Positions 1-43,592 of a stretch of 43,592 nucleotides of DNA are shown in pieces (position 1 is the first letter of the stretch; every line of letters begins with the position of its first letter). Both the position numbers and the translations under genes were made by a program. This DNA is from a virus: the IMG/VR virus record IMGVR_UViG_3300046536_000403, positions 1 to 43,592 of that record, one strand, 5' to 3'. The notes below the pieces were generated by a model. It was given only the letters and a program-made list of their open reading frames with translations. It did no database searches and was not told where the DNA came from.

Positions 1-387
1 AAAGCCCGAGGCAAAAAAGCCAGGGGTAAGCGCGCCGAAGACGACGATGTCGACGCCGATGAGGACGAAGACGACGAGGAAAAGCCCAGCGCGACCCGTG
101 CCTCTGAGCGCGCCCGCTGCGCGCGGATCATGGCCTACGGCATGAACCACGGCATGGCACGGCAAGCGTTCGCGCTGGCCTTTGACAGCAACGTCAGCCG
201 CGCCACGGCCCTAACCCTGCTCAAGGCCAACAAAGCCGCCGCGCCGAAACAGGCGTCGGCCGCTGGCCACGGCTTCGGTCATGCCATGAGCACCCTGGGC
301 GTGCACCAGGTCGCGCCGGATGGCGCCCGCGAGTTGCCGGCCGGCGCCGATGCGGCGGCGGCCATGATCATCAAGGCCGGCCAGTAA
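1..387 (+). CDS. Scaffold-like acidic head protein, C-terminal part (gene crosses contig junction)
   Basis: This is the 3' portion of a gene that starts at GTG 43199 and is split only because the circle was opened inside it. Joined across the 127-bp overlap, the frame is continuous and encodes about 217 residues ending at TAA 385-387. The N-terminal half is a low-complexity run of Asp/Glu blocks alternating with Lys/Arg blocks (KARGKKARGKRA twice). The C-terminal half, from about residue 125, is an Ala-rich helical domain that resembles the C-terminal tails fused to S49 head proteases in other phages. It lies between the protease and the decoration protein, the place of the scaffold (Nu3) in lambda. 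A scaffold or assembly role is inferred from position and composition. Confidence 0.65.
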   Translation, partial: KARGKKARGKRAEDDDVDADEDEDDEEKPSATRASERARCARIMAYGMNHGMARQAFALAFDSNVSRATALTLLKANKAAAPKQASAAGHGFGHAMSTLGVHQVAPDGARELPAGADAAAAMIIKAGQ

Positions 388-416
388 CCCACCCCTTTCG
401 TTAGACGGATACCTTC

Positions 417-1109
417 ATGCCTCCTATTAGCAGCAATCTCCTGGGCGACAACGCCCAGGTGCCGGGCGCGTACTCGGCCCACTACACCCCCGACCAGCTG
501 ATCGCCGATTCGCGCACCCTGGTCAGCGATCCGATTTTGCTCGGTGCCGGCACCTACAAGCGCGGCGCGGTGCTGGGTCAGCAGACCGTCTACCCGATCA
601 TCGGCGCCGTGGGGCCTGCTAACACCGGCAACGGCGTGCTCAGTGCCCTGAGCACCACCAAGACCAGTCAGATCGGGGTCTACACCCTGACCGCCACCGA
701 CGCGACCGACTTTGCCCTGGTCGACCCGCAGAGCAACGCCCTGGGGCATGTGACCGTGGGCACGCCGTTCGCCGGCGAAATTGGCTTGACCCTGACCGCT
801 GGTGCCACGGCGTTTGTCGCGGGCGATAGCTTCACCCTGAGCGTGGCGGATGCGGTGGGCGTGTTCGTGTCGTGCGTCAAGACGGCCGTCGACGGCAGTG
901 CTGACCCGGTGGCGATTCTGGCCGACGACGTGACCGCCACCAGCGTGGTGAGCACCGGCGCCTATGTGGCCGGTGAGTTCAACGCGGCGGCGCTGACCTA
1001 TGACGCCGGTTGGAACCCGGCGCTGTTGTTCGCCGGTTTGCGCAAGGTCGGGATCCACGCCAAGGCCTCGGTGACCGCCTCGGCACCGCTGAACAACTCG
1101 GCCCCGTAA
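417..1109 (+). CDS. Head decoration protein (lambda gpD-like)
   Basis: A 230-residue protein placed directly before the major capsid gene, as gpD is before gpE in lambda. The N-terminal part (about residues 1-70) and the last 60 residues look like the decoration fold that trims the capsid lattice. Between them, residues about 75-145, is a Thr/Ala/Gly-rich beta segment not present in the 110-residue lambda gpD, so the protein is roughly twice the usual length and probably carries a surface-exposed insert. The start ATG at 417 is 29 bp after the upstream stop. Two intrinsic terminators follow before the capsid gene. The family call rests on position and sequence character. Confidence 0.75.
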   Translation: MPPISSNLLGDNAQVPGAYSAHYTPDQLIADSRTLVSDPILLGAGTYKRGAVLGQQTVYPIIGAVGPANTGNGVLSALSTTKTSQIGVYTLTATDATDFALVDPQSNALGHVTVGTPFAGEIGLTLTAGATAFVAGDSFTLSVADAVGVFVSCVKTAVDGSADPVAILADDVTATSVVSTGAYVAGEFNAAALTYDAGWNPALLFAGLRKVGIHAKASVTASAPLNNSAP

Positions 1110-1127
1110 CACCCCCAACACCGCCCT

Positions 1128-1155
1128 GCCCTGCCATTCGGTGGGGCTTTTTTTT
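1128..1155 (+). terminator. Intrinsic terminator, first of a tandem pair
   Basis: An 8-bp stem (GCCCTGCC with GGTGGGGC, two G-U pairs, ATTC loop) is followed by eight T residues. It lies between the decoration and major capsid genes. Confidence 0.75.
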
Positions 1156-1161
1156 GCGCCC

Positions 1162-1186
1162 AGCCCGCCCTCACGCGGGCTTTTTT
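1162..1186 (+). terminator. Intrinsic terminator, second of a tandem pair
   Basis: A perfect 7-bp stem (AGCCCGC / GCGGGCT) with a 6-base loop runs into six T residues, 24 bp before the capsid start codon. It would separate decoration and capsid transcripts unless read through. Confidence 0.8.
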
Positions 1187-1209
1187 GTGGGCGCGTTTTG
1201 GAGCCTTCA

Positions 1210-2301
1210 ATGTCTGACAACCTCCCAAGTCTGGCGTTTACCACCGCGACCCTGATCGCCGTGGCGCCGACCCTCAAGCGCCCGAGCAGCTTCCTGCTCG
1301 ATCGCTTTTTCCCTGGTGTGCAGATGGCCGACAGCGAATTCGTCGCGATCGACATCATCATCGGCAAGCGCCGTATGGCGCCGTTCGTTAGCCCCCTGGT
1401 CGAGGGCAAACTGGTCGAGCAGTTGGGTACCGACGTCAAGCTGTTCAAGCCGCCCTATGTCAAGGATAAGCGCGCCCCGGACCTGCGTCGGCCAGTAATG
1501 CGTCAGGTCGGCGAGCGCATCGGTGGGGGCCAGCTCAAGGGTGCCGAGCGCGAGGCGGCCAACCTCAACGCGGAAATGACCGATCAGCTGCAGATGCTGA
1601 CCCGGCGTATGGAGTGGATGGCCGCCCAGGAGCTGCAGTACGGCAAGGTATTGGTTTCGGGGGAAGGCTTCCCTACCTCGCTGGTCGACTTCGGGCGTGA
1701 CGAGTCACTGACCATTGCCCTGTCCGGCAATCACAAGTGGGGCGTCGCGGCGAACTTAGATGACGACGGCCGCGACCCACTGCCGGAACGCACCATCGAT
1801 CAGGCGGCCCAGCGCATGCTGCGCCTGTCCGGTGCCCAGGGCACCGACCTGGTGTTCACCCCATCGGCCTGGGATGCGTTCAAGAACGGCAAAAACATCT
1901 ACGGTGCGATCAACTTTCCGAAACTCGCCGAGTCCGGCAACGTGATCAATCCGGCCACCCAGGTCGCACCGGGCGCGGTCTATAAGGGGCGCTGGGGTCA
2001 GTTTGATCTGTGGCTGTACAACGAGTGGTTCGTTGATGACGACAACGTCGAACGCTCGATGCTGGAAGACGGCGTGGTGTTGATGGCTGGTGCTGACCTG
2101 ATGGGGGTGCGCGCCTTCGGTCAGATCATCGACCCGCAACACAGCTACGAGGCCATGCCCTTCGCGCCCAAGACCTGGCTGCGTGATGATCCGGCCCAGC
2201 GCATGTTGATGCTGCAGTCCTCGCCGCTGCCAATCCCAACCCGGGTCAACGCCAGTCTGGCAATGACCGTCTGTGACCCTCTGACTGACCTGGATGGCTA
2301 A
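1210..2301 (+). CDS. Major capsid protein (lambda gpE family)
   Basis: A 363-residue protein close to lambda gpE in length (341) and in the right place in the head gene order. The N-terminal half is rich in the hallmarks of the family: a conserved FLLDRFFP-type segment near residue 28, a Lys/Arg-rich extended segment around 70-95 and a helix near residue 120 (REAANLNAEM). The C-terminal half carries a beta-rich domain with GRWGQFDLWLYNEW. The ATG at 1210 follows the tandem terminators, so its transcription depends on read-through or an unseen promoter in the short gap. It forms the T-number shell around the scaffold. Confidence 0.9.
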   Translation: MSDNLPSLAFTTATLIAVAPTLKRPSSFLLDRFFPGVQMADSEFVAIDIIIGKRRMAPFVSPLVEGKLVEQLGTDVKLFKPPYVKDKRAPDLRRPVMRQVGERIGGGQLKGAEREAANLNAEMTDQLQMLTRRMEWMAAQELQYGKVLVSGEGFPTSLVDFGRDESLTIALSGNHKWGVAANLDDDGRDPLPERTIDQAAQRMLRLSGAQGTDLVFTPSAWDAFKNGKNIYGAINFPKLAESGNVINPATQVAPGAVYKGRWGQFDLWLYNEWFVDDDNVERSMLEDGVVLMAGADLMGVRAFGQIIDPQHSYEAMPFAPKTWLRDDPAQRMLMLQSSPLPIPTRVNASLAMTVCDPLTDLDG

Positions 2302-2304
2302 TCC

Positions 2305-2532
2305 ATGAACACACTGAAAAAAGATGAAGCTGCCAAGACCGTCAAGTCCGTGGTGGCCAAGGGTTGCCAAGTGACCGGGCACGACGGCAAGGCCGTAAAG
2401 GCCGGCGGCACCGTAACCCTGTTCGATTACGAGGCCCGGCGCTACACCGCGCGCGGTTTCCTGGTTGCTTCTGACGGCAAGTTAAAGACCGCGTCCGCAC
2501 CGCCGACCCGCAACGAGGAAGGCGGGGAATAA
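2305..2532 (+). CDS. Small protein after capsid, gpFI-position
   Basis: A 75-residue lysine-rich protein starting 3 bp after the capsid stop. The core (residues 15-55) reads as a short beta-strand domain (VTGHDGKAVKAGGTVTLFDY). It occupies the position of lambda gpFI, which helps DNA packaging, but I see no diagnostic similarity. The family is unknown; a head-completion or packaging role is inferred from context only. Confidence 0.6.
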   Translation: MNTLKKDEAAKTVKSVVAKGCQVTGHDGKAVKAGGTVTLFDYEARRYTARGFLVASDGKLKTASAPPTRNEEGGE

Positions 2533-2533
2533 G

Positions 2534-2866
2534 GTGCTCAGCTTCGACGCCCTGCTGCATGGCCCTGTGAGCGCAATTTTTGGCGAGCAGGGCCAGGGTG
2601 CAGCCCTGCCGATCTATCAGCCGAAAGCCGGCGCTGCCTACCCCGTCGACGGCATTTTCGACGATGCCTATGCCGAGCCGGACTTGTTGTCGGCGATCCC
2701 CACCAACACCGTCGAAAACGTGTTTGGCGCCCGCCTGGCGGCCTTCGCCGCCATGCCGGTGCAAGACGACCAAATCACTATCCCGCGTGTGGGCAAAACC
2801 TTCCTGGTGCGTGACGTGCAGCCGGACGGTCACGGCTGGGTGCAACTGAGGCTCAGCGAAACATGA
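2534..2866 (+). CDS. Head-tail attachment protein, lambda gpFII-like
   Basis: A 110-residue protein starting with GTG one base after the previous stop. It fits the head-tail attachment family of lambda gpFII in length (117) and in layout: an N-terminal FDALL helix, a GIFDDAY motif near residue 40 that matches the GVFDDPE of gpFII, an ITIPRVGKTFLVRDVQPDG strand pair near residue 75-95, and a C-terminal strand ending in VQLRL. It should close the connector so that tails can join. It overlaps the next gene by 4 bp, which indicates translational coupling. Confidence 0.7.
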   Translation: MLSFDALLHGPVSAIFGEQGQGAALPIYQPKAGAAYPVDGIFDDAYAEPDLLSAIPTNTVENVFGARLAAFAAMPVQDDQITIPRVGKTFLVRDVQPDGHGWVQLRLSET

Positions 2867-3489
2867 CGCAAACCATTGACCTGGTGGTCGGTGCGGTGGA
2901 GGCCATGCTCGGCCACACCCTGGCCGGGAACCGGGTGTACGCGGTGTTCGACTGGCCAACCACCAGCGCGCACTACCCGGTGATTTATTGCAAGGTCCCG
3001 ACCGAGGAAAAGCACTCGCTCAGTCGGAACGGTGGTCCGGATTTCACCGTGACCGCGACCCTTAAGGTCTGCGCCCGTGCCGAGGTGTCCGCGCTGCCCG
3101 ATGGGCAGAGCGCGTTCCAGCTGTTGCAACAGCTGTCGCAGTTGAGTCAGCAAATCCAGATCGCGCTGATCAATAACCCGATCTTGATGGGCCAGTTACA
3201 GCAGGTCCCGTTTATTCATACGGAAATGTCGACGAAGGCCAATGCCAACAAGGAATTGGGCGAAGTCGAGGTGTCCATCGGCCTGGAGTTTTACCAAGGC
3301 CCTGAGGACTTTTTCCCGTTACCCGTCACGCCGCTGGAATCGATTGGGATTACGGCTGACCTGGCCAATGTATTCGACCCCTCCGGCACGTATGTCGATC
3401 CGCTGTTCCCCACTGCGGCCACCCCGGCCCCTCGTTCTGTTGGACCTGACGGCCGTCCCGAGGGCGGCTTGATCATCGACCTCACTTAG
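2863..3489 (+). CDS. Tail terminator-like protein
   Basis: A 208-residue protein in the place of the tail terminator. Residues about 1-145 match the usual layout of that family: an N-terminal helix, a VFDWP segment near residue 30, strands YPVIYCKV and FTVTATLKV, a helical stretch rich in Gln/Leu, then a strand ending in GLEFYQGPEDFF. The last 60 residues are Pro/Thr-rich and probably flexible. The terminator caps the growing tail tube and binds the head connector. The start overlaps the gpFII-like gene. Confidence 0.6.
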   Translation: MTQTIDLVVGAVEAMLGHTLAGNRVYAVFDWPTTSAHYPVIYCKVPTEEKHSLSRNGGPDFTVTATLKVCARAEVSALPDGQSAFQLLQQLSQLSQQIQIALINNPILMGQLQQVPFIHTEMSTKANANKELGEVEVSIGLEFYQGPEDFFPLPVTPLESIGITADLANVFDPSGTYVDPLFPTAATPAPRSVGPDGRPEGGLIIDLT

Positions 3490-3502
3490 GAACACCCCCC
3501 CT

Positions 3503-3790
3503 ATGAAAGTTTATCCCGTTGCCGGGTTGCTGCTACGCGACCCGGTCAAGGGCGATTTTGTGCCCGCCGCCGGCCGCGAGGTCCGCGATTCGCCGTTCTG
3601 GTTTCGTCGTCTGGCCTGTGGCGATGCGTCCTTGACCCCGCCCGTGGTCGAGCCTGTCGCGGCGCCTGAGGCGCTGCCGGAGGCCTCGGCGCCCGTCGCC
3701 ACTGAGTCGACCGCCGCGCCCCTGGAGCCGGACGCCGAACTGCCCCCGGCCGGTGATGAGCCCGCCGAAGCCGAGGAGCCCGCCGAATGA
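3503..3790 (+). CDS. DUF2635 family protein (Mu gp38-like)
   Basis: A 95-residue protein. The first 40 residues (MKVYPVAGLLLRDPVKGDF, then GREVRDSPFWFRRL) are the conserved core of DUF2635, a small family found directly before the sheath gene in Mu-like phages. The remaining 55 residues are a Pro/Ala/Glu tail of low complexity. It overlaps the sheath gene by 4 bp (ATGA). The molecular role of the family is not established; it travels with contractile tails. Confidence 0.85.
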   Translation: MKVYPVAGLLLRDPVKGDFVPAAGREVRDSPFWFRRLACGDASLTPPVVEPVAAPEALPEASAPVATESTAAPLEPDAELPPAGDEPAEAEEPAE

Positions 3791-5274
3791 GTGTGTCCTT
3801 TAACAACGTCCCGTCGAATCTGCGCTTGCCGCTGTTCTCGGCCGAAGTGAATAACAGCCAGGCCAACAGTGGCTCGCAGACCCAGCGCACGCTGATCGTC
3901 GGCCAGATCACCAGTGCCGGCAATGCCGTGGCCGGTGTGCCGGTGATCTGTGCCGGCGTGACCGATGCCAAGGCCAAGGGCGGCCCGGGCTCGCTGTTGC
4001 ATTTGCTGACGCAAACCTACATGGCCTCGGATTCGTTCGCCGAGGTCTGGCTGCTGCCCCTGGCGGACGCCGTTTCGTCGCTGGCGGCCAAGGGCTCGCT
4101 GCTGGTCAGCTCGGCGCCTACGGCGGACGGGGTGATTTCGCTGTACCTCGGCGGCAACCTAGTCAGCGTCGTAGTGAGCAGCACCGACACCCCAACCACT
4201 GTGGCGGCTGACATCGTCGCCCAGGTCAACGCCAATCTGGCGTTACCCGTCACGGCGGCCGTGGATGGCACCGTGCCGGCCAAGGTTAACTTGACCGCGA
4301 AAAATGCCGGGCTGTGCGGCAATGACATCGATATCCGCCTGAACTACCGGGGCACGGTCGACGGTGAGGCGCTGCCGCCCGGTTTGGGCCTGACCATTGT
4401 CGCCATGGCCGGCGGCGCGACCAACCCGGTGTTGGACATGGCCTTGTCGGCCCTGGGCGATGAGGCATTCGACTTCATCGTCTCGCCCTACACCGACACC
4501 GCGTCGCTGGACTCGCTGAAAAGCTTGCTCAATGACACCACTGGGCGCTGGAGCTGGACCAACCAGGTGTATGGCCATGTCTTCGCGGCCAAGTGCGGGA
4601 CCTACGCGACGTTGACCACCTTTGGCAACGCGCGCAATAACCAGCATGAATCGGTGCTGGGCGTGTACGACTCGCCCAGCCCGTCGTGGCTGTGGGCCGC
4701 CGACTATGCCGGTGCGGCCGCTGTGGCGCTGCGGGCGGATCCGGGGCGCCCACTGCAAACCCTAACCCTCAGCACGGTCCTGCCGCCGCCGCATGCGTCG
4801 CGCTTTACCGCGCCCGAGCGCAACACCTTGCTCTGGGACGGGATTTCGACCTTTACGGTCGGCATGGACGGCACGGTGGCGGTGGAAAACATCATTACCA
4901 CCTATCAGCTCAACAGCTACGGCGAGGCCGACGACAGCTATCTGCAAGTGGAAACCCTGTTTCTACTGATGTACGTCCTGCGCGCGCAGAAGTCGGTGAT
5001 CACCTCGCGGTTTCCCCGGATGAAGCTCGGGGTCGACGGCGGCCGTTATGCAGCGGGCTCCAACGTGGTCACGCCGTCGGATATTCGCGGCGAGTTGATC
5101 GCCGATTACCAGGAGCAGGAAACCGACGGCTTTGTGCAGAACAGCGCGCTGTTCGCCCAGGCGCTGATTGTCGAGCAGGACAGCACCAACCCGAACCGAG
5201 TCAACGTGTTGTGGCCGGCCGAGCTGATCGATCAGCTACGGGTCCTCGCCCTGCTGGCGCAATTCCGCCTGTAA
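3787..5274 (+). CDS. Contractile tail sheath protein (Mu gpL-like)
   Basis: A 495-residue protein of the Mu-type sheath family. The N-terminus (FNNVPSNLRLPLFSAEVNNS) is the conserved opening, and the middle and C-terminal parts have the expected sheath domains, including the C-terminal ending WPAELIDQLRVLALLAQFRL. It polymerises around the tube and contracts at infection. Its presence defines the virus as a myovirus. An intrinsic terminator follows at 5292-5320, before the tube gene. Confidence 0.95.
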   Translation: MSVSFNNVPSNLRLPLFSAEVNNSQANSGSQTQRTLIVGQITSAGNAVAGVPVICAGVTDAKAKGGPGSLLHLLTQTYMASDSFAEVWLLPLADAVSSLAAKGSLLVSSAPTADGVISLYLGGNLVSVVVSSTDTPTTVAADIVAQVNANLALPVTAAVDGTVPAKVNLTAKNAGLCGNDIDIRLNYRGTVDGEALPPGLGLTIVAMAGGATNPVLDMALSALGDEAFDFIVSPYTDTASLDSLKSLLNDTTGRWSWTNQVYGHVFAAKCGTYATLTTFGNARNNQHESVLGVYDSPSPSWLWAADYAGAAAVALRADPGRPLQTLTLSTVLPPPHASRFTAPERNTLLWDGISTFTVGMDGTVAVENIITTYQLNSYGEADDSYLQVETLFLLMYVLRAQKSVITSRFPRMKLGVDGGRYAAGSNVVTPSDIRGELIADYQEQETDGFVQNSALFAQALIVEQDSTNPNRVNVLWPAELIDQLRVLALLAQFRL

Positions 5275-5291
5275 CCGCCGCTGCTCCATCC

Positions 5292-5320
5292 AAGCCACCC
5301 ACCCGGGTGGCTTTCTTTTT
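5292..5320 (+). terminator. Intrinsic terminator between sheath and tube genes
   Basis: A perfect 9-bp stem (AAGCCACCC / GGGTGGCTT, ACCC loop) is followed by TTTCTTTTT. It lies in the 57-bp gap between the sheath stop and the tube start, inside an otherwise continuous tail operon. Confidence 0.8.
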
Positions 5321-5331
5321 GGGACATCAAA

Positions 5332-5706
5332 ATGGCTGCAAACAATCGTCTGGCCGGTACGGCCAGCATTACCGTGAGCGGTAAAAAATACATGTTGGTC
5401 GGCGAGCTGAGCTATGACCCTTCGACCGTCAAGCGGGAAAGCCTGGTCGGCCAAGACAGCGTGCATGGTTTTAAGGAGACGCCGAAGACCGGGAAAATTT
5501 CCGGCACCTTTCGCGACTCGGGTGACCTGACCGTCGCCGATATCAACGGCATGGTCAACGAGACCGTCGTCGCGTCCCTGGCCAACGGCAAAACCGCCAT
5601 CGGTCGCAACATGTGGACCGTTGACAGCCAAGAAGTCAAAACCGCCGAGGGCACTCTCGAAGTGGTCTGGGAAGGCCCATCCGTTACTGAGGTACTTGCA
5701 TCGTGA
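5332..5706 (+). CDS. Tail tube protein (Mu gpM-like)
   Basis: A 124-residue protein, the usual size for the Mu-type tail tube family. It opens with NRLAGTASITVSGKKY, has GDLTVADINGM near residue 65 and ends with a strand-rich segment (EGTLEVVWEGPSV). It forms the rigid inner tube within the sheath. It overlaps the chaperone gene by 4 bp (GTGA). Confidence 0.92.
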   Translation: MAANNRLAGTASITVSGKKYMLVGELSYDPSTVKRESLVGQDSVHGFKETPKTGKISGTFRDSGDLTVADINGMVNETVVASLANGKTAIGRNMWTVDSQEVKTAEGTLEVVWEGPSVTEVLAS

Positions 5707-5996
5707 GCATCGTTGACACCCTGACACTTGAATTTCGCACCCCCATCATGATCGGCAAGGGTGAAGGCGCGGTGACCTATACCCACGTCGATCTGCGCGA
5801 GCCGACCGCTGGCGATCTGGAGAAGGCCCAGCGCGCCGACACCCCGGTGGGCGGTGTGATCAACCTGATCACTGAAATCGGCGCCGTACCGCGCCTGGTC
5901 GTGCAAAAAATGAGTGGTCGCGATATGGCCATCGCGGACAAGTTTTTCAGCTCTTTCCGCGCTGGCCCCGAGGCGGCGGCGGATGGCCTGAGCTGA
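5703..5996 (+). CDS. Tail assembly chaperone, short (0-frame) form
   Basis: A 97-residue protein starting with GTG overlapped by the tube stop codon. It is a Mu-type (gp41/P2 E-like) tail assembly chaperone: an N-terminal beta segment (TLEFRTPIMIGKG), VDLREPTAGDLEKA near residue 35, and a helical C-terminus. These proteins bind the tape measure protein during tail assembly. The reading frame one base back stays open through the stop and runs to 6118, so a longer product is expected by -1 frameshifting (see next entry). Confidence 0.88.
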   Translation: MSIVDTLTLEFRTPIMIGKGEGAVTYTHVDLREPTAGDLEKAQRADTPVGGVINLITEIGAVPRLVVQKMSGRDMAIADKFFSSFRAGPEAAADGLS

Positions 5997-6118
5997 TAGC
6001 CGAACTGACCAAGTTCTACGGTTGGGGGCCGCGTGACGCGTGGTCCCTGACGCTGGCCGAGCTGAAATGGTGGGCTCAGCAGTCCAAGCTAATGATGGAA
6101 AAGCCCGATGGCGAATAA
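5912..6118 (+). CDS. -1 frame extension of the tail chaperone (GpE-like)
   Basis: In the -1 frame relative to the chaperone, the sequence is open from before 5912 to TAA 6116-6118. After the 0-frame stop (5994) it encodes about 40 residues (LIAELTKFYGWGPRDAWSLT, then LAELKWWAQQS), which match the character of P2 GpE/Mu gp42. There is no usable start codon of its own, so it must be made by frameshifting. Candidate slip sites in the overlap are A6 at 5905-5910 and GTTTTTC at 5942-5948; neither is a perfect X XXY YYZ heptamer, so the exact site is unsure. The C-terminus overlaps the tape measure start. Confidence 0.7.
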   Translation, partial: EWSRYGHRGQVFQLFPRWPRGGGGWPELIAELTKFYGWGPRDAWSLTLAELKWWAQQSKLMMEKPDGE

Positions 6119-8099
6119 TTTTCAGATCCAGATTAGTGCGGTCGACAAGGCGTCTGCGGTTTTTCGCAAGGTCAACGGCGCCGTTAACCAGCTGACCCGG
6201 CCGTTTGAACAGGTCGGCCAGTCCTTTAAAAGCCTGGGCAAGGAACTGGGCTTTCAGCGCCTGGGCAAGAACCTCGGCCAAATCGGCCGCGAAGCCAAGG
6301 GCGCGGCCTCGGGCGTGGCCTCGATTGTCGCGCCGATGGCGGCGGTAACCGGTATCGGTTCGGTGGCCGGGATTATTGCCCTGGCCGATGGCTGGGCCCG
6401 GCTCGGCCGCTCGACGGCCAACACCGCCGGCAACATCGGGGTCAATGCCGACGAGCTGCAAAAGTTCCAGGGCGCGGCCAAGTTGGCGGGCCTGTCGTCC
6501 GAGGATATGGCCAGCAGCCTGCAAGGGCTGTCGAGCACCATGGAAAACGCCCAGTTCGGCCGGGATAACCAGGCACTGATGCTGTTCAACAGCTTGACCG
6601 GGGGAATGAAGCGCACGGCGTCCGGGGCGCTGGACGTGACCGGCGAGTTCAAGGCCATGGCCAGCGCGATTGCCAAGCTGGACACCCCGCAAAAGCAAAT
6701 GCTCGCCGCGCAAAAGTTCGGCATGCAAGCGTTGTTGCCGTTGATCCGCCAAGGCCCGGGGGCGTTTCAGGCGCTGCAAGACCGCGCCGAGGCGCTGGGC
6801 CTGGTGATGTCGGGGTCGGCACTCAGGGCCGCGACAGACTTTGCCAACAGTTTGGACAACCTGCACGGCGCCGGTACCGGGCTGAAAAACTCGATTGTCG
6901 AGCAGATCACCCCGGCGATTAAGCCGCTGGTCGATGGCCTGGCCGATTGGATTATGCAAAACCGCACGCTGATCGCGCAGGACGTCGGCGCTTGGGCCAA
7001 GGACTTCGCCACCTGGGTTAACTCGGTGGATTGGAAGGGGGTTGGCAGCGGTATTCACGACTTTGTCAAAGGCATCGGCAACGTGGTGCATCACCTGGGC
7101 GGCTGGAAGAATGCCGCGATTGCGGTCGCGGTGGTGATGAATGCCACGCTGATCGGCAGCGTCCTCGGCCTGGGCCTGACCTTGGTCCGTGGCGCGGCGG
7201 GGATTGTGAGTTTTACGGGGCTGCTGCTGGGGTGGAAAGCCGCCGCCGTGGAGGCGGGCGCGGCGACCGATCTGGCGAACGCTGCGGCCAGCCGTGGGTT
7301 GTTGGGCGGAATAGGGGCCGGCGCGGCCGCCCTCGCGACAGGGGCGGCGGCGATGTTCTATTCGCCCACGCTGAATGATGGCGAGGATCAGGAGGTCGCG
7401 CGTCTCCGAAAAGCGCAAGGCCTCCCGGAGGTGGAGTCGCAAACGCCGGATCAGTCAATGCGTGAGCGGGCCACGGCGGACGCCTGGAAAAAGAACCAGG
7501 GCGCCGACCAGGACGCGGCCAGCTTTGCGATGGATTATTTCCAGTCTAAAGGGTGGAGCAAGGCGGCGGCGGCCGGCATTGTCGGGAACGGCATTGCGGA
7601 GAGCAACCTGGACCCCAAAGCCAAAGGGGATTGGGGTCTGACCGGGCCAACCGCCCGGGGCATTTTCCAGCTGCATCCAGATCGTCAGAAAAACTTTGAA
7701 AACTGGGCCGGCTTCAAAATCACGGATGAACGTGCCGATCGGATGAAGCAGTTGGAGTTTGCCAACTATGAGTTGACCGAAGGCACCGAATCGAAGGCGG
7801 GGGCGCGGCTCAGGTCGGCTAAAAATGCCGAGGACGCGGGTGAGATTGCCTCACGCAGCTGGCTGCGCCCGGGGGCGGATGATGAAGCGAAGGCCAGGGA
7901 AGCGGCCACGCGGGGCGCGATGGCCGACCAATTGGCCCCGCCAGGTCCGATTAGTACCGCCAAAAACGAGCCACAACGGCATGCCTTTGACGTGACGTTT
8001 AGCGGTCTGCCGGCGGGGGTTTCGGCGAAAACGCGTTCCGCCACGGGCGCGGACGTGACGACAAAAATCGGCCATTCGGCCGTGGGAGGTGGACCATGA
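6108..8099 (+). CDS. Tape measure protein with C-terminal tail-lysozyme domain
   Basis: A 663-residue tape measure protein. Residues 1-60 open with FQIQISAVDKASAVFRKVNG, typical of Mu-like tape measures; the middle is helical with a hydrophobic stretch (around residues 330-415) that can span a membrane. Residues about 470-605 form a phage tail lysozyme-like domain: SFAMDYFQSKGWSKAAAAGI, a putative catalytic Glu near residue 498 in GIAESNLDP, GIFQLHPDRQ and NYELTEGTE. The domain would cut peptidoglycan during DNA entry. It overlaps the chaperone extension and the next gene by a few bases. Confidence 0.92.
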   Translation: MANNFQIQISAVDKASAVFRKVNGAVNQLTRPFEQVGQSFKSLGKELGFQRLGKNLGQIGREAKGAASGVASIVAPMAAVTGIGSVAGIIALADGWARLGRSTANTAGNIGVNADELQKFQGAAKLAGLSSEDMASSLQGLSSTMENAQFGRDNQALMLFNSLTGGMKRTASGALDVTGEFKAMASAIAKLDTPQKQMLAAQKFGMQALLPLIRQGPGAFQALQDRAEALGLVMSGSALRAATDFANSLDNLHGAGTGLKNSIVEQITPAIKPLVDGLADWIMQNRTLIAQDVGAWAKDFATWVNSVDWKGVGSGIHDFVKGIGNVVHHLGGWKNAAIAVAVVMNATLIGSVLGLGLTLVRGAAGIVSFTGLLLGWKAAAVEAGAATDLANAAASRGLLGGIGAGAAALATGAAAMFYSPTLNDGEDQEVARLRKAQGLPEVESQTPDQSMRERATADAWKKNQGADQDAASFAMDYFQSKGWSKAAAAGIVGNGIAESNLDPKAKGDWGLTGPTARGIFQLHPDRQKNFENWAGFKITDERADRMKQLEFANYELTEGTESKAGARLRSAKNAEDAGEIASRSWLRPGADDEAKAREAATRGAMADQLAPPGPISTAKNEPQRHAFDVTFSGLPAGVSAKTRSATGADVTTKIGHSAVGGGP

Positions 8100-9526
8100 C
8101 GAGCTGGGTTAAGCGGTTAAACCCTGCCTCGTTTCGCGGGGTGCGCTTCGGGGTGCTGGGCAGCGAGGGCCGCTTTGGTCGGCGGATCGCCGAGCACGAA
8201 TACCCGAACCGGGATAAGCCCTATATCGAGGACATGGGGCGCTCGACCCGGCGCATTAGCCAGGTCGGCTTTCTGGTCGAGGACAGCCTGGTCTACGGTG
8301 GCGGCGACGTCATTCAGCAGCTGGAACGGATGATCGGGGCGGCGGAAAAGGCCGGCCCCGGGATTCTGATTCACCCCACGCTCGGCCAGCTGACGGTGTC
8401 GATTCCTGACGGCGGTCTGTCGGTGACCGAACGCTGGGATGAGGGCCGTTATTTCGAGCTGCATTTTTATTTTATCGAGTCGGGGGAGCGGGTATTCCCG
8501 GCGGCCCAGGTCGCCACCAAAACCCTGCTGGATTCGCTGGTCGACAAATTGGGCAGCGCGGCTCTGAGTGACTTTGTGCGCTCGGTAGAGGCCACCATCG
8601 GCTCGGTATTCTCCGCGATCAAAACCGTCCAGGGCGTGGTCAGCGAGACGCTCGACACCGTTGAATCGGTGATCAGTGTCGGCCAGTCCGCCGTCAATGC
8701 GGTGATCGATACGGTCGCAGGGTTCCAGCAGATGGCGGGGCGGGTGTCCCACGATGTCAGCAGTATCAGCAGCCTGGCCAGCCTGCTCACCGGCGACTGG
8801 GGGCGCTACACCTCGGGCGCCACCACCCAGGCGTTTCAAGACAGTCCGTCGTCGTCCGACACATCGGCGGCGATGTCGACGCTGATCACGGCCGGCTGTG
8901 CGCAGCGGGCGGCGGTGACCACGGCCTCGACGGCGCTGGCGGCGGCGGCGGCGGGGTTGAATGCCAACACCGTGCCGGCCTTCGTCGCGGCGGTTAACGC
9001 CCTGGTCGCGGCAGTGGTCGCCGGGATCGCCAGCCCGGCCGATCAGATCCGCTTGCTGTCGGCCCTGGCCAGCTACACCCCCAGCGGTTACAGCAGCACG
9101 TCGCCGATGGGCCAGGCGCAGACCGTCGCGCAGTTTGTGACGGCCGCGTTAGTGCGCCGGGCCGCGCTGGCCGCTGTGGCCTCGGCGGCCTCGGTGTACG
9201 TGCCGAGTTCCTACGACGACACCCTGGCGGTGCGCACGGCGGTGGTGGAGTTGATCGACGCGGAATTGTTGGTCGCCGGCGACATGGCCGACGACGCCAC
9301 CTATGCCGCGTTGAACAGTGTGCGCCAGGCGGTGGTGCTCGATCTGGACACGCGCGGCGCCAGTCTGGCCACGCTACAGACGTTCACCCTCAACGCCAAC
9401 CTGCCGTCGCTGGTGTGGGCCAATCGGCTGTATCAGGACCCCGGCCGCTCGGATGAGCTGATCGGCGAGGCTGACCCCATTCACCCGGCGTTCATGCCGT
9501 CGAGTTTTCGTGCGCTGGCCCGTTAG
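8096..9526 (+). CDS. DNA circularisation protein N-terminal family (Mu gpN-like)
   Basis: A 476-residue protein. Residues 1-145 carry the conserved N-terminal region of the Mu gpN family (NPASFRGVRFGVLGSEGRFG, later YIEDMGRSTRRISQVGFLVE). The rest is Ala/Val/Ser-rich and helical. Despite the historical family name, members are baseplate/tail components of Mu-like phages. It overlaps the tape measure stop by 4 bp. Confidence 0.88.
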   Translation: MTSWVKRLNPASFRGVRFGVLGSEGRFGRRIAEHEYPNRDKPYIEDMGRSTRRISQVGFLVEDSLVYGGGDVIQQLERMIGAAEKAGPGILIHPTLGQLTVSIPDGGLSVTERWDEGRYFELHFYFIESGERVFPAAQVATKTLLDSLVDKLGSAALSDFVRSVEATIGSVFSAIKTVQGVVSETLDTVESVISVGQSAVNAVIDTVAGFQQMAGRVSHDVSSISSLASLLTGDWGRYTSGATTQAFQDSPSSSDTSAAMSTLITAGCAQRAAVTTASTALAAAAAGLNANTVPAFVAAVNALVAAVVAGIASPADQIRLLSALASYTPSGYSSTSPMGQAQTVAQFVTAALVRRAALAAVASAASVYVPSSYDDTLAVRTAVVELIDAELLVAGDMADDATYAALNSVRQAVVLDLDTRGASLATLQTFTLNANLPSLVWANRLYQDPGRSDELIGEADPIHPAFMPSSFRALAR

Positions 9527-9544
9527 CGCCGTCTGAGAGTCCCC

Positions 9545-10624
9545 ATGTTTAACGATGATGTTTCGATCACCGCCGGTGGCCAGGTGCTGAGCGGCTGGAC
9601 CGACGTGCGCATCACGCGCGGCGTCGAGCGGCTGCCGAGTGACTTTTGCGTGAGCATGACGGACGCGACCCCGGGCACGCTGCAAGCCATGCAGGTGAGG
9701 AAGGGCGACCCCTTTCAACTGAAAATCGGCAATGACCTGGTGATTACCGGCTATGTCGACAAGGTGGTGCGGGGGATGTCCGGGCGCTCGCACTCGATCC
9801 GCCTGGCCGGGCGCTCCAAATGTTCGGACCTGGTCGACTGTGCGGCCGAGTGGCCGGGCGGGCAAATCAGCGGCGCTAACGCGCTGGTGATCGCGCAGAA
9901 ACTCGCCTCGGTGTACGGGGCGAATGGGGAAGGCATCCCGGTGGCGACCTCGATCACCGACTTGCCGATCATCCCGCAATTTAACCTGATGCTAGGCGAA
10001 AGCGCGTTCGAGATCATTGAGCGGATCTGTCGTTATTCGGCGGCGCTGGTCTACGACCTGCCCGACGGCAGTCTGTTTCTCACTCAGGTCAGCACGAAAC
10101 CGGCGGCCAGTAGCCTGGTCGAGGGGGAAAATGTCGAAACCGCCTGGATCGAGGATTCGGCCGACGGGATCTTTTCGGAGTACGACGCCTATTTGCAGTC
10201 GATGCAAGACCTCGACGACCTGGGCGGCGGCACCGGTAACCTGCAATACACCGCCTATGACCTGAACTGCCGGCGGCACCGCAAAATGGTGCTGATTGCC
10301 GAGGCGGCCGGGGGCGGCCTGGCGATCTTGCGCCGTCGGACGCTGTGGGAGGCCGCGCGGCGCGCGGGCCGGTCGCAGGTGGTGCGGGTGCAGGTCGATT
10401 CCTGGCGCGATGGCGCGGGGGTGCTCTGGACCCCCAACACCCTGATATCGGTCGAGCTACCGACCTTGAAGCTGGCGGCGGCCACCTTGCTGCTGGGGGA
10501 GGTGACCTTTCAGCTCGATGACCACGGCGGACATGTTGCCGACCTGCTGCTGATGGACCCGGCGGCGTTTACCCCTCAACCGGTGTTGCTCCAGCCGCTG
10601 CTGGCCGAGTTCGCCCATGGATAA
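9545..10624 (+). CDS. Baseplate hub protein (Mu gp44/gpP-like)
   Basis: A 359-residue protein of the Mu gp44 family, the hub that ends the tube and holds the spike. It has the conserved opening [20 protein letters not shown], then RVERLPSDF-type residues, a GYVDKV strand pair near residue 75 and [17 protein letters not shown] near residue 260. It overlaps the gp45-like gene by 8 bp. Confidence 0.9.
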
Positions 10625-11186
10625 CGCTGGCGCGATTTCCCGCCTGTGGCGGCGGGTGCAACTGTTTGTGGGGCGCGGACGGATCACCCTCAGCAATGAT
10701 GCCGGCAACGTGCAAATGCTCCAGGTGCGTCTCGGCACCCAGGAGCTGCGCGATTCCACCCCGCGCCTGGGCGAGTTCGGTCACGCCTCGCGGCCGCCGG
10801 CCGGCTCGGACGTGGTCGCGGTGTTCGTTGCCGGCGACCGCTCCAACGGGGTGGTGATTGCCACCGGGCACCAGGCCAGCCGTCCGCGCGACATGCTGGA
10901 AGGCGAAAGCCAACTGTATGACCTGTGGGGCCGGTCGGTTTACCTGACCAAAGACGGCGGCATTGTGATCGAGGCCCAGGGCACGCCGGTGACGGTCAAC
11001 AACGCCACCACGGTGACGGTCAACGCCTCGGCCAAGGTGCAATTCAACGTCCCGGTGCTGGAGGTTTCCGGCCCCGGCGGCGTCGGTGGGGTGGTTAAGG
11101 TTGGTACCGGCTGGACCGGTTCATTTTCCACCTCAGACGGGCGGGCCTTCACGGTACAAGACGGAATTATCATCAATTGTTTTTGA
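10617..11186 (+). CDS. Baseplate spike protein (Mu gp45-like)
   Basis: A 189-residue spike protein. It has the Mu gp45 N-terminal OB-like domain ([19 protein letters not shown], then ML-QVRLG) and a beta-helical C-terminal region with repeated TVN/VNA residues (about 120-145). The C-terminus ends in a short apex (DGIIINCF). Mu-type spikes trimerise and pierce the outer membrane. It lies within the usual gp44-45-46-47-48 baseplate order. Confidence 0.9.
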
Positions 11187-11193
11187 GGTGCTT

Positions 11194-11595
11194 ATGAATC
11201 CCCAAGGCTCGCAACTCGTTAATGCCGGCTACTTCCAGTCGCTGACCGACCAGGTCAATGGCTCTGTGAGTTGTGCGGATCTACAGGCGCTGACCACTGA
11301 GGTGTATGCCTCGATCAACACCATGATCAAGGGGATCGAGGACCAGTTGGCGCTGTTGGCGCCACTCCTGGATCTGCTGACGGCGCCGTCGGCCAACCTG
11401 GCCGCCATCGTCACCTGGATCACCTCGTTTATTCAAAGCTTTCTGACCCCCAGCACCAAGCCGTATTTCACCTATACCGCCCAGCTGACGGAAGTGGTGA
11501 CGCAGATGACGGCGCTGTCGAGCGCCATCGCGGCGAAAGCGGCGAGCTTTGAGCAGTGCGCGGTGGCGGTTCCGCCGCTCGTGACGGCGCCATGA
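11194..11595 (+). CDS. Unknown protein inserted between gp45- and gp46-like genes
   Basis: A 133-residue protein starting 7 bp after the spike stop, with TTTTGAGGTG upstream as a ribosome site, and overlapping the gp46-like gene by 4 bp. It is predicted all-helical, with hydrophobic stretches (LALLAPLLDLLTAPSANL; IVTWITSFIQSFL) that look amphipathic or buried, not a clear membrane segment. Mu has no gene at this place. I do not recognise the family; a baseplate or membrane-interaction role is only suggested by context. Confidence 0.8.
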   Translation: MNPQGSQLVNAGYFQSLTDQVNGSVSCADLQALTTEVYASINTMIKGIEDQLALLAPLLDLLTAPSANLAAIVTWITSFIQSFLTPSTKPYFTYTAQLTEVVTQMTALSSAIAAKAASFEQCAVAVPPLVTAP

Positions 11596-12035
11596 GTGAC
11601 ATCAAAACGGTATGGGTGGCCAGCACCGGCCAGGGCGACTGGCAGATCATCGCCGGCGCCCTGGACAGCGGCGACGACCTGGAATCGGCGGTGTATATCA
11701 GCCTGTTTTCAGATCGCCAGGCCGATGCCGACGACGTGATCCCCGACGGCTCGACAGATCGCCGGGGCTGGTGGGGCGATCTGGATCAGCCGGTGAAACT
11801 GGGCTCGCGCTTGTGGCTGCTGTCGCGCTCCCGGCTCGACGACGACGCGGCAAAAATGGCGGTGATCTACGGCAAGGAGGCCTTGCAATGGCTGCTCGAT
11901 GACCAGGTGGCCCAGGCCGTGACGGTCACGGCGACGATCCGGGGGCCTAAACAGCTCGATGTGGCCGTGACCGTCACGCGCAGCACCGGGACCAATAGCT
12001 ACCAGTTCGCCTGGGCCTGGGATCAGTTGGCCTGA
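11592..12035 (+). CDS. Baseplate wedge protein (Mu gp46-like, GP46 family)
   Basis: A 147-residue GP46-family protein, related to the gp25/gpW baseplate wedge proteins. It shows the family features: LESAVYISLFSDRQADADD near residue 32, then DRRGWWGD (residues about 56-63) and SRLWLLSRSRL. It anchors the wedges to the hub. An intrinsic terminator follows. Confidence 0.92.
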   Translation: MSDIKTVWVASTGQGDWQIIAGALDSGDDLESAVYISLFSDRQADADDVIPDGSTDRRGWWGDLDQPVKLGSRLWLLSRSRLDDDAAKMAVIYGKEALQWLLDDQVAQAVTVTATIRGPKQLDVAVTVTRSTGTNSYQFAWAWDQLA

Positions 12036-12052
12036 CTCAACCCGTTTTTATG

Positions 12053-12076
12053 ACCGCCCGCGTGGCGGTTTTTTTT
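12053..12076 (+). terminator. Intrinsic terminator between gp46- and gp47-like genes
   Basis: A 6-bp stem (ACCGCC / GGCGGT, five-base loop) is followed by eight T residues. It lies in the 58-bp gap inside the baseplate gene run. Confidence 0.75.
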
Positions 12077-12093
12077 CGCCTGGAGTTTCCCTC

Positions 12094-13224
12094 ATGCCCT
12101 ACCCACGTCCGCCGCTGTCGGCCCTGCGCTCGCAGGTGTCGACCGACATTTCGGAGGGCCTCAAGACCGTCGACGGTCTGTTGCGGTTTTCCAACCTGGG
12201 GATTCTCGGGACCAGCGTCGCCGGCCTGGCGCACCAGCACTACGGCTTTCTGGCATGGATCGCCAAGCAGGCCAGCCCCTGGACCGCGACGGATGAATAC
12301 CTCGACGCCTGGGCCGCGCTGAAAAACGTGTTTCGCTACCCGGCGCTGGTGGCCAGCTTGCAAGCGGCGTGGTTGGGCACGCCTGGCGCGCTGTTGCCCC
12401 AGGGCACCGAGGTGGTAATCGGCAACGGGGTTTACTACACCACGGCGGCGGATGCGACGGCCGATGCGACGGGCGCGGTGTCGGTGACGGTGGTCGCCCG
12501 GCTCGCCGGCGCGGCGGGGAATGCCGAGGTCGGCAGCCTGGTGACGTTGACCAGCGCGGTCGACGGGATTCCGTCGAGCGGCGCGGTAACGGCCAGCGTG
12601 GCCATCGGCACCGACGTCGAGCAAAACGAGCCGTTGCGCACGCGGATGCTGGCGGCTTACCAGGCGCCGGCACGCGGCGGCACGGCGCTCGATTACAAGT
12701 CCTGGGCCATGAACTGCCCGGGCGTGACGCGGGCCTGGGTGCAGCCGATGGGGGCCGGCCCGGGCACGGTGGTGGTCTACGTGATGTTTGACCTGGTCAA
12801 CAGCGCGAACAACGGTTTCCCCGTAGGCACGAATGGCCTGTCCTCGCTGGATAACCGGGCGATCCCGGCCACCACCGCCGCCGGTAATCAGCTGGTGGTG
12901 GCCAACATGCTGTTTGCCAGCCAGCCGGTGACGCCGTTGGTGTACACCTGCGCACCGGCGGCCGCCCCGATTCCCTTCACCATCACCGGGCTGCTCGGCG
13001 CGTCGCCTGCGCTCAAGGCGGCGGTCGCCGATGCGATTGCCCAGGTGATGATCGATGAGGGCGATCCGGCCCCCGTGGCCAGCTCGGTCGTCGAGCTGGA
13101 CAGCCTCAACGCGGCGATCAGCGCCGTACCAGGCACCGCCGGGTTTGTGATCACCAGTCCGGTGGCGAACATCGCCAACGTGCTGGGCCAGTTGCCGACG
13201 GTGGGGGCCATCACCTATGGCTAA
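12094..13224 (+). CDS. Baseplate J protein (Mu gp47-like)
   Basis: A 376-residue baseplate J family protein. It starts MPYPRPPLSALRSQVSTDI, the usual N-terminus of this family, with APARGGTALDYKSWAMNCPG near residue 195 and GVTRAWVQP after it, the conserved central motif. It forms the wedge arms that link hub, sheath and fibres. It overlaps the gp48-like gene by 8 bp. Confidence 0.93.
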   Translation: MPYPRPPLSALRSQVSTDISEGLKTVDGLLRFSNLGILGTSVAGLAHQHYGFLAWIAKQASPWTATDEYLDAWAALKNVFRYPALVASLQAAWLGTPGALLPQGTEVVIGNGVYYTTAADATADATGAVSVTVVARLAGAAGNAEVGSLVTLTSAVDGIPSSGAVTASVAIGTDVEQNEPLRTRMLAAYQAPARGGTALDYKSWAMNCPGVTRAWVQPMGAGPGTVVVYVMFDLVNSANNGFPVGTNGLSSLDNRAIPATTAAGNQLVVANMLFASQPVTPLVYTCAPAAAPIPFTITGLLGASPALKAAVADAIAQVMIDEGDPAPVASSVVELDSLNAAISAVPGTAGFVITSPVANIANVLGQLPTVGAITYG

Positions 13225-13813
13225 GCCGGTGTTTACCGATGCGGACTACGCCCAGGCGCTGAGCAATCTGCTGCCCCCGGGCAAAGCCTGGAACCGTGAC
13301 CCCGACAGCGTACAAGCCCAGGCGGTGAGCTGTTATGCGCCGACCTTTCGGCGCAACAGCGACGACGCCCTGGCGCTGCTGATCGATGCCTTCCCCGCGA
13401 CCGCCGTCAACCTGCTGCCCGAGTGGGAGGCCACCCTCGGGCTGCCCGATCCCTGCGCCGGCGTCTCGCCGACCTTACAGGGGCGCCGGGCGCAGGTGGT
13501 GGCGCGCTTTTCCGCCTATGGCGGCCAGTCCGCCAGTGACTTCCAGACCTACGCGGCGGGCTTGGGCTACAGCGTCACGGTCAAGCAGTTCGCCCCATTC
13601 CGCATGGGGCAAAGCGTCTGCGGCTCGGCGCTGGGCGGTCTCGATTGGTTTTACACCTGGGCGATTGAAGCCCAAGGCAACCCGGTCACGCCCTTTTCCA
13701 TGGGCCGCTCGACCGTGGGCGAGCCCCTGGCCAGTTGGGGCAACGCGGTCCTGGAGTGCGAACTCCGGGCGATTGCCCCCGCGCACAGCATTTTGCAATT
13801 CCACTATTCCTAA
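13217..13813 (+). CDS. DUF2313 baseplate protein (Mu gp48 / YmfQ-like)
   Basis: A 198-residue protein. The N-terminal segment (DYAQALSNLLPPGKAWNRD) and the middle (LLPEWEATLGLPDPC) are characteristic of the YmfQ/DUF2313 family, which connects the baseplate to the fibres in Mu-like and P2-like phages. The C-terminal half has the MGQSVCGSALG segment, a repeated MG(R/Q)S pattern. It is followed by the fibre gene. Confidence 0.92.
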   Translation: MAKPVFTDADYAQALSNLLPPGKAWNRDPDSVQAQAVSCYAPTFRRNSDDALALLIDAFPATAVNLLPEWEATLGLPDPCAGVSPTLQGRRAQVVARFSAYGGQSASDFQTYAAGLGYSVTVKQFAPFRMGQSVCGSALGGLDWFYTWAIEAQGNPVTPFSMGRSTVGEPLASWGNAVLECELRAIAPAHSILQFHYS

Positions 13814-13830
13814 CGAATCCCAGGGGTTCT

Positions 13831-15555
13831 ATGTATCAGATTGATAACGGCACCGCTGCGTCTTCTCTGCCGGCCAGTACCGCCGCCGGCACACCGGGCT
13901 ATTTTACCGATGGCAATCCGGCCGCCGGCCAAGCGGCCACGGTGTTGCCCTCCGAATTCATGAACATGATGATGCTGGAAAATCTCAATGTCTTGAGTGC
14001 GGCCGGGGTTGTGCCGTCGAAAGCCTCGTTCAACCAGTTGGCGCTGGCGATCAAGACCATTATCCAGGGCGGCGCGACCACCTACGCGGCGGACACGGGC
14101 GTGGCCAATGCCTATGTGCTGGCCCTGACCCCGGCGATTACGGCCTACACCGGCACCACCAAGGTGCGCGGCCTGGTCGCGCACACCAATACCGGCGCCT
14201 GCACCCTGGACGCCGGCGGCGGCCCCAAGGCCTTGGTCGGTCTGGCGCATGCGGCGCTGCAAGGTGGGGAAATGTTCGCCGGCGGCTATTTCGAGGCGCA
14301 GTACAACGTCGCCCTGGGCAAGTTTATTTTGCTCTGGTGTACCGGTGCCGCCGAGCAAGTGGCCAACGCCACGCAAAGCCAGCACGCGCTGACGCTCGGC
14401 CAGGCGCAGGCGGGCGCGTCCACCTACGCCGTCGACACCGGCGTGGTCAATGCCTATGTGCTGGCCCTGACCCCGGCGGTCACGGCTTACACCAGTTGGC
14501 TCAAGGTGCGCGGCCAGGTGAGCACCACCAACACCGGCGCCAGTACCCTGGATGCCGGGGCCGGGCCCAAGCCCTTGGTCGGCCTGGCGCATGCGGCGCT
14601 GCAAGGCGGTGAAATGGTCGCCGGCGGCTATTTCGAGGCCGAGTACAACACCACCCTGGGCAAGTTTATTTTGCTCTGGTGCAGTGGGGCGCCGGAGCAG
14701 GTCGGCCCGGCCACGCAGAGTCAGCACGCGGTGCAGCTGGGGCAGATCGCCGGCCTGGTGACCGGCAGCGTCACCAGCCTCAGCGCCGACACCACGCTGA
14801 CCGCCGCGCAGAAGGGTTTGGTCATTATCGACGCGACGGCGGCGCCCCGCACGATCACCCTGCCCGCTGCCAACGCGGGCCTGGGCGTGATTGACTTCAT
14901 CGTTCGCCGCCTGGATAACACCGCGAACACCCTGACGGTCACGGCGTCCGGGACGGACAAGATCAAGTTCCACACCCACTTGAATGCGGCCGGCTATTCG
15001 TTCCTGGTACTGATGGGGGCCGGCGACTATTGGCACTTGCGCAGCGACGGCCTGGGCAGCTGGTGGCCGGTCAGCCGCTATGACAATGCCCCCGTGGGGC
15101 GGATCACGCCGGAAACGACCACCGCGTTTAATCCGGGCGGCTATGGCGCCGCGAACGGCCCTCTGTTGACGCGAGCCACCTGGCCATGGCTGTGGGATTT
15201 GGCGCAAGCCTCGGGCATGCTGACCACCGAAGCGGCACGCAGCGGCATGGAAGGCGGTTGGACCTCGGGCGATGGTGCTACCACTTTCCGGGCCCCGGAT
15301 CCTCGTGGCCGGCACCATCGATTCCTTGATGAGTCGGCCGGTATTGATGCCAGCCGGGCTGCCGGTAGTTCTCAGGCTGACCAGTTTCCTTCTCACGCTC
15401 ACCTCTTTGGCTCTACTGCTGTCGTCACATCCGGCTCCGGTACAACCGTTCTTCAGCCGGGTAATGGGAGTTCGTCTAGCACTGGCGGGGCGGGTGCTGG
15501 TTCCGAAACACGCGTGAAAACTATTGCCCATCCGGGCCGTATCAAGATGATTTGA
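13831..15555 (+). CDS. Tail fibre with duplicated module and collar-like tip
   Basis: A 574-residue receptor-binding fibre. Residues 1-85 attach to the baseplate. Two adjacent copies of a roughly 112-residue module follow (DNA about 14080-14405 and 14414-14740), each with NAYVLALTPA, LVGLAHAALQGGEM and GKFILLWC. Then comes a beta-rich segment (TLTAAQKGLVIIDATAAPRT) and a collar-like C-terminus with GGWTSGDGATTFRAPDPRGR and a QFPSHAH motif, ending HPGRIKMI. The last 250 bp use more T-ending codons than the rest, which suggests that the tip came from elsewhere. It should set host range. Confidence 0.88.
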   Translation: MYQIDNGTAASSLPASTAAGTPGYFTDGNPAAGQAATVLPSEFMNMMMLENLNVLSAAGVVPSKASFNQLALAIKTIIQGGATTYAADTGVANAYVLALTPAITAYTGTTKVRGLVAHTNTGACTLDAGGGPKALVGLAHAALQGGEMFAGGYFEAQYNVALGKFILLWCTGAAEQVANATQSQHALTLGQAQAGASTYAVDTGVVNAYVLALTPAVTAYTSWLKVRGQVSTTNTGASTLDAGAGPKPLVGLAHAALQGGEMVAGGYFEAEYNTTLGKFILLWCSGAPEQVGPATQSQHAVQLGQIAGLVTGSVTSLSADTTLTAAQKGLVIIDATAAPRTITLPAANAGLGVIDFIVRRLDNTANTLTVTASGTDKIKFHTHLNAAGYSFLVLMGAGDYWHLRSDGLGSWWPVSRYDNAPVGRITPETTTAFNPGGYGAANGPLLTRATWPWLWDLAQASGMLTTEAARSGMEGGWTSGDGATTFRAPDPRGRHHRFLDESAGIDASRAAGSSQADQFPSHAHLFGSTAVVTSGSGTTVLQPGNGSSSSTGGAGAGSETRVKTIAHPGRIKMI

Positions 15556-15565
15556 GGCAAAACCT

Positions 15566-16090
15566 ATGTCGATTTATGTATACGATTTGCTGGGTGTGCT
15601 GACTGGCCCGGTCACGTTTCCCGAGACCCCCGGTATCGGCGTGCAATTGCCGGGGAATGCCTTGGAGCTGAACGACCTAGCTGCCCCGGCGCCCGGCAGC
15701 GTGTGGGCATTCCTCAATGGCGAAGTGGTGCAAGTGGTTGACCAGCGCGGCACGGTCTACAGCACGCTGACCGGCAGTGCCGAAGAGTGGGGCCAGTTGG
15801 GCGAACTGCCAGCGGAATACACGACCACCCCGTGTCCTGGCGTGTATTACACCTGGGACGGTGGCGAGTGGAAATTGAACGCCGGGGCCGTCGCACAAGA
15901 TCAGCGCAACCAGCTGATGGCGGCGGCCAACCAGGCTACCGCCGGCATGGCGAACGCCTACATTGCCGGGCTGCTGGATGATGCGGACACGGCCACGTTT
16001 AAGGCGTTCGCCGCCTACCAGCTGGCGCTGAGCAAGATCGAGCAGCAGCCCGGTTATCCGGCCACGATTGTGTGGCCGCCCGCGCCCTAA
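15566..16090 (+). CDS. Tail fibre assembly protein
   Basis: A 174-residue protein directly after the fibre gene. It has the pattern of the Mu/lambda fibre-assembly chaperone family: an N-terminal beta domain, PGVYYTWDGGEWKLNAG near residue 90, and a helical C-terminus with LMAAANQAT and AYQLALSKIEQQPGYPATI. Such proteins fold and join fibres and usually match the fibre tip. It is the last gene of the rightward tail operon. Confidence 0.88.
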   Translation: MSIYVYDLLGVLTGPVTFPETPGIGVQLPGNALELNDLAAPAPGSVWAFLNGEVVQVVDQRGTVYSTLTGSAEEWGQLGELPAEYTTTPCPGVYYTWDGGEWKLNAGAVAQDQRNQLMAAANQATAGMANAYIAGLLDDADTATFKAFAAYQLALSKIEQQPGYPATIVWPPAP

Positions 16091-16201
16091 ATCCGTGGCC
16101 TTAGAATCAATTCTTGCCGATTTCGGACAATGCAGAGTAGGATTCTGAAAGTCTGTACCCGCCGTTTCTTATGCAAAATCTGGCGCTGTGCGGTTTAAAG
16201 A

Positions 16202-16224
16202 GAGCGGCCTACGCAGGGCCGCTC
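16202..16224 (+). other. Stem-loop in rep leader
   Basis: A perfect 8-bp stem (GAGCGGCC / GGCCGCTC) with a 7-base loop TACGCAG. There is no T tract on the plus strand. It may end the tail transcript weakly or be part of a regulatory RNA. Confidence 0.55.
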
Positions 16225-16391
16225 CGCGCGCCATCGGCATCGAGCACGGGGGGCTCAGACTTAAAAAAGTTAGAATATTTCTACACAAGCAGAATAGTTT
16301 TCGCTACCATCGTTCGCAGAAGACGCCCCAAAGAGGGCGAAGAAATGATGAAAAGGCAGTAAAAAACAGGAATTTAGCTTCGCAGAAAAGA

Positions 16392-16425
16392 AAAAACCCC
16401 AGGGCCGGCAAGCCTTGAGGTTTTT
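16392..16425 (-). terminator. Hairpin upstream of rep, terminator-like in both directions
   Basis: An imperfect stem pairs AAAAACCCCAGG with CCTTGAGGTTTTT around a GCCGGCAAG loop. Read leftward it is followed by TTTTTTCTTTT, which fits an intrinsic terminator for a minus-strand (antisense) RNA. Read rightward the right arm itself ends in T5. Confidence 0.55.
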
Positions 16426-16522
16426 GGGGCCACCAGCAAAAAACTCTGCAATGACCTAGATGAAGGTTCGAGTTTATGCGTGTCGGCCCGCTGATGCAAG
16501 CACCGACAGTTGGGGAACACGC

Positions 16523-17530
16523 ATGGACGGCTCTATCGGGCTAGCCGGCGGCGCATCTGCATTTATGTGGGGCCGTCGAGAGTATCAATATCCAGGTCAG
16601 CACCTGGGCAGCGGCAACCGCTGCGGCCATAACCCGGACAAGCCGGACCTGGACCGTTTGGCCCTGCCCAAAACCAAAAGCGGCTTTCGGCCCAAAATCC
16701 AGCAAGCGTTGATCGACGCGGCCAAGGATTATTTCTTTGCCCCCCAGGCCTTGCCGCTGCTGTCGAACCTGAGTCGCCGCGTCAACCGTGACGGGACCCC
16801 CCGGAAGAATCGCAGCGAAGGCCGCGAGGCCGAGAGTCTAGTGCTGCCCGCGATCCTGTCCATGACCGACTTCTGTTCGCTGCGCGTCGGCACGCCGATG
16901 CCTGACGGCACGTTCAAACCGCGCTCCATGGATGAAATCGCCCGCGCCTGCGGCCTGGTGGTGGCCAGTCGCGACCCGGGCGAGACCGAGCCGGTCGCTT
17001 CGCGGCGCTTCTATCGCACCATCAAGCGACTCAAGCGCGCAGCGGCGATCACGGTATTTGAGCAGTACGAAGAAAAGCCCGACGGCACCAAGCGCGCCCG
17101 GGTGGCGATCAAGGCTGTTTCGGAAAACTTCCTGATTGCCCTGGGCCGGGTGTCCTTCGCCGCGCTCAAGGAATTTCGCGACGAGTGCTCCCGCAAGTTG
17201 CGCAATTGGCGCAACAGCTTTCGTAAGGCCAGGCCGGGCGACTTCGACGCGGTCAAGGCCGCTGAGCTGGTCCGCCGCGAGCAGCTGAGACAAGGCTTTG
17301 CCACGCACAAGCCCAAGCGCAAGAACCTGACGCCGAAAACCCTGGTCGACGCCAACGGTCACGAGCAGAGCCAGGCCGACTACTCCGCCTGGTGCGCGCT
17401 GTTGGAAGCGCAGCTGGTCTCTGAGGCTGCCGAGCAGGGCCGCCGGCTAGGCCTGAAAGAACGGCTAGAAGGTCTGCGCCGACTAGGCCTGCTGACCTAT
17501 GATCAGTGGCGAATCCGCCAGCTAGAGTAG
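16523..17530 (+). CDS. repA: Plasmid-type replication initiator (IncFII RepA-like)
   Basis: About 335 residues from ATG 16523, chosen because GGGGA lies 7 bases upstream; ATG 16460 and 16565 are in-frame alternatives. The layout resembles IncFII-family RepA: a helical region with LLSNLSRRVNR (about residues 75-90), a winged-helix-like part (SMDEIARACGL near 135, then RRFYRTIKRLKRAAAITVFE near 160-180, and IALGRVSFAALKEFRDECSR near 205-225), then a basic C-terminal tail. Such proteins bind the origin, often in cis, just downstream of their gene. A strong terminator and a gene-free region follow, as in those replicons. The family assignment is by motif order, not by alignment. Confidence 0.72.
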   Translation: MDGSIGLAGGASAFMWGRREYQYPGQHLGSGNRCGHNPDKPDLDRLALPKTKSGFRPKIQQALIDAAKDYFFAPQALPLLSNLSRRVNRDGTPRKNRSEGREAESLVLPAILSMTDFCSLRVGTPMPDGTFKPRSMDEIARACGLVVASRDPGETEPVASRRFYRTIKRLKRAAAITVFEQYEEKPDGTKRARVAIKAVSENFLIALGRVSFAALKEFRDECSRKLRNWRNSFRKARPGDFDAVKAAELVRREQLRQGFATHKPKRKNLTPKTLVDANGHEQSQADYSAWCALLEAQLVSEAAEQGRRLGLKERLEGLRRLGLLTYDQWRIRQLE

Positions 17531-17584
17531 ACCTCCCGACCCGCTGTAGCCGCTTCCAGTCACTCCCCCGCCCAATCCCCCGCT

Positions 17585-17623
17585 AGCCTCGGGGCGACCC
17601 GCCATGGTCGCTCCGGGGCTTTT
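17585..17623 (+). terminator. Strong intrinsic terminator after rep
   Basis: A 15-bp stem with two wobble pairs (17585-17599 with 17606-17620) and a CGCCAT loop, followed by TTTT. It would end the rep transcript 55-90 bp past its stop, as the CIS terminator does in IncFII plasmids. Confidence 0.8.
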
Positions 17624-17799
17624 GCATGCCTGGTGTCTGGCCAACCCTCGGCCACGCCACAAAATCGCCCCCTTTCACGGCCTCAGCGGCCGAATTTTCC
17701 CCGCCGAAAGGGCTCCCCGGCGAACCTTCTCCTTAAGTTGTAATTTAAGTGTCCCCAGGAAAAATTAAGACGGTTGAGAAAACCCCTAAGTGGTGACTG

Positions 17800-17841
17800 T
17801 TCTTTACTGCTTCTTCTTTAATTCTTCTTCTTTAGCCTTGC
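17800..17841 (+). repeat. Three 14-bp direct repeats (iteron-like)
   Basis: Three consecutive 14-mers begin with TTCTTTA at 17800, 17814 and 17828 (TTCTTTACTGCTTC, TTCTTTAATTCTTC, TTCTTTAGCCTTGC). The tract is pyrimidine-rich and runs straight into the inverted repeat at 17835-17864. It lies in the gene-free region after rep. Confidence 0.65.
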
Positions 17842-17864
17842 AGCCTGACGGCCTGCTGCAAGGC
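17835..17864 (+). repeat. Inverted repeat next to the 14-bp repeats
   Basis: Perfect 9-bp arms GCCTTGCAG (17835-17843) and CTGCAAGGC (17856-17864) with a 12-base loop; CTTTGTTTT follows, so it may also act as a weak terminator. Confidence 0.6.
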
Positions 17865-18107
17865 CTTTGTTTTAATGCCTCGGCGATGCCGAGAACGGTT
17901 TGTTTACGCCTGAGCTTCGCCCAGGCAACGCAGCTACCCGCAATTCGTGCCTACGGCACGGCGGGGCCCGCACCGCTCGCCGGGGCGGCCGCCGCCGTTT
18001 CGTCAGTCAGGTGCCTTACTCCCCCTGCACGCCGGGCGCGGTCTGCGCACGCCACCCCATCGGCGTGCCGGCCTTTGGGTGAACAGGCACCGGCCGTTGG
18101 CCTGGTC

Positions 18108-18123
18108 GGCGCGCAAGCGCGCC
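18108..18123. repeat. GC-rich perfect palindrome
   Basis: GGCGCGC and GCGCGCC flank AA. It can form a tight cruciform or hairpin. It is in the gene-free region and has no T tract. Confidence 0.5.
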
Positions 18124-18297
18124 AGTGATCAGTGGCGGGGGTGTTCTGGCGCGCTTTGTTCGGCCCTGGCCGCGTCTTCGCCTGCCTGAGCGATTACCCG
18201 GTTAACGCCATAGCGGCGGGGCGCCTGGTCAATGGCGTGGCCTGGGCGACATTCTGCGCACCTGGGTGGTGCTCGGCGCTGGGTCCGTCCTTGTTGA

Positions 18298-18337
18298 TAG
18301 GATCATTGATCCTAAATAAAGCTGTACTGGTAGGATC
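18298..18337. promoter_or_regulatory. TAGGATC inverted repeat plus third copy, operator-like
   Basis: TAGGATC (18298-18304) and GATCCTA (18308-18314) form a perfect 7-bp inverted repeat around ATT; a further TAGGATC lies at 18331-18337. TTGATC at 18306-18311 and TAGGAT at 18331-18336 could be -35 and -10 boxes, though the 19-bp spacing is long. This would control the gene at 18426. Confidence 0.45.
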
Positions 18338-18425
18338 TTTGGGCCTATAGTTCGTTCCGTTGGTGGCATGCAGAAAGCCACTCGACTCTGAGGGGGCTAG
18401 TCATGCCGCCGGCGGAGAACGAGAT

Positions 18426-18713
18426 TTGAAACTTTCTGAGGTGGCGACCATCCGCACACACTTTCCCGAGGCACATTTCTGGATCGTGCGGCGGGGCTCA
18501 GCGGCGCAGTGCGGCGAGCCTACCCGGGTGTTTAACCCCGAGCATATCGGGGTGCGGGTAGAACGCACTGACCGGCTGTTACCCGACTACCTGTTTTATG
18601 CCCTGGTTGCACTGCACCAGGGCGGCAACTGGCAGAAGGTGGCAACCGGGACGCTGAGCCTGGTCAATATCCGTGTTTCAGACGTTCGACGTATCGAGCT
18701 GTCGCCACGGTGA
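18426..18713 (+). CDS. Mini HsdS-like (type I specificity subunit half-TRD) protein
   Basis: A 95-residue protein from TTG 18426, chosen because GGAG lies about 9 bases upstream. The N-terminus LKLSEVATIRT and the C-terminal run LLPDYLFYALVALHQGG then TGTLSLVNIRVSDVRRIEL match the pattern of a type I restriction specificity subunit (HsdS) target-recognition domain, but only about half of one is present and no hsdR or hsdM lies nearby. The next gene opens with DLPPLAEQ, the motif that normally follows such a domain in HsdS. It may be a stand-alone DNA-binding protein or a relic. Function is unknown. Confidence 0.65.
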   Translation: MKLSEVATIRTHFPEAHFWIVRRGSAAQCGEPTRVFNPEHIGVRVERTDRLLPDYLFYALVALHQGGNWQKVATGTLSLVNIRVSDVRRIELSPR

Positions 18714-18717
18714 GAAG

Positions 18718-18733
18718 GGGGCCGCAAGGCCCC
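18718..18733 (+). other. GCAA tetraloop hairpin between the HsdS-like gene halves
   Basis: GGGGCC and GGCCCC close a GCAA loop, 6 bp of perfect stem, just after the stop at 18713. No T tract follows, so it is more likely an mRNA-stabilising or spacing structure than a terminator. Confidence 0.5.
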
Positions 18734-18766
18734 GGACTCTCAACCGAACACACAAGGGGTACAGGT

Positions 18767-19177
18767 ATGCACATTGATTTGCCGCCACTGGCGGAACAAC
18801 TGGAACTGATTTTCGAGCAGGCCACCCGCGAAGGGATCGCCCAACTGAAAGCCAACCTCAAGGCGCCGCGTTTGCCGGGGCCAACGGAGGTCGACGAAAG
18901 CCGCTACCCACGCACGCATTTGTTGCGCGAGCGCGAGGGCTGGGCGCCGCCGCACCGCGACATTGTTGGCGCCTATTTCCGGAATTTTCAGGCGCACTTT
19001 CCCGAGTACGGCACCGACGCCAAGTTGGCCGAACTGCTGGGGCTGTCGGCTGATCGGCGGGTGCGGGCGTTTAAGGATGGCAGCAAGACCGCGCCGTATG
19101 GCGTGTGGCGGCGCTTCCTGGTGCTGACCGGGCGGGCGCCCCAGGAGATTATCCCGGTCCTGGCTTTTATGGCGTAA
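18767..19177 (+). CDS. Unknown protein with HsdS-like LPPLAEQ start
   Basis: A 136-residue protein from ATG 18767 (AAGGGGTACAGGT upstream). The N-terminus MHIDLPPLAEQLELIFEQ resembles the linker helix of type I specificity subunits. The C-terminal part (residues 50-136) is different and looks like a small helical DNA-binding domain: PPHRDIVGAYFRNFQAHFPE, LAELLGLSADRRVRAFKDGS and WRRFLVLTGRAPQEI. The pattern suggests an XRE-like regulator such as the one at 20688. The stop codon lies inside a degenerate copy of the palindrome family (19174-19185). Confidence 0.7.
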   Translation: MHIDLPPLAEQLELIFEQATREGIAQLKANLKAPRLPGPTEVDESRYPRTHLLREREGWAPPHRDIVGAYFRNFQAHFPEYGTDAKLAELLGLSADRRVRAFKDGSKTAPYGVWRRFLVLTGRAPQEIIPVLAFMA

Positions 19178-19185
19178 GGCGTAAC
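19174..19185. repeat. Degenerate member of the GTKACNNGTMAC palindrome family
   Basis: GTAAGGCGTAAC: the right half fits and the left half is altered. It contains the TAA stop of the preceding gene. Confidence 0.35.
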
Positions 19186-19222
19186 AACCGGTAAAGGTAT
19201 TAATTGAATAGCAGATAAATAC

Positions 19223-19249
19223 TCAATTGATACTGTTTTAATATTAAAA
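19223..19249. promoter_or_regulatory. Operator candidate TTTTAATATTAAAA (copy 1)
   Basis: A perfect 14-bp AT palindrome at 19236-19249, identical to the one before parA (25392-25405), preceded by a second palindrome CAATTG at 19224-19229. It lies in the 146-bp AT-rich gap before the gene at 19324 and is a likely binding site for a shared repressor, possibly the ParB-like protein. Confidence 0.6.
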
Positions 19250-19323
19250 AAGGTTGATTTTGCTTTGTGGTGCGAGCATGATGTTTCGCATGGATTAAGC
19301 CTTTTGAGTCGGAGCCTGGCGTG

Positions 19324-20013
19324 ATGAAAGACCCCCTAGATCATCAGACCCTTGACCTGGTCGACGCGACCAAGCGGGGCTTGAGTCCCGCCGAGCGGCA
19401 GAAGCGTCGCCGCGACAAGGTTCGCGAGCTGAAAGCGCGCGAGGGTCTGCGCACGGTGCTGCTGAATGAAGACGAGCGCCGGCTGGTGGAGCAGGTACGC
19501 GAGCAGAAAGCGGCCCAGGCGACCGAGGGTGTGCAGGCCATTACCCTGACCCACACCGAGCGTTGCGTGTTGAGCCTGGGTCTGTTGGCCCATGAGGATC
19601 TGCACCACCGGCCCAAAGACTGGGAAGCCAGCAAAAAACCCGGGTTTGACGCGCTGCTGCGCAAGCTGTGGCCCGAGGGGGATAACGGCCGTTACCTGGC
19701 CGAGCCAGAGCGCAGCACCCGTCGGCCATCCGCGTTTTTGCGCGACCAGTTGGACGCCGCGCGGGTGGAAAATCAGCGCCTGAAAAGCGCCCTGCAGGAG
19801 ATTGCCGCCGAAGTCGGCGGCGGGGTTGTCGCGCCCGTACCAGGCCCAGCGTCGGAAGTGGCCGAGCTGCGGCGGCGGATCGCGAGTCTGGAGCAAGAGA
19901 ACAGCTTGCTGGAGGGTGAGCGCAACGGCGCGCTGGGGGCGGTTAAGGTGTACGTGGTGCGCTTGCAGAACGCCGGGCTGTCGACCGATTACCGGCGGCA
20001 GTCCGGCGAGTAG
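19324..20013 (+). CDS. Coiled-coil protein of unknown function
   Basis: A 229-residue protein; ATG 19324 overlaps an alternative GTG at 19321. Residues 20-70 are highly charged (LSPAERQKRRRDKVRELKAR), the middle (85-130) is mixed, and residues 145-215 predict a coiled coil (FLRDQLDAARVENQRLKSAL, then VAELRRRIASLEQENSLLEG). The design resembles plasmid KfrA-like or other DNA-binding coiled-coil proteins, but no family can be named. It stands alone behind the shared AT palindrome. Confidence 0.75.
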   Translation: MKDPLDHQTLDLVDATKRGLSPAERQKRRRDKVRELKAREGLRTVLLNEDERRLVEQVREQKAAQATEGVQAITLTHTERCVLSLGLLAHEDLHHRPKDWEASKKPGFDALLRKLWPEGDNGRYLAEPERSTRRPSAFLRDQLDAARVENQRLKSALQEIAAEVGGGVVAPVPGPASEVAELRRRIASLEQENSLLEGERNGALGAVKVYVVRLQNAGLSTDYRRQSGE

Positions 20014-20015
20014 CC

Positions 20016-20027
20016 GTGATGCGTCAC
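20016..20027. repeat. GTKACNNGTMAC-family palindrome
   Basis: GTGATGCGTCAC, one base off consensus, 3 bp after the stop at 20013 and 26 bp before the -35 box of the next promoter. Confidence 0.55.
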
Positions 20028-20052
20028 GGGTAAAAATAAATCATGCTGAGGG

Positions 20053-20081
20053 TTGTGTGCTGTACCTTAAAGGTACATAAT
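20053..20081 (+). promoter_or_regulatory. Promoter with embedded operator for the small-gene array
   Basis: TTGTGT (20053-20058) and CATAAT (20076-20081) are separated by 17 bp. A near-perfect palindrome TGTACCTTAAAGGTACA (20061-20077) fills the spacer, so a dimeric repressor would block it. It precedes the gene at 20137. Confidence 0.65.
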
Positions 20082-20136
20082 CTAACCCATGGGAAGCGCA
20101 GCCGGCGCGACCCGAAGCCCGAAAGGATGTAACAGC

Positions 20137-20334
20137 ATGTCGCCACAACGTGAACAGTTGGAACTGGAAAAACTGCAAGTCGAAATTCAAAAGTTCATGG
20201 CCGAAAGCCGTAAGTTGAATGCCGAAGCGATCAAGTTTCGCCGGGAATCCGAGTGGTATCCCTTCGCGGCGGGGGCGGGTCTAGTCACCGCCATCGTCGC
20301 CATGGTCACCCTGATGATCAAGTTTTTCGGGTGA
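20137..20334 (+). CDS. Small coiled-coil membrane protein
   Basis: A 65-residue protein from ATG 20137; GAAAGGA lies about 10 bases upstream. Residues 1-38 are a charged helix (QLELEKLQVEIQKFMAESRK) and residues 43-63 a single membrane segment (FAAGAGLVTAIVAMVTLMI). The layout is typical of small plasmid or phage inner-membrane proteins. No function is recognised. Confidence 0.8.
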   Translation: MSPQREQLELEKLQVEIQKFMAESRKLNAEAIKFRRESEWYPFAAGAGLVTAIVAMVTLMIKFFG

Positions 20335-20340
20335 GACACC

Positions 20341-20360
20341 GGCCCCGCACTAGCGGGGCC
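20341..20360 (+). other. Perfect stem-loop in intergenic gap
   Basis: GGCCCCGC / GCGGGGCC with an ACTA loop, 8 bp. There is no T tract; it may attenuate or stabilise transcripts between the genes at 20137 and 20459. Confidence 0.5.
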
Positions 20361-20458
20361 ATCTATCGGCGGCGCTTGAACTGGCCCGCCCAACGGTTCA
20401 CCGTAGTGCCCAAGGGCAGCGCAGCAGGCGCGGCCCGCCCCTGAAAGGATGACCCCGC

Positions 20459-20641
20459 ATGGCTAACGCCCAACCGCACACCCCGGACCTTCAGCAGCTG
20501 CACCGCGACGTGCTGGCTTTTAACGAAGAAATGCGCCAGGCACCCCGCGTCGCGGCGCGGCCGGCCCTGGTGCCGTTTGCCCTGGGCGCCGTGGTGGCCC
20601 TGGCGACCTTCGGCCTGACCGTGCTGCTGCTGAAACTCTAA
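20459..20641 (+). CDS. Small single-span membrane protein
   Basis: A 60-residue protein behind TGAAAGGATGACCCCGC. Residues 1-35 are soluble (LQQLHRDVLAFNEEMRQAP) and residues 38-60 form one membrane segment (ALVPFALGAVVALATFGLTV) that ends the chain. It has the same topology as the 20137 protein. Function unknown. Confidence 0.78.
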   Translation: MANAQPHTPDLQQLHRDVLAFNEEMRQAPRVAARPALVPFALGAVVALATFGLTVLLLKL

Positions 20642-20687
20642 CTCCCTTCTGTGGCCCCGTGCGCTCGCCGGGGCTGGCGGCTGCCCG

Positions 20688-21029
20688 ATGAAAAGAATTC
20701 AACACTACACGCCGCCTTCGGCGGACGCGCTGGCGCACCTTAAAACCGAGCTGGGCTTTACCAGTCCGCAAATGGCCGACCTGACCGGGTTGGCCCAGGG
20801 CGCGCAATGGCGCAAGTACACCGGCGGCGTCAAGCCGCGCGAGCTGGGCTTGCACATGCACTTTTACATGGCGGCGCTGCTGACCCTGAGTGACGCCGAA
20901 CTGGCGCGGGTGGTGGCCACCATGCGCGCCCAAGGCGCCGGGGTTGAGGTCGGGCCGTTGCCGGCGGGGCCAGCGCTGCCGGCCGACCCGGACTTTTACC
21001 AGCGCTTTGTGTGCGACGACCCGACCTGA
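20688..21029 (+). CDS. XRE-like DNA-binding protein
   Basis: A 113-residue protein. Residues 10-55 look like a helix-turn-helix (SADALAHLKTELGFTSPQMA, then LTGLAQGAQWRKYTGG) of the type seen in phage and mobile-element regulators. It lacks any effector domain. It may control the surrounding small genes; it is one of the candidates for binding the dispersed palindromes. The gene is read in the same direction and the next start is 15 bp later. Confidence 0.72.
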   Translation: MKRIQHYTPPSADALAHLKTELGFTSPQMADLTGLAQGAQWRKYTGGVKPRELGLHMHFYMAALLTLSDAELARVVATMRAQGAGVEVGPLPAGPALPADPDFYQRFVCDDPT

Positions 21030-21046
21030 AAGGAGCCCGCACCATG
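21023..21046 (+). repeat. Repeated ribosome-binding segment (AAAGGA-CCC-GCC-ATG family)
   Basis: The start region ACCTGAAAGGAGCCCGCACC directly before ATG 21044 is one of a near-identical set. Others precede ATG 21334, 21594, 21876, 22149 and 22445, most reading TGAAAGGAACCCCCGCC. The TGA or TAG stop of the gene before is often part of the segment. Looser versions precede 20137, 20459 and 23836. Confidence 0.75.
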
Positions 21047-21319
21047 GCGACCTGCCTGTTTTGCACGGCGGCCCCGGCCGACCTCGGGCGTTATTGCTCG
21101 GGCTGCTATGGCCGGGTGTTTCATACCGACGGATCGCCCCTGGTGCTGGGCGATCCGGCCGACCCGTGGCGGGCCTTCAACGCCGAGGCTGACCGGGCCA
21201 TGGCCGATGAAAAGTTGCACGCCGTCCTCGCTCCCCGGATGGCGGCCCGCTGGTTTTTCCCGGTCAAGGTCGCGGCCTGGAAGCTGCGCCGTAAACCCCG
21301 ACCCCACACCCCGAACTGA
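21044..21319 (+). CDS. Small zinc-ribbon-like protein
   Basis: A 91-residue protein with two CxxC knuckles near the N-terminus (CLFC, then CSGC about 18 residues on), which suggests a zinc ribbon. The rest is an amphipathic helix region ending in a basic tail (KVAAWKLRRKPRP). Small proteins of this type are often nucleic-acid-binding. No family recognised. Confidence 0.75.
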   Translation: MATCLFCTAAPADLGRYCSGCYGRVFHTDGSPLVLGDPADPWRAFNAEADRAMADEKLHAVLAPRMAARWFFPVKVAAWKLRRKPRPHTPN

Positions 21320-21333
21320 AAGGAACCCCCGCC

Positions 21334-21579
21334 ATGACTGAGCAACTAGAGCCGCTGGACATGGATATCGCGCCAGTGCTGGCCCTGCAGGCCAAGATTG
21401 AGGCCGCGATCAAGGTGTCGATGCGGCCGTTTCTCGGTCAGGCATTGACCGCTGAAAACGGTCCCGGGCTGCGCGCCGACCTGGTCGAGGCGATCTATTG
21501 TGTGTGCTTTCCGCCCGTGACCGTCGACCTGGTTCGCGCGCCGGGCGACGGTGATCGACTGATTGTTAAATTCGACTGA
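21334..21579 (+). CDS. Small protein of unknown function
   Basis: An 81-residue acidic protein behind one of the two most alike ribosome-site repeats. The sequence shows an N-terminal acidic segment, a helix (VLALQAKIEAAIKVSMRPFL) and a C-terminal strand pair (VDLVRAPGDGDRLIVKF). No family recognised. It overlaps no neighbour and is in a co-directional array, so co-transcription is likely. Confidence 0.75.
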   Translation: MTEQLEPLDMDIAPVLALQAKIEAAIKVSMRPFLGQALTAENGPGLRADLVEAIYCVCFPPVTVDLVRAPGDGDRLIVKFD

Positions 21580-21593
21580 AAGGAACCCCCGCC

Positions 21594-21860
21594 ATGTCCC
21601 TGGTCACTCCGCTGCACTACGTTGAAATTGATACGAGCCACCTGCCACAAGAGCCGCCCGGCTACGACCGCGACGCGGTCAGGAACGCGGTCGGCCGGGC
21701 GTCGCTGCGCAGTGGCTTGAATGCTTGCCAGCTGTTGGCCGTTGGGTGTCATGCGGCCGGGCTGGATAGCGTCCCGGCCGATCTGGTCGCGAGCATCGAC
21801 ATGGCCCTGAACCGTGTCGAGTACCCGGTTGTATCCTGGGCTTCGGACCATAACGACTAG
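21594..21860 (+). CDS. Small protein of unknown function
   Basis: An 88-residue protein. It opens with a strand-like segment (LVTPLHYVEIDTSHLP) and continues as helices with CHAAGLDSVPADLVASIDMA. There is no membrane segment and no known motif. Its start follows the strongly conserved TGAAAGGAACCCCCGCC segment. Confidence 0.75.
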   Translation: MSLVTPLHYVEIDTSHLPQEPPGYDRDAVRNAVGRASLRSGLNACQLLAVGCHAAGLDSVPADLVASIDMALNRVEYPVVSWASDHND

Positions 21861-21875
21861 AAAGGAACCCCTGCC

Positions 21876-22100
21876 ATGCCCGCCGAATTTACCGACCACT
21901 CTTTCAGGGGCGTGCGCTTTCAGGTCGCCCGCCTGGATCAATCGCCCGGTGCTCGCGCCGTGCTCGATGAGCTGCATCACCTTCACCGCATCATGGTGGA
22001 GTGTGACGCGGTGCCCGCCGAGCGGCCCCGGTTTGTTAAGGCCGATCAAGGCCCGGCCGATTGGGTCCAGGTGCTGCCCGAGGCGAAGGCAAGCGCGTGA
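21876..22100 (+). CDS. Small protein of unknown function
   Basis: A 74-residue protein of mixed charge (FRGVRFQVARLDQSPGARAV, then LDELHHLHRIMVECDAVP). It has no recognised domain. Its TGA stop (22098-22100) forms part of a palindrome of the GTKACNNGTMAC family, so the end of the gene and the site share bases. Confidence 0.75.
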   Translation: MPAEFTDHSFRGVRFQVARLDQSPGARAVLDELHHLHRIMVECDAVPAERPRFVKADQGPADWVQVLPEAKASA

Positions 22101-22108
22101 CGCGTAAC
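22097..22108. repeat. GTKACNNGTMAC-family palindrome
   Basis: GTGACGCGTAAC overlaps the TGA stop of the gene before it. The gap to the next gene (22149) holds nothing else apart from a repeated ribosome segment. Confidence 0.6.
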
Positions 22109-22148
22109 GACCTGTAAACAATTCGCACACAAGAAAGGAACCCCCGCC

Positions 22149-22430
22149 ATGCCGACGCTTGAATCGGGCAAGCTGCCCGCACTGACCGATGCCCAGGTGC
22201 AGGCCGGTGCGCGCCCGGGTGAAAGCTGGGAGCAGGCGCGGCGCCGGCTGGAGGCGGCGAACTGGCCCGGTCCACCGCCGCCGGAAAACATGGACCAAGA
22301 CGCCGATCTGCTGCTGAGCGGTTGGATCAGTGATCGCGGCCTAGAAGGCGAGTTGATCGCCTGGGCGCCCGGCGAGCTGGGCGCGGGCCATCCGGGCGTT
22401 GATGTCATTACCCCTTACGAACCGACTTGA
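22149..22430 (+). CDS. Small protein of unknown function
   Basis: A 93-residue acidic protein. The middle repeats helix-forming residues (ARPGESWEQARRRLEAANWP) and the C-terminal part is loop-rich. No recognised domain. It is in the array of genes with matching ribosome segments. Confidence 0.72.
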   Translation: MPTLESGKLPALTDAQVQAGARPGESWEQARRRLEAANWPGPPPPENMDQDADLLLSGWISDRGLEGELIAWAPGELGAGHPGVDVITPYEPT

Positions 22431-22444
22431 AAGGAAACCCCGCC

Positions 22445-22702
22445 ATGCCCCTGATCCAGATTGAGCAAGACAGCCCCGAGGTAATCGAAAATGCCTGCGA
22501 CCTGATCGCCTCAATGGCCGCCGGCATGCGTGAAGAGCCCGGCGACGTGGACAATCATTACGGCCGCGCCATGCACGTCACCGGCTTTTTGGCGGCGTTG
22601 AAACATCACGAACTGATCAGCCACACAGCCCACGACCGGCTGCAACACGAGGTGTGGCAGGCGAGCCAGGCGGTAGCGGCCGAAGAGGGCGCCGAAGGAT
22701 AG
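22445..22702 (+). CDS. Small helical protein of unknown function
   Basis: An 85-residue protein, mostly helical (ENACDLIASMAAGMREEPGD, then HELISHTAHDRLQHEVWQAS). No family is recognised. It is the last gene of this part of the array; a palindrome (22708-22719) and an intrinsic terminator follow. Confidence 0.75.
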   Translation: MPLIQIEQDSPEVIENACDLIASMAAGMREEPGDVDNHYGRAMHVTGFLAALKHHELISHTAHDRLQHEVWQASQAVAAEEGAEG

Positions 22703-22707
22703 CCTCC

Positions 22708-22719
22708 GTTACGAGTAAC
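22708..22719. repeat. GTKACNNGTMAC-family palindrome
   Basis: GTTACGAGTAAC, six bases after the TAG stop of the gene before it and 21 bases before a terminator hairpin. Confidence 0.6.
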
Positions 22720-22739
22720 GCCGTTTATGTAAAAGAGGC

Positions 22740-22774
22740 CCCCGCACTTGGCAGCAAGTCGCGGGGCTTTTTTT
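22740..22774 (+). terminator. Intrinsic terminator ending the first small-gene array
   Basis: CCCCGCACTTG pairs with CAAGTCGCGGGG (one bulged C) around a GCAG loop, followed by seven T residues. Confidence 0.85.
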
Positions 22775-22803
22775 GCGTCCGCGCCCATCATTTAATATAA
22801 AAG

Positions 22804-22837
22804 TGATATATCATTTTAGGCCTAACTGATTTTAGGC
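22804..22837 (+). promoter_or_regulatory. Operator cluster upstream of the FtsK-gamma-like gene
   Basis: TGATATATCA (22804-22813) and TTAGGCCTAA (22816-22825) are palindromes; ATTTTAGGC occurs twice with a 16-bp period (22813, 22829). The region is AT-rich between two gene groups, so a regulated promoter is likely, though clear -35/-10 boxes are not obvious. Confidence 0.5.
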
Positions 22838-22874
22838 GCAGCCCGCGCCATGCTCGAAACGGAGACGCCCGCCG

Positions 22875-23246
22875 ATGCCGACCCCCTATCACCCGTCGTT
22901 TTATGCCCCGCCCGCTGGGTGGGATGACCCGTTGCGCGCGGCCGCCGCGCGGTTTGTCGCGGCCCACCGCTGCGTCGGCCCGGGCGCCGTGATGCGCCGC
23001 TTCAAGGTCGGGCCAATCCGTGCGGCGCGACTGATGGAAGCACTCAGAGTCTCGCGCCTGTTTATGGGCGGTCCCTGGCGCCGGGTGTATCGCGTCAATC
23101 CGCACGCCTGGGCCGCGCTGCAAGGCGATGTGACGGGCGCCGTGGGCACGCTGTCCGGGGATGTGCATTGCCAGGCCATCGGCGGCGCGGTCAGCACGCT
23201 GTCGGGTGATATCGTCCGCGCGCCAAGCGCTGGGGCGTCGGCATGA
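22875..23246 (+). CDS. FtsK gamma-like winged-helix protein
   Basis: A 123-residue protein. Residues about 24-62 match the pattern of the FtsK gamma domain: RFVAAHRCVGPGAVMRRFKV then GPIRAARLMEAL, where chromosomal FtsK has a related segment ending in RAARLVEEL. That domain reads KOPS motifs on DNA and activates XerCD in hosts. Here it stands alone without the ATPase. It could guide host FtsK or XerCD to the element's circle for dimer resolution, or serve only as a regulator. The C-terminal 45 residues have a repeated GTLSGD pattern. Overlaps the next gene by 4 bp. Confidence 0.7.
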   Translation: MPTPYHPSFYAPPAGWDDPLRAAAARFVAAHRCVGPGAVMRRFKVGPIRAARLMEALRVSRLFMGGPWRRVYRVNPHAWAALQGDVTGAVGTLSGDVHCQAIGGAVSTLSGDIVRAPSAGASA

Positions 23247-23590
23247 GCGCCGCCGTGGACATTGATGCGCGGGTGATCGAGCTGTTTGAAGCACTAGGCG
23301 AGATCGAGGACGACGCGGCCATGGTGCCCGCGCTGCTGGCCCAGGCCGAGCGCCTGCGCGCCCTGGGCGCGGCCTGCGAACGCACCCAGGTGTTTCAGCG
23401 CTCGGCCGCGCAGGTCGCCGCCTTCCAAGTCGCGCTGGAAGCCGAGCATGCGCCGGAGGATCGGCTGTTGGCCGCCTGGCTGCATTTTCTGGATCGGGCC
23501 GCCGAGGCGCCGACGAATCTGCATCGCCTGGGCACGGTGCGCCTGTGTCTGCCGCTGGTGGCGCGCTACCTGCCCGAGGTGGCGGCATGA
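23243..23590 (+). CDS. Helical protein of unknown function
   Basis: A 115-residue all-helical protein rich in Ala and Leu (MVPALLAQAERLRALGAACE, then FLDRAAEAPTNLHRLG). No family recognised. It overlaps both neighbours by 4 bp, so it is translated with them. Confidence 0.75.
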   Translation: MSAAVDIDARVIELFEALGEIEDDAAMVPALLAQAERLRALGAACERTQVFQRSAAQVAAFQVALEAEHAPEDRLLAAWLHFLDRAAEAPTNLHRLGTVRLCLPLVARYLPEVAA

Positions 23591-23790
23591 CCCCGGCGCC
23601 GCGCCGGACCTTCCTGCAATGGCTGTTTCGCGGCGGCCTGGGTCGGCCGCTGGTCAACTTGTGGGTGGAGGAACGCAGTCACGGCGGTGGCCACCAGCGC
23701 ACCACCGACACCCGCTTGAACCTGGGCCGCTACACGCTGTTGCGCTGGCAGCGCATCACCACCGACCTGGACGCCTTCGACCGCGACTGA
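23587..23790 (+). CDS. Small basic protein of unknown function
   Basis: A 67-residue protein with a basic N-terminus (RRTFLQWLFRGGLGRP) and a beta-like C-terminus (LGRYTLLRWQRITTD). It overlaps the preceding stop. No recognised domain. Confidence 0.72.
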   Translation: MTPAPRRTFLQWLFRGGLGRPLVNLWVEERSHGGGHQRTTDTRLNLGRYTLLRWQRITTDLDAFDRD

Positions 23791-23796
23791 CCCCGC

Positions 23797-23808
23797 GTGA
23801 CGCGTCAC
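23797..23808. repeat. GTKACNNGTMAC-family palindrome
   Basis: GTGACGCGTCAC, a perfect palindrome, seven bases after the TGA stop at 23788-23790 and ahead of the ribosome site for the next gene. Confidence 0.62.
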
Positions 23809-23835
23809 CACCCCTATCGAAAAGGAGCTTTGCCC

Positions 23836-23982
23836 ATGGCCTATGCGGACTATGACGACCCGGCGCACGACGCCGACCTGCGCGCCGAGCGCCTAGCGCA
23901 GTTGCGCGCCGATATCAGCCCCGAGGAAGCCGAGCAGGAAGCGGGATGGCGGCGCGACGACGAGCAGGAGGGCGAGCTATGA
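23836..23982 (+). CDS. Very small acidic protein
   Basis: A 48-residue acidic protein (DYDDPAHDADLRAERLAQLR) that continues as a helix. A good AAAAGGAG ribosome site lies 9 bases upstream and its stop overlaps the next start (ATGA). Function unknown. Confidence 0.7.
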   Translation: MAYADYDDPAHDADLRAERLAQLRADISPEEAEQEAGWRRDDEQEGEL

Positions 23983-24233
23983 GTGCGTGGCTGACGAGCG
24001 AGGAGCAAGCCACGTTGCGGCGCATGGACGCCGCGCTGGAGCTGCACGGCCGGGCCTGGGCCTTGGATGGCGACATTCTGCGCTGTCGGGTCTGTTCCTC
24101 CGGCCAGTTGGCCAGCAAGGGCGACCGGGCGTTTATCCATGCCGGCGCCTGCGCGGCAGTGGGTGAGGTGTCCGACTCCCCGTGGCGGGATCTGGTCAAG
24201 CTGCTGCGCGCGCTGCCGGCGGTGTCGGCATGA
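23979..24233 (+). CDS. Small protein with one CxxC pair
   Basis: An 84-residue protein with CRVC near residue 40 and isolated Cys later (GACAAVG); one half of a metal-binding site is possible but not certain. It is co-translated with its neighbours (4-bp overlaps on both sides). No family recognised. Confidence 0.75.
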   Translation: MSAWLTSEEQATLRRMDAALELHGRAWALDGDILRCRVCSSGQLASKGDRAFIHAGACAAVGEVSDSPWRDLVKLLRALPAVSA

Positions 24234-24658
24234 CGGCGAAGAAAACCCAACCGCTGACCCTGGAGTACGCCCAGGGGCTGGAAACCCGGGCCATGGCCCT
24301 GATTGGGCGGGTGGCGAAGGTGGCCACGGCCGAGGACCTGGAGGAAGCCGGGCAGTACGTCAAATGGTTCGTCGCAGCCATGATCGAGGCCGGTTATCAC
24401 CCGGTGGCCGCCGAAGGTTTTGCCCTGCACGGGCGTCGGGCGGTGGCCGCCGCTCAGGTGCGCCTGGGCCTGAGTGCCGACGGCGTCGCCCCGCCCGGGG
24501 CCAATGCCCACGGTCTGGCGGCCGGGCACTTTAAAACGCGGCTCAAGAGCCTGATCGCCATTTTGAGCACTTACACCCCGGCCGAGTTCGCCCGCGAGTG
24601 CGCGCGCCTGGCGCGCCGTGCCGATCCCCGGGTGTTGCAAGAGGACGAATTTCAATGA
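24230..24658 (+). CDS. Helical protein of unknown function
   Basis: A 142-residue protein, mostly helical (EYAQGLETRAMALIGRVAKV, then AEDLEEAGQYVKWFVAAMIE; C-terminal FKTRLKSLIAILSTYTPAEF). There is no motif that I recognise. Overlaps both neighbours by 4 bp. Confidence 0.78.
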   Translation: MTAKKTQPLTLEYAQGLETRAMALIGRVAKVATAEDLEEAGQYVKWFVAAMIEAGYHPVAAEGFALHGRRAVAAAQVRLGLSADGVAPPGANAHGLAAGHFKTRLKSLIAILSTYTPAEFARECARLARRADPRVLQEDEFQ

Positions 24659-24822
24659 GCCCGGCGCAGCGGCGGACGCTGACCCAACTGCAGGCGCAGG
24701 GTTTTACCCTGGTGGTCGAGGCGCGCGAGATTGTCCGCGTGAGCCGTCACGGCGATCACCGGGTGATTTTTACCGATGGCACGCAAAAGCGCGGGCACCA
24801 CGTCGAGCGGGGGCGGCCATGA
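24655..24822 (+). CDS. Small basic protein
   Basis: A 55-residue basic protein with a beta-rich core (QGFTLVVEAREIVRVSRHGD, then HRVIFTDGTQKRGHHV). It is translationally coupled to genes on both sides. Function unknown. Confidence 0.72.
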   Translation: MSPAQRRTLTQLQAQGFTLVVEAREIVRVSRHGDHRVIFTDGTQKRGHHVERGRP

Positions 24823-25001
24823 TGGCGGCCATGATGGCGGACCTGCTGCCGCCGCTGCTGATCGGCGGACGGGTGCTGCTGTCGGTCTATGCTGTCGGCG
24901 AGGTGCTGGCCCAGGGCTGGCGGGCGCGTGGATCGGCAGTTGGTCCCGGCGCGCGGCTGTGGCACCCTGCGCGGGAGTTTCATGGATCTGGACCGAGTGT
25001 A
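24819..25001 (+). pseudogene. Small membrane protein, possibly frameshifted
   Basis: From ATG 24819 the frame encodes a membrane segment (ADLLPPLLIGGRVLLSVYAV) and then GWRARG. At about 24925-24935 a shift of one base would continue as VDRQLVPARGCGTLRGSFMD and stop at TAG 24999-25001, just before the next start at 25005. As read, frame 0 runs straight on into the next gene without a stop, which is unusual in this compact array. A small indel (real or a sequencing error) is therefore suspected. Function unknown. Confidence 0.4.
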
Positions 25002-25004
25002 GGC

Positions 25005-25256
25005 ATGATTGGCAAAGCCATCGACGAAGACAGTTTGCGCCTGCTGCTGAGCCAGCACGCGGTGCGCGAGTGTAAAGTGGCGCGGCATAAACTGCGCCCA
25101 GGGCGCTGGACCCTGGAGGTGCGCCTGGGCGGTTCGCAGGCGCGCTGGATTCCGTTGCGCTCGCAGCGCGAGCCGATTCGGACCTGGGCCAGTCTCGACA
25201 CCCTGGAGCGTTTCGCCACCGCCGCCGGGCTGCTGGAATTTACCGTGGAGCTGTAG
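25005..25256 (+). CDS. Small protein, resembles partition-associated ParC-like proteins
   Basis: An 83-residue protein from ATG 25005, in frame with the open reading from 24819. The body (LLLSQHAVRECKVARHKLRP, then WTLEVRLGGSQARWIPLRSQ and TWASLDTLERFATAAGLLEF) has the layout of small proteins found beside partition genes in Pseudomonas mobile elements (so-called ParC family). Its place, immediately before the par operon, agrees. The link to partition is a guess from context and general likeness. Confidence 0.55.
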   Translation: MIGKAIDEDSLRLLLSQHAVRECKVARHKLRPGRWTLEVRLGGSQARWIPLRSQREPIRTWASLDTLERFATAAGLLEFTVEL

Positions 25257-25259
25257 CGC

Positions 25260-25271
25260 GTGACCGGTTAC
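25260..25271. repeat. GTKACNNGTMAC-family palindrome
   Basis: GTGACCGGTTAC, four bases after the TAG stop at 25254-25256 and followed by a terminator. Confidence 0.6.
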
Positions 25272-25281
25272 ACGGCCACCC

Positions 25282-25310
25282 AAAAGCCTCGATCCGGTCG
25301 GGGCTTTTTT
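25282..25310 (+). terminator. Intrinsic terminator before the par operon
   Basis: AAAAGCCTCG pairs with the GGGGCTTTT side (one G-U pair), and six T residues follow. It ends the second small-gene array. Confidence 0.82.
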
Positions 25311-25353
25311 GTTTTGGTTGTTTAATAGGGTCATCGATTGCATCGTTAATTAA

Positions 25354-25381
25354 TTGACTTACGCTGTGATATGGCTACGAT
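25354..25381 (+). promoter_or_regulatory. par operon promoter
   Basis: TTGACT (25354-25359) and TACGAT (25376-25381) are 16 bp apart. The palindrome TTTTAATATTAAAA follows at 25392-25405, so the expected transcript starts just upstream of or inside the operator. Confidence 0.6.
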
Positions 25382-25391
25382 ACGCATACGG

Positions 25392-25405
25392 TTTTAATAT
25401 TAAAA
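25392..25405. promoter_or_regulatory. Operator or centromere candidate TTTTAATATTAAAA (copy 2)
   Basis: A perfect palindrome between the par promoter and the ParA start. Copy 1 is at 19236. A half-perfect version (TTTTAATATTGGAA, 26086-26099) lies between ParA and the ParB-like gene. It is a likely site for autoregulation by the partition proteins. Confidence 0.65.
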
Positions 25406-25424
25406 AAATATGCGAGGGCGTAAC

Positions 25425-26069
25425 ATGGCAGTTGTAGTCGTAGGGAATACCAAGGGCGGCGTAGGCAAGACCACGACGGTGGTTAATATTTCCGCTGAAC
25501 GCGCTCGCGCGGGGCGGCGGGTGCTGGTGGTCGATGGCGATCGTCAAGCTACCGCACAAAAGGCGATCGCCATCCGTGACGGCGCGGGTCTGCTGCCGGC
25601 GATTGCCTGTGCGACTTACGCGGACGGGCCGGTGTTGCGCTCCCAAGTGCTGACGCAAATGGATCTGTACGACGACATCATTATCGATGCGGGTGGCCGG
25701 GACTCGACGGCACTACGGGCGGCGATGTCGCTGGCTGACGTGCTGCTGATCCCGTTTGAGCCTCGCAGCTTTGAGGTGTGGGCCTTGGAAGACATCGCCG
25801 CGCTGGTAGATGAGGTGCGCAGCGTGCGGGACGGCCTGCGCGTTTACGCCTTCTTAAACAAGGCGGAGTCTGGTGTGATGTCTGCGGACAATCGGGCAGC
25901 GTCCGAGGCCTTAGCGGATTACCCGCAGATTGAATACTTGTCCAGGAAGCTGGTGCTGCGCAAGGCGTACTCTAATGCGGCCGGCGCTGGCATGTCAGTG
26001 GCCGAGGTGAAGGATAAAGACCCCAAGGCGATAGCCGAGTTAAAGGCGCTTATTGCTGCTGTATTTTGA
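25425..26069 (+). CDS. parA: ParA partition ATPase, type Ib
   Basis: A 214-residue ParA-like ATPase with the deviant Walker A motif near residues 8-17 (NTKGGVGKTT, signature Lys10 and Lys15), DGD near residue 40 and a DAGGRD loop near residue 95. It lacks the N-terminal DNA-binding helix-turn-helix of type Ia ParA, so it belongs to the short type Ib class (ParF-like). It should segregate the circular element using ATP and the partner at 26103. ATG 25425 is preferred to 25410 because GAGGG lies 6-10 bases upstream. Confidence 0.92.
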   Translation: MAVVVVGNTKGGVGKTTTVVNISAERARAGRRVLVVDGDRQATAQKAIAIRDGAGLLPAIACATYADGPVLRSQVLTQMDLYDDIIIDAGGRDSTALRAAMSLADVLLIPFEPRSFEVWALEDIAALVDEVRSVRDGLRVYAFLNKAESGVMSADNRAASEALADYPQIEYLSRKLVLRKAYSNAAGAGMSVAEVKDKDPKAIAELKALIAAVF

Positions 26070-26085
26070 TATACAATTAATCTGT

Positions 26086-26099
26086 TTTTAATATTGGAA
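26086..26099. promoter_or_regulatory. Half-palindrome of the shared AT operator (copy 3)
   Basis: TTTTAATATTGGAA, ten bases identical to the full palindrome and then degenerate. It lies just before the ParB-like start. Confidence 0.5.
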
Positions 26100-26102
26100 C
26101 AA

Positions 26103-26372
26103 ATGACCATGACCATTTCCAAGAAGCCGAAAATCACACCGCCGGCGAAGGATATCGACACCTTTATTCAGGCTGCGCCCGATGCTACCGCCAAGGGCCC
26201 GGGCGTCAAGAAGGGCAACAAGGTGCAAATCAGCCTGACCATTGATCCGGCGCAATTGAAGCGCGTCGACGACTTGGCCGATGAGTTGAGCATGGGGCGT
26301 GCCGGCCTGATCAATATGGCGATCAACAACATGCTGGCTAATGGTGTCATGCTGGCCAGCCCAAAGGGCTGA
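26103..26372 (+). CDS. parB: ParB-like small ribbon-helix-helix partition partner
   Basis: An 89-residue protein (ATG 26103, GGAAC 5 bases upstream; ATG 26109 is in frame). The N-terminal 40 residues are basic and flexible. Residues 43-80 fit a ribbon-helix-helix: a strand KVQISLTID, then helices QLKRVDDLADELSM and RAGLINMAINNML. It follows ParA with 33 bp between them, the usual type Ib order. It should bind the centromere and repress the operon; the AT palindromes are candidate sites. Confidence 0.8.
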   Translation: MTMTISKKPKITPPAKDIDTFIQAAPDATAKGPGVKKGNKVQISLTIDPAQLKRVDDLADELSMGRAGLINMAINNMLANGVMLASPKG

Positions 26373-26426
26373 CAGCGAGGGCGTAGGCCCTGAGTTTTCA
26401 GTTTAATTAAAGTCAATTAAATACTT

Positions 26427-26473
26427 AAAGCGCATTGTTTTGATATTTTATTAATATTAAAACAATGCGCTTT
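26427..26473. terminator. Long bidirectional terminator-like hairpin of the par operon
   Basis: Arms of 21 bp with one mismatch (26427-26447 and 26453-26473) and a 5-base loop; T tracts follow on both strands. The inner part of the stem contains AATATT, so it overlaps the shared AT motif. It would end ParAB transcription from the left and any minus-strand transcripts from the right, and it may also act as a centromere. Confidence 0.75.
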
Positions 26474-26589
26474 TTTATGTATCGACTTTTGCCTAATAGC
26501 GGGCGAATCGGCTGGACCCTGGCCCGGCGAGTCGGTATAACGGGGCGCTTGCTGGGCACGGGCGCACACCGTCGCCGAATCAGGCTGTT

Positions 26590-26601
26590 GTGACCGGTCA
26601 C
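26590..26601. repeat. GTKACNNGTMAC-family palindrome
   Basis: GTGACCGGTCAC, perfect palindrome; an identical copy lies 57 bp downstream. Confidence 0.62.
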
Positions 26602-26646
26602 GGAGCAGGCAGCAAGGGCGGTTGAAAATGGTGTCAGCTTGGTAGT

Positions 26647-26658
26647 GTGACCGGTCAC
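26647..26658. repeat. GTKACNNGTMAC-family palindrome
   Basis: GTGACCGGTCAC, identical to the copy at 26590. Confidence 0.62.
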
Positions 26659-26677
26659 GCGATGGGATGGTGTGAGG

Positions 26678-26697
26678 CGGCCGGGGTTCCCCGGCCG
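26678..26697 (-). other. GC-rich hairpin after minus-strand gene
   Basis: A 9-bp perfect stem (CGGCCGGGG / CCCCGGCCG) just beyond the stop of the minus-strand gene at 26708. No T tract is seen. Confidence 0.5.
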
Positions 26698-26707
26698 TAG
26701 TCGGGGC

Positions 26708-27157
26708 TCAGTGGCGCTTTTGCTGGAGCAGTTCCAGGTAACGCGGGTCGTTCACCACGGGGCCGTGCGAGCCGCCCGCCATGATGTCGTATTGCATGGC
26801 GGGGCTGTTCACGTCCGGCAGGTGGTGGTGTTGGTGTTGGTAATACAGAAAGCCGGTGAGCAGCAGCGCGCCGACGCCGAAGGTGGTCAGGGCGCGGGGC
26901 CGGAGGATGCCGAGGACAAACCCGCGAGTGATCATGTGCGGCTTAGTGATGGCCCCGAGTTTACGCCGGATATTGGACTCGACCAGCGGGAGAAAGCTGG
27001 GTTTGATGCTCAGGGCTTCGCTGGTGGCGCTCGGCGTTTCACCGTCGGCCATGCCCACCAGGGCGCGCAGTTCCGCTTCGGTCATGTTTTGTCCGGGTAT
27101 GCCCACGACGTCGTTACCGATCATGGTCCCGCTGTTCTGGTCCAGGGTAATGGTCAT
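26708..27157 (-). CDS. Membrane protein with LuxR-type helix-turn-helix
   Basis: A 149-residue protein. Residues about 28-78 fit a LuxR-type helix-turn-helix (MTEAELRALVGMADGETPSA, then ESNIRRKLGAITKPHMITRG), and residues 92-110 are one membrane span (FGVGALLLTGFLYYQ), followed by a His-rich segment. Membrane-anchored HTH proteins of this type are rare; it could sense and report at the membrane. It is downstream of and probably co-transcribed with the 27480 gene (11-bp gap). Confidence 0.72.
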   Translation of the reverse strand: MTITLDQNSGTMIGNDVVGIPGQNMTEAELRALVGMADGETPSATSEALSIKPSFLPLVESNIRRKLGAITKPHMITRGFVLGILRPRALTTFGVGALLLTGFLYYQHQHHHLPDVNSPAMQYDIMAGGSHGPVVNDPRYLELLQQKRH

Positions 27158-27168
27158 GCGTGAATCCC

Positions 27169-27480
27169 TTATTCAATAGCCAGTGGGTGCTTCCCTGCCG
27201 CGATGGCAAAGGGCCAAGGTACAGGGGCCGGGCTCAGTTCCACAATGAGCGCGTGGGTCGCTTCCTGGCTTTCGGTAGCACTGAGCAGCAGCAGCTCTAG
27301 CTGTTCCAGGCGCTTAAGGGGAGCGTCACCGTTATCAATGCAGGTGCGGATCATGCCCAGGGCAATATCGCACCAGTGATGCTCGGTAAATAAGCGCTGG
27401 AGGATGATCGCCTGTTGGGCTTCGTCGAAGTGCTCGACGTGGGCGGGTGGTGTGGTGGGCAGAATGTCTTTAGGTGGCAT
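27169..27480 (-). CDS. Small protein of unknown function
   Basis: A 103-residue protein from ATG 27480; an upstream TTG (27510) is possible but has no ribosome site. It is helical (AQQAIILQRLFTEHHWCDIA, then LEQLELLLLSATESQEATHA) with a Pro-rich end. No family recognised. It lies between the repressor and the LuxR-like gene. Confidence 0.65.
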   Translation of the reverse strand: MPPKDILPTTPPAHVEHFDEAQQAIILQRLFTEHHWCDIALGMIRTCIDNGDAPLKRLEQLELLLLSATESQEATHALIVELSPAPVPWPFAIAAGKHPLAIE

Positions 27481-27548
27481 AGCGAGTAAGGTCCGAAAGT
27501 AAGTTGTCAATCTGTTGATTTGATATTCGTAATGTGTACTGGCCTGTC

Positions 27549-27571
27549 AAAAAAAAGCCCCGTCCTGGGGC
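27549..27571 (-). terminator. Intrinsic terminator after the repressor gene (minus strand)
   Basis: GCCCC / GGGGC with a 5-base loop, followed on the minus strand by eight T residues. It separates the repressor transcript from the two genes beyond. Confidence 0.8.
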
Positions 27572-27581
27572 ATTTGATCTA

Positions 27582-28232
27582 TTAGCGAAACCGTCCGATC
27601 CACGCCGCGCGCCCCAGAATATTCAGGGTGTGCAGGTTGTGCGCTTCAATGTGGGTTTCCGGCGTCGCGCGGCTGTCCTCGGCGATCACCGTAAAGCTGC
27701 CGTCAAGTTCCGGGCGGATCCGGCGAAACCAGATGCGATTTTTCACCAGCAGCGCGAAGACATCGTTTTCCTCTGGGACCTGGCGGGTCAAATCGATGAG
27801 CACCCTATCATTTTCTTGGATTAGTGGCGACATACTGGCATCGGTGGCGACTACCAGCATGCAGTGCTCTTCTTTTAGGTTGAATTCCTTAAGAATTCGA
27901 TGGCTAAAACAGAGGCTGCGATCACTCAGGAGGCGCAGCTTTTCGCCCTCCGGGGTGTCGCCCTGGAGCGACAATAGCTGAGCCATGCGATCTTCTGGCT
28001 CGGCGGCGCCGTCGAGGCCCAGTAGATAATCCATGGACACTTCCAGGGCGTCGGCGACCTGCATCAAAAACTTGGTACTGACCTTGCGCAGGCCGTTTTC
28101 CCAGTTGCTATAGGTGGCCGTCGTCAAGTCGCCCGACATGCGGCGGACGACTTCCGGTTGTGTCAAGCCGAGGTCTTTCCGGCGTTTTTTCATCCGTCTA
28201 GCAATGGCGAGATCTATGGGTGGTAGCGGCAT
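27582..28232 (-). CDS. CI-like repressor (XRE helix-turn-helix plus S24 domain)
   Basis: A 216-residue lysogeny repressor. Residues 8-62 are an XRE helix-turn-helix (LGLTQPEVVRRMSG, then YSNWENGLRKVSTKFLMQVA). Residues 115-216 look like an S24/LexA-type domain with Ser133 in DASMSPLI and Lys164 in ALLVKNRIWFRR as the expected catalytic pair. I do not see an obvious Ala-Gly cleavage site, so the mode of induction is unclear. AAGGA precedes the ATG by about 6 bases. The operator region lies upstream at 28233-28391. Confidence 0.9.
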   Translation of the reverse strand: MPLPPIDLAIARRMKKRRKDLGLTQPEVVRRMSGDLTTATYSNWENGLRKVSTKFLMQVADALEVSMDYLLGLDGAAEPEDRMAQLLSLQGDTPEGEKLRLLSDRSLCFSHRILKEFNLKEEHCMLVVATDASMSPLIQENDRVLIDLTRQVPEENDVFALLVKNRIWFRRIRPELDGSFTVIAEDSRATPETHIEAHNLHTLNILGRAAWIGRFR

Positions 28233-28391
28233 ACGTGTCCTTATAAGGCTGTTTTGCCATCATCGGGAAATGTCAATATATCGTTAAATACTACACAATT
28301 TGTAGATAAGACCCCAGAAAGGGTTGCTGTTAAGTAAAAATTAGGCGAATAATTACACAATCAGAATATAAAAAGTTCTTATTGAATATAT
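28233..28391. promoter_or_regulatory. Divergent control region with operator-like inverted repeat
   Basis: CTACA (28291-28295) and TGTAG (28301-28305) form an inverted repeat around CAATT; a related half-site TTACACAATC lies at 28353-28362. The region is AT-rich and separates the leftward repressor from the rightward gene at 28392, like the cI/cro intergenic region. No clear pair of promoter boxes could be fixed. Confidence 0.55.
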
Positions 28392-28961
28392 ATGGCCGAC
28401 TTTCAGCATAGCTCTGCACTGACCCAAACCCCGGCCGTTGTGGCGATCCGGGCGAAGCTGGGTTTAACGGGCTATGCCCGATTGCTCTTGGTGTTGGAGG
28501 AATGCACGGATAACGGCCAGGCGGCCATGCGGCGCAGTGACTGGCTGGCGACCTTGAGCTGTAGCGGTGATGACTTCGACGAGTTTCTCGCGCTGCTGGC
28601 CAAAACCTTCGCGTTCCACGCCAGTCAGGGCGAGGAAGTGGCGGCGCCGCTGATGCTGAGCATTGGCCCGGCCCTGGCGTTTCTGCTGGCCCCGCCCGAT
28701 CCGGCGACGGTGATCTACACCGAGGCGCGGCAGTGGTCGGCCTGGGTGATGAGTGAGCTGGCCGCGCCGGCCTGGCTGGTGAATGACCCCGCGTCGCAGG
28801 AGCTGTTCCGCCGCTGGTGTGCCACCAACGTTTCCCAGGCCGAAATGATCCGCGCCGCCGAGCAGGCGGGGCTCGCCCGCGACCTGTCGCCGGTCGGCCT
28901 GCACGAACAATTGAAACTGACCCGGGCCGCGCGCCTGGCTCAAGCCCGCACCCGCGCCTGA
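28392..28961 (+). CDS. Early protein, possibly replication-related
   Basis: A 189-residue protein in the place of the first rightward early gene. The N-terminal half (TPAVVAIRAKLGLTGYARLL, then LEECTDNGQ and WLATLSCSGDDFDEFLALLA) has the general shape of phage replication N-terminal domains that start with a winged helix. The last 60 residues (SQELFRRWCATNVSQAEMIR, then LHEQLKLTRAARLAQARTRA) resemble a DnaT-type C-terminal domain. A role in DNA replication is a reasonable guess, not shown. The operator region lies upstream. Confidence 0.65.
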   Translation: MADFQHSSALTQTPAVVAIRAKLGLTGYARLLLVLEECTDNGQAAMRRSDWLATLSCSGDDFDEFLALLAKTFAFHASQGEEVAAPLMLSIGPALAFLLAPPDPATVIYTEARQWSAWVMSELAAPAWLVNDPASQELFRRWCATNVSQAEMIRAAEQAGLARDLSPVGLHEQLKLTRAARLAQARTRA

Positions 28962-29008
28962 CCGGCGCGTCTTTTGCCCGTCCTGGGCAACCCTGTATAG
29001 GTATTGCA

Positions 29009-29413
29009 ATGATTCTTATCGGTCTGTTTGGTGGCTCGCCTGAGTCCCGCGAAGAAATCTCCCGCGTCTTGACCCGCGCTGCCGGGGCCAGCCTTGGCTG
29101 TTATGCGCTGTACCCGACGGAGGGCCTGAGCGGCGTCGCTCGCGGCGAAAAACTCGACGTCGTGTTGCATGGCCTGACCTCGAAGGTCAATACCAGCGGC
29201 CTGCTGATCAGCCATGTCCTCAGCGCCGAGGAAGCCCAGGCGATCCGCGCCCGTGGTGGCAGTCTGTGGCACGTCATGGGCGAGCCGTCCGACGTGATTT
29301 CGATTCAGCCGGGCGATCTGCCGGTGACGGCCTTCGCCGGCGGCTGCCGGCACTACCTGGACGCCATCGAGGCCTATTCCGAGGTGCTGCTGGCCCAGGG
29401 GCGGGCGCGCTGA
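29009..29413 (+). CDS. Unknown phage protein with kinase-like start
   Basis: A 134-residue protein. The first strand and loop (LIGLFGGSPESREEISRVL) looks like a degenerate P-loop that lacks the GK(S/T) needed for nucleotide binding. The C-terminal part (SLWHVMGEPSDVISIQPGDL, later GGCRHYLDAIEAYSEVLL) is compact and conserved-looking. No function can be named. It shares TGATG with the next start. Confidence 0.65.
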   Translation: MILIGLFGGSPESREEISRVLTRAAGASLGCYALYPTEGLSGVARGEKLDVVLHGLTSKVNTSGLLISHVLSAEEAQAIRARGGSLWHVMGEPSDVISIQPGDLPVTAFAGGCRHYLDAIEAYSEVLLAQGRAR

Positions 29414-29616
29414 TGGCCCTGCCGCAACATGCGTACCGTGACCCGGCCCTGATCGCCGAGAGCGACGAGCTGCACCGCCTGGGGTGCGGTGGCTGCGCCC
29501 GTTCCGAGCGCATCCTCGGCCAGTACCTGTGCCGCAATGACCTCAAGTACCCGGCCTGCAAAAAAGACCCGCGCAAGGGCTACCAGCTGTCGCCCGAGGC
29601 CGGGGGTGCGCGATGA
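29413..29616 (+). CDS. Small Cys-rich protein
   Basis: A 67-residue protein with four Cys in the pattern CGGC...C...C (residues about 25-51), suggesting a zinc site. It is co-translated with neighbours on both sides. No family recognised. Confidence 0.7.
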   Translation: MALPQHAYRDPALIAESDELHRLGCGGCARSERILGQYLCRNDLKYPACKKDPRKGYQLSPEAGGAR

Positions 29617-30044
29617 GTGCTAAGCCGGGGCTGTTGGAACGCCGTTTAGATGCCTGGGCCCGCTGGGCGGTTTCCGGCGGCCTGGGGTCGACGGGCAAGT
29701 CGATCCTGGCGCGTTGGATGGACAGCAAAGGCCACCTGGTCTTTGGCGGGGCCCCCGACGATTCGGCCGACCTGATCGAATCGATTATCGAAGCGGCGGT
29801 GCTCAAGATGGCGACTAACGACCTGTTGCGCGCCGATGTGCTGCGCCTGGAGTTCGGCGCCGGCTGTTATGGCGTCGCCGAGCGCCGGGGCATTCGGAGC
29901 TATGACCCGCGCAACATGAACCAGGCCAAGCACGCCTTGGTCATGGGCCTGAGCTATCGCACTTACCGCCGCCGCCTGGCCGAGGCCAAACTCATTGTGC
30001 AAGACGCGCTGACAACGGCGCTTTCTGTTGAGAAGGGGAAATAA
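29613..30044 (+). CDS. Late antiterminator candidate (Q-like)
   Basis: A 143-residue protein whose C-terminal half resembles the sigma-region-4-like helix-turn-helix of Q82/ArpU-type antiterminators (FGAGCYGVAERRGIR, then HALVMGLSYRTYRRRLAEAK). The N-terminal half contains an amphipathic helix. It lies upstream of a late promoter that is followed by a terminator, which is the arrangement an antiterminator would act on. The class is assigned by pattern and place. Confidence 0.6.
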   Translation: MSAKPGLLERRLDAWARWAVSGGLGSTGKSILARWMDSKGHLVFGGAPDDSADLIESIIEAAVLKMATNDLLRADVLRLEFGAGCYGVAERRGIRSYDPRNMNQAKHALVMGLSYRTYRRRLAEAKLIVQDALTTALSVEKGK

Positions 30045-30610
30045 TGCGCTTTCATCCGCTGTTTAAATGGCTGACCGACGACCCTTGTGATGCGGGTATC
30101 GGCCGGGTCAGTCGCTTTGCCTCCGCCCTGGGTTTTGACCTGCAGCCGTGCGTCTCCCCCGGTCAATACGACGGCTTCTCGGGCGGCGATGCCGATAGCG
30201 TGCTAGCGTCCTGGGCGGCGATCAGCGGCGAACGCTTCAAAAATCCAGCCTGGGGGCCGGGCTATGAATTGGCGGGCGGCTGGTTTACCGGTGCGGGCAA
30301 TGCCGTGGCGTTTTTTGTCCGGCCGAAAACCCAGCTGGCTAAAGCCTTGTGGCTGGTCGGCTTGGCGCCGGATCGCGCCACCACCCAGGCCGGGCGCCCC
30401 TACCTGTCGGACATGGTTCACGCGCCGAGCATGATCCGGGTCATAAACAAGGGCATTGCTGGCCGCTTGGGCGAAGTGCCGCCCGCCATCGACCAAGCTA
30501 ACTGGCCGTTATTTGCGGATGCGCTGGACGTGCTGCTGGATGGTTTCCAGGTGTCGGCGATTGACCCGCTGGCCTCGGTCGCTCAGCTCGCGGCGGCGCC
30601 GCGGCTGTGA
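30044..30610 (+). CDS. Unknown protein
   Basis: A 188-residue protein beginning at ATG 30044, which overlaps the preceding stop (TAATG). It has aromatic-rich segments (WAAISGERFKNPAWGPGYEL, then GWFTGAGNAVAFFVRPKTQL) but no motif I recognise. It is encoded between the antiterminator candidate and the LytTR gene. Confidence 0.72.
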   Translation: MRFHPLFKWLTDDPCDAGIGRVSRFASALGFDLQPCVSPGQYDGFSGGDADSVLASWAAISGERFKNPAWGPGYELAGGWFTGAGNAVAFFVRPKTQLAKALWLVGLAPDRATTQAGRPYLSDMVHAPSMIRVINKGIAGRLGEVPPAIDQANWPLFADALDVLLDGFQVSAIDPLASVAQLAAAPRL

Positions 30611-30969
30611 CGGCACCCCGGCGGGAGCTGATCGAGAAAAACCAGGGTCGGCCGAGCCGCACCGTGCTGGTCGCTGATGTGCTGCGTTTTGAGGCCTGCC
30701 GTAAATATGTGGTGGCGCATACGGCGGCGGGGTTGTTCACGTTGCGCGACAGCCTGCGCACCCTGGAGGCTGAGTTTTCCGCGCAGTTCGTCCGGGTGCA
30801 TAGCGCCCATTTGGTCGCCCGCGCCCTTATCCGCCACCTGGTATATCAATACGACCGCGTCTATCACATCGAGCTGACCGGGGTGTTGAGCCGGGTGCCT
30901 GTGTCGCGCGGCGCTTATCCCCGGTTGATCCGTGAACGCCCCGACCTGCAGCGGCTCACGTCTGTCTGA
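30607..30969 (+). CDS. LytTR-like DNA-binding protein
   Basis: A 120-residue protein starting with GTG 30607, overlapping the preceding stop. Residues about 25-112 fit a LytTR DNA-binding domain: EACRKYVVAHTAAGLFTLRD, then LEAEFSAQFVRVHSAHLVAR and HIELTGVLSRVPVSRGAYPR. It lacks a receiver domain. LytTR proteins control promoters with spaced direct repeats; in this place it may regulate recombinase or late genes. The target is unknown. Confidence 0.75.
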   Translation: MTAPRRELIEKNQGRPSRTVLVADVLRFEACRKYVVAHTAAGLFTLRDSLRTLEAEFSAQFVRVHSAHLVARALIRHLVYQYDRVYHIELTGVLSRVPVSRGAYPRLIRERPDLQRLTSV

Positions 30970-31094
30970 CCGCTGCGCGCCGCTGTAAAGCAATGCCCCG
31001 TTAGTCCCTTATCCATCGCTGCCCGGCGTTCTGCTGGGCGGCTTTCGGCTGCCTGGTGTTTGCCTGGTGGCCGCCTTCCGTGAGAGTCCGCCCC

Positions 31095-32300
31095 ATGAGT
31101 CAAACCCTAACCCTTGAAATTTCCGACGCGGCGATCCGCCGCCATGCCGGTGATCCGGCTATTCGTGAGCTGAACGACAGCCGCTTGCCGTATCGCTTTC
31201 GCTATGACACCAAGCGCCTGGGTGGGTCCTGGCATGTGGTGCAAAGCATGGGCGGGAAAAAGGTCTGGCGTAAGGCTGGAACCTTCCCGGCGCTGACCAC
31301 CAAAACCCTAAAAGGCGCGCTGTCCGGGATCATGGCTCGGCTGTACAGCGACCCGAAAACGGCCAGTGCGACCGTGGGGGCGTATCAGGTGCTGAATGAC
31401 GTGCTGGTCTGGTACGAGGGCCGACTGACCCAGGATCGCAACCTCTCCGACAAACGCAAAGACACCGTGCGCTCGGCGATCAAATGCCACTTACGGCCGC
31501 TGCTCGGCGGCTTGGACTTGATCGAGCTGACCCGGGGTAACCTCGACAGTCAGTTGCTATGGCCGCTGCAATCGCGTTACTCGCTGCCGCATGTGCGCCT
31601 GGTCTGGCAGGCCTTGAAAGTGATCACCAAACGCGCCAAGCGCGCCGGCATGATCGAGGTCGACCCAATGGCCGGCCTGATGTTTTCCGATTTCATCCCG
31701 ACCAGCATCAAGGCCAAGGATTCGCGCTTGCGCGCCACACTGCTGACGGGCCTGATCCAGACCTTTGCCGAGGTCTGGGCGCGTGATCCGTCACAAGTCG
31801 CCCTGGCGGTGCTGATGCTGGCCCATGGCACGCGCCTCGGCGAAACCCGGCAGGCCAAGTGGGAGCACTTCGACGCTCAGACCTGGCATATCCCTCAGGT
31901 CACTGCGAAAACCCGCGTCTCGCATAACCTGCCGTTGACCGACCAGCTGCGCGCCTTTCTCAAGCGTTACCGCCAATGGCAGCGCGACCGAGGGTATAGC
32001 GGCGCCTATCTGTTCCCCGGCAAGCGAACGAAAAAGCCCATCACCGAGCGCCAGGCGTCCGAGCTGTTCGCGCGCCTGGGCGGTGGCGAGTGGACCAGCC
32101 ACGACCTGCGCAAGGTGGCCGCCTCGACCTGGCTGGATCTGGGTGTGGATACCTTGATTATCGACCTGATGCTCAACCACAAGGTTAAGGGGGTTAACCA
32201 GGCCTATATCCACACCCATGCCGAGGACCGCAAGCGCGATGCCGTCGAGCGTTGGCATGCATGGCTGGATGAGCGCGGTTTTACCGCCCTGCACGGGTAG
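31095..32300 (+). CDS. Tyrosine recombinase / integrase
   Basis: A 401-residue tyrosine recombinase. Residues 1-110 form the arm-binding or AP2-like N-terminal part and residues about 95-200 the core-binding domain. The catalytic domain shows Arg in HGTRLGE near residue 247, HDLR near residues 335-338 and NHKVKGVNQAYIHTH with the nucleophilic Tyr near residue 369. It could integrate the circle or resolve multimers of it. A weak terminator follows (32352-32370) and a lox/dif-like inverted repeat lies 100 bp downstream. Confidence 0.92.
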   Translation: MSQTLTLEISDAAIRRHAGDPAIRELNDSRLPYRFRYDTKRLGGSWHVVQSMGGKKVWRKAGTFPALTTKTLKGALSGIMARLYSDPKTASATVGAYQVLNDVLVWYEGRLTQDRNLSDKRKDTVRSAIKCHLRPLLGGLDLIELTRGNLDSQLLWPLQSRYSLPHVRLVWQALKVITKRAKRAGMIEVDPMAGLMFSDFIPTSIKAKDSRLRATLLTGLIQTFAEVWARDPSQVALAVLMLAHGTRLGETRQAKWEHFDAQTWHIPQVTAKTRVSHNLPLTDQLRAFLKRYRQWQRDRGYSGAYLFPGKRTKKPITERQASELFARLGGGEWTSHDLRKVAASTWLDLGVDTLIIDLMLNHKVKGVNQAYIHTHAEDRKRDAVERWHAWLDERGFTALHG

Positions 32301-32351
32301 ACAGTTGGGAGACGCCGCGAAAAGTTCACAGGCCGCTAAGCCACGGATGGC

Positions 32352-32370
32352 AAGGCGCCGAGGCCTTTTT
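32352..32370 (+). terminator. Weak terminator after the recombinase
   Basis: AAGGC / GCCTT with a six-base loop, followed by T5. It is short, so confidence is modest. Confidence 0.55.
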
Positions 32371-32399
32371 CCGCTTCCATAGCTTAGGAGGAAGTTGTT

Positions 32400-32432
32400 A
32401 TTCATAATGTGTTGTGTCTACACTAAATGAAT
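32400..32432. repeat. lox/dif-like inverted repeat, candidate recombination (att) site
   Basis: Two 13-bp arms, ATTCATAATGTGT (32400-32412) and ACACTAAATGAAT (32420-32432), match in inverted orientation at 10 of 13 positions and flank a 7-bp spacer TGTGTCT. The size (33 bp) and shape are those of a tyrosine recombinase core site such as lox or dif. It lies 100 bp past the recombinase stop. It might instead be a promoter and operator for the lipoprotein gene (TTGTTA at 32395 and TACACT at 32419, 18 bp apart). Confidence 0.55.
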
Positions 32433-32481
32433 ATCAAGGGTGACCCGCTTCCTGTTGGTCGCCACTTCCCTGGGGGATGTG

Positions 32482-32742
32482 ATGAAACGAGCCACCGCCA
32501 AGACCCTGATCCTGCTGACCGCTGCGGCCTTGTTGGCCGCCTGCAGCGACTCCGAAGGTGCGAAACGAGTGCTGTCCGAATCGGGTTATAGCCAGGTGCA
32601 AATCACTGGTTACGAGTTCTTTTCCTGCGCCGACAGTGACGAGTTTACGACTGGCTTTAACGCCAAGGGCCCGACCGGCTTGGCCGTGCATGGCGCCGTC
32701 TGCCGGGGTTGGCTCAAGGGTTCGACGGTGAGGCTGAATTGA
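32482..32742 (+). CDS. Small lipoprotein
   Basis: An 86-residue protein with a signal peptide (residues 2-20) and lipobox LLAAC, so it should be anchored to a membrane after cleavage. The mature part (EGAKRVLSESGYSQVQITGY, then FFSCADSDEFTTGFNAKGP) has two further Cys that could form a disulphide. It has the look of a widespread small phage/prophage family with no assigned role. As a lysogen-expressed lipoprotein it could act in superinfection exclusion; that is a guess. Confidence 0.8.
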   Translation: MKRATAKTLILLTAAALLAACSDSEGAKRVLSESGYSQVQITGYEFFSCADSDEFTTGFNAKGPTGLAVHGAVCRGWLKGSTVRLN

Positions 32743-33203
32743 TGGGCGATCACAGCAAACTCCAAGCGCTGGCTCTCCTGATTGACGATGACGCCAACGC
32801 GAGCAGCTTTCAGTCGCTGGGCCAATACCGCACGGCGTTGCTGGCTACGGTGAAGCGTTTGCAGGCTGCACCGGCGGCCTTTCCGGTCTTGGTCCCGGTG
32901 ATGGAGTCCAAAGCCGCGCTGGAGATTCAGGCGGCGCGGCTGACCCGAGAGCTGGAGCATGAGCAGTGCGGGTATAAGCCGGGTCGTGATGATGCCTACA
33001 CCTTGGGCGAGATGATTCTGGAAGCGGCCGCCTATCTGGTCGCCGCGCGGGGTCGCAACCCTGCCAGCGCGCCCCGGTGTTTTCCGTGGGATCCGGTGCA
33101 CTGGCCGGTGGACACGGCGCGTGGCTATCTGGTCAAGGCGGCGGCCTTGTGCCGTGATGAGTTGGAACGCCAGGATCGGGCGGCGCAGGTAGTGGCGCCA
33201 TGA
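32742..33203 (+). CDS. Unknown protein
   Basis: A 153-residue protein that shares TGATG with the lipoprotein stop. Mostly helical (SFQSLGQYRTALLATVKRLQ; then ALEIQAARLTRELEHEQCGY), with WDPVHWPVDTARGYLVKAAA near the end. I do not recognise a family. It overlaps the next gene by 4 bp. Confidence 0.72.
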   Translation: MGDHSKLQALALLIDDDANASSFQSLGQYRTALLATVKRLQAAPAAFPVLVPVMESKAALEIQAARLTRELEHEQCGYKPGRDDAYTLGEMILEAAAYLVAARGRNPASAPRCFPWDPVHWPVDTARGYLVKAAALCRDELERQDRAAQVVAP

Positions 33204-33553
33204 CTGGCGCCGGTGATGAGCTGAGCCCCGCCGCCCAGCGTAAGCGGGAACAGCGCGAGCGTGAGGCGGCCATGGGTATTCATCGCCATGAAATAAAATT
33301 GTCCACGACTGAGCAGGACATGGCGCGCTTTGCCTGTCTGGTGCGCGGCGGCCTGCATGCCCCGTATGAGCTAAACGAGTACCTGGCGACGCTGGTCCGC
33401 AAGGACTATGCCCGCCTGTTAGAGCAGCTGGCCGACCTGCAAGGGATGACCTGCGAGCAATGCCACAAGCCGTTGCCACTGGGCTGCCAGGGCGATCACC
33501 AGGGCTATGCCACTTGTTGGTTTGTCCGTGGCCCGCGATCCTTGCTGTTGTGA
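33200..33553 (+). CDS. Small DNA-binding-like protein with C-terminal Cys cluster
   Basis: A 117-residue protein. The N-terminal 30 residues are basic; residues about 27-70 resemble a ribbon-helix-helix or similar small DNA-binding fold (HEIKLSTTEQDMARFACLVR). The C-terminal part has CEQC and two more Cys (CQGDHQGYATC), so a zinc site is plausible. The TGA stop (33551-33553) lies inside a GTKACNNGTMAC palindrome. Confidence 0.65.
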   Translation: MTGAGDELSPAAQRKREQREREAAMGIHRHEIKLSTTEQDMARFACLVRGGLHAPYELNEYLATLVRKDYARLLEQLADLQGMTCEQCHKPLPLGCQGDHQGYATCWFVRGPRSLLL

Positions 33554-33561
33554 CTCGTCAC
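33550..33561. repeat. GTKACNNGTMAC-family palindrome
   Basis: GTGACTCGTCAC overlaps the TGA stop of the gene before it and lies 31 bp upstream of the late promoter. The next bases (CGAAACAATAGG) resemble those after the site at 40334. Confidence 0.62.
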
Positions 33562-33592
33562 GAAACAATAGGAATATAAAATATTCTGTTTG

Positions 33593-33622
33593 TTGACATT
33601 GATTGGCCGCATCCTGTAGGAT
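33593..33622 (+). promoter_or_regulatory. Late promoter candidate
   Basis: TTGACA (33593-33598) and TAGGAT (33617-33622) with 18 bp between. The transcript would run about 105 bp into a strong terminator at 33731-33760, then into the lysis genes. This is the arrangement of a Q-antiterminated late operon. Confidence 0.7.
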
Positions 33623-33730
33623 TTTGTCTAGCGTGGTGAATCCACTGAACACGCGGACTGTTTTTCCCTCCATGGCCGTCTTGGCCGACCAGTTTTAAAC
33701 CGGCCCCCAACCGGAAAACAAACCTGTTTT

Positions 33731-33760
33731 AGCCCGGCTTCCCCAAGCCGGGCTTTTTTT
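33731..33760 (+). terminator. Intrinsic terminator between late promoter and lysis genes
   Basis: A perfect 10-bp stem (AGCCCGGCTT / AAGCCGGGCT, CCCC loop) followed by seven T residues, 18 bp before the holin start codon. Confidence 0.9.
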
Positions 33761-33777
33761 CGTCTGGAGTTTTTAGC

Positions 33778-33996
33778 ATGTCGAGAGCCCTTGAACTTGC
33801 GAAGGGCGCGACACAAGCCGCCCCGCCTGTTTATGTCGCGGCGCAAACGCTATTTTTTGGGCTGCCGCTGAGTTCCTGGGCGTCCCTGCTGGCCATCGTT
33901 TATACGGCGCTGATCATCCTCAACCATATCCGCAAGCAGTGGCTGCCCTGGCTGGTGTCGAAGCCGTGGACGCGCTCGCAGTGGTGGAAGGGTTGA
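33778..33996 (+). CDS. Holin
   Basis: A 72-residue protein with a membrane segment (SWASLLAIVYTALIILN, residues about 31-49) and a basic C-terminus. Its place before the endolysin and its size fit a holin that times lysis. The ATG at 33778 follows the terminator. Its stop overlaps the endolysin start (TTGA). Confidence 0.82.
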   Translation: MSRALELAKGATQAAPPVYVAAQTLFFGLPLSSWASLLAIVYTALIILNHIRKQWLPWLVSKPWTRSQWWKG

Positions 33997-34481
33997 AGCT
34001 GCCCAGGGGCTTGGTCCTGACCCTGAGCAGCTCGGCGCTGGCCATCGCGCTGGCCCTGGTCCACTTCTTTGAAGGTGTGAGTTTTACCGCCTACCAGGAC
34101 GTCGGAGGGGTGTGGACGATCTGTAACGGCCATACCGGCAACGTCCGCCGGGGCCAGGTCGCCACCCAGGCCGAGTGTGACGCCATCGAGCACGACGACA
34201 CCGTGGCGGCCCAGCGGGTTGTCCGGCAGTTGGTCGCGGTGCCGCTACCCACTTCGCGGGAGGCGGCGCTGACCGACTTTGTGGTCAACCTCGGCGCCGG
34301 CACCTTTGCCAAATCCTCGGTGCTGCGCAAGCTCAATACCGGCGATGTGGCCGGGGCCTGCGCGGCCATTTCCCTTTACCACTACGTGGGGAAGTTGGAC
34401 TGCCACCTGGCCAGCTCCAACTGTCCGGGGATCGTTACGCGGCGCAATGTCGAGCGCTGGCTATGTGAGCAAACCCTATGA
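33993..34481 (+). CDS. SAR-type endolysin (glycoside hydrolase family 24)
   Basis: A lysozyme of about 162 residues from TTG 33993; GTG 33984 and 33939 are in-frame alternatives, so the start is uncertain. The N-terminal hydrophobic segment (VLTLSSSALAIALALVHFF) directly precedes the catalytic site, as in signal-arrest-release endolysins. Glu27, Asp36 and Thr42 keep the T4 lysozyme spacing E-x8-D-x5-T. Two pairs of Cys near the end might form disulphides. The enzyme cuts the glycan backbone once released from the membrane. Confidence 0.9.
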   Translation: MKLPRGLVLTLSSSALAIALALVHFFEGVSFTAYQDVGGVWTICNGHTGNVRRGQVATQAECDAIEHDDTVAAQRVVRQLVAVPLPTSREAALTDFVVNLGAGTFAKSSVLRKLNTGDVAGACAAISLYHYVGKLDCHLASSNCPGIVTRRNVERWLCEQTL

Positions 34482-35014
34482 CTCTTTCCACCCTCTGGGC
34501 GTTCTTCTGCGCCCTGTTCCGTCCCAAAGGAGCTATCAATTTGGAACTTATCCCTGGTGCCGATTCCGGCGCCGCACCTGCCACTGTGGTTTCCGCTGCT
34601 GCGCCTGCTGCTCTCACTGTTGATCATGGCGCACTGGCTGCTGCCGCCCCGGGCAGCGCTGCGGTCCTTAGTGGCGCTTTGTCCGCTGTCCTCGACGCTG
34701 CCGGCGCTGCCGGTGCTGCTGCTCTGGGTGCCCTGGCTGCGCCTGGCGCGGCTGATGCCGCTGCTGCACCGGGTGCCGCTGCGCCAGGTGGTGTGCTGGT
34801 CGCTGCGGCCACTCTGGCTTCGCTGGATCCTGACGACGAGGACGAAGGCCGCGCCGAGCTGGAAAACCTGGGCACGCTGGTGGGGGGTGCGGATCTGTTC
34901 GTGACCTCGCTGAAAAACCTGGTGTCGTTCGCCCTGGAACTGGGGCATGACTTCGACACCGCGTTCGACGCAGCGGCCGCCCGCGTCAAAGCCATGATGA
35001 CGGCGCAGCAATGA
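34478..35014 (+). CDS. Ala-rich protein in the lysis cassette
   Basis: A 178-residue protein overlapping the endolysin stop (ATGA). The first 22 residues are hydrophobic with a Cys (TLSTLWAFFCALFRPKGA), then comes an Ala/Gly/Val-rich stretch (residues 30-115) and an acidic helical C-terminus (DDEDEGRAELENLGTLVGGA). It has no recognised domain. It lies between endolysin and spanin, so a role in lysis is possible. The same DNA has a hydrophobic frame in +1, which I regard as a shadow. Confidence 0.6.
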   Translation: MTLSTLWAFFCALFRPKGAINLELIPGADSGAAPATVVSAAAPAALTVDHGALAAAAPGSAAVLSGALSAVLDAAGAAGAAALGALAAPGAADAAAAPGAAAPGGVLVAAATLASLDPDDEDEGRAELENLGTLVGGADLFVTSLKNLVSFALELGHDFDTAFDAAAARVKAMMTAQQ

Positions 35015-35412
35015 AAACGGCCCTCGCGCTCGTTCTGTGCGTCCTGGTGCTGCTCGGCGGCGTGTCCTACATCGAGTGGCAGTTGCACGAAGCAGAGAGC
35101 GCGGCGGCCACGGCGAACACTGATTTAAAGGCAGCAAAGGAGGCTAATCAATCGCAGGCCCTGGCCCTGGCGACCCTGAAAGCTGACCGCGCTGCCGACC
35201 AACAGCAACTGGCCGCGCTGACTGATCAGCTGACGTTGATCGAGGCGCAGCGCAATACCGAGCGAAGTACCTTCGACCAGGTGGTGGTGCATGCAACACC
35301 CGCTGATAAAAACTTGCTGGCTAGTAAGTTGCCTGCTGCTACTTTGCAGCTGTTCCCGCGATCAACCGTCACCGTTGATCCAAACGCAAGTCATCCGCCT
35401 GTCCATCCCTGA
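35011..35412 (+). CDS. i-spanin (Rz-like)
   Basis: A 133-residue protein. A hydrophobic N-terminal segment (residues 2-22, LALVLCVLVLLGGVSYI) anchors it in the inner membrane, and residues 30-95 are a long helical coiled-coil segment (AATANTDLKAAKEANQSQAL, then QQLAALTDQLTLIEAQRNTE), as in Rz. It overlaps the preceding gene by 4 bp and contains the start of the o-spanin gene in another frame. Confidence 0.85.
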   Translation: MKTALALVLCVLVLLGGVSYIEWQLHEAESAAATANTDLKAAKEANQSQALALATLKADRAADQQQLAALTDQLTLIEAQRNTERSTFDQVVVHATPADKNLLASKLPAATLQLFPRSTVTVDPNASHPPVHP

Positions 35413-35566
35413 CGCGATGCTCACGCCTTGCGCTATGACCGGGATGGAAGGCGACACCGTTGCCGACCTGGTGAACTACGCCATTGATCAAAACGCCGCC
35501 ATTGCCTGTTATCAGGCCAAGCAAAATCAGGTGCGCGCGAAAGTGGCCAGTCAGCCCGCCGGTTAA
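35291..35566 (+). CDS. o-spanin lipoprotein (Rz1-like), overlapping Rz
   Basis: A 91-residue protein in a different frame, starting at ATG 35291 inside the Rz gene. It has a signal peptide (residues 7-19) and lipobox LLLLCSC, then a Pro-poor mature part. The overlap and lipobox are the hallmarks of Rz1. Its mature part continues past the end of Rz, which is longer than lambda Rz1 and looks like the separated-overlap type. Together with Rz it fuses the two membranes at the end of lysis. Confidence 0.85.
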   Translation: MQHPLIKTCWLVSCLLLLCSCSRDQPSPLIQTQVIRLSIPDAMLTPCAMTGMEGDTVADLVNYAIDQNAAIACYQAKQNQVRAKVASQPAG

Positions 35567-35583
35567 CCAGTTGGAAAAAGCCC

Positions 35584-36273
35584 ATGTCCGATGCTCTTAA
35601 TATTTCGATACGATCCAATATCAAGGAAATCAGTAAAAGCCTCTCAGACATGGCATTCAAACAAATTGCTTTTATTGCAACTAAGGCGCTGACCGAGTTA
35701 GCAAAAGAAGTGCAAGCCGATGAAAGTGACAACATTGCGCATACATTCAAGAAGCCCAAGGCCTTTACCAAAAATGCCGTGGGCATGCGCGGGGCGCGTA
35801 AGGACAACTTGACCGCGCTGGTGTTCGTGCGGCCCATCGCCGCGCGTTACCTCGACCCGTATGAAACGGGCGGCGATCACGTCCTGCCAGGTTCCAGTCA
35901 GGCCATTCTCAACCCCAAGGACATTAGGCTAAACGCCAATGGCCAGTTGCCGCGCGGGGTGCTGGAGCGGCTCAAGGCGCGCCCGGACATCTTTATTGGT
36001 CCGGTGCAGACCAAGGCCGGCCCCGTCAATGGGGTGTGGCAGCGCCCGTATATCCGCCCGAAGGGCAGTGAACGAGGCCGCTCCCATCAAGGCGGCGAGG
36101 TCAGGCGTGGAGCTAATACTACGGGCCGCCTCAAGTTGCTGATTCGTTTCGGCGATGCCCTGCCGGTGAATAAGCGGCTCAACTATCGCAGTCGGGCAAA
36201 AAGTTTGGTGGATCGTCGGTTTGATGCGGCGTTCGCCAAGGCCATGGCCGAGGCGCTGGCCACTGCGAGGTAA
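35584..36273 (+). CDS. Minor tail protein Z-like / tail completion protein
   Basis: A 229-residue protein with the layout of the prophage minor tail protein Z family: LSDMAFKQIAFIATKALTEL near the start, FKKPKAFTKNAVGMRGARKD and NLTALVFVRPIAARYLDPYE in the middle. Such proteins are tail or neck completion factors. It is odd that it sits between the spanins and terS, not with the tail genes, and its first 170 bp are more AT-rich than the neighbours, which suggests separate origin. The function is inferred from family pattern. Confidence 0.68.
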   Translation: MSDALNISIRSNIKEISKSLSDMAFKQIAFIATKALTELAKEVQADESDNIAHTFKKPKAFTKNAVGMRGARKDNLTALVFVRPIAARYLDPYETGGDHVLPGSSQAILNPKDIRLNANGQLPRGVLERLKARPDIFIGPVQTKAGPVNGVWQRPYIRPKGSERGRSHQGGEVRRGANTTGRLKLLIRFGDALPVNKRLNYRSRAKSLVDRRFDAAFAKAMAEALATAR

Positions 36274-36277
36274 GTAA

Positions 36278-36493
36278 ATGTTTGTTCTAGTCCTGATGCT
36301 GTTGTTTATGGCAGTGGTGCCAATATTTGTTATTGGCGTGCCGCTGTTAGTTGCGGGTGTTTGGTTTGTTGTTGCATTGGTAGTTAACACCGCTGGCCTG
36401 TTCCTGAATATCTGTGAGTGGGTGCTCAGGGGATTGGCTGTCCTTATTGCCGAGTTAATCGGTGCCATTGAAATAAGACCTTATAAAGGTTAA
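36278..36493 (+). CDS. Small membrane protein
   Basis: A 71-residue, very hydrophobic protein with about two membrane spans (VLVLMLLFMAVVPIFVIGV, then VAGVWFVVALVVNTAGLFL). It is more AT-rich than nearby late genes. The role is unknown; an accessory membrane function is possible. It ends 4 bases before the next gene. Confidence 0.72.
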   Translation: MFVLVLMLLFMAVVPIFVIGVPLLVAGVWFVVALVVNTAGLFLNICEWVLRGLAVLIAELIGAIEIRPYKG

Positions 36494-36497
36494 CGCG

Positions 36498-37142
36498 ATG
36501 CACACTTTATTATTGTTTGTGGCGGGCGTGATGTGCGTATGCGCAGTTATCACCATTCTTTCGTTGGCCATTGATAACAACCTAACGCCGGTCGGCAAGA
36601 CGTTTTCCAGTGGGTTTGTCGGCTGTTGCGCGGTCCTCCTGGTGCTGCTGGTGATGCGTGCGGATCCCGCAACGATTGCGGCGGTGTCAGGCGTGGCCAT
36701 GGTGCAGCACTTTGAGCATCCAGCGGCGTTTGAGTCCGGCTCGGTCGCGCTGCCCGATGACGTGATTGAAGCGCCGCGTGCGGTCAGTGCGGCGCCGGTG
36801 GTTGCTGCTGCGCCTGTCGCAGCCGCTGCGCCGGTGATGGTGGCGCAGGCCCCGGCATCCGACTCGACCAAGGACATGCTGCTCGGTGGTGCGCTGGGTT
36901 ACATGCTCGGTTCATCCGGTCGCCAGTCGGCCGCGCCGGCGGTGCAGTCCGTGACGAGTCACACGACGGTGATTCATAACGCGCCGTCGCCCCCGCATGA
37001 GCCCGCACCGCTGGCCAGTACACCGCGCCCCGCATCGCCGGCCGCGCCTGCTGCTATGGCTAGTGCGCCAAAGGTCGCGCCCGTCGCCCCGCGCCCGACG
37101 TTCAAAAGCACCTTTTCTATGACTCGGTCAGGTCGCCGCTGA
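36498..37142 (+). CDS. Membrane protein with Pro/Ala-rich tail
   Basis: A 214-residue protein with two N-terminal membrane segments (LLLFVAGVMCVCAVITILSL; then VGCCAVLLVLLVMRA) and a long Pro/Ala-rich extension. It includes a Gly-rich short helix (DMLLGGALGYMLGSSG) near residue 130. It may expose a flexible tail outside the inner membrane. I do not recognise the family. It shares TGATG with the next gene. Confidence 0.72.
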   Translation: MHTLLLFVAGVMCVCAVITILSLAIDNNLTPVGKTFSSGFVGCCAVLLVLLVMRADPATIAAVSGVAMVQHFEHPAAFESGSVALPDDVIEAPRAVSAAPVVAAAPVAAAAPVMVAQAPASDSTKDMLLGGALGYMLGSSGRQSAAPAVQSVTSHTTVIHNAPSPPHEPAPLASTPRPASPAAPAAMASAPKVAPVAPRPTFKSTFSMTRSGRR

Positions 37143-37357
37143 TGGCGTCTGAGCGAGTGTCGGCGAGTGTCAACGTCACGATGGAAGTGACGGTTACGGT
37201 CGGCACCTGGGACGCGACCACCTCGCTGGCTGAATTGCGCAAGCAGGCATGTCGTGAAGCGGAGCAGGCGCTGAGGAACAAGCTACAAGGCCGAAACGTT
37301 TCCATTGGTCCTGCTATTCGCATGGGCGCTGTGGTTTTTGATCAAAACCTTTCCTGA
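37142..37357 (+). CDS. Small protein of unknown function
   Basis: A 71-residue protein with an N-terminal beta segment (VSASVNVTMEVTVTVGTWDA) and a helix (LRKQACREAEQALRNKLQG). It is last in the run before the packaging region. Function unknown. Confidence 0.72.
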   Translation: MASERVSASVNVTMEVTVTVGTWDATTSLAELRKQACREAEQALRNKLQGRNVSIGPAIRMGAVVFDQNLS

Positions 37358-37633
37358 CCCATCCCGGCATAGGAGTGCATGCCATGAAGTAGCGTCGCCT
37401 CTGACAACAGCCCGCCGACCGTAGGCAGCGGGCCGACAACCCTGAGAGAGTCCCCGCCTTAGCGCGTTGGGGCTGATATGACCGCCCCGCCGGGGATGGT
37501 CTGGCGGGGGGAGGGAGTGCCTGCACCCACCCCCCCCTTGTTTGGGTCCCTCCTGGGTCCTTTTGCAGCGTGGGCATTGCGCGCCGCGCTGCAGTCCCAG
37601 CTATGAATTTTGAAAATTGGGTAACAGTTTTTT
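37358..37633. other. Intergenic region before terS, candidate cos/packaging site
   Basis: No gene lies in this 276-bp gap. It contains an inverted repeat (CCCCGCC 37485-37491 / GGCGGGG 37503-37509), a direct repeat GGGTCC (37544, 37555) and GGTAACA at 37620. In lambda-like phages with this gene order, cos lies just upstream of the small terminase gene. No lambda cos core was found. A cos or pac function is inferred from place. Confidence 0.45.
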
Positions 37634-38281
37634 ATGGCCATCGTCAGCCAGTCCACGTTCGCCAAAATCATGGACGTGTCGCGCAAGACCGTCACGACGT
37701 GGAAAGCCAAGAATTTACTGGTGATGCAGGGTGATCAGGTCGACGAAATCGCCTCGAAAAAACTGCTGCAGAAGTACCGCCCGACACCGGCCAAATCTGT
37801 TACCTCGGAGCGCGGGAAAAACGCCAAAAAGCCGGCGGCAGGTAACAAGTCGGGTAACAAGAATTCCGCCGCGTTGGGTAACAACTCTGATGCGCCCAAA
37901 CGTACCCGTAACAAGCCCCCGCCCGAGCCCGGTTCGCCCGAGGCTGATGCGCTGCTCGCCCTCGAACAAGACGGGGCCCCGCACACGATCAACGAGGCGC
38001 GCCGGATCAAGGAAAACTATCTCGCCAAGCTGCGCGAGCTGGAGTTTCAAGAAAAAACCGGCGAGCTGGTTGAGTTGGCCCTGGTCGAGCGGGTGCTGTT
38101 CAAAAGTTTCCGCCAACAGCGCGACGCCTGGTTGAACTGGCCGGCCAAGGTCGGGCCACTGATCGCCGCCGAGCTGGATATCGACAGTGACAAGGTGGTC
38201 GCCCAGCTCAATGAATACGTCCACAAACAAATTAGCCAGCTCAGCGAGCCGGTGCTCGACTTCGAAGCCGAGCAAGACTGA
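37634..38281 (+). CDS. Terminase small subunit (lambda Nu1-like)
   Basis: A 215-residue protein. Residues 1-38 form a winged helix-turn-helix (SQSTFAKIMDVSRKTVTTWK) that binds the packaging site, followed by a Lys/Asn-rich linker (residues about 50-95) and a C-terminal helical part with ADALLALEQDGAPHTINEAR and the FRQQRDAWLNW segment. The linker DNA contains repeated GGTAACAA. It should direct the large subunit to the cut site. Confidence 0.88.
   Translation: MAIVSQSTFAKIMDVSRKTVTTWKAKNLLVMQGDQVDEIASKKLLQKYRPTPAKSVTSERGKNAKKPAAGNKSGNKNSAALGNNSDAPKRTRNKPPPEPGSPEADALLALEQDGAPHTINEARRIKENYLAKLRELEFQEKTGELVELALVERVLFKSFRQQRDAWLNWPAKVGPLIAAELDIDSDKVVAQLNEYVHKQISQLSEPVLDFEAEQD
37798..37914 (+). 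repeat. GGTAACAA repeats inside terS
   Basis: GGTAACAA is at 37841-37848, 37853-37860 and 37877-37884 (12 and 24 bp apart), with CGTAACAA at 37907-37914 and the reverse complement TGTTACC at 37798-37804. A further GGTAACA lies outside the gene at 37620. The coding repeat gives GNK or GNN in the linker. Packaging-site function is only suggested. Confidence 0.5.
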
Positions 38282-38309
38282 TCGGCTGTATCGCGCCATT
38301 CAACGGGCC

Positions 38310-40337
38310 ATGGCCCCGCCGCCGCGCATCAGCCTGCCGGCCTGGGCCGACGAGTTCCGCAAACTGGCCCCCGAAGCGGGCAGCACCTCCGGCGATTGGG
38401 ATACATCGACTGTCGAGGTCGCGCGCGGCCTGATGTTGGCCGTGACCGAGCTGGGCGTGCGCACCATTTCCGCCATGGTCTCGACCCAGCTGCTCAAAAC
38501 GGCCTTTCTCGAAAATGTCACGGGCTACTTCGCGCACCTGGACCCCTGCCCGATCTTGCTGGTGCAGCCCAAGGAAGACGCCGCCGAGCAGTTTTCCAAG
38601 GAGCGCATCAGCCCGCTGATCCGCATCACGCCCGTGCTGCGCGCGATCATGGGCAGCCAGGGCAAGAGCCGTAACAAGGACGAAACCCTGCTGTACAAGG
38701 CGTTCCCCGGTGGCTTTCTGGCCCTGGTCGGCGCCGGCAGTCCCGACAACCTGGCGCGCCGGCCGATTCGCGTGGTGCTGTTCGACGAGGTTGATAAATA
38801 CCCGGTGACCCGTGAGGGCGAGCCGATCCCGATTGCCGAAGAACGCATGGCGACCTTCGGTGCCAACTCGCTTTCGATCCGCGTGTGCTCGCCCACGGTC
38901 AAGGAAGAAAGCCGGATTGAGAATTGCTATATGGATTCCGACCAGCGTCAGGCGTCGTTCTGCTGCCCGTATTGCCAGCACCGCCAGTTCCCGACCTTTG
39001 AGCAGGTGCAGTGGGATAAGGCCGGCAACACGCACCTGACCCGTACCGCGCGGTACTACTGCGAAGGCTGCGGCGTCGGCTGGAGCGAGGGTGACCGCCT
39101 CAAGGCGTTGAAGACCACCCGCTGGCACCAGTGCCGGACCTTCACCTGTTGCGAGCAGACCATTGACCCGCGCGAGCAGTACCAGCAGGCCTGGCGCAGC
39201 AACCCCGAGGGCGCCCTGGAGCGCATCTGGACCTGGAGCGCGGGTGATCGGCACGCGGTCTACATGGCGCGCTGCCCGACCTGTGGCACGCACCCGGTCA
39301 GCAACGAGCACGCCGGCTTTCAGGCCGGAAAGCTGTTTAGCCCGTGGTCGCGCGACAAGCCGGCCGACATGGCCCGCAAGTGGATCGCCGCCCAGGGCAA
39401 CGAGGAAATGCTGCAGGTCTGGTGGAACACCCAAATGGGCCTGCCCTACCGCAAGCACGCTGGCCGCGAGGTGCGGCTGCAGACCCTGCTCGATCGCCGC
39501 GAGCTGTGGGCGGCCGAGCTGGTCGACGAAATCGCCTGTATCACCTACGGGGTGGACGTCCAGGACTACCGCCTGGAGATCGAGGTGGTGGCCTGGGGCC
39601 GCGATGAAGAGTCCTGGAGCGTGGATTACCACGTGATCGAGGGCGAGTTTTCCGACCCGAAGACCCAGGCGGCGCTCGATGCCTACCTGCAGCGCAAGTG
39701 GCACCGCGCCGATGGCCGGCCATTTGTGGCCAAGGCCACCTGTATCGACTCCGGTGGTCACCACACCCAGGACGTATACAAGTTCTGTAAGGCCCGTCTC
39801 GGCCGGCGCGTATGGGCGATCAAGGGCGAATCAGCCCAGGGTGGCCAACGTAATCCGGTGTGGCCGACCAAAAAGCCCAACAGCCGCAACAAGGCCAGCT
39901 ATCGCCCGGTGATGATCGGCGTCAACTCGGCCAAGGACACCATTGCCGCGCGTCTGCACAAGGAAACGCCGGGCGCCGGTTTTATGCACTTCCCGGTGAC
40001 GCGCGACGTGGGTTACTTCGAGCAGCTGACCGCCGAACGTTCGGTGCTTAAGTTCAAGGCCGGCCACAAGTTCCGGGTGTGGGAAGTGCGCCCAGGGCGC
40101 GCCAACGAGGCCCTGGACTGCCGGGTGTACGCCTATGCCGCGCTGCAAGGCTTGTTGCACCACGGCTACCGGCTTAATGCCGAGGCCATTGCCCTGGCCA
40201 AAACCATCGGCCCCACGGTGGCCCGCGAGGTGCCCGCCGAGGCGATCGAGGCCGGTATCACGATCGATCAAGCGTCACTTCCGCCCTCCCCAGCCCCTGA
40301 GCCGCCCGCGCCGAAAAAACGCCGGAAGCTCGCGTGA
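38310..40337 (+). CDS. Terminase large subunit (lambda gpA family)
   Basis: About 675 residues from ATG 38310; the protein-like reading continues upstream (LYRAIQRAM) to an in-frame ATG at 38211, so the true start may lie further up, overlapping terS. The ATPase part has a Lys-containing Walker A-like loop (TQLLKTAFLENV) and Walker B VVLFDEVDKY near residue 157. A zinc-binding region follows (CPYC, CEGC, and CCEQ/CPTC later). The nuclease part has the Asp residues YGVDVQDY, CIDSGGHH and NEALDC. It packages DNA and cuts it. The stop overlaps a palindrome at 40334. Confidence 0.93.
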   Translation: MAPPPRISLPAWADEFRKLAPEAGSTSGDWDTSTVEVARGLMLAVTELGVRTISAMVSTQLLKTAFLENVTGYFAHLDPCPILLVQPKEDAAEQFSKERISPLIRITPVLRAIMGSQGKSRNKDETLLYKAFPGGFLALVGAGSPDNLARRPIRVVLFDEVDKYPVTREGEPIPIAEERMATFGANSLSIRVCSPTVKEESRIENCYMDSDQRQASFCCPYCQHRQFPTFEQVQWDKAGNTHLTRTARYYCEGCGVGWSEGDRLKALKTTRWHQCRTFTCCEQTIDPREQYQQAWRSNPEGALERIWTWSAGDRHAVYMARCPTCGTHPVSNEHAGFQAGKLFSPWSRDKPADMARKWIAAQGNEEMLQVWWNTQMGLPYRKHAGREVRLQTLLDRRELWAAELVDEIACITYGVDVQDYRLEIEVVAWGRDEESWSVDYHVIEGEFSDPKTQAALDAYLQRKWHRADGRPFVAKATCIDSGGHHTQDVYKFCKARLGRRVWAIKGESAQGGQRNPVWPTKKPNSRNKASYRPVMIGVNSAKDTIAARLHKETPGAGFMHFPVTRDVGYFEQLTAERSVLKFKAGHKFRVWEVRPGRANEALDCRVYAYAALQGLLHHGYRLNAEAIALAKTIGPTVAREVPAEAIEAGITIDQASLPPSPAPEPPAPKKRRKLA

Positions 40338-40345
40338 CTGGTCAC
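40334..40345. repeat. GTKACNNGTMAC-family palindrome
   Basis: GTGACTGGTCAC overlaps the TGA stop of terL. The next bases (CGAAGCATTGAGG) resemble those after the site at 33550. Confidence 0.6.
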
Positions 40346-40364
40346 GAAGCATTGAGGTAACACC

Positions 40365-40634
40365 ATGCGCCGAACCTACAACCCGGCGACCAGTCTGCTG
40401 GCTGGCCGTTCCAATGCGGCCCTGCAGGCCGATCTGGCCGTGGCTCAGCAGGCCTATGTCGATCTGCAAGGCGGGGCCAAGGTGGTCAGCGTCAGCTATG
40501 CCCAGGGCAGTGGCAGCCGCTCGGTGACCTACACCCAGGCCAGCATTGCCGACGTGCAGAACCTGATCCGCTCGCTGCAGTCGCAACTGGGCATTATCCA
40601 GCGCGCCCGCCGGCCGATCCGGGTGGTGTTCTGA
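40365..40634 (+). CDS. Head-tail joining protein (gpW-like)
   Basis: An 89-residue protein in the place and size class of lambda gpW (68). It has a helix (ALQADLAVAQQAYVDLQGG), a beta hairpin (KVVSVSYAQGSGSRSVTYTQ) and a C-terminal helix (ADVQNLIRSLQSQLGII), the gpW fold order. It binds the portal after DNA entry. GAGGTAAC precedes the ATG. Its stop overlaps the portal start. Confidence 0.85.
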   Translation: MRRTYNPATSLLAGRSNAALQADLAVAQQAYVDLQGGAKVVSVSYAQGSGSRSVTYTQASIADVQNLIRSLQSQLGIIQRARRPIRVVF

Positions 40635-42292
40635 TGGCGGCCGAAGTGCGCATTCTTGGCGCGAACGGCCAGCCGCTGTCGCGTCAGGAACCCCGCAAGG
40701 CAAAAATGCTGGTCGGTGGCGAACGCACCGCGTTTGATGCGGCCGGCACGACCGGTGAACACGTCGAGGCCTGGAACCCCTGGCTGTGGTCGCCCGATGG
40801 CGAGCGCAACCTGCACCGCGATCGGATCGCCGCGCGCGCGCGTGACCTGGTTAACAATGATGGTTGGGCGAACGGTGCGATCACCCGGATCCTCGATAAT
40901 TCGGTGGGAGGCCAGTTCCGGCCGATCTTTAAGCCGGACTATCGCGGGTTGGCCCTGCGCACCGGGATCAAGGCGTTTGACGGCGACTGGGCGCACGAAT
41001 ACAGCCAGGCCCTGGCCGCCAATTACCGCGCCTGGGCCGAGGCTGACGGCTTCTACGCCGATGCCCAGCGGCACAATACGGTGACCCAGCTGATGCGCCT
41101 GGCGTTCCGGCACAAGCTGATCGACGGCGATGGGCTGGCCCAGGTGCAATGGATTCCCGATCGGGTCGGCCCCGGCCGGGCCCGCTACGCGACGGCCATT
41201 CAGTTGATCGATCCCGATCGGCTGAGCAACCCGTACCTGCAGTTCGACAACGACGTGATGCGCGGCGGGGTGACGGTGGACCGTTTCGGTGCGGCGACCG
41301 GTTACTACATCCGCGCCGCGCACCAGGGCGACTGGTGGGCCGGTGCCGACAGCCAGCGCTGGGACTGGATCCCCAAGGAAACCGCGTGGGGCCGGCCGAT
41401 CATCGTGCACGACTTCGACCCGGATCGGGCCGGGCAGCACAAGGGCGCGGCCGGGATTTTTACCCCGGTACTGACCCGCATGCGGATGTTGGCCAAGTAC
41501 GACGGCCTTGAGCTGGACGCGGCCGTGGTCAATGCCATTTTTGGCGCCTACATCGAAAGCCCCTACGACCACCAGCTGGTCGAGGAAGCCATCGGCGATG
41601 CAGCGACCGATGACAGCCTGAATCACTACCAGGACCAGCGCGCCGAGTTTCACGATTCGCGCAAAACCATGCTCGGTGGCGTGCGAATCCCGACGCTGTT
41701 CCCGGGCGAAAAGATCAACGCGGTGACGGCCACGCGCCCGAACGCCAACTACGGGTCGTTTCAAAACGCGTTCCTGCGCAATTTTGCCGCCGCCTCTGGC
41801 TTGTCGGCGCAACAGCTGTCGAATAACTGGTCGGACGTCAACTACAGCTCAGCCCGTGCGGCGATGCTGGAGGCCTACAAGACCATGGGCCGGCGGCACT
41901 ATGACTTCACCACGCGCATGGCCACCCCGTTGGTCAGCGCCTGGCATGAGGAAAGCCGAGAAATCGACGACTACCCCATGCCCGCCGGCGCGCCGCCCTT
42001 CCACCTGTTTCGCAGCCTCTACAACCGCATGCACTGGATGCGCCCAGCGCGTGGTTGGGTTGACCCGGTCGCCGAGAAACAAGGCGCCATCCTCGGCATG
42101 GACGCTGGGCTGTCGACCCTGCAGGCCGAGTGTGCCGAGCAGGACCTGGACTGGGAGGAAACCCTGGAGCAGCGCAAGCGCGAAATCGACAAGTTCGAAG
42201 AGCTGGGCATTCAAAAACCGCAATGGACCGGCGCGCCCGATCCCAACCAACTGCCGGCCAACCAGGTCGACAAGAAACCCGAGGCCACCTGA
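40634..42292 (+). CDS. Portal protein (lambda gpB family)
   Basis: A 552-residue portal protein of the lambda family (gpB is 533). It has the expected segments: DLVNNDGWANGAITRILDNS near residue 70, FDGDWAHEYSQAL-type region near 115, LIDPDRLSNPY near 195 and FLRNFAAASGLSAQQLSNNW near residue 380. Twelve copies form the ring through which DNA passes. Stop overlaps the next start (TGATG). Confidence 0.95.
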   Translation: MAAEVRILGANGQPLSRQEPRKAKMLVGGERTAFDAAGTTGEHVEAWNPWLWSPDGERNLHRDRIAARARDLVNNDGWANGAITRILDNSVGGQFRPIFKPDYRGLALRTGIKAFDGDWAHEYSQALAANYRAWAEADGFYADAQRHNTVTQLMRLAFRHKLIDGDGLAQVQWIPDRVGPGRARYATAIQLIDPDRLSNPYLQFDNDVMRGGVTVDRFGAATGYYIRAAHQGDWWAGADSQRWDWIPKETAWGRPIIVHDFDPDRAGQHKGAAGIFTPVLTRMRMLAKYDGLELDAAVVNAIFGAYIESPYDHQLVEEAIGDAATDDSLNHYQDQRAEFHDSRKTMLGGVRIPTLFPGEKINAVTATRPNANYGSFQNAFLRNFAAASGLSAQQLSNNWSDVNYSSARAAMLEAYKTMGRRHYDFTTRMATPLVSAWHEESREIDDYPMPAGAPPFHLFRSLYNRMHWMRPARGWVDPVAEKQGAILGMDAGLSTLQAECAEQDLDWEETLEQRKREIDKFEELGIQKPQWTGAPDPNQLPANQVDKKPEAT

Positions 42293-43176
42293 TGCAGTTT
42301 GCCCACCTGGCCCAGCGCCTGTTCAATACGCCGATCGCCATTCACCCGCAAAAGGCCGAGGTGGTCATGGCCGCCCTGGGTGAGCGCCTGGGCATCACGC
42401 AGATGATGCACCTGGGTGGCCCGCAGATGAGCCTCAAGCCGCAGATGTTCCTCGATGACGACGACGGCTACGACTACGGCAGTCGCGACCGTAGCGACAA
42501 GGGTTATGACCTGGTCGGCCCGGTCGCGGTCATTCCCGTGCACGGCACGCTGGTGCAAAAACAGGCCAGCCTGCGCCCGTGGTCGGGCATGACCGGTTAC
42601 AACGGCATTCGTCAGGCCTTCCTGACTGCCCTGACCGACCCCAAGGTCGAGGCGATCATGCTCGATATCGACTCGGGCGGTGGTGAGGTGGCCGGGTGTT
42701 TTGACCTGGTCGACACCATCTACGCCGCGCGCGGGCGCAAGCCGATCTGGTCGATTCTCAACGAGTCGGCCTATTCCGCGGCCTACGCGATCGCCAGTGC
42801 GGCCGATCGGGTGATTGTGCCGCGTACCGGCGGCACCGGCTCGATCGGCGTGATCACCCTGCACTGCGACATGAGCAAGGCGCTGACCAGTGCCGGGCTC
42901 AAGGTCACCTTTATCACCTACGGCGATCAGAAGGCCGATGGTCACGCTGAAATCGCCCTGTCGCCCGACGCGCAGGCGCGTATCCAGGCCGATATCGACA
43001 CCATGGGCGAGCTGTTCGTCAGCACTGTGGCGCGCAATCGCAAGCTGTCGGCAGCGAAGGTCAAGGCCACCCAGGCCGGCACCTTTCTCGGTCAGCTCGG
43101 CGTCGACCAGGGCCTGGCGGATGCCGTGATGGCTCCCGATGCCGCCTTTCGCTCGCTGCTCAAGCAGCTGGCATAA
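42292..43176 (+). CDS. Head maturation protease, S49 family (lambda gpC-like)
   Basis: A 294-residue SppA-like serine protease. It has the S49 landmarks: VAVIPVHGTLV near residue 80, LDIDSGGGEVAGC near residue 125, ESAYSAAYAIAS with the likely catalytic Ser near residue 162, and GGTGSIGVI near residue 185. It cleaves scaffold and portal precursors during head maturation. Unlike lambda gpC, the scaffold-like domain is not fused to it but is encoded by the next gene. Confidence 0.93.
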   Translation: MQFAHLAQRLFNTPIAIHPQKAEVVMAALGERLGITQMMHLGGPQMSLKPQMFLDDDDGYDYGSRDRSDKGYDLVGPVAVIPVHGTLVQKQASLRPWSGMTGYNGIRQAFLTALTDPKVEAIMLDIDSGGGEVAGCFDLVDTIYAARGRKPIWSILNESAYSAAYAIASAADRVIVPRTGGTGSIGVITLHCDMSKALTSAGLKVTFITYGDQKADGHAEIALSPDAQARIQADIDTMGELFVSTVARNRKLSAAKVKATQAGTFLGQLGVDQGLADAVMAPDAAFRSLLKQLA

Positions 43177-43198
43177 CTCAACCTGAGAGGGTTCCCCC

Positions 43199-43592
43199 GT
43201 GTCTCGTTCTAAAACCTGGTCCCACCTGTTGGGCCTCCCCCGTCGTATCCGTGGCGCCAAGGCCGACGATGATGCCCCGATCGTCGAAGACTTCAACAAT
43301 GACGACCCGCTCGACGAGCAATACGTCGAAGACGAGGACGACGACAAAAAAGCCCGAGGCAAAAAAGCCAGGGGTAAGCGCGCCGGCGACGACGACGAGA
43401 AACCCGACGCCGAAGACGATGATGATGACGTCGACGCCGAAGATGACGACGACAAGCCCGACGCCAAAGCCCGAGGCAAAAAAGCCAGGGGTAAGCGCGC
43501 CGAAGACGACGATGTCGACGCCGATGAGGACGAAGACGACGAGGAAAAGCCCAGCGCGACCCGTGCCTCTGAGCGCGCCCGCTGCGCGCGGA
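43199..43592 (+). CDS. Scaffold-like acidic head protein, N-terminal part (continues at 1)
   Basis: The first 131 codons of the gene that continues at position 1. It starts with GTG 43199, GAGAGGG lies 8-12 bases upstream. After about 40 residues it becomes a tract of acidic blocks (DEDDD) alternating with basic blocks (KKARGKKARGKRA). A 36-bp stretch is repeated exactly at 43349-43384 and 43466-43501, a 117-bp period, so the gene has grown by internal duplication. It probably assembles the capsid interior; see the entry at 1-387. Confidence 0.65.
   Translation, partial: MSRSKTWSHLLGLPRRIRGAKADDDAPIVEDFNNDDPLDEQYVEDEDDDKKARGKKARGKRAGDDDEKPDAEDDDDDVDAEDDDDKPDAKARGKKARGKRAEDDDVDADEDEDDEEKPSATRASERARCAR
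43349..43384 (+). repeat. 36-bp exact repeat in the scaffold-like gene (copy 1)
   Basis: Identical to 43466-43501 (and to 1-36), in the same reading frame, encoding KARGKKARGKRA. The identity at DNA level points to a recent duplication. Confidence 0.9.
43466..43592 (+). repeat. Terminal overlap: identical to bases 1-127
   Basis: The 127 bases are the same at both ends. The reading frame crosses the join without interruption, so the molecule is circular (43,465 bp unique). The length equals a common assembly overlap, and it lies in mid-gene far from terS, so it is not a packaging repeat. Confidence 0.95.

What the first reader, a model, noticed from the sequence alone, without database searches (positions are those of the whole stretch)
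17531..18425. Gene-free region after rep with three 14-bp direct repeats as candidate origin
Direct repeats TTCTTTA at exact 14-bp spacing (17800, 17814, 17828), a 9-bp inverted repeat, and a strong terminator at 17585-17623 come right after rep. IncFII-type replicons have CIS and origin in that order. No DnaA box was seen, so opening may depend on Rep only.
Basis: partly seen in the sequence, partly recalled or inferred. Interest (0 to 1): 0.62.

Follow-up and report, generated by a model that had tools for sequence, protein, structure and literature searches.

The report
Phage-plasmid replication origin downstream of rep
The gene-free stretch after the rep gene is very probably the replication start point of a Pseudomonas-type phage that lives as a plasmid; the likely protein-binding repeats are a conserved set just beside the ones first noticed, followed by hairpins whose sequence pattern suggests they fold on one DNA strand to help start copying.

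Summary
TTCTTTA occurs three times in the window, only here, at exact 14-bp spacing (0 of 1000 shuffled regions show any such triplet). The window is a circular phage-plasmid. Its Rep belongs to the RepA-Pa/pRA2 family of Pseudomonas-Aeromonas plasmids and is not IncFII RepA. Some 40 related loci show one layout after rep: terminator, TTAAGT direct repeats one 20-22 bp step apart, A+T/pyrimidine-rich tract, hairpins. The conserved, probable Rep-binding repeats are therefore TTAAGT-type (17733-17792). The TTCTTTA copies are a lineage-specific tract beside them and the least stable 30 bp of the region, so they are more likely the melting element. The missing DnaA box is confirmed; more distant relatives have one, so it looks lost or replaced in this clade. 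Downstream hairpins (17835-17965) are shared with replicons that use the unrelated RepJ. Their triloops and mismatches fit folding of the bottom strand as DNA, the leading-strand template if the fork leaves rep. I propose an oriV plus a host-recognised single-strand priming or loading signal. The origin location is well supported by comparison. The priming role is inference. No experiment was run. In a RepJ plasmid the published minimal replicon ends before the hairpins.

The parts
16392..16425 (+). Control hairpin upstream of rep (AAAAACC.CAGGGC-CGGCAA-GCCTTG.GGTTTTT), candidate antisense-RNA target/terminator
   Evidence: RNA fold; similar A/T-flanked hairpin upstream of rep in relatives, several with TTGGCG loops. 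Function inferred by analogy with REx-C/IncI-type control.
16476..16544 (+). Putative 22-codon leader ORF overlapping the rep start
   Evidence: Read from sequence; relatives have short leader ORFs, e.g. MKV-stop. Inferred.
16523..17530 (+). rep, RepA-Pa/RepA-RA2 family initiator (alternative start 16460)
   Evidence: tblastn to P. antarctica pP27494_2 49%, Aeromonas/Halomonas 43-46%, pRA2 34%; hhalign to pRA2 RepA 99.4%; AlphaFold model has winged-helix-like elements, PDB matches weak.
17585..17623 (+). Terminator-like hairpin right after rep (position of CIS in IncFII)
   Evidence: Sequence; hairpin at the same place in relatives.
17733..17739 (+). Extra TTAAGTT copy 12 bp before the array
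17745..17751 (+). Iteron 1, TTAAGTG
17765..17771 (+). Iteron 2, TTAAGAC
17786..17792 (+). Iteron 3, CTAAGTG, followed by GTGACTGTTCTTT (conserved as GTGnTGnTCTTT)
17800..17834 (+). Three TTCTTTA copies at 14-bp steps; candidate DNA unwinding element
   Evidence: least stable 30 bp of the region is 17804-17833, and 17734-17833 is the 5th least stable separate 100-bp stretch of the genome.
17835..17864 (.). Hairpin 1, 10-bp stem
   Evidence: position conserved, sequence varies.
17879..17893 (.). Hairpin 2, CTCGGC-GAT-GCCGAG
   Evidence: Stem nearly invariant in 11 relatives.
17908..17926 (.). Hairpin 3, GCCTGAGC-TTC-GCCCAGGC (bottom strand holds GCGAAGC)
17937..17965 (.). Hairpin 4, CCCGC..CGTGCC-TAC-GGCACG..GCGGG; 15-bp core identical in pRA2, pP27494_2 and RepJ replicons
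18115..18156 (.). 11-bp inverted repeat enclosing the motif CAGTGGCGGGGGTG at 18130-18143
   Evidence: CAGT..GGGG motif conserved in 16 relatives at 506-634 nt after rep. Function unknown; possible primer start (inference).

Best explanation
17531 to about 18160 is the replication origin (oriV) of a circular phage-plasmid with a RepA-Pa/pRA2-family initiator. Proposed working: (1) rep mRNA ends at the hairpin 17585-17623. (2) Rep binds the TTAAGT-type direct repeats at 17733-17792, whose 20-21 bp spacing (about two helical turns) puts them on one face of the helix. (3) The adjoining A+T/pyrimidine-rich TTCTTTA tract (17800-17834) melts, without a DnaA box in this clade. (4) Helicase is loaded and the fork moves right, away from rep. 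(5) The exposed bottom strand folds into a row of hairpins (17835-17965), two of them with GNA-type DNA triloops, which act as a Rep-independent, host-recognised signal for primase or primosome loading on the leading-strand template. Shown by comparison: the layout, the repeats, the hairpins and their strand bias. Inferred: Rep binding, melting, fork direction and the priming role.
For: Phage-plasmid: 127-bp identical ends and virion genes, ParA, Rep homologous to plasmid RepA. Iterons: in 17 of 33 elements three TTAAGT-like copies at 20-23 bp steps, in 30 of 33 at least two; shuffles 0-0.5% and typically 1-3%. The array starts at a similar distance, about 140-240 nt, after rep across Pseudomonas, Aeromonas, Halomonas, Delftia and Nitrosococcus. 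TTCTTTA tract thermodynamically weak. Hairpins: 152 against 60 in shuffles. Top-strand triloops C(TNC)G 68 to C(GNA)G 1; RepJ replicons 16 to 0. Mismatches in unique hairpins: 35 tolerated on the bottom strand (G-T, G-A) against 7 on the top; expected fraction 0.52, nominal p 3e-5. The stretch just after rep is balanced, 6 to 5. Bottom strand folds 4.7 kcal/mol better as DNA in the window. The same hairpin occurs with the unrelated RepJ, as reported for SaL 5 (PMC5304414). In pPsv48C the published minimal replicon ends 242 nt after repJ (PMC5304414).
Against: No binding, melting or replication data exist for this element. The window's iterons are degenerate (TTAAGAC, CTAAGTG). In pPsv48C the DNA beyond 242 nt, which holds the hairpins, was dispensable for replication (PMC5304414), although those test plasmids carried an E. 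coli vector that might supply its own priming signals (my inference). In RepJ replicons alone the mismatch bias is weak (8 to 4, p 0.39). Related sequences are not independent, so p-values are nominal. The strand bias would also fit a leftward RNA.
Confidence: 0.7

Rival explanations
1. One reading: the three TTCTTTA repeats are themselves the Rep-binding iterons of an IncFII-type origin that opens by Rep alone.
For: Exact 14-bp spacing not expected by chance; position after rep; no DnaA box.
Against: The triplet is absent from relatives, whose post-rep repeats are TTAAGT; Rep is not IncFII RepA.
Confidence: 0.12
2. Origin as above, but the hairpins act as RNA (transcription termination, mRNA stability or a leftward regulatory RNA) and not as single-stranded DNA.
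For: Hairpins near the end of a transcript are common; strand bias would also fit a leftward RNA; the published RepJ minimal replicon excludes them (PMC5304414).
Against: Mismatch types disfavour the rightward RNA; triloop register does not fit RNA UNCG tetraloops; no Rfam match; no minus-strand promoter-like site found there.
Confidence: 0.25
3. The true origin lies elsewhere, for example upstream of rep or inside rep as in ColE2-like RepA-PFP plasmids, and this stretch is only a 3' untranslated and recombination region.
For: pRA2 was reported to need a large upstream region with four potential iterons (PMC5304414 citing Kwong 1998); ColE2-type origins can lie within or just after rep.
Against: Strong conservation of the post-rep array; downstream DNA reported essential in pRA2 and RepJ (PMC5304414).
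Confidence: 0.08

Closest known systems
RepA-Pa replicon of Pseudomonas antarctica plasmid pP27494_2 (PMC5304414)
   Same: Homologous Rep (49% identity); post-rep TTAAGTG/TTAGGTG/TTAAGTA array, CTTCTGCTTTATCTC tract, hairpins TGCCTCGGC..GCCGAG and CGTGCCTACGGCACG.
   Different: A mobilizable plasmid, not a phage; TTAAGT spacing 21 and 20; no TTCTTTA triplet; a different block further downstream (CCGGATAAATC..).
pRA2 replicon (RepA-RA2 family), Pseudomonas alcaligenes
   Same: Homologous Rep (34%; hhalign 99.4%); two TTAAGTGTCGG repeats; same 15-bp hairpin core.
   Different: DnaA box beside the repeats, absent in the window; reported to need upstream iterons and repB (PMC5304414).
RepJ replicon of pPsv48C (REx-C / REx-R modules)
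   Same: Control hairpins before rep, essential DNA just after rep, then the same hairpin module (SaL 5).
   Different: Rep not homologous (hhalign 1.1%); no iterons reported.
IncFII (R1/R100) oriR
   Same: Order rep, terminator (CIS), origin, hairpins.
   Different: Rep not homologous; R100 has a DnaA box, the window has none; repeat sequences differ.
Phage G4 complementary-strand origin (DnaG primase site)
   Same: Stem-loops on the template strand; primer-sense start C-AGTAGGG resembles the conserved C-AGTGAGGGG.
   Different: In G4 the hairpins lie downstream of the primer start in primer sense; here the conserved hairpins lie upstream of the motif.

Membership tests
RepA-Pa / RepA-RA2 replicon family | Homologous initiator protein | tested here: met
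RepA-Pa / RepA-RA2 replicon family | Conserved post-rep repeats and SaL 5-like hairpins | tested here: met
   exact 15-bp hairpin core shared with pP27494_2 and pRA2.
RepA-Pa / RepA-RA2 replicon family | REx-C control module (SaL 1-3) before rep | tested here: inconclusive
   blastn of 16091-16540 finds no plasmid match, but a similar A/T-flanked hairpin is present.
RepA-Pa / RepA-RA2 replicon family | Autonomous replication dependent on Rep and post-rep DNA | not testable with these tools
   Needs a mini-replicon.
IncFII replicon | IncFII RepA protein (PF02387) | tested here: not met
   No PF02387 match; hhalign to R100 RepA probability 0.5%.
IncFII replicon | Terminator (CIS) followed by origin downstream of rep | tested here: met
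   layout only.
IncFII replicon | DnaA box at the start of the origin | tested here: not met
   None within one mismatch between 16288 and 18764.
Iteron origin | Several direct repeats near rep at helical-phase spacing | tested here: met
   TTAAGT-like copies at 17745, 17765, 17786.
Iteron origin | Rep binds the repeats | not testable with these tools
   Needs footprinting.
G4-type single-strand initiation site | Stem-loops on template 5' of a CTG primer start (downstream in primer sense) | tested here: not met
   Conserved hairpins are upstream of the CAGT motif in primer sense.
G4-type single-strand initiation site | Primed by DnaG on SSB-coated strand | not testable with these tools
   Needs in vitro priming.

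The most novel reading that the evidence does not exclude
The post-rep hairpins are a portable, Rep-independent single-stranded-DNA signal on the leading-strand template, built largely from GNA triloop hairpins, shared and exchanged among unrelated Pseudomonas plasmid and phage-plasmid replicons and read by host primase or PriA, while this clade opens its origin without DnaA.
Probability: 0.35. Interest if true: 0.65.

Novelty: new member of a known kind. Interest (0 to 1): 0.45.

Why it matters
It gives a testable origin to a family of phage-plasmids and plasmids (about 170 plasmid records match this Rep, some of them in clinical Pseudomonas aeruginosa) whose Rep has no Pfam or NCBIfam model and whose origin I did not find described in the papers I could search. 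It separates the Rep-binding repeats from the melting tract. It also suggests what the published but unexplained SaL 5 structures may do: act as DNA hairpins on one strand. The DnaA-box-plus and DnaA-box-minus members form a natural comparison for DnaA-dependent and Rep-only opening.

Tried and rejected
Rfam scan of the replicon: nothing. Pfam, NCBIfam and PDB sequence searches with Rep: nothing at the thresholds used; a relative's weak HTH_36 hit. Single-sequence AlphaFold model useless (pLDDT 37); the alignment-based model (pLDDT 74) gave only weak winged-helix PDB matches, all E > 0.1. GC skew shows no clear origin signal. blastn of the upstream control region against plasmids: no match. 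blastn of the hairpin region alone found only one relative plasmid plus two short, probably chance hits. R100 post-rep DNA inspected for the CAGT motif: only CAGTAC copies without a G run. G4-type membership rejected on geometry. Top-strand RNA folding rejected on mismatch types and loop register. In RepJ replicons the mismatch test alone was not significant. One automatic hairpin survey used a locus in the wrong orientation (L083); corrected.

Full report
WHAT THE WINDOW IS. The window is a virus record of 43,592 bp. Its first and last 127 bp are identical, which fits a circular genome of about 43,465 bp; an overlap of that size may simply be the assembler's k-mer. It carries head, portal, terminase, sheath, baseplate and lysis genes, a tyrosine recombinase, a ParA-like partition gene and a Rep homologous to plasmid RepA proteins. 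It is a phage-plasmid.

THE OBSERVATION. TTCTTTA occurs at 17800, 17814 and 17828 and nowhere else in the window. No shuffled region of 1000 gives any equally spaced 7-mer trio. Copies 1 and 2 are 12/14 alike; copy 3 shares only the 7-mer. The inverted repeat is 10 bp (17835-17844/17855-17864). A terminator-like hairpin sits at 17585-17623. No DnaA box with up to one mismatch lies between 16288 and 18764. The gene-free stretch ends near 18423. From 18293 on the DNA resembles a conserved operon of P. syringae plasmids, so 18293-18422 belongs to the next operon rather than to the origin.

REP. Rep (16523-17530; 16460 is an alternative start) has no Pfam, NCBIfam or PDB sequence match. tblastn finds 167 plasmid records, mostly Pseudomonas and Aeromonas, among them pP27494_2 (49%), the type of the RepA-Pa family of PMC5304414, and pRA2 (34%; hhalign 99.4%). 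That paper lists RepA-Pa and RepA-RA2 as non-homologous; the profile comparison says they are homologous. IncFII RepA is not a detectable relative. The alignment-based model has winged-helix-like elements, but PDB matches are weak.

CONSERVED LAYOUT AFTER REP. I read the DNA after rep in about 40 relatives from IMG/VR, plasmids, phages and Pseudomonas genomes. The order is terminator hairpin, TTAAGT-type repeats, A+T/pyrimidine-rich tract, hairpins. In the near Pseudomonas clade the repeats sit at exactly 21 + 21 bp; in the window at 20 + 21 (17745, 17765, 17786) with an extra copy at 17733. Three-copy arrays occur in 17 of 33 elements and arrays of at least two copies in 30 of 33; shuffles give 0-0.5% and, in most cases, 1-3%. 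In pRA2-type members the core reads TTAAGTGTCGG. MAFFT places the window's copies in register with the relatives'. I conclude that these, not TTCTTTA, are the likely Rep sites.

THE TTCTTTA TRACT. The first TTCTTT belongs to a conserved element after the last iteron (GTGnTGnTCTTT; TGTTCTTTTCC in L064, L068, L072 and L075). Copies two and three are special to the window, although relatives such as L075 and L081 also have a pyrimidine-rich tract there. The least stable 30 bp of the region is 17804-17833, and 17734-17833 is the fifth least stable separate 100 bp in the genome. A melting element is the simplest reading.

DNAA. Eleven of 35 elements carry a perfect TTATNCACA just upstream of the repeats. 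The window and its near clade do not. Absence of a consensus box does not exclude weak boxes.

HAIRPINS. Downstream DNA is rich in hairpins: 152 against 60 in shuffles. Triloop hairpins are C(TNC)G on the top strand 68 times and C(GNA)G once. On the bottom strand these are C(GNA)G loops, a class known to me as unusually stable in DNA; hairpin 3 contains GCGAAGC on that strand. The triloop register does not fit RNA UNCG tetraloops. In the window hairpins 3 and 4 are of this class; hairpin 2 (loop GAT) and hairpin 1 (10-nt loop) are not. Single mismatches in unique hairpins are 35 of the kind tolerated on the bottom strand (G-T, G-A) against 7 on the top; expected fraction 0.52, nominal p 3e-5. 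The stretch just after rep is balanced, 6 to 5. Wobble alone gives 16 to 5, p 0.015. In the window the bottom strand folds 4.7 kcal/mol better as DNA. The relatives share ancestry, so the p-values overstate independence. In RepJ replicons the loops agree (16 to 0), but mismatches give only 8 to 4, p 0.39.

REP-INDEPENDENCE. The 18-mer TTCGTGCCTAYGGCACGG is in 5 of 299 Pseudomonas genomes. In three it lies with this Rep family. In two (G024, G147) no relative of this Rep was found beside it. In G024 the gene before it is RepJ, 78% identical to pPsv48C RepJ and not homologous to this Rep; the G147 loci show the same post-rep layout, but too little upstream DNA was held to read the gene. PMC5304414 already noted SaL 5-like sequences after non-homologous rep genes. 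A signal that changes partners is more likely read by a host factor than by Rep.

MAPPING KNOWN EXPERIMENTS. In pPsv48C the minimal replicon ends at 30,760 (PMC5304414), 242 nt after repJ, before the CGTGCCTTCGGCACG hairpin. Thus the early post-rep DNA is essential and the hairpins are not, at least in constructs that also carried an E. coli vector. The same paper cites essential downstream DNA in pRA2.

PRIMING HYPOTHESIS. If the fork moves away from rep, the bottom strand is the leading-strand template, the strand the hairpins favour. R1 is known to me to start its leading strand at a primase site downstream of oriR (from memory). A conserved motif CAGT[AG]..GGGG lies 506-634 nt after rep in the window and 16 relatives, and resembles the G4 primer start read from NC_001420. 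But the hairpin geometry differs from G4, so this is not filed as a G4-type site.

VERDICT. Origin location: likely. TTAAGT repeats as Rep sites: likely. TTCTTTA as melting tract: more likely than not. Hairpins as a leading-strand DNA signal: plausible, about 0.35-0.4. All functional steps remain untested.

Noticed in passing
19230-19251, 25386-25407, 26080-26101, 26427-26473: Palindromic TGTTTTAATATTAAAACA-like motif repeated around the ParA-like gene (25410-26069) and at 19230; candidate partition (parS) or par-operator sites.
   Followed up: no
21025-22447: Six 22-nt repeats (ACTGAAAGGAACCCCCGCCATG) spaced 260-296 bp: the same ribosome-binding site and start codon in front of a row of small ORFs.
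   Followed up: no
18293-19177: DNA 72-79% identical to a two-gene operon and its promoter region in P. syringae and P. fluorescens plasmids, next to parA in pA506 and p1448A-B; repeated TAGGATC motifs at 18295-18348 look like an operator.
   Followed up: partly
14065-14706: Internal 300-bp tandem duplication (83% identical) in the tail-fibre region.
   Followed up: no
1-127 and 43466-43592; 43349-43475: Exact 127-bp terminal repeat, probably the assembly overlap of a circular genome, plus a 63% similar third copy of low complexity.
   Followed up: partly
16392-16425 and relatives L002, L017, L018, L020: Upstream control hairpins in several relatives carry TTGGCG-type loops like those I recall for IncI/IncB antisense-controlled replicons; possible pseudoknot control not tested.
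   Followed up: partly
window Rep versus L048 (pRA2) and L017 (pP27494_2): RepA-Pa and RepA-RA2, described as non-homologous families in PMC5304414, are homologous by profile comparison.
   Followed up: yes
L016, L020, L029, L046-L049, L054, L055: Perfect DnaA box just upstream of the post-rep repeats, absent in the window's clade, which often has a GC-rich palindrome there instead.
   Followed up: partly
L046 and L047 after rep: The TGCCTCGGC..GCCGAG hairpin unit is tandemly duplicated or triplicated with its spacer, showing array growth.
   Followed up: no
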